From positions 1-6,615 of the forward strand of contig JAPPMR010000229.1 of assembly GCA_028818995.1 (NCBI GenBank): a DNA stretch of 6,615 nt, read 5' to 3'. Origin of the DNA: Candidatus Poribacteria bacterium (GTDB lineage Bacteria; Poribacteria; WGA-4E; WGA-3G). Below the pieces are notes generated by a model. The model saw only the letters and a program-made list of their open reading frames with translations. It did not search any database and was not told the DNA's origin. The translations under genes and the position numbers were made by a program. Below are positions 1 through 6,615 of this stretch, one piece after another; position 1 is the first letter of the stretch, and the number at the start of each line of letters is the position of its first letter.

Positions 1-41
1 ATTTGTATGAGATGTCCGAACCTAACAAAACGTCGGTATGT

Positions 42-950
42 TCAAGGTGTTACATCTTTCACACAACGAAATCCAAAATCGTTGTAATAAGTGGTCGTTG
101 GAACTTCACTGTTCCGAAGAGAAACCCGGACTACCACAGCACTACAGGTGCGGGAGCCACTACGTAACACACGATTAGACTGAATAGTTTCGGCATTTTC
201 TATTACCCATTCTATGTTGTTTGTGCTCGACATTGCATCCTTGCTGGGTAAAATCAGATTATTTTCAAGCCAGTCAACAAAGGTTGTTCCTAAAATTGGA
301 TTCTTGACAGGGGAATCTGAATAGAAGTTAGGTTCATGCGCGTCAAGACACCACTCCCACACGTTCCCTGCCATATCGTAGAGTCCATAAGCATTAGGAG
401 GGTAACTTCCGACAGGTGCATTCCATTCGTAACCATCATCGGCATTTTGATCAGCATGATTTGTATTCGAGTTTTTATCAGAAAAATTACATTGCGTTCC
501 ATCTGGTGGAGCGTCACCCCATGGATACATCTTACCTTTCAAACCGCCACGCGCTGCTTTCTCCCATTCTGCTTCTGTCGGCAACCGCTTACCTGCCCAT
601 TTTGCATACGCCATTGCATCATGCCAACTCACGCAGACTGCAGGATGTTTATCTGTTGGTGAATATTTGGAAACCCAAGGGAGTAACGGACGGTGTCCTG
701 TCTCCTTGACAAACTTCTTGTACTCACCAACGGTAACTTCGTGTATGTCCATATAGAATGCGTCCACGTAGACGGTATGTACAGGTCTTTCCTCAAGTTT
801 AAAATTATTACTTCCCATCTCAAACTCTCCTGCAGGAATCAGCACCATTCCTTCGGGTGCCTCCGCCTCTTTATCCTCAGCAGGTCCAAGTACGGAAATG
901 GCAAACGTGCATATCACAGTTAAAACTAAGAGAACCATAACATTTTTCAT
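42..950 (-). CDS. Secreted formylglycine-generating-enzyme (SUMF1/FGE-sulfatase) family protein
   Basis: The 302-residue product has an N-terminal hydrophobic segment (about residues 4-22), probably a signal peptide or membrane anchor. No lipobox is evident, since the only nearby Cys (C14) follows VI. The SUMF1 fold starts at M35 with GMVLIPAGEFEMGS and continues with HTVYVDAFYMDIHEVT (58-73), VSWHDAMAYAKWAGKRLPTE (107-126), GLYDMAGNVWEWC (189-201) and a final GFRC (293-296). True FGE oxidises a sulfatase cysteine to formylglycine using two cysteines five residues apart near the C-terminus. Here C269 matches the first and V274 replaces the second, and the usual RGGSW is RSGSR. Catalysis is therefore doubtful, and a paralogous binding or modifying role is as likely. 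No sulfatase gene is in the window. The ATG at 950 is chosen because it supplies the signal peptide, although its own Shine-Dalgarno is poor. It is last in the leftward group, 96 bases after ispG. Family call sure, function open. Confidence 0.86.
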   Translation of the reverse strand: MKNVMVLLVLTVICTFAISVLGPAEDKEAEAPEGMVLIPAGEFEMGSNNFKLEERPVHTVYVDAFYMDIHEVTVGEYKKFVKETGHRPLLPWVSKYSPTDKHPAVCVSWHDAMAYAKWAGKRLPTEAEWEKAARGGLKGKMYPWGDAPPDGTQCNFSDKNSNTNHADQNADDGYEWNAPVGSYPPNAYGLYDMAGNVWEWCLDAHEPNFYSDSPVKNPILGTTFVDWLENNLILPSKDAMSSTNNIEWVIENAETIQSNRVLRSGSRTCSAVVVRVSLRNSEVPTTTYYNDFGFRCVKDVTP

Positions 951-957
951 ACTTTTT

Positions 958-991
958 CTATAGGTCTGCAGACTTCACCTATACCCTCCTC
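958..991 (-). promoter_or_regulatory. Strong Shine-Dalgarno with possible six-codon leader ORF ahead of the FGE-like gene
   Basis: Reading leftward, a near-perfect AGAGGAGGG lies at 991-983, about 34 bases before the ATG at 950, too far to serve it directly. Six bases after AGGAGG comes GTG (978-976), followed by codons for K-S-A-D-L and a TAG stop at 960-958. The stop is 7 bases before the ATG. The layout suggests a leader peptide whose translation delivers ribosomes to the main start. It may equally be a chance mini-ORF, or the Shine-Dalgarno may be a relic of an older start. An in-frame TGA (977-975) rules out extending the main gene back to this site. A perfect 10-base palindrome, GTCTGCAGAC, lies inside it. 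Confidence 0.3.
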
Positions 992-1046
992 TAAATATGT
1001 AATGAAACTGGGAGACTTGTCTTATGCTATGAGATAATTGATTTTT

Positions 1047-2159
1047 TTACGTTTCAGATGCTTGCCACTGTAGCGCTGCTTCTAATAGTGCATTCGCCAA
1101 AAATTCTGGGTTTACTTCGTCTTTCCCTCGGAAAGTACGGACCCGTTCACCACGAATCTTTAAAACGGCAAGTTCTTTTCCACCTAAATGGATCCCCACC
1201 TCAGCGTTACGTGTCTCACCAGGTCCATTTACTTCACACCCCATCACTGCTATATCCATGTTTATACCATGTTTTTCCAAAAGCTCCTCCGCAGCAGCAA
1301 CGATGTTTTCATAATTTGCATCAGGATCACCACGTCCACAGAAAGGACAAGAGATAACATTTAATATATTTTCTGCCATACCAAGCGCACGCAGCAGCTC
1401 TTTCGCAGTCAAAACCTCCTCAACAGGATCACCTGTGATAGAGATACGGATTGTGTCACCGATGCCTTCTAACAACAGTGTTCCGATCCCAAGTGTAGAT
1501 TTAACATGTGCACGTCGTGGTGTGCCAGCTTCTGTTACGCCAAGATGCAACGGATAACGAACTTTCGCTGAAAGCAATCGGTTCGCTTCTATCATCCGAA
1601 GTGGGTCGCTGGATTTGACGGAGATAGCAATATCTGTAAAGTCATGTTCTTCGCAGATATTGACATGCCGCATTGCGCTCTCTACTAACGCCTCTGCTGT
1701 CGGTGAGGGATACTTTTCCAAGAGGTCTTTTTCGAGAGAACCTTCATTAACACCGATACGAATCGGAATATTTGCGGCTTTTGCAGCGGACAACACCTGT
1801 GCAATCCGCTCTTCGTTGCCTATGTTGCCCGGATTGATGCGGACCTTTGCGACACCTGCATCCACTGCGGCGAGGGCAAATCTATAGTTAAAATGAATAT
1901 CGGACACAATCGGTACTGGAGAACGTTTTACTAATGTGCTAAGTGCTTTCGCGTCTTTTTCATCTGGCACTGCGACGCGGACAATCTGCGCGCCTGCTTC
2001 CGCGCACCGCTCAACTTGCGCTAACGTAGCATCGACGTTGTGCGTCAACGTGGTGGTCATCGTTTGAATAGAGATGGGACTGCCACCGCCAATTGGCACG
2101 GTGCCGACTTGTATTTTTTGTGTTGGTTTCCGATTATCAATCTGAATAAGTTCTTTCAT
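1047..2159 (-). CDS. ispG: 4-hydroxy-3-methylbut-2-enyl diphosphate synthase (IspG/GcpE)
   Basis: IspG reductively opens 2-C-methyl-D-erythritol 2,4-cyclodiphosphate to HMBPP, the penultimate step of the MEP isoprenoid pathway, in the cytoplasm. It uses a [4Fe-4S] cluster fed by flavodoxin or ferredoxin. The 370 residues match the compact bacterial form without the extra middle domain. The N-terminal TIM barrel runs from about residue 15 to 260, with PISIQTMTTT, VSDIHFNYRFA, KVRINPGNIG and RIGVNEGSL. The C-terminal cluster domain carries SCPFCGR (C271, C274) and MGCEVNGPGE (C308, with E315 as the fourth-ligand glutamate). All cluster ligands are present, so it should be active. The ATG at 2159 gives the usual N-terminus. 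No clear Shine-Dalgarno is visible before it, which suggests modest or leaderless-like initiation. It lies 79 bases after hisC on the same strand, with no obvious terminator between them. Confidence 0.97.
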   Translation of the reverse strand: MKELIQIDNRKPTQKIQVGTVPIGGGSPISIQTMTTTLTHNVDATLAQVERCAEAGAQIVRVAVPDEKDAKALSTLVKRSPVPIVSDIHFNYRFALAAVDAGVAKVRINPGNIGNEERIAQVLSAAKAANIPIRIGVNEGSLEKDLLEKYPSPTAEALVESAMRHVNICEEHDFTDIAISVKSSDPLRMIEANRLLSAKVRYPLHLGVTEAGTPRRAHVKSTLGIGTLLLEGIGDTIRISITGDPVEEVLTAKELLRALGMAENILNVISCPFCGRGDPDANYENIVAAAEELLEKHGINMDIAVMGCEVNGPGETRNAEVGIHLGGKELAVLKIRGERVRTFRGKDEVNPEFLANALLEAALQWQASET

Positions 2160-2238
2160 ATTTATAGTGGTTGTCAGTTTAAGATTTTTTTATGGCTGCA
2201 GTTATATTTCTTGATAGATGCCAAGTTGCAAAACACTT

Positions 2239-3348
2239 CTACCTTGTGCCTACAAGTGGTGTAAGTGCTTCAAGGAAACGTTCATTTTCCTCTTGTTTGC
2301 CGATTGTGACCCGAATTGCGTCAGGATAGCCGTAGCCCGCCATTGCACGTACGATAACCCCTTTTTTCATCATGGCATCTGCTAAATCTGCACCGGGTTG
2401 GTTAACAAAAACCATGATAAAATTTCCTTCTGTTTTGATATAACGAAGACCTAATTTATCAAATGCAGCGTATAAGAAAGTCTTACCAGATGCATTCAGC
2501 TTTTGGCTTTCCTTAACGTGATCGGTATCTTTGAGTGATGCACGTGCTGCTGCTTGTGCGACCGCATTACAGTTAAACGGTTGCCGGACAGGGTTCATCG
2601 TTGCGATGATGGTGGGTGGCGCAATACCGTAACCAATCCGCAAGCCTGCGAGACCGTAGATTTTGGAAAATGTTCGGGTGATAATGAAATTACGTTCTTC
2701 CATGACGTAAGGCAATGTCTGTGGATAGTCGGAATGTGAGACATATTCATAATACGCTTCGTCAAAGATTACTAATACATTTTCTGGCACTTGCGCCATG
2801 AATTGTGCTGTTTCTGCAGCTGTAACCATCGTTCCGGTCGGGTTGTTTGGATTTGCAATAAAGATAGCCTTTGTTTTATCTGTTATTGCCGCTGCCATTG
2901 ATGGCAAGTGGTGTGTATCGTTTTGCATCGGCACAACAACGTGCGTTGCCCCACAAACTGTGGTAACGAGTTTATAGACGACAAACGCACCTTCTGCATA
3001 AATCACTTCGTCCCCAGGACCGAGGTAGGTCTCACCGACAAGTTGCAGCACCTCATTAGAACCGTTTGTTAAAATCAATTGTTCTTCGGTAACACCAAGA
3101 TGTTTAGCTAAATCTGCTTTGAGATAATAGGCATTTCCGTCAGGATAAAAATGTGCCTGTTTGGCACTTTCTTGAATTGCTTGCATCGCTAAAGGAGAGG
3201 GACCGAGCGGGTTTTCATTTGATGCTAACTTGATAATATCAGAAATACCGAGTTCGCGTTTGACCTCTTCAATCGGTTTACCACCCTGATATGCCTTAAT
3301 GGTTTCAATACCGGGTTTCGGGGTTAATTTTTTCTTTTTTATAATCAC
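2239..3348 (-). CDS. hisC: Histidinol-phosphate aminotransferase (HisC family, class I/II PLP aminotransferase)
   Basis: HisC transfers the amino group of glutamate to imidazole-acetol phosphate in histidine synthesis. Relatives can also act on aromatic keto acids. The 369 residues are full length. Visible landmarks are KLASNENPLGPSP (40-52), the FYPDGNAYYLK substrate loop (67-77), NPNNPTG (166-172, PLP-contacting Asn), FDEAYYEY (195-202, D196 and Y199 at the cofactor), the Schiff-base lysine K229 in RTFSKIYGLAGLRIGYG, and R346 in DAIRVTIG for the substrate carboxylate. It starts with GTG at 3348. AGGAA (3357-3353) lies four bases upstream, and the next in-frame Met is residue 55, so GTG is well supported. 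A lysine run (residues 4-7) near the start comes from a poly-T stretch. It is first in the leftward group and has its own promoter. No other his gene is present, so a broader aromatic aminotransferase role cannot be excluded. Confidence 0.9.
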   Translation of the reverse strand: MIIKKKKLTPKPGIETIKAYQGGKPIEEVKRELGISDIIKLASNENPLGPSPLAMQAIQESAKQAHFYPDGNAYYLKADLAKHLGVTEEQLILTNGSNEVLQLVGETYLGPGDEVIYAEGAFVVYKLVTTVCGATHVVVPMQNDTHHLPSMAAAITDKTKAIFIANPNNPTGTMVTAAETAQFMAQVPENVLVIFDEAYYEYVSHSDYPQTLPYVMEERNFIITRTFSKIYGLAGLRIGYGIAPPTIIATMNPVRQPFNCNAVAQAAARASLKDTDHVKESQKLNASGKTFLYAAFDKLGLRYIKTEGNFIMVFVNQPGADLADAMMKKGVIVRAMAGYGYPDAIRVTIGKQEENERFLEALTPLVGTR

Positions 3349-3431
3349 GGGTTTCCTAATGTAAAATTTTTGTTGTTAGCTGAGATTCATCTTCAAACTT
3401 GTTTTCCGAGTTTTCTATGCTTTGCATTTAT

Positions 3432-3460
3432 AGTATAGCATAGTTTACGTCTTTTTTCAA
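3432..3460 (-). promoter_or_regulatory. Sigma70-type promoter for hisC-ispG-FGE-like group
   Basis: On the minus strand, TTGAAA (3460-3455, five of six matches to TTGACA) is followed by a 17-base spacer and TATACT (3437-3432, five of six matches to TATAAT). TGC immediately before the -10 makes an extended -10. Transcription should start near 3425. Confidence 0.75.
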
Positions 3461-3461
3461 C

Positions 3462-3490
3462 TTGCTATCCATTAGTAATTGTGGTATAAT
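3462..3490 (+). promoter_or_regulatory. Sigma70-type promoter for the ferredoxin-bioA operon
   Basis: TTGCTA (3462-3467, four of six matches to TTGACA) is followed by a 17-base spacer and a perfect TATAAT (3485-3490), preceded by TGG as an extended -10. The expected start is near 3497, giving a short leader. Its -35 lies one base from that of the leftward promoter. Confidence 0.78.
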
Positions 3491-3508
3491 TAAAGCGGGT
3501 ATTCTGAA

Positions 3509-3515
3509 AAGGAGG
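3509..3515 (+). promoter_or_regulatory. Ribosome binding site of the ferredoxin gene
   Basis: AAGGAGG is a near-complete anti-Shine-Dalgarno match, 11 bases before the ATG at 3527. The spacing is slightly long, but the site supports this start, which also begins exactly at the conserved ferredoxin N-terminus. Confidence 0.8.
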
Positions 3516-3526
3516 CGAAGATACGG

Positions 3527-4822
3527 ATGGCATACATAATTTGTGAACCTTGTATAGACGTAAAGGACACTGCCTGTGTTGAGGCTTGTCCAGTGGATTG
3601 CATACATACCGTTGAAGGCGAAAATCAACTCTACATTGATCCCGGTGTGTGTATTGACTGTGCAGCGTGTGTTCCCGCATGCCCTGTGGAAGCAATCTAT
3701 ATGGAAAGCGAAGTGCCAAGCCAGTGGGAATCATTTATTGATATTAACAGTAAGTTTTTTGAAACATTTGTTTATCCTGAAACTGAAGATGACGAAGCTG
3801 ACGGTACGGGACAAGGTAAGGGGAAAGAACAAGGTGTACCAGAAGAATTTGTGCAGCTGCCAGATGCAGTCGGTTCATCCTTGCGTGCGCCTTTGGGTTT
3901 GCTAACCATGCTCGGACAACCGATCTTGGGTGCGTTCTCAGCAAGTTTCAAAGCACAGTTAGAAGAGATGGCAGGAAATCCTCGTGTTTTCAGTGCTGCT
4001 GTTTCAACTGGGATTAACAGTTTAATCAATCTAATTCTGTATCCACTTGTACTTTTCTTCATTCAAACAAGAGGGGATATTGCCAATCTCTTTACGCCTG
4101 CAGGCAATTTTATGATCTTTTTAGGCATAGTTATTGCTATTGCCGAAGGTATGTTTCGTTTTAAAGCAGAACTCACTTCAACACCTGACGATGAACAAGC
4201 TCGCTATGGTGCTTCTTTCTACGGATGGATACCCTCACTCTTTGCTACGCCAGTTCTCAAAGCGATGCGTTCTGTTTTAGTAAAAGACCCCGCAGCACAG
4301 CGAACAACAATGCCTGGTGCCGTTCAGACTGACGGTTCAATTTTCTCCGATGATATAAAAGAACGATACCGCCGTTACGGAATGGTTAATCGCGTTTTGG
4401 AAACTGCAGATTACTATCAGATTGAGATTGAGTTTCCACGATGGGTGCCAAATTCGTCTGCCAAAGAAACTTTTGAGCTTCCAGATAGAATGCCACATTA
4501 CGATTATGAAGTTTATCTCAGTTCTCCTTATGCTTCTTCGGATGCTTCTCCTGCGCCAGGGAGCGTTGTAACAGTGCAAACCCAGCTTCCCAGAAATCCC
4601 GATAAACCACAACAATTCGCCGACCCACGGTTTGAGAAGGTCGTTGGGCGCACCAGTTCATTTCCTGATGGCTTTAGGAATATCTTTCCTATTCCGGGAC
4701 AACCCGAAGATTTTCACGCAAAATATAGGAATAGGATGCTTGAAATTGTTGTGCCGAAGATAGGAACGTATGATGAACTGGCGTTAGAGCAACCTGTTCA
4801 CTATGCAAAGCTTAAGGGATAG
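3527..4822 (+). CDS. Seven-iron ferredoxin fused to membrane helices and an Hsp20/alpha-crystallin-like C-terminus
   Basis: Residues 1-80 form a Thermus/Azotobacter-type [3Fe-4S][4Fe-4S] ferredoxin. By alignment from memory with Azotobacter FdI, C9, C17 and C52 should hold the 3Fe cluster, and C21, C42, C45 and C48 the 4Fe cluster. V12 stands where FdI has C11, and C6 and C25 are extra. Such ferredoxins normally stop near 80-110 residues; this one is 431. An acidic/Gly-Lys linker follows (84-105), then two hydrophobic segments (about 160-179 and 194-210) that could make a hairpin leaving both ends in the cytoplasm. A variable stretch follows (215-285). The tail (about 286-411) reads like an alpha-crystallin domain: VLETADYYQIEIEFP, then FRNIFPIPGQPEDFHAKY and LEIVVPK, where sHsps have F-LP...I-A-Y-NGVL-I-VPK. 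The usual Gly of NGVL is Arg (R403). The ferredoxin call is firm. The domain fusion is inferred and its role unknown. It is the first gene of the operon with bioA. Confidence 0.88.
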   Translation: MAYIICEPCIDVKDTACVEACPVDCIHTVEGENQLYIDPGVCIDCAACVPACPVEAIYMESEVPSQWESFIDINSKFFETFVYPETEDDEADGTGQGKGKEQGVPEEFVQLPDAVGSSLRAPLGLLTMLGQPILGAFSASFKAQLEEMAGNPRVFSAAVSTGINSLINLILYPLVLFFIQTRGDIANLFTPAGNFMIFLGIVIAIAEGMFRFKAELTSTPDDEQARYGASFYGWIPSLFATPVLKAMRSVLVKDPAAQRTTMPGAVQTDGSIFSDDIKERYRRYGMVNRVLETADYYQIEIEFPRWVPNSSAKETFELPDRMPHYDYEVYLSSPYASSDASPAPGSVVTVQTQLPRNPDKPQQFADPRFEKVVGRTSSFPDGFRNIFPIPGQPEDFHAKYRNRMLEIVVPKIGTYDELALEQPVHYAKLKG

Positions 4823-6179
4823 AGAGAAGTTAGTCGCTTGGGATAAAGATTACCTCTGGCATCCTTTCACACAAATGCGTGATTGGTTGGCAGAGGAACC
4901 GATTATTATTGAACGCGGCGAAGGGGTATATCTGATTGATATTGATGGAAATCGGTATCTTGATGGGATTGCCTCTATGTGGACAAATGTTCACGGACAC
5001 AACCACCCTGAACTGAACGCTGCCCTTAAAGCACAGTTAGATCAGATTGCCCATTCCACACTGCTCGGTTACAGCAACATTCCAGCAATTCAACTTGCCC
5101 AGAAACTTGTTGAAATTACACCATCAGGACTCAACAAAGTTTTTTACTCCGATAACGGTTCAACTGCGGTTGAAGTTGCACTGAAAATGGCGTATCAGTA
5201 CTGGCAGCATAAAGGACAACCGCAACGAAACCTTTTTGTTCACTTTGATAAGGCATACCACGGCGACACAGTTGGTGCTATGAGTGTTGGTGGTATTGAA
5301 AGTTTCCATAGCACCTTCAGTTCCCTCCTTTTTAAAAGTATACGCGTATCCGTTCCTGAAACCTATACACCCCCTAAATCTGTAGATACACCCAAGAATC
5401 TTTCTGCCGAGTTAGTAAAAACGCATTGGCTCAATGCAGTTGAGCGTGTCCTTTCCGAACATTCCAAACAGATTGCAGGAATCATTTTAGAACCGTTGAT
5501 ACAGGGTGCAGGGGGCATGTTAATTTCTCCAAATGGGTTTCTGAAGGAACTCGCTGCATTAGCAAAAAAGTGCGAAACTCTGCTGATTGTTGATGAGGTG
5601 ATGACGGGATTGGGACGCACCGGAAAAATGTGGGCATGTGAACATGAAAACGTTACGCCTGACCTTTTATGCACGGCAAAAGGACTCGCAGCTGGCTATT
5701 TACCACTCGCAGCAACTTTAACCACCGATGAAATCTATAATGCCTTTCTTGGCGAATATCATGACCTCAAGACTTTTTTTCATGGTCACACCTTTACAGG
5801 AAACCCGTTAGCTTGCGCTGTTGCGTTAGAAAATATAGCAATTTTTGAACGTGAGAATCTGCTTGATCGCCTCCAAACGACTATCAATCACTTCAACAAA
5901 CGTCTTCAGGAATTCTATGTGCTGCCACATGTCGGTGATGTGCGTGTCTGCGGCATAGCTGCGGGTATAGAATTAATGAAAAACCCAGAGACCAATACTC
6001 CTTATCCCTTTGAGGAAAAAGTAGGTATCCGGGTATGCAAAGCTGCGCTTGCTCAAGGGGCAATACTCCGTCCGCTTGTTAATACTGTTGTCCTGATGCC
6101 GCCTTTACAAATATCAATCTCAGAATTAGATTCTCTCCTTGATATTACCTACCACGCTATTTCCGAAGTAACAGGATAA
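4803..6179 (+). CDS. bioA: Adenosylmethionine (or lysine)-8-amino-7-oxononanoate aminotransferase (BioA)
   Basis: BioA aminates KAPA to DAPA in biotin synthesis, a cytoplasmic class III PLP aminotransferase. The 458 residues are full length. Landmarks are LWHPFTQM (18-25), SMWTNVHGHNHPEL (58-71), FYSDNGSTAVEVALKMAYQYW (114-134; G119 and S120 for the PLP phosphate), AYHGDTVGAMSVG (151-163), VDEVMTGLGRTGKMWACE (263-280; D264 at the pyridine nitrogen), Schiff-base lysine K293 in TAKGLAAGYLPLA, and HGHTFTGNP (327-335). ATG 4803 lies inside the end of the ferredoxin gene, overlapping by 20 bases. It is preferred because the conserved N-terminus begins about 13 residues later and the next Met is residue 25. 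It has little Shine-Dalgarno of its own, which points to translational coupling. From memory it resembles the Bacillus subtilis lysine-using enzyme closely, so the amino donor is uncertain. No bioB, bioD or bioF is in the window. Confidence 0.92.
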   Translation: MQSLRDREKLVAWDKDYLWHPFTQMRDWLAEEPIIIERGEGVYLIDIDGNRYLDGIASMWTNVHGHNHPELNAALKAQLDQIAHSTLLGYSNIPAIQLAQKLVEITPSGLNKVFYSDNGSTAVEVALKMAYQYWQHKGQPQRNLFVHFDKAYHGDTVGAMSVGGIESFHSTFSSLLFKSIRVSVPETYTPPKSVDTPKNLSAELVKTHWLNAVERVLSEHSKQIAGIILEPLIQGAGGMLISPNGFLKELAALAKKCETLLIVDEVMTGLGRTGKMWACEHENVTPDLLCTAKGLAAGYLPLAATLTTDEIYNAFLGEYHDLKTFFHGHTFTGNPLACAVALENIAIFERENLLDRLQTTINHFNKRLQEFYVLPHVGDVRVCGIAAGIELMKNPETNTPYPFEEKVGIRVCKAALAQGAILRPLVNTVVLMPPLQISISELDSLLDITYHAISEVTG

Positions 6180-6263
6180 CTCCAGATTAACTTTATACCA
6201 ATTCTAATAAATAAAAATCCATTACGGAAATTTTATGGGATCAAATATAATGGGAAAATACCC

Positions 6264-6343
6264 TCTGTAGGAGCGACCTTGAATCAACGCCAAATGCGCC
6301 TATGGCATTTGACGGGTCGCGACCGGGAGGTCGCTCCTACAGA
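6264..6343. repeat. REP/REPIN-like imperfect palindromic element
   Basis: Two perfect 16-base inverted arms, TCTGTAGGAGCGACCT (6264-6279) and its complement (6328-6343), enclose 48 bases. Inside is a second hairpin, CAAATGC (6291-6297) against GCATTTG (6305-6311), extended by CG/CG beyond one mismatch. The right half, read leftward, is GTAG (6340-6337) followed by GCGACC (6334-6329), loop TCCC and GGTCGC (6324-6319). That is the GTAG-plus-hairpin design of bacterial REP sequences, and two such units head to head make a REPIN. The left half keeps the GTAG head, but its local hairpin has decayed. GGTCGCGACC (6315-6324) is itself palindromic. It probably folds in the bioA 3' transcript. No T-run follows, so it is not a classic terminator. 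Copy number cannot be seen here. Confidence 0.75.
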
Positions 6344-6465
6344 AGAAATATGAGTTAATGTCCTATACACTTGTGGCAATCGAGAAATCGGACTTACAAA
6401 ACCCTCCAACAAAAAAAGCAATGGTTAATGATAAAATCTCTACACATCCAATTGAAATTAAGAGA

Positions 6466-6494
6466 TTGTCAAAAATCGTGTAAACTGCTAAAAT
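6466..6494 (+). promoter_or_regulatory. Sigma70-type promoter reading out of the window
   Basis: TTGTCA (6466-6471, five of six matches) is followed by a 17-base spacer and TAAAAT (6489-6494, five of six matches), with TGC before it as an extended -10. The expected transcript start is near 6501. It would serve a gene beginning at 6557 or just past the window. Confidence 0.55.
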
Positions 6495-6556
6495 AATTAA
6501 GTCCGTGAGATGTTTTTTTTGTTATGTTGTGATAAAACAGCATAAAGGAAATCCTA

Positions 6557-6615
6557 TTGATTTATAGTAAAATCCATAATTACCTTTACATTAGCGAGGT
6601 TAGGAAGAAATCAAG
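6557..6615 (+). CDS. Possible 5' end of an unknown gene cut by the window edge
   Basis: A TTG codon at 6557 follows AAGGA (6545-6549) by seven bases, about 60 bases after the promoter start. The frame then stays open for 19 codons to the window end, reading M-I-Y-S-K-I-H-N-Y-L-Y-I-S-E-V-R-K-K-S if TTG starts. This is short, AT-rich and unrecognised, and the open frame may be chance. The alternative is that AGGAAG at 6602-6607 is the Shine-Dalgarno of a gene starting at or just after 6616, with all of this being its leader. Confidence 0.25.
   Translation, partial: MIYSKIHNYLYISEVRKKS

Follow-up and report, generated by a model that had tools for sequence, protein, structure and literature searches.

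Alpha-crystallin domains are ATP-independent chaperones. Biotin synthase (BioB) carries out a radical-SAM sulfur insertion, in which a reduction is needed for each cleavage of SAM and the cluster that donates the sulfur must be rebuilt. How radical-SAM enzymes are reduced in the cell is still described as enigmatic (PMC10470005). In actinobacteria, BioB needs an Fe-S accessory protein, BsaP, which is small, has three cysteines and is encoded among the biotin genes, mostly after bioB (PMC11099021). A precedent for a CS domain in a redox protein is Ncb5or (CYB5R4, PDB 6mv2), an animal protein with haem and flavin domains; its CS domain joins two redox domains (PMC9706631). Ncb5or serves as a precedent for such a part, and membership of the same family as the protein described here is not implied.

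The window (the whole stretch of 6,615 nt analyzed here) encodes a protein in which a 7Fe-type ferredoxin, a membrane segment and an alpha-crystallin-like domain are joined. The comparison with BsaP concerns how the proteins may work: both are Fe-S proteins encoded among biotin genes. The fusion protein, however, has 431 residues and an eight-cysteine ferredoxin, it is encoded next to bioA or bioW, and bioB is at least 84 kb away in the nine cases where the distance was read. Titles and abstract starts of the open-access literature yielded no description of this fusion. The layout appears to be undescribed as far as searched, to be built from known parts and to have a strong genomic link to biotin.

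We propose, with a probability of roughly 0.48, that this is a membrane-held electron carrier with an Hsp20-like domain for docking or dimerization, which serves biotin synthesis in Poribacteria, BioB being the likeliest step. The N-terminal ferredoxin would carry electrons, the central hydrophobic segment would keep the protein at the inner face of the membrane, and the Hsp20-like domain would dimerize or dock a partner rather than act as a general holdase. Biotin synthesis would be its task in Poribacteria. BioB is the probable redox step because no other biotin enzyme requires electrons and repair of a cluster. The architecture, the predicted fold, the conservation, the gene linkage and the wider family were computed and are described below.

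The locus, the ferredoxin and the membrane segment

Five open reading frames with matches to known or conserved families are found in the window (Table 1). Its closest relatives are from Candidatus Poribacteria, and the protein from the nearest contig is 97% identical. The start of bioA overlaps the 3' end of the fusion gene by 20 nt. The promoter-like pattern occurs at three sites in the window where 0.8 are expected, and is not evidence of function. The first gene codes for a formylglycine-generating-enzyme-like protein with a hydrophobic N-terminus, which is possibly secreted. On the 3' side of bioA, at window positions 6264-6343, there is an inverted repeat whose 16-bp arms match perfectly (TCTGTAGGAGCGACCT / AGGTCGCTCCTACAGA) and are 48 nt apart; it may be a dispersed palindromic element.

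Table 1. Features of the window (nucleotide positions; residues are those of the fusion protein).
Feature	Position	Strand	Basis or remark
FGE-sulfatase-domain protein	42-950	-	Pfam/ORF
ispG	1047-2159	-	
hisC	2239-3348	-	
Promoter-like TTGCTA-17-TATAAT, 36 nt ahead of the fusion ATG	3462-3490	+	Pattern search
RBS-like AAGGAGG ahead of the fusion ATG	3509-3515	+	By reading the sequence
Fusion gene (its parts are listed below)	3527-4822	+	431 aa, single frame
Ferredoxin domain, residues 1-80	3527-3766	+	Eight conserved Cys
Charged linker, residues 81-118	3767-3880	+	pLDDT <50 for 76-115; variable in alignment A1
Weakly hydrophobic segment, residues 119-137	3881-3937	+	19-residue Kyte-Doolittle mean 1.13; model helices 123-129, 131-134
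Transmembrane helix 1, residues 157-181	3995-4069	+	AlphaFold helix; hydropathy 1.66 at 161-179
Transmembrane helix 2, residues 191-211	4097-4159	+	AlphaFold helix; hydropathy 1.80 at 188-206
Weakly hydrophobic segment, residues 230-252	4214-4282	+	Hydropathy 1.17-1.19 at 233-254; model helix 234-246
Alpha-crystallin-like domain, residues 273-412	4343-4762	+	Profile comparison, predicted structure, conservation
Family signature E-R-Y-R-R-Y-G, residues 279-285	4361-4381	+	E279, R283, Y284, G285 in 44/44 domains
L-A-L triplet, tail residues 418-420	4778-4786	+	Position comparable to that of I-x-I in sHSPs; weak
bioA, adenosylmethionine-8-amino-7-oxononanoate transaminase	4803-6179	+	NCBIfam TIGR00508, 554.5 bits (cut-off 405)

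A preliminary description of the locus had noticed a seven-iron cysteine pattern in the first 80 residues, and this reading stands. The pattern C-x7-C-x3-C-x3-C ... C-x2-C-x2-C-x3-C is present, and its cysteines (C9, C17, C21, C25, C42, C45, C48 and C52) are kept in all 45 proteins of alignment A1, which consists of the window's protein, 40 of the 120 listed proteins (53-member list, 88% identity) and proteins from four loci. FdxA-type 7Fe ferredoxins are the closest solved chains (2v2k over residues 3-84, E 2.7e-27; 1bc6, E 1.2e-26). They resemble the start of the fusion strongly and with all eight cysteines, but the best-matched ones have only 77-107 residues, whereas the fusion has 350 more. 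The Pfam model Fer4 scores 33 bits (gathering cut-off 21.1), and the NCBIfam model FdxA_Actino covers residues 1-87 (E 2e-31). Since the FdxA equivalog cut-offs are missed (FdxA_Actino 108.4 of 125 bits, FdxA_Protbact 84.5 of 135, FdxA_fam 41.5 of 65), we call this a 7Fe-type ferredoxin domain and not FdxA.

The two hydrophobic segments assigned previously (residues 160-179 and 194-210) coincide with AlphaFold helices and hydropathy peaks. Two weaker segments (about 119-137 and 230-252), which were not part of that assignment, may be interfacial or re-entrant. As the number of segments is even, two strong ones or four with the weak ones, the ferredoxin and the C-terminal domain should be on the same side of the membrane. 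This is probably the cytoplasmic side for both, because the sequence opens directly with the ferredoxin and has no visible signal peptide. The full-length model is uninformative on the packing of the domains, as residues 1-59 (in the ferredoxin part) and 257-281 have pLDDT values below 50.

The C-terminal domain and its relatives in Planctomycetota

The tail (residues 286-411) had been described as alpha-crystallin-like, and computation points the same way. A beta-sandwich of seven strands is predicted (residues 287-410), and the full-length and the domain-only AlphaFold models agree on it. In Foldseek searches against the PDB, with the full model as well as with the domain alone, 48 of the 50 listed rows are small heat-shock proteins (sHSPs) and two are CS domains. 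An hhalign comparison of the domain profile with 15 Hsp20 proteins from Poribacteria gave an E value of 3.2e-7 and a score of 47.9. A chance likeness to Hsp20 was rejected, as the best of 200 column shuffles scored 21.7 and a reversed profile 15.0. A blind search of Acidobacteriota genomes with a domain profile (A6, with the corrected cut for L209 and without L210 and L211) retrieved two true canonical Hsp20 proteins. Homologues keep the domain. Based on profile comparison (E 1e-8), AlphaFold/Foldseek and the blind genome search, the C-terminal domain is assigned to the alpha-crystallin superfamily, the fold itself being predicted.

The sequence of the domain is far from that of the described Hsp20 proteins (PF00011), with which it shares the beta-sandwich, homology at the profile level and an I-x-I-like triplet in the tail (hydrophobic-x-hydrophobic in 23 of 23 main-clade rows). 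Unlike Hsp20, it shares its chain with a membrane segment and a ferredoxin, and has its own signature, E-R-x-R-R-Y-G. In a Pfam search with the single sequence, the tail of the window's protein had no match, and HSP20 stayed below its Pfam cut-off throughout, with one of 28 domains reaching E 0.058 and two of 45 full proteins at best E 0.072. Nor were sHSPs retrieved when the PDB was searched with sequence profiles: the alignment A3, which comprises 28 of the available domains, gave four matches to FtsX and eS4 with E values of at least 0.35, and the A6 profile gave eS4 as its best match (E 0.032).

We take the hallmark motif of Hsp20 to be A-x-x-x-n-G-v-L at strands 8-9. This pattern is found in all 15 Hsp20 proteins from Poribacteria in the comparison set (the 17 matches found, less L120 and L123). 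In the 28 domains, the column of the hallmark glycine has arginine (17) or lysine (11). The pattern was also flagged in three deep-branch rows but, judged by eye, at strands 4-5 and not 8-9. Because the hallmark glycine is absent, the domain is not filed as a small heat-shock protein; a canonical sHSP was rejected for this reason and for the scores below the Pfam cut-off. Eight residues (E279, R283, Y284, G285, P308, Y325, P380 and F383) are invariant in 44 of 44 domains, 28 from Poribacteria and 16 from Planctomycetota, of which rows L209-L211 still carried a polyferredoxin tail.

The relatives in Planctomycetota were not part of the preliminary description. The extension profile matched at least 16 of 392 Planctomycetota genomes, over the C-terminal domain only. 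Counts for Planctomycetota and Acidobacteriota are lower bounds, as up to 5 or 11 candidates were scored per genome. The domains of the two phyla match each other in hhalign with an E value of 6.6e-25 and a score of 157.7 (best of 100 shuffles 25.8), and are clearly homologous. Ferredoxin sequence is present in all 16 Planctomycetota frames, although a contig end leaves only the ferredoxin tail in L197. Two layouts occur. In 14 of the 16, RnfB-like polyferredoxins of 380-399 residues (e.g. from L198-L211), the domain lies between a single-cluster [4Fe-4S] ferredoxin and four more [4Fe-4S] motifs. In the other two, it is preceded by a charged helix and, before that, a 7Fe-type ferredoxin (L196, 288 residues; L197, cut by the contig end). 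In contrast to the Poribacteria fusion, no transmembrane hairpin is seen by eye. None of 14 Planctomycetota proteins exceeds the Pfam HSP20 cut-off. A protein search with the Planctomycetota domain found 165 proteins, the best 120 of which have 324-437 residues and ferredoxin Pfam domains and, where the source names them, are called ferredoxin, 4Fe-4S binding protein or RnfB.

With the A6 profile, at least 3 of 396 Acidobacteriota genomes match, one with a polyferredoxin relative and two with ordinary Hsp20. In the polyferredoxin relative (L212, genome G798), the N-terminal ferredoxin lies outside the open frame. Its presence in Acidobacteriota could be due to transfer or to a binning error.

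The E-R-x-R-R-Y-G domain thus seems to define a ferredoxin-linked family of alpha-crystallin domains that occurs in Poribacteria and Planctomycetota in three layouts. If a branch of this superfamily is tied to electron carriers, the fold has gained another job, which would show how it can be reshaped. The domain had been suggested to be a built-in holdase that guards the oxygen-sensitive ferredoxin clusters; it might also guard a partner enzyme. In favor of a holdase, the predicted fold is that of alpha-crystallin, and in both phyla the domain is joined to ferredoxins. The missing hallmark glycine and the strong conservation of family-specific residues argue against it, as does the finding that all eight genomes searched encode ordinary Hsp20 separately. 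The sequence data lend the holdase no support, and we consider it very unlikely. Docking or dimerization is the likelier role because the domain occurs with ferredoxins in three layouts, conserves residues of its own and has no sHSP hallmark. The original suggestion that the protein is an electron carrier tethered to the membrane, perhaps with a docking partner, has gained support, with electron transfer and docking as its putative functions.

Distribution of the fusion in Poribacteria

A protein search returned 239 homologues at E <= 1e-3; among the 120 listed, 119 have 407-457 residues and one has 372. Where the proteins listed in this search and in that with the Planctomycetota domain carry a source name, they are called ferredoxin, 4Fe-4S binding protein, RnfB, PreA subunit or hypothetical protein. 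With such names, and with an alpha-crystallin-like domain that has no Pfam match over the cut-off, the family is hidden by automatic annotation.

The extension profile (membrane segment and C-terminal domain) matches 73 of 84 Poribacteria genomes and is fused to a ferredoxin in 72 of them, in frame in 71 and in G078 as two contig-end pieces with the ferredoxin on the other piece. An assembly chimera or frame accident was rejected given this recurrence, and the fusion, as had been asked of it at the outset, is conserved across genomes. Each genome has a single extension match, except for the two pieces in G078 and an extra fragment in G034. The latter (contig C45, 64756-65055; profile positions 115-212) precedes the complete gene by about 1.7 kb. 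The extension is absent from eleven genomes (G004-G008, G012, G014, G025-G027 and G042).

A scan with one genome per species found 95 relatives, of which the best 80 were kept, corresponding to 78 loci. The fusion is encoded at 47 loci, all from Poribacteria (45 complete, two cut by contig ends), while the 31 loci from other phyla code for stand-alone ferredoxins of 78-101 residues. The Poribacteria-only profile A2, used without a positive control, matched none of 245 Fidelibacterota genomes and none of nine genomes from other phyla, results that carry little weight.

One genome deviates. G009 codes for a protein of 311 residues (L132:9538-10473) that has the membrane and alpha-crystallin-like parts but no ferredoxin, which this extension protein has lost or never had. 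As the part is kept without a ferredoxin, it must have some role of its own. In a tree of the extension only (without L135), G009 joins the deep branch with 100/100 support, the branches being long. In a tree of the ferredoxin domain, the deep-branch fusions are apart from those of the main clade; the fusion may have arisen once or twice, as a single origin was not rejected (p-AU 0.068, or 0.44 when stand-alone paralogs of 139-148 residues are included). These paralogs, extra ferredoxins with their own C-terminal extension, occur in four deep-branch genomes (L082, L179, L180 and L181) and are close kin of the ferredoxin in the fusions of the same genomes. In G001 (L184, contig C2), a stretch of 3.6 kb contains several stand-alone ferredoxin genes, with three 77-residue frames and four matches.

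Biotin genes next to the fusion

The linkage to biotin genes extends beyond the preliminary description. Of the 84 Poribacteria genomes, 70 have a true bioA, scoring above the TIGR00508 cut-off, and 67 of these also have the extension. In all 67, bioA is directly downstream on the same strand, with a spacing of 41-234 nt between the profile ends (median 73). In the species scan, bioA follows the fusion in 44 of 47 loci and, by tblastn coordinates, overlaps it in 15 of the 44. Two of the other three loci are cut by contig ends, and in L047 the gene ends 281 nt before the contig end. The upstream neighbors vary: 39 of the 47 loci extend at least 5 kb upstream, and ispG and hisC are found in six of these. 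When the neighbors of 22 loci were compared, bioA occurred in 17, and every other family in at most 11.

A second biotin gene, bioW, was found in six of the 84 genomes, once over the cut-off and five times below it (E 3e-55 to 3e-22; the match in G010 is partial). For three of the candidates, the best NCBIfam match is 6-carboxyhexanoate-CoA ligase, under its naming cut-off. In five of the six genomes, bioW is directly upstream of the extension gene on the same strand; in G009, the 311-residue protein begins 4 nt after the bioW stop codon. The sixth genome, G012, lacks the extension gene; there, the frame after bioW resembles, by eye, an oxidoreductase gene of G009, where it comes next after the extension. 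None of the five deep-branch genomes with the gene has a bioA over the cut-off, and none of the 67 genomes with bioA beside the fusion has a bioW match. The deep-branch domains are 33-37% identical to that of the window.

BioB is encoded (over the cut-off) in 71 of the 84 genomes: 66 have the extension and bioB, seven only the extension, five only bioB and six neither (Fisher p 0.0013, uncorrected for phylogeny). The seven are perhaps due to incomplete assemblies. The bioB gene is not adjacent to the fusion in the nine same-contig cases read (G003, G024, G029, G047, G054, G081, G082, G083 and G084). In the five genomes with bioB only (G012, G025, G026, G027 and G042), BioB must work without the fusion; G025-G027 also have bioA. 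As the genomes are related, the linkage counts are not independent events.

In most Poribacteria, the fusion gene is linked to biotin genes, and its product may be an accessory devoted to biotin synthesis. It could instead be a general membrane-associated ferredoxin with a structural domain, whose gene hitch-hikes in operons of bioA and bioW and has no function in biotin synthesis. The five genomes with bioB only fit this explanation, and so do the Planctomycetota homologues. At their 16 loci (2.1-7.0 kb each), bioA, bioW and bioB were not found (tblastn, E <= 1e-3), and no neighbor is widely common, at most seven loci sharing any outside family. Nevertheless, we regard it as unlikely. Hitch-hiking is made less probable by the association with two different biotin genes in two branches with such divergent domains, while the outer neighbors change. 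Moreover, stand-alone ferredoxins, which are possible general carriers, also occur in genomes whose matches were read.

A further alternative retains the biotin function but moves it to an earlier point: the protein might serve the making or activation of the pimeloyl chain at the membrane and not BioB, for example as donor to an oxidative chain-cleaving enzyme. In the deep branch, the gene comes directly after bioW, which specifies the pimeloyl-CoA-forming enzyme; the protein is membrane-bound, where acyl chains are; and G009 keeps the membrane part at bioW even without a ferredoxin. On the other hand, the product of bioA acts later in the pathway, and 67 genomes keep the gene next to bioA with no match to bioW. 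An early role is quite improbable.

Service to BioB remains the preferred reading. With its link to biotin genes in most of a phylum, this ferredoxin offers a concrete and testable candidate for the reduction of a radical-SAM enzyme. It is tempting to speculate, though somewhat doubtful, that the E-R-x-R-R-Y-G family has left protein folding to become a standing ferredoxin partner in at least two phyla (plus one Acidobacteriota genome), in three layouts, and that its member in Poribacteria is a membrane ferredoxin dedicated to biotin synthesis that gives BioB electrons or cluster repair.

At a single locus (L178:4961-6865, genome G042), bioB is directly followed by a putative electron-transfer subunit gene. 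The start of its product looks like what we take to be a flavin/2Fe-2S electron-transfer subunit of the PyrK type.
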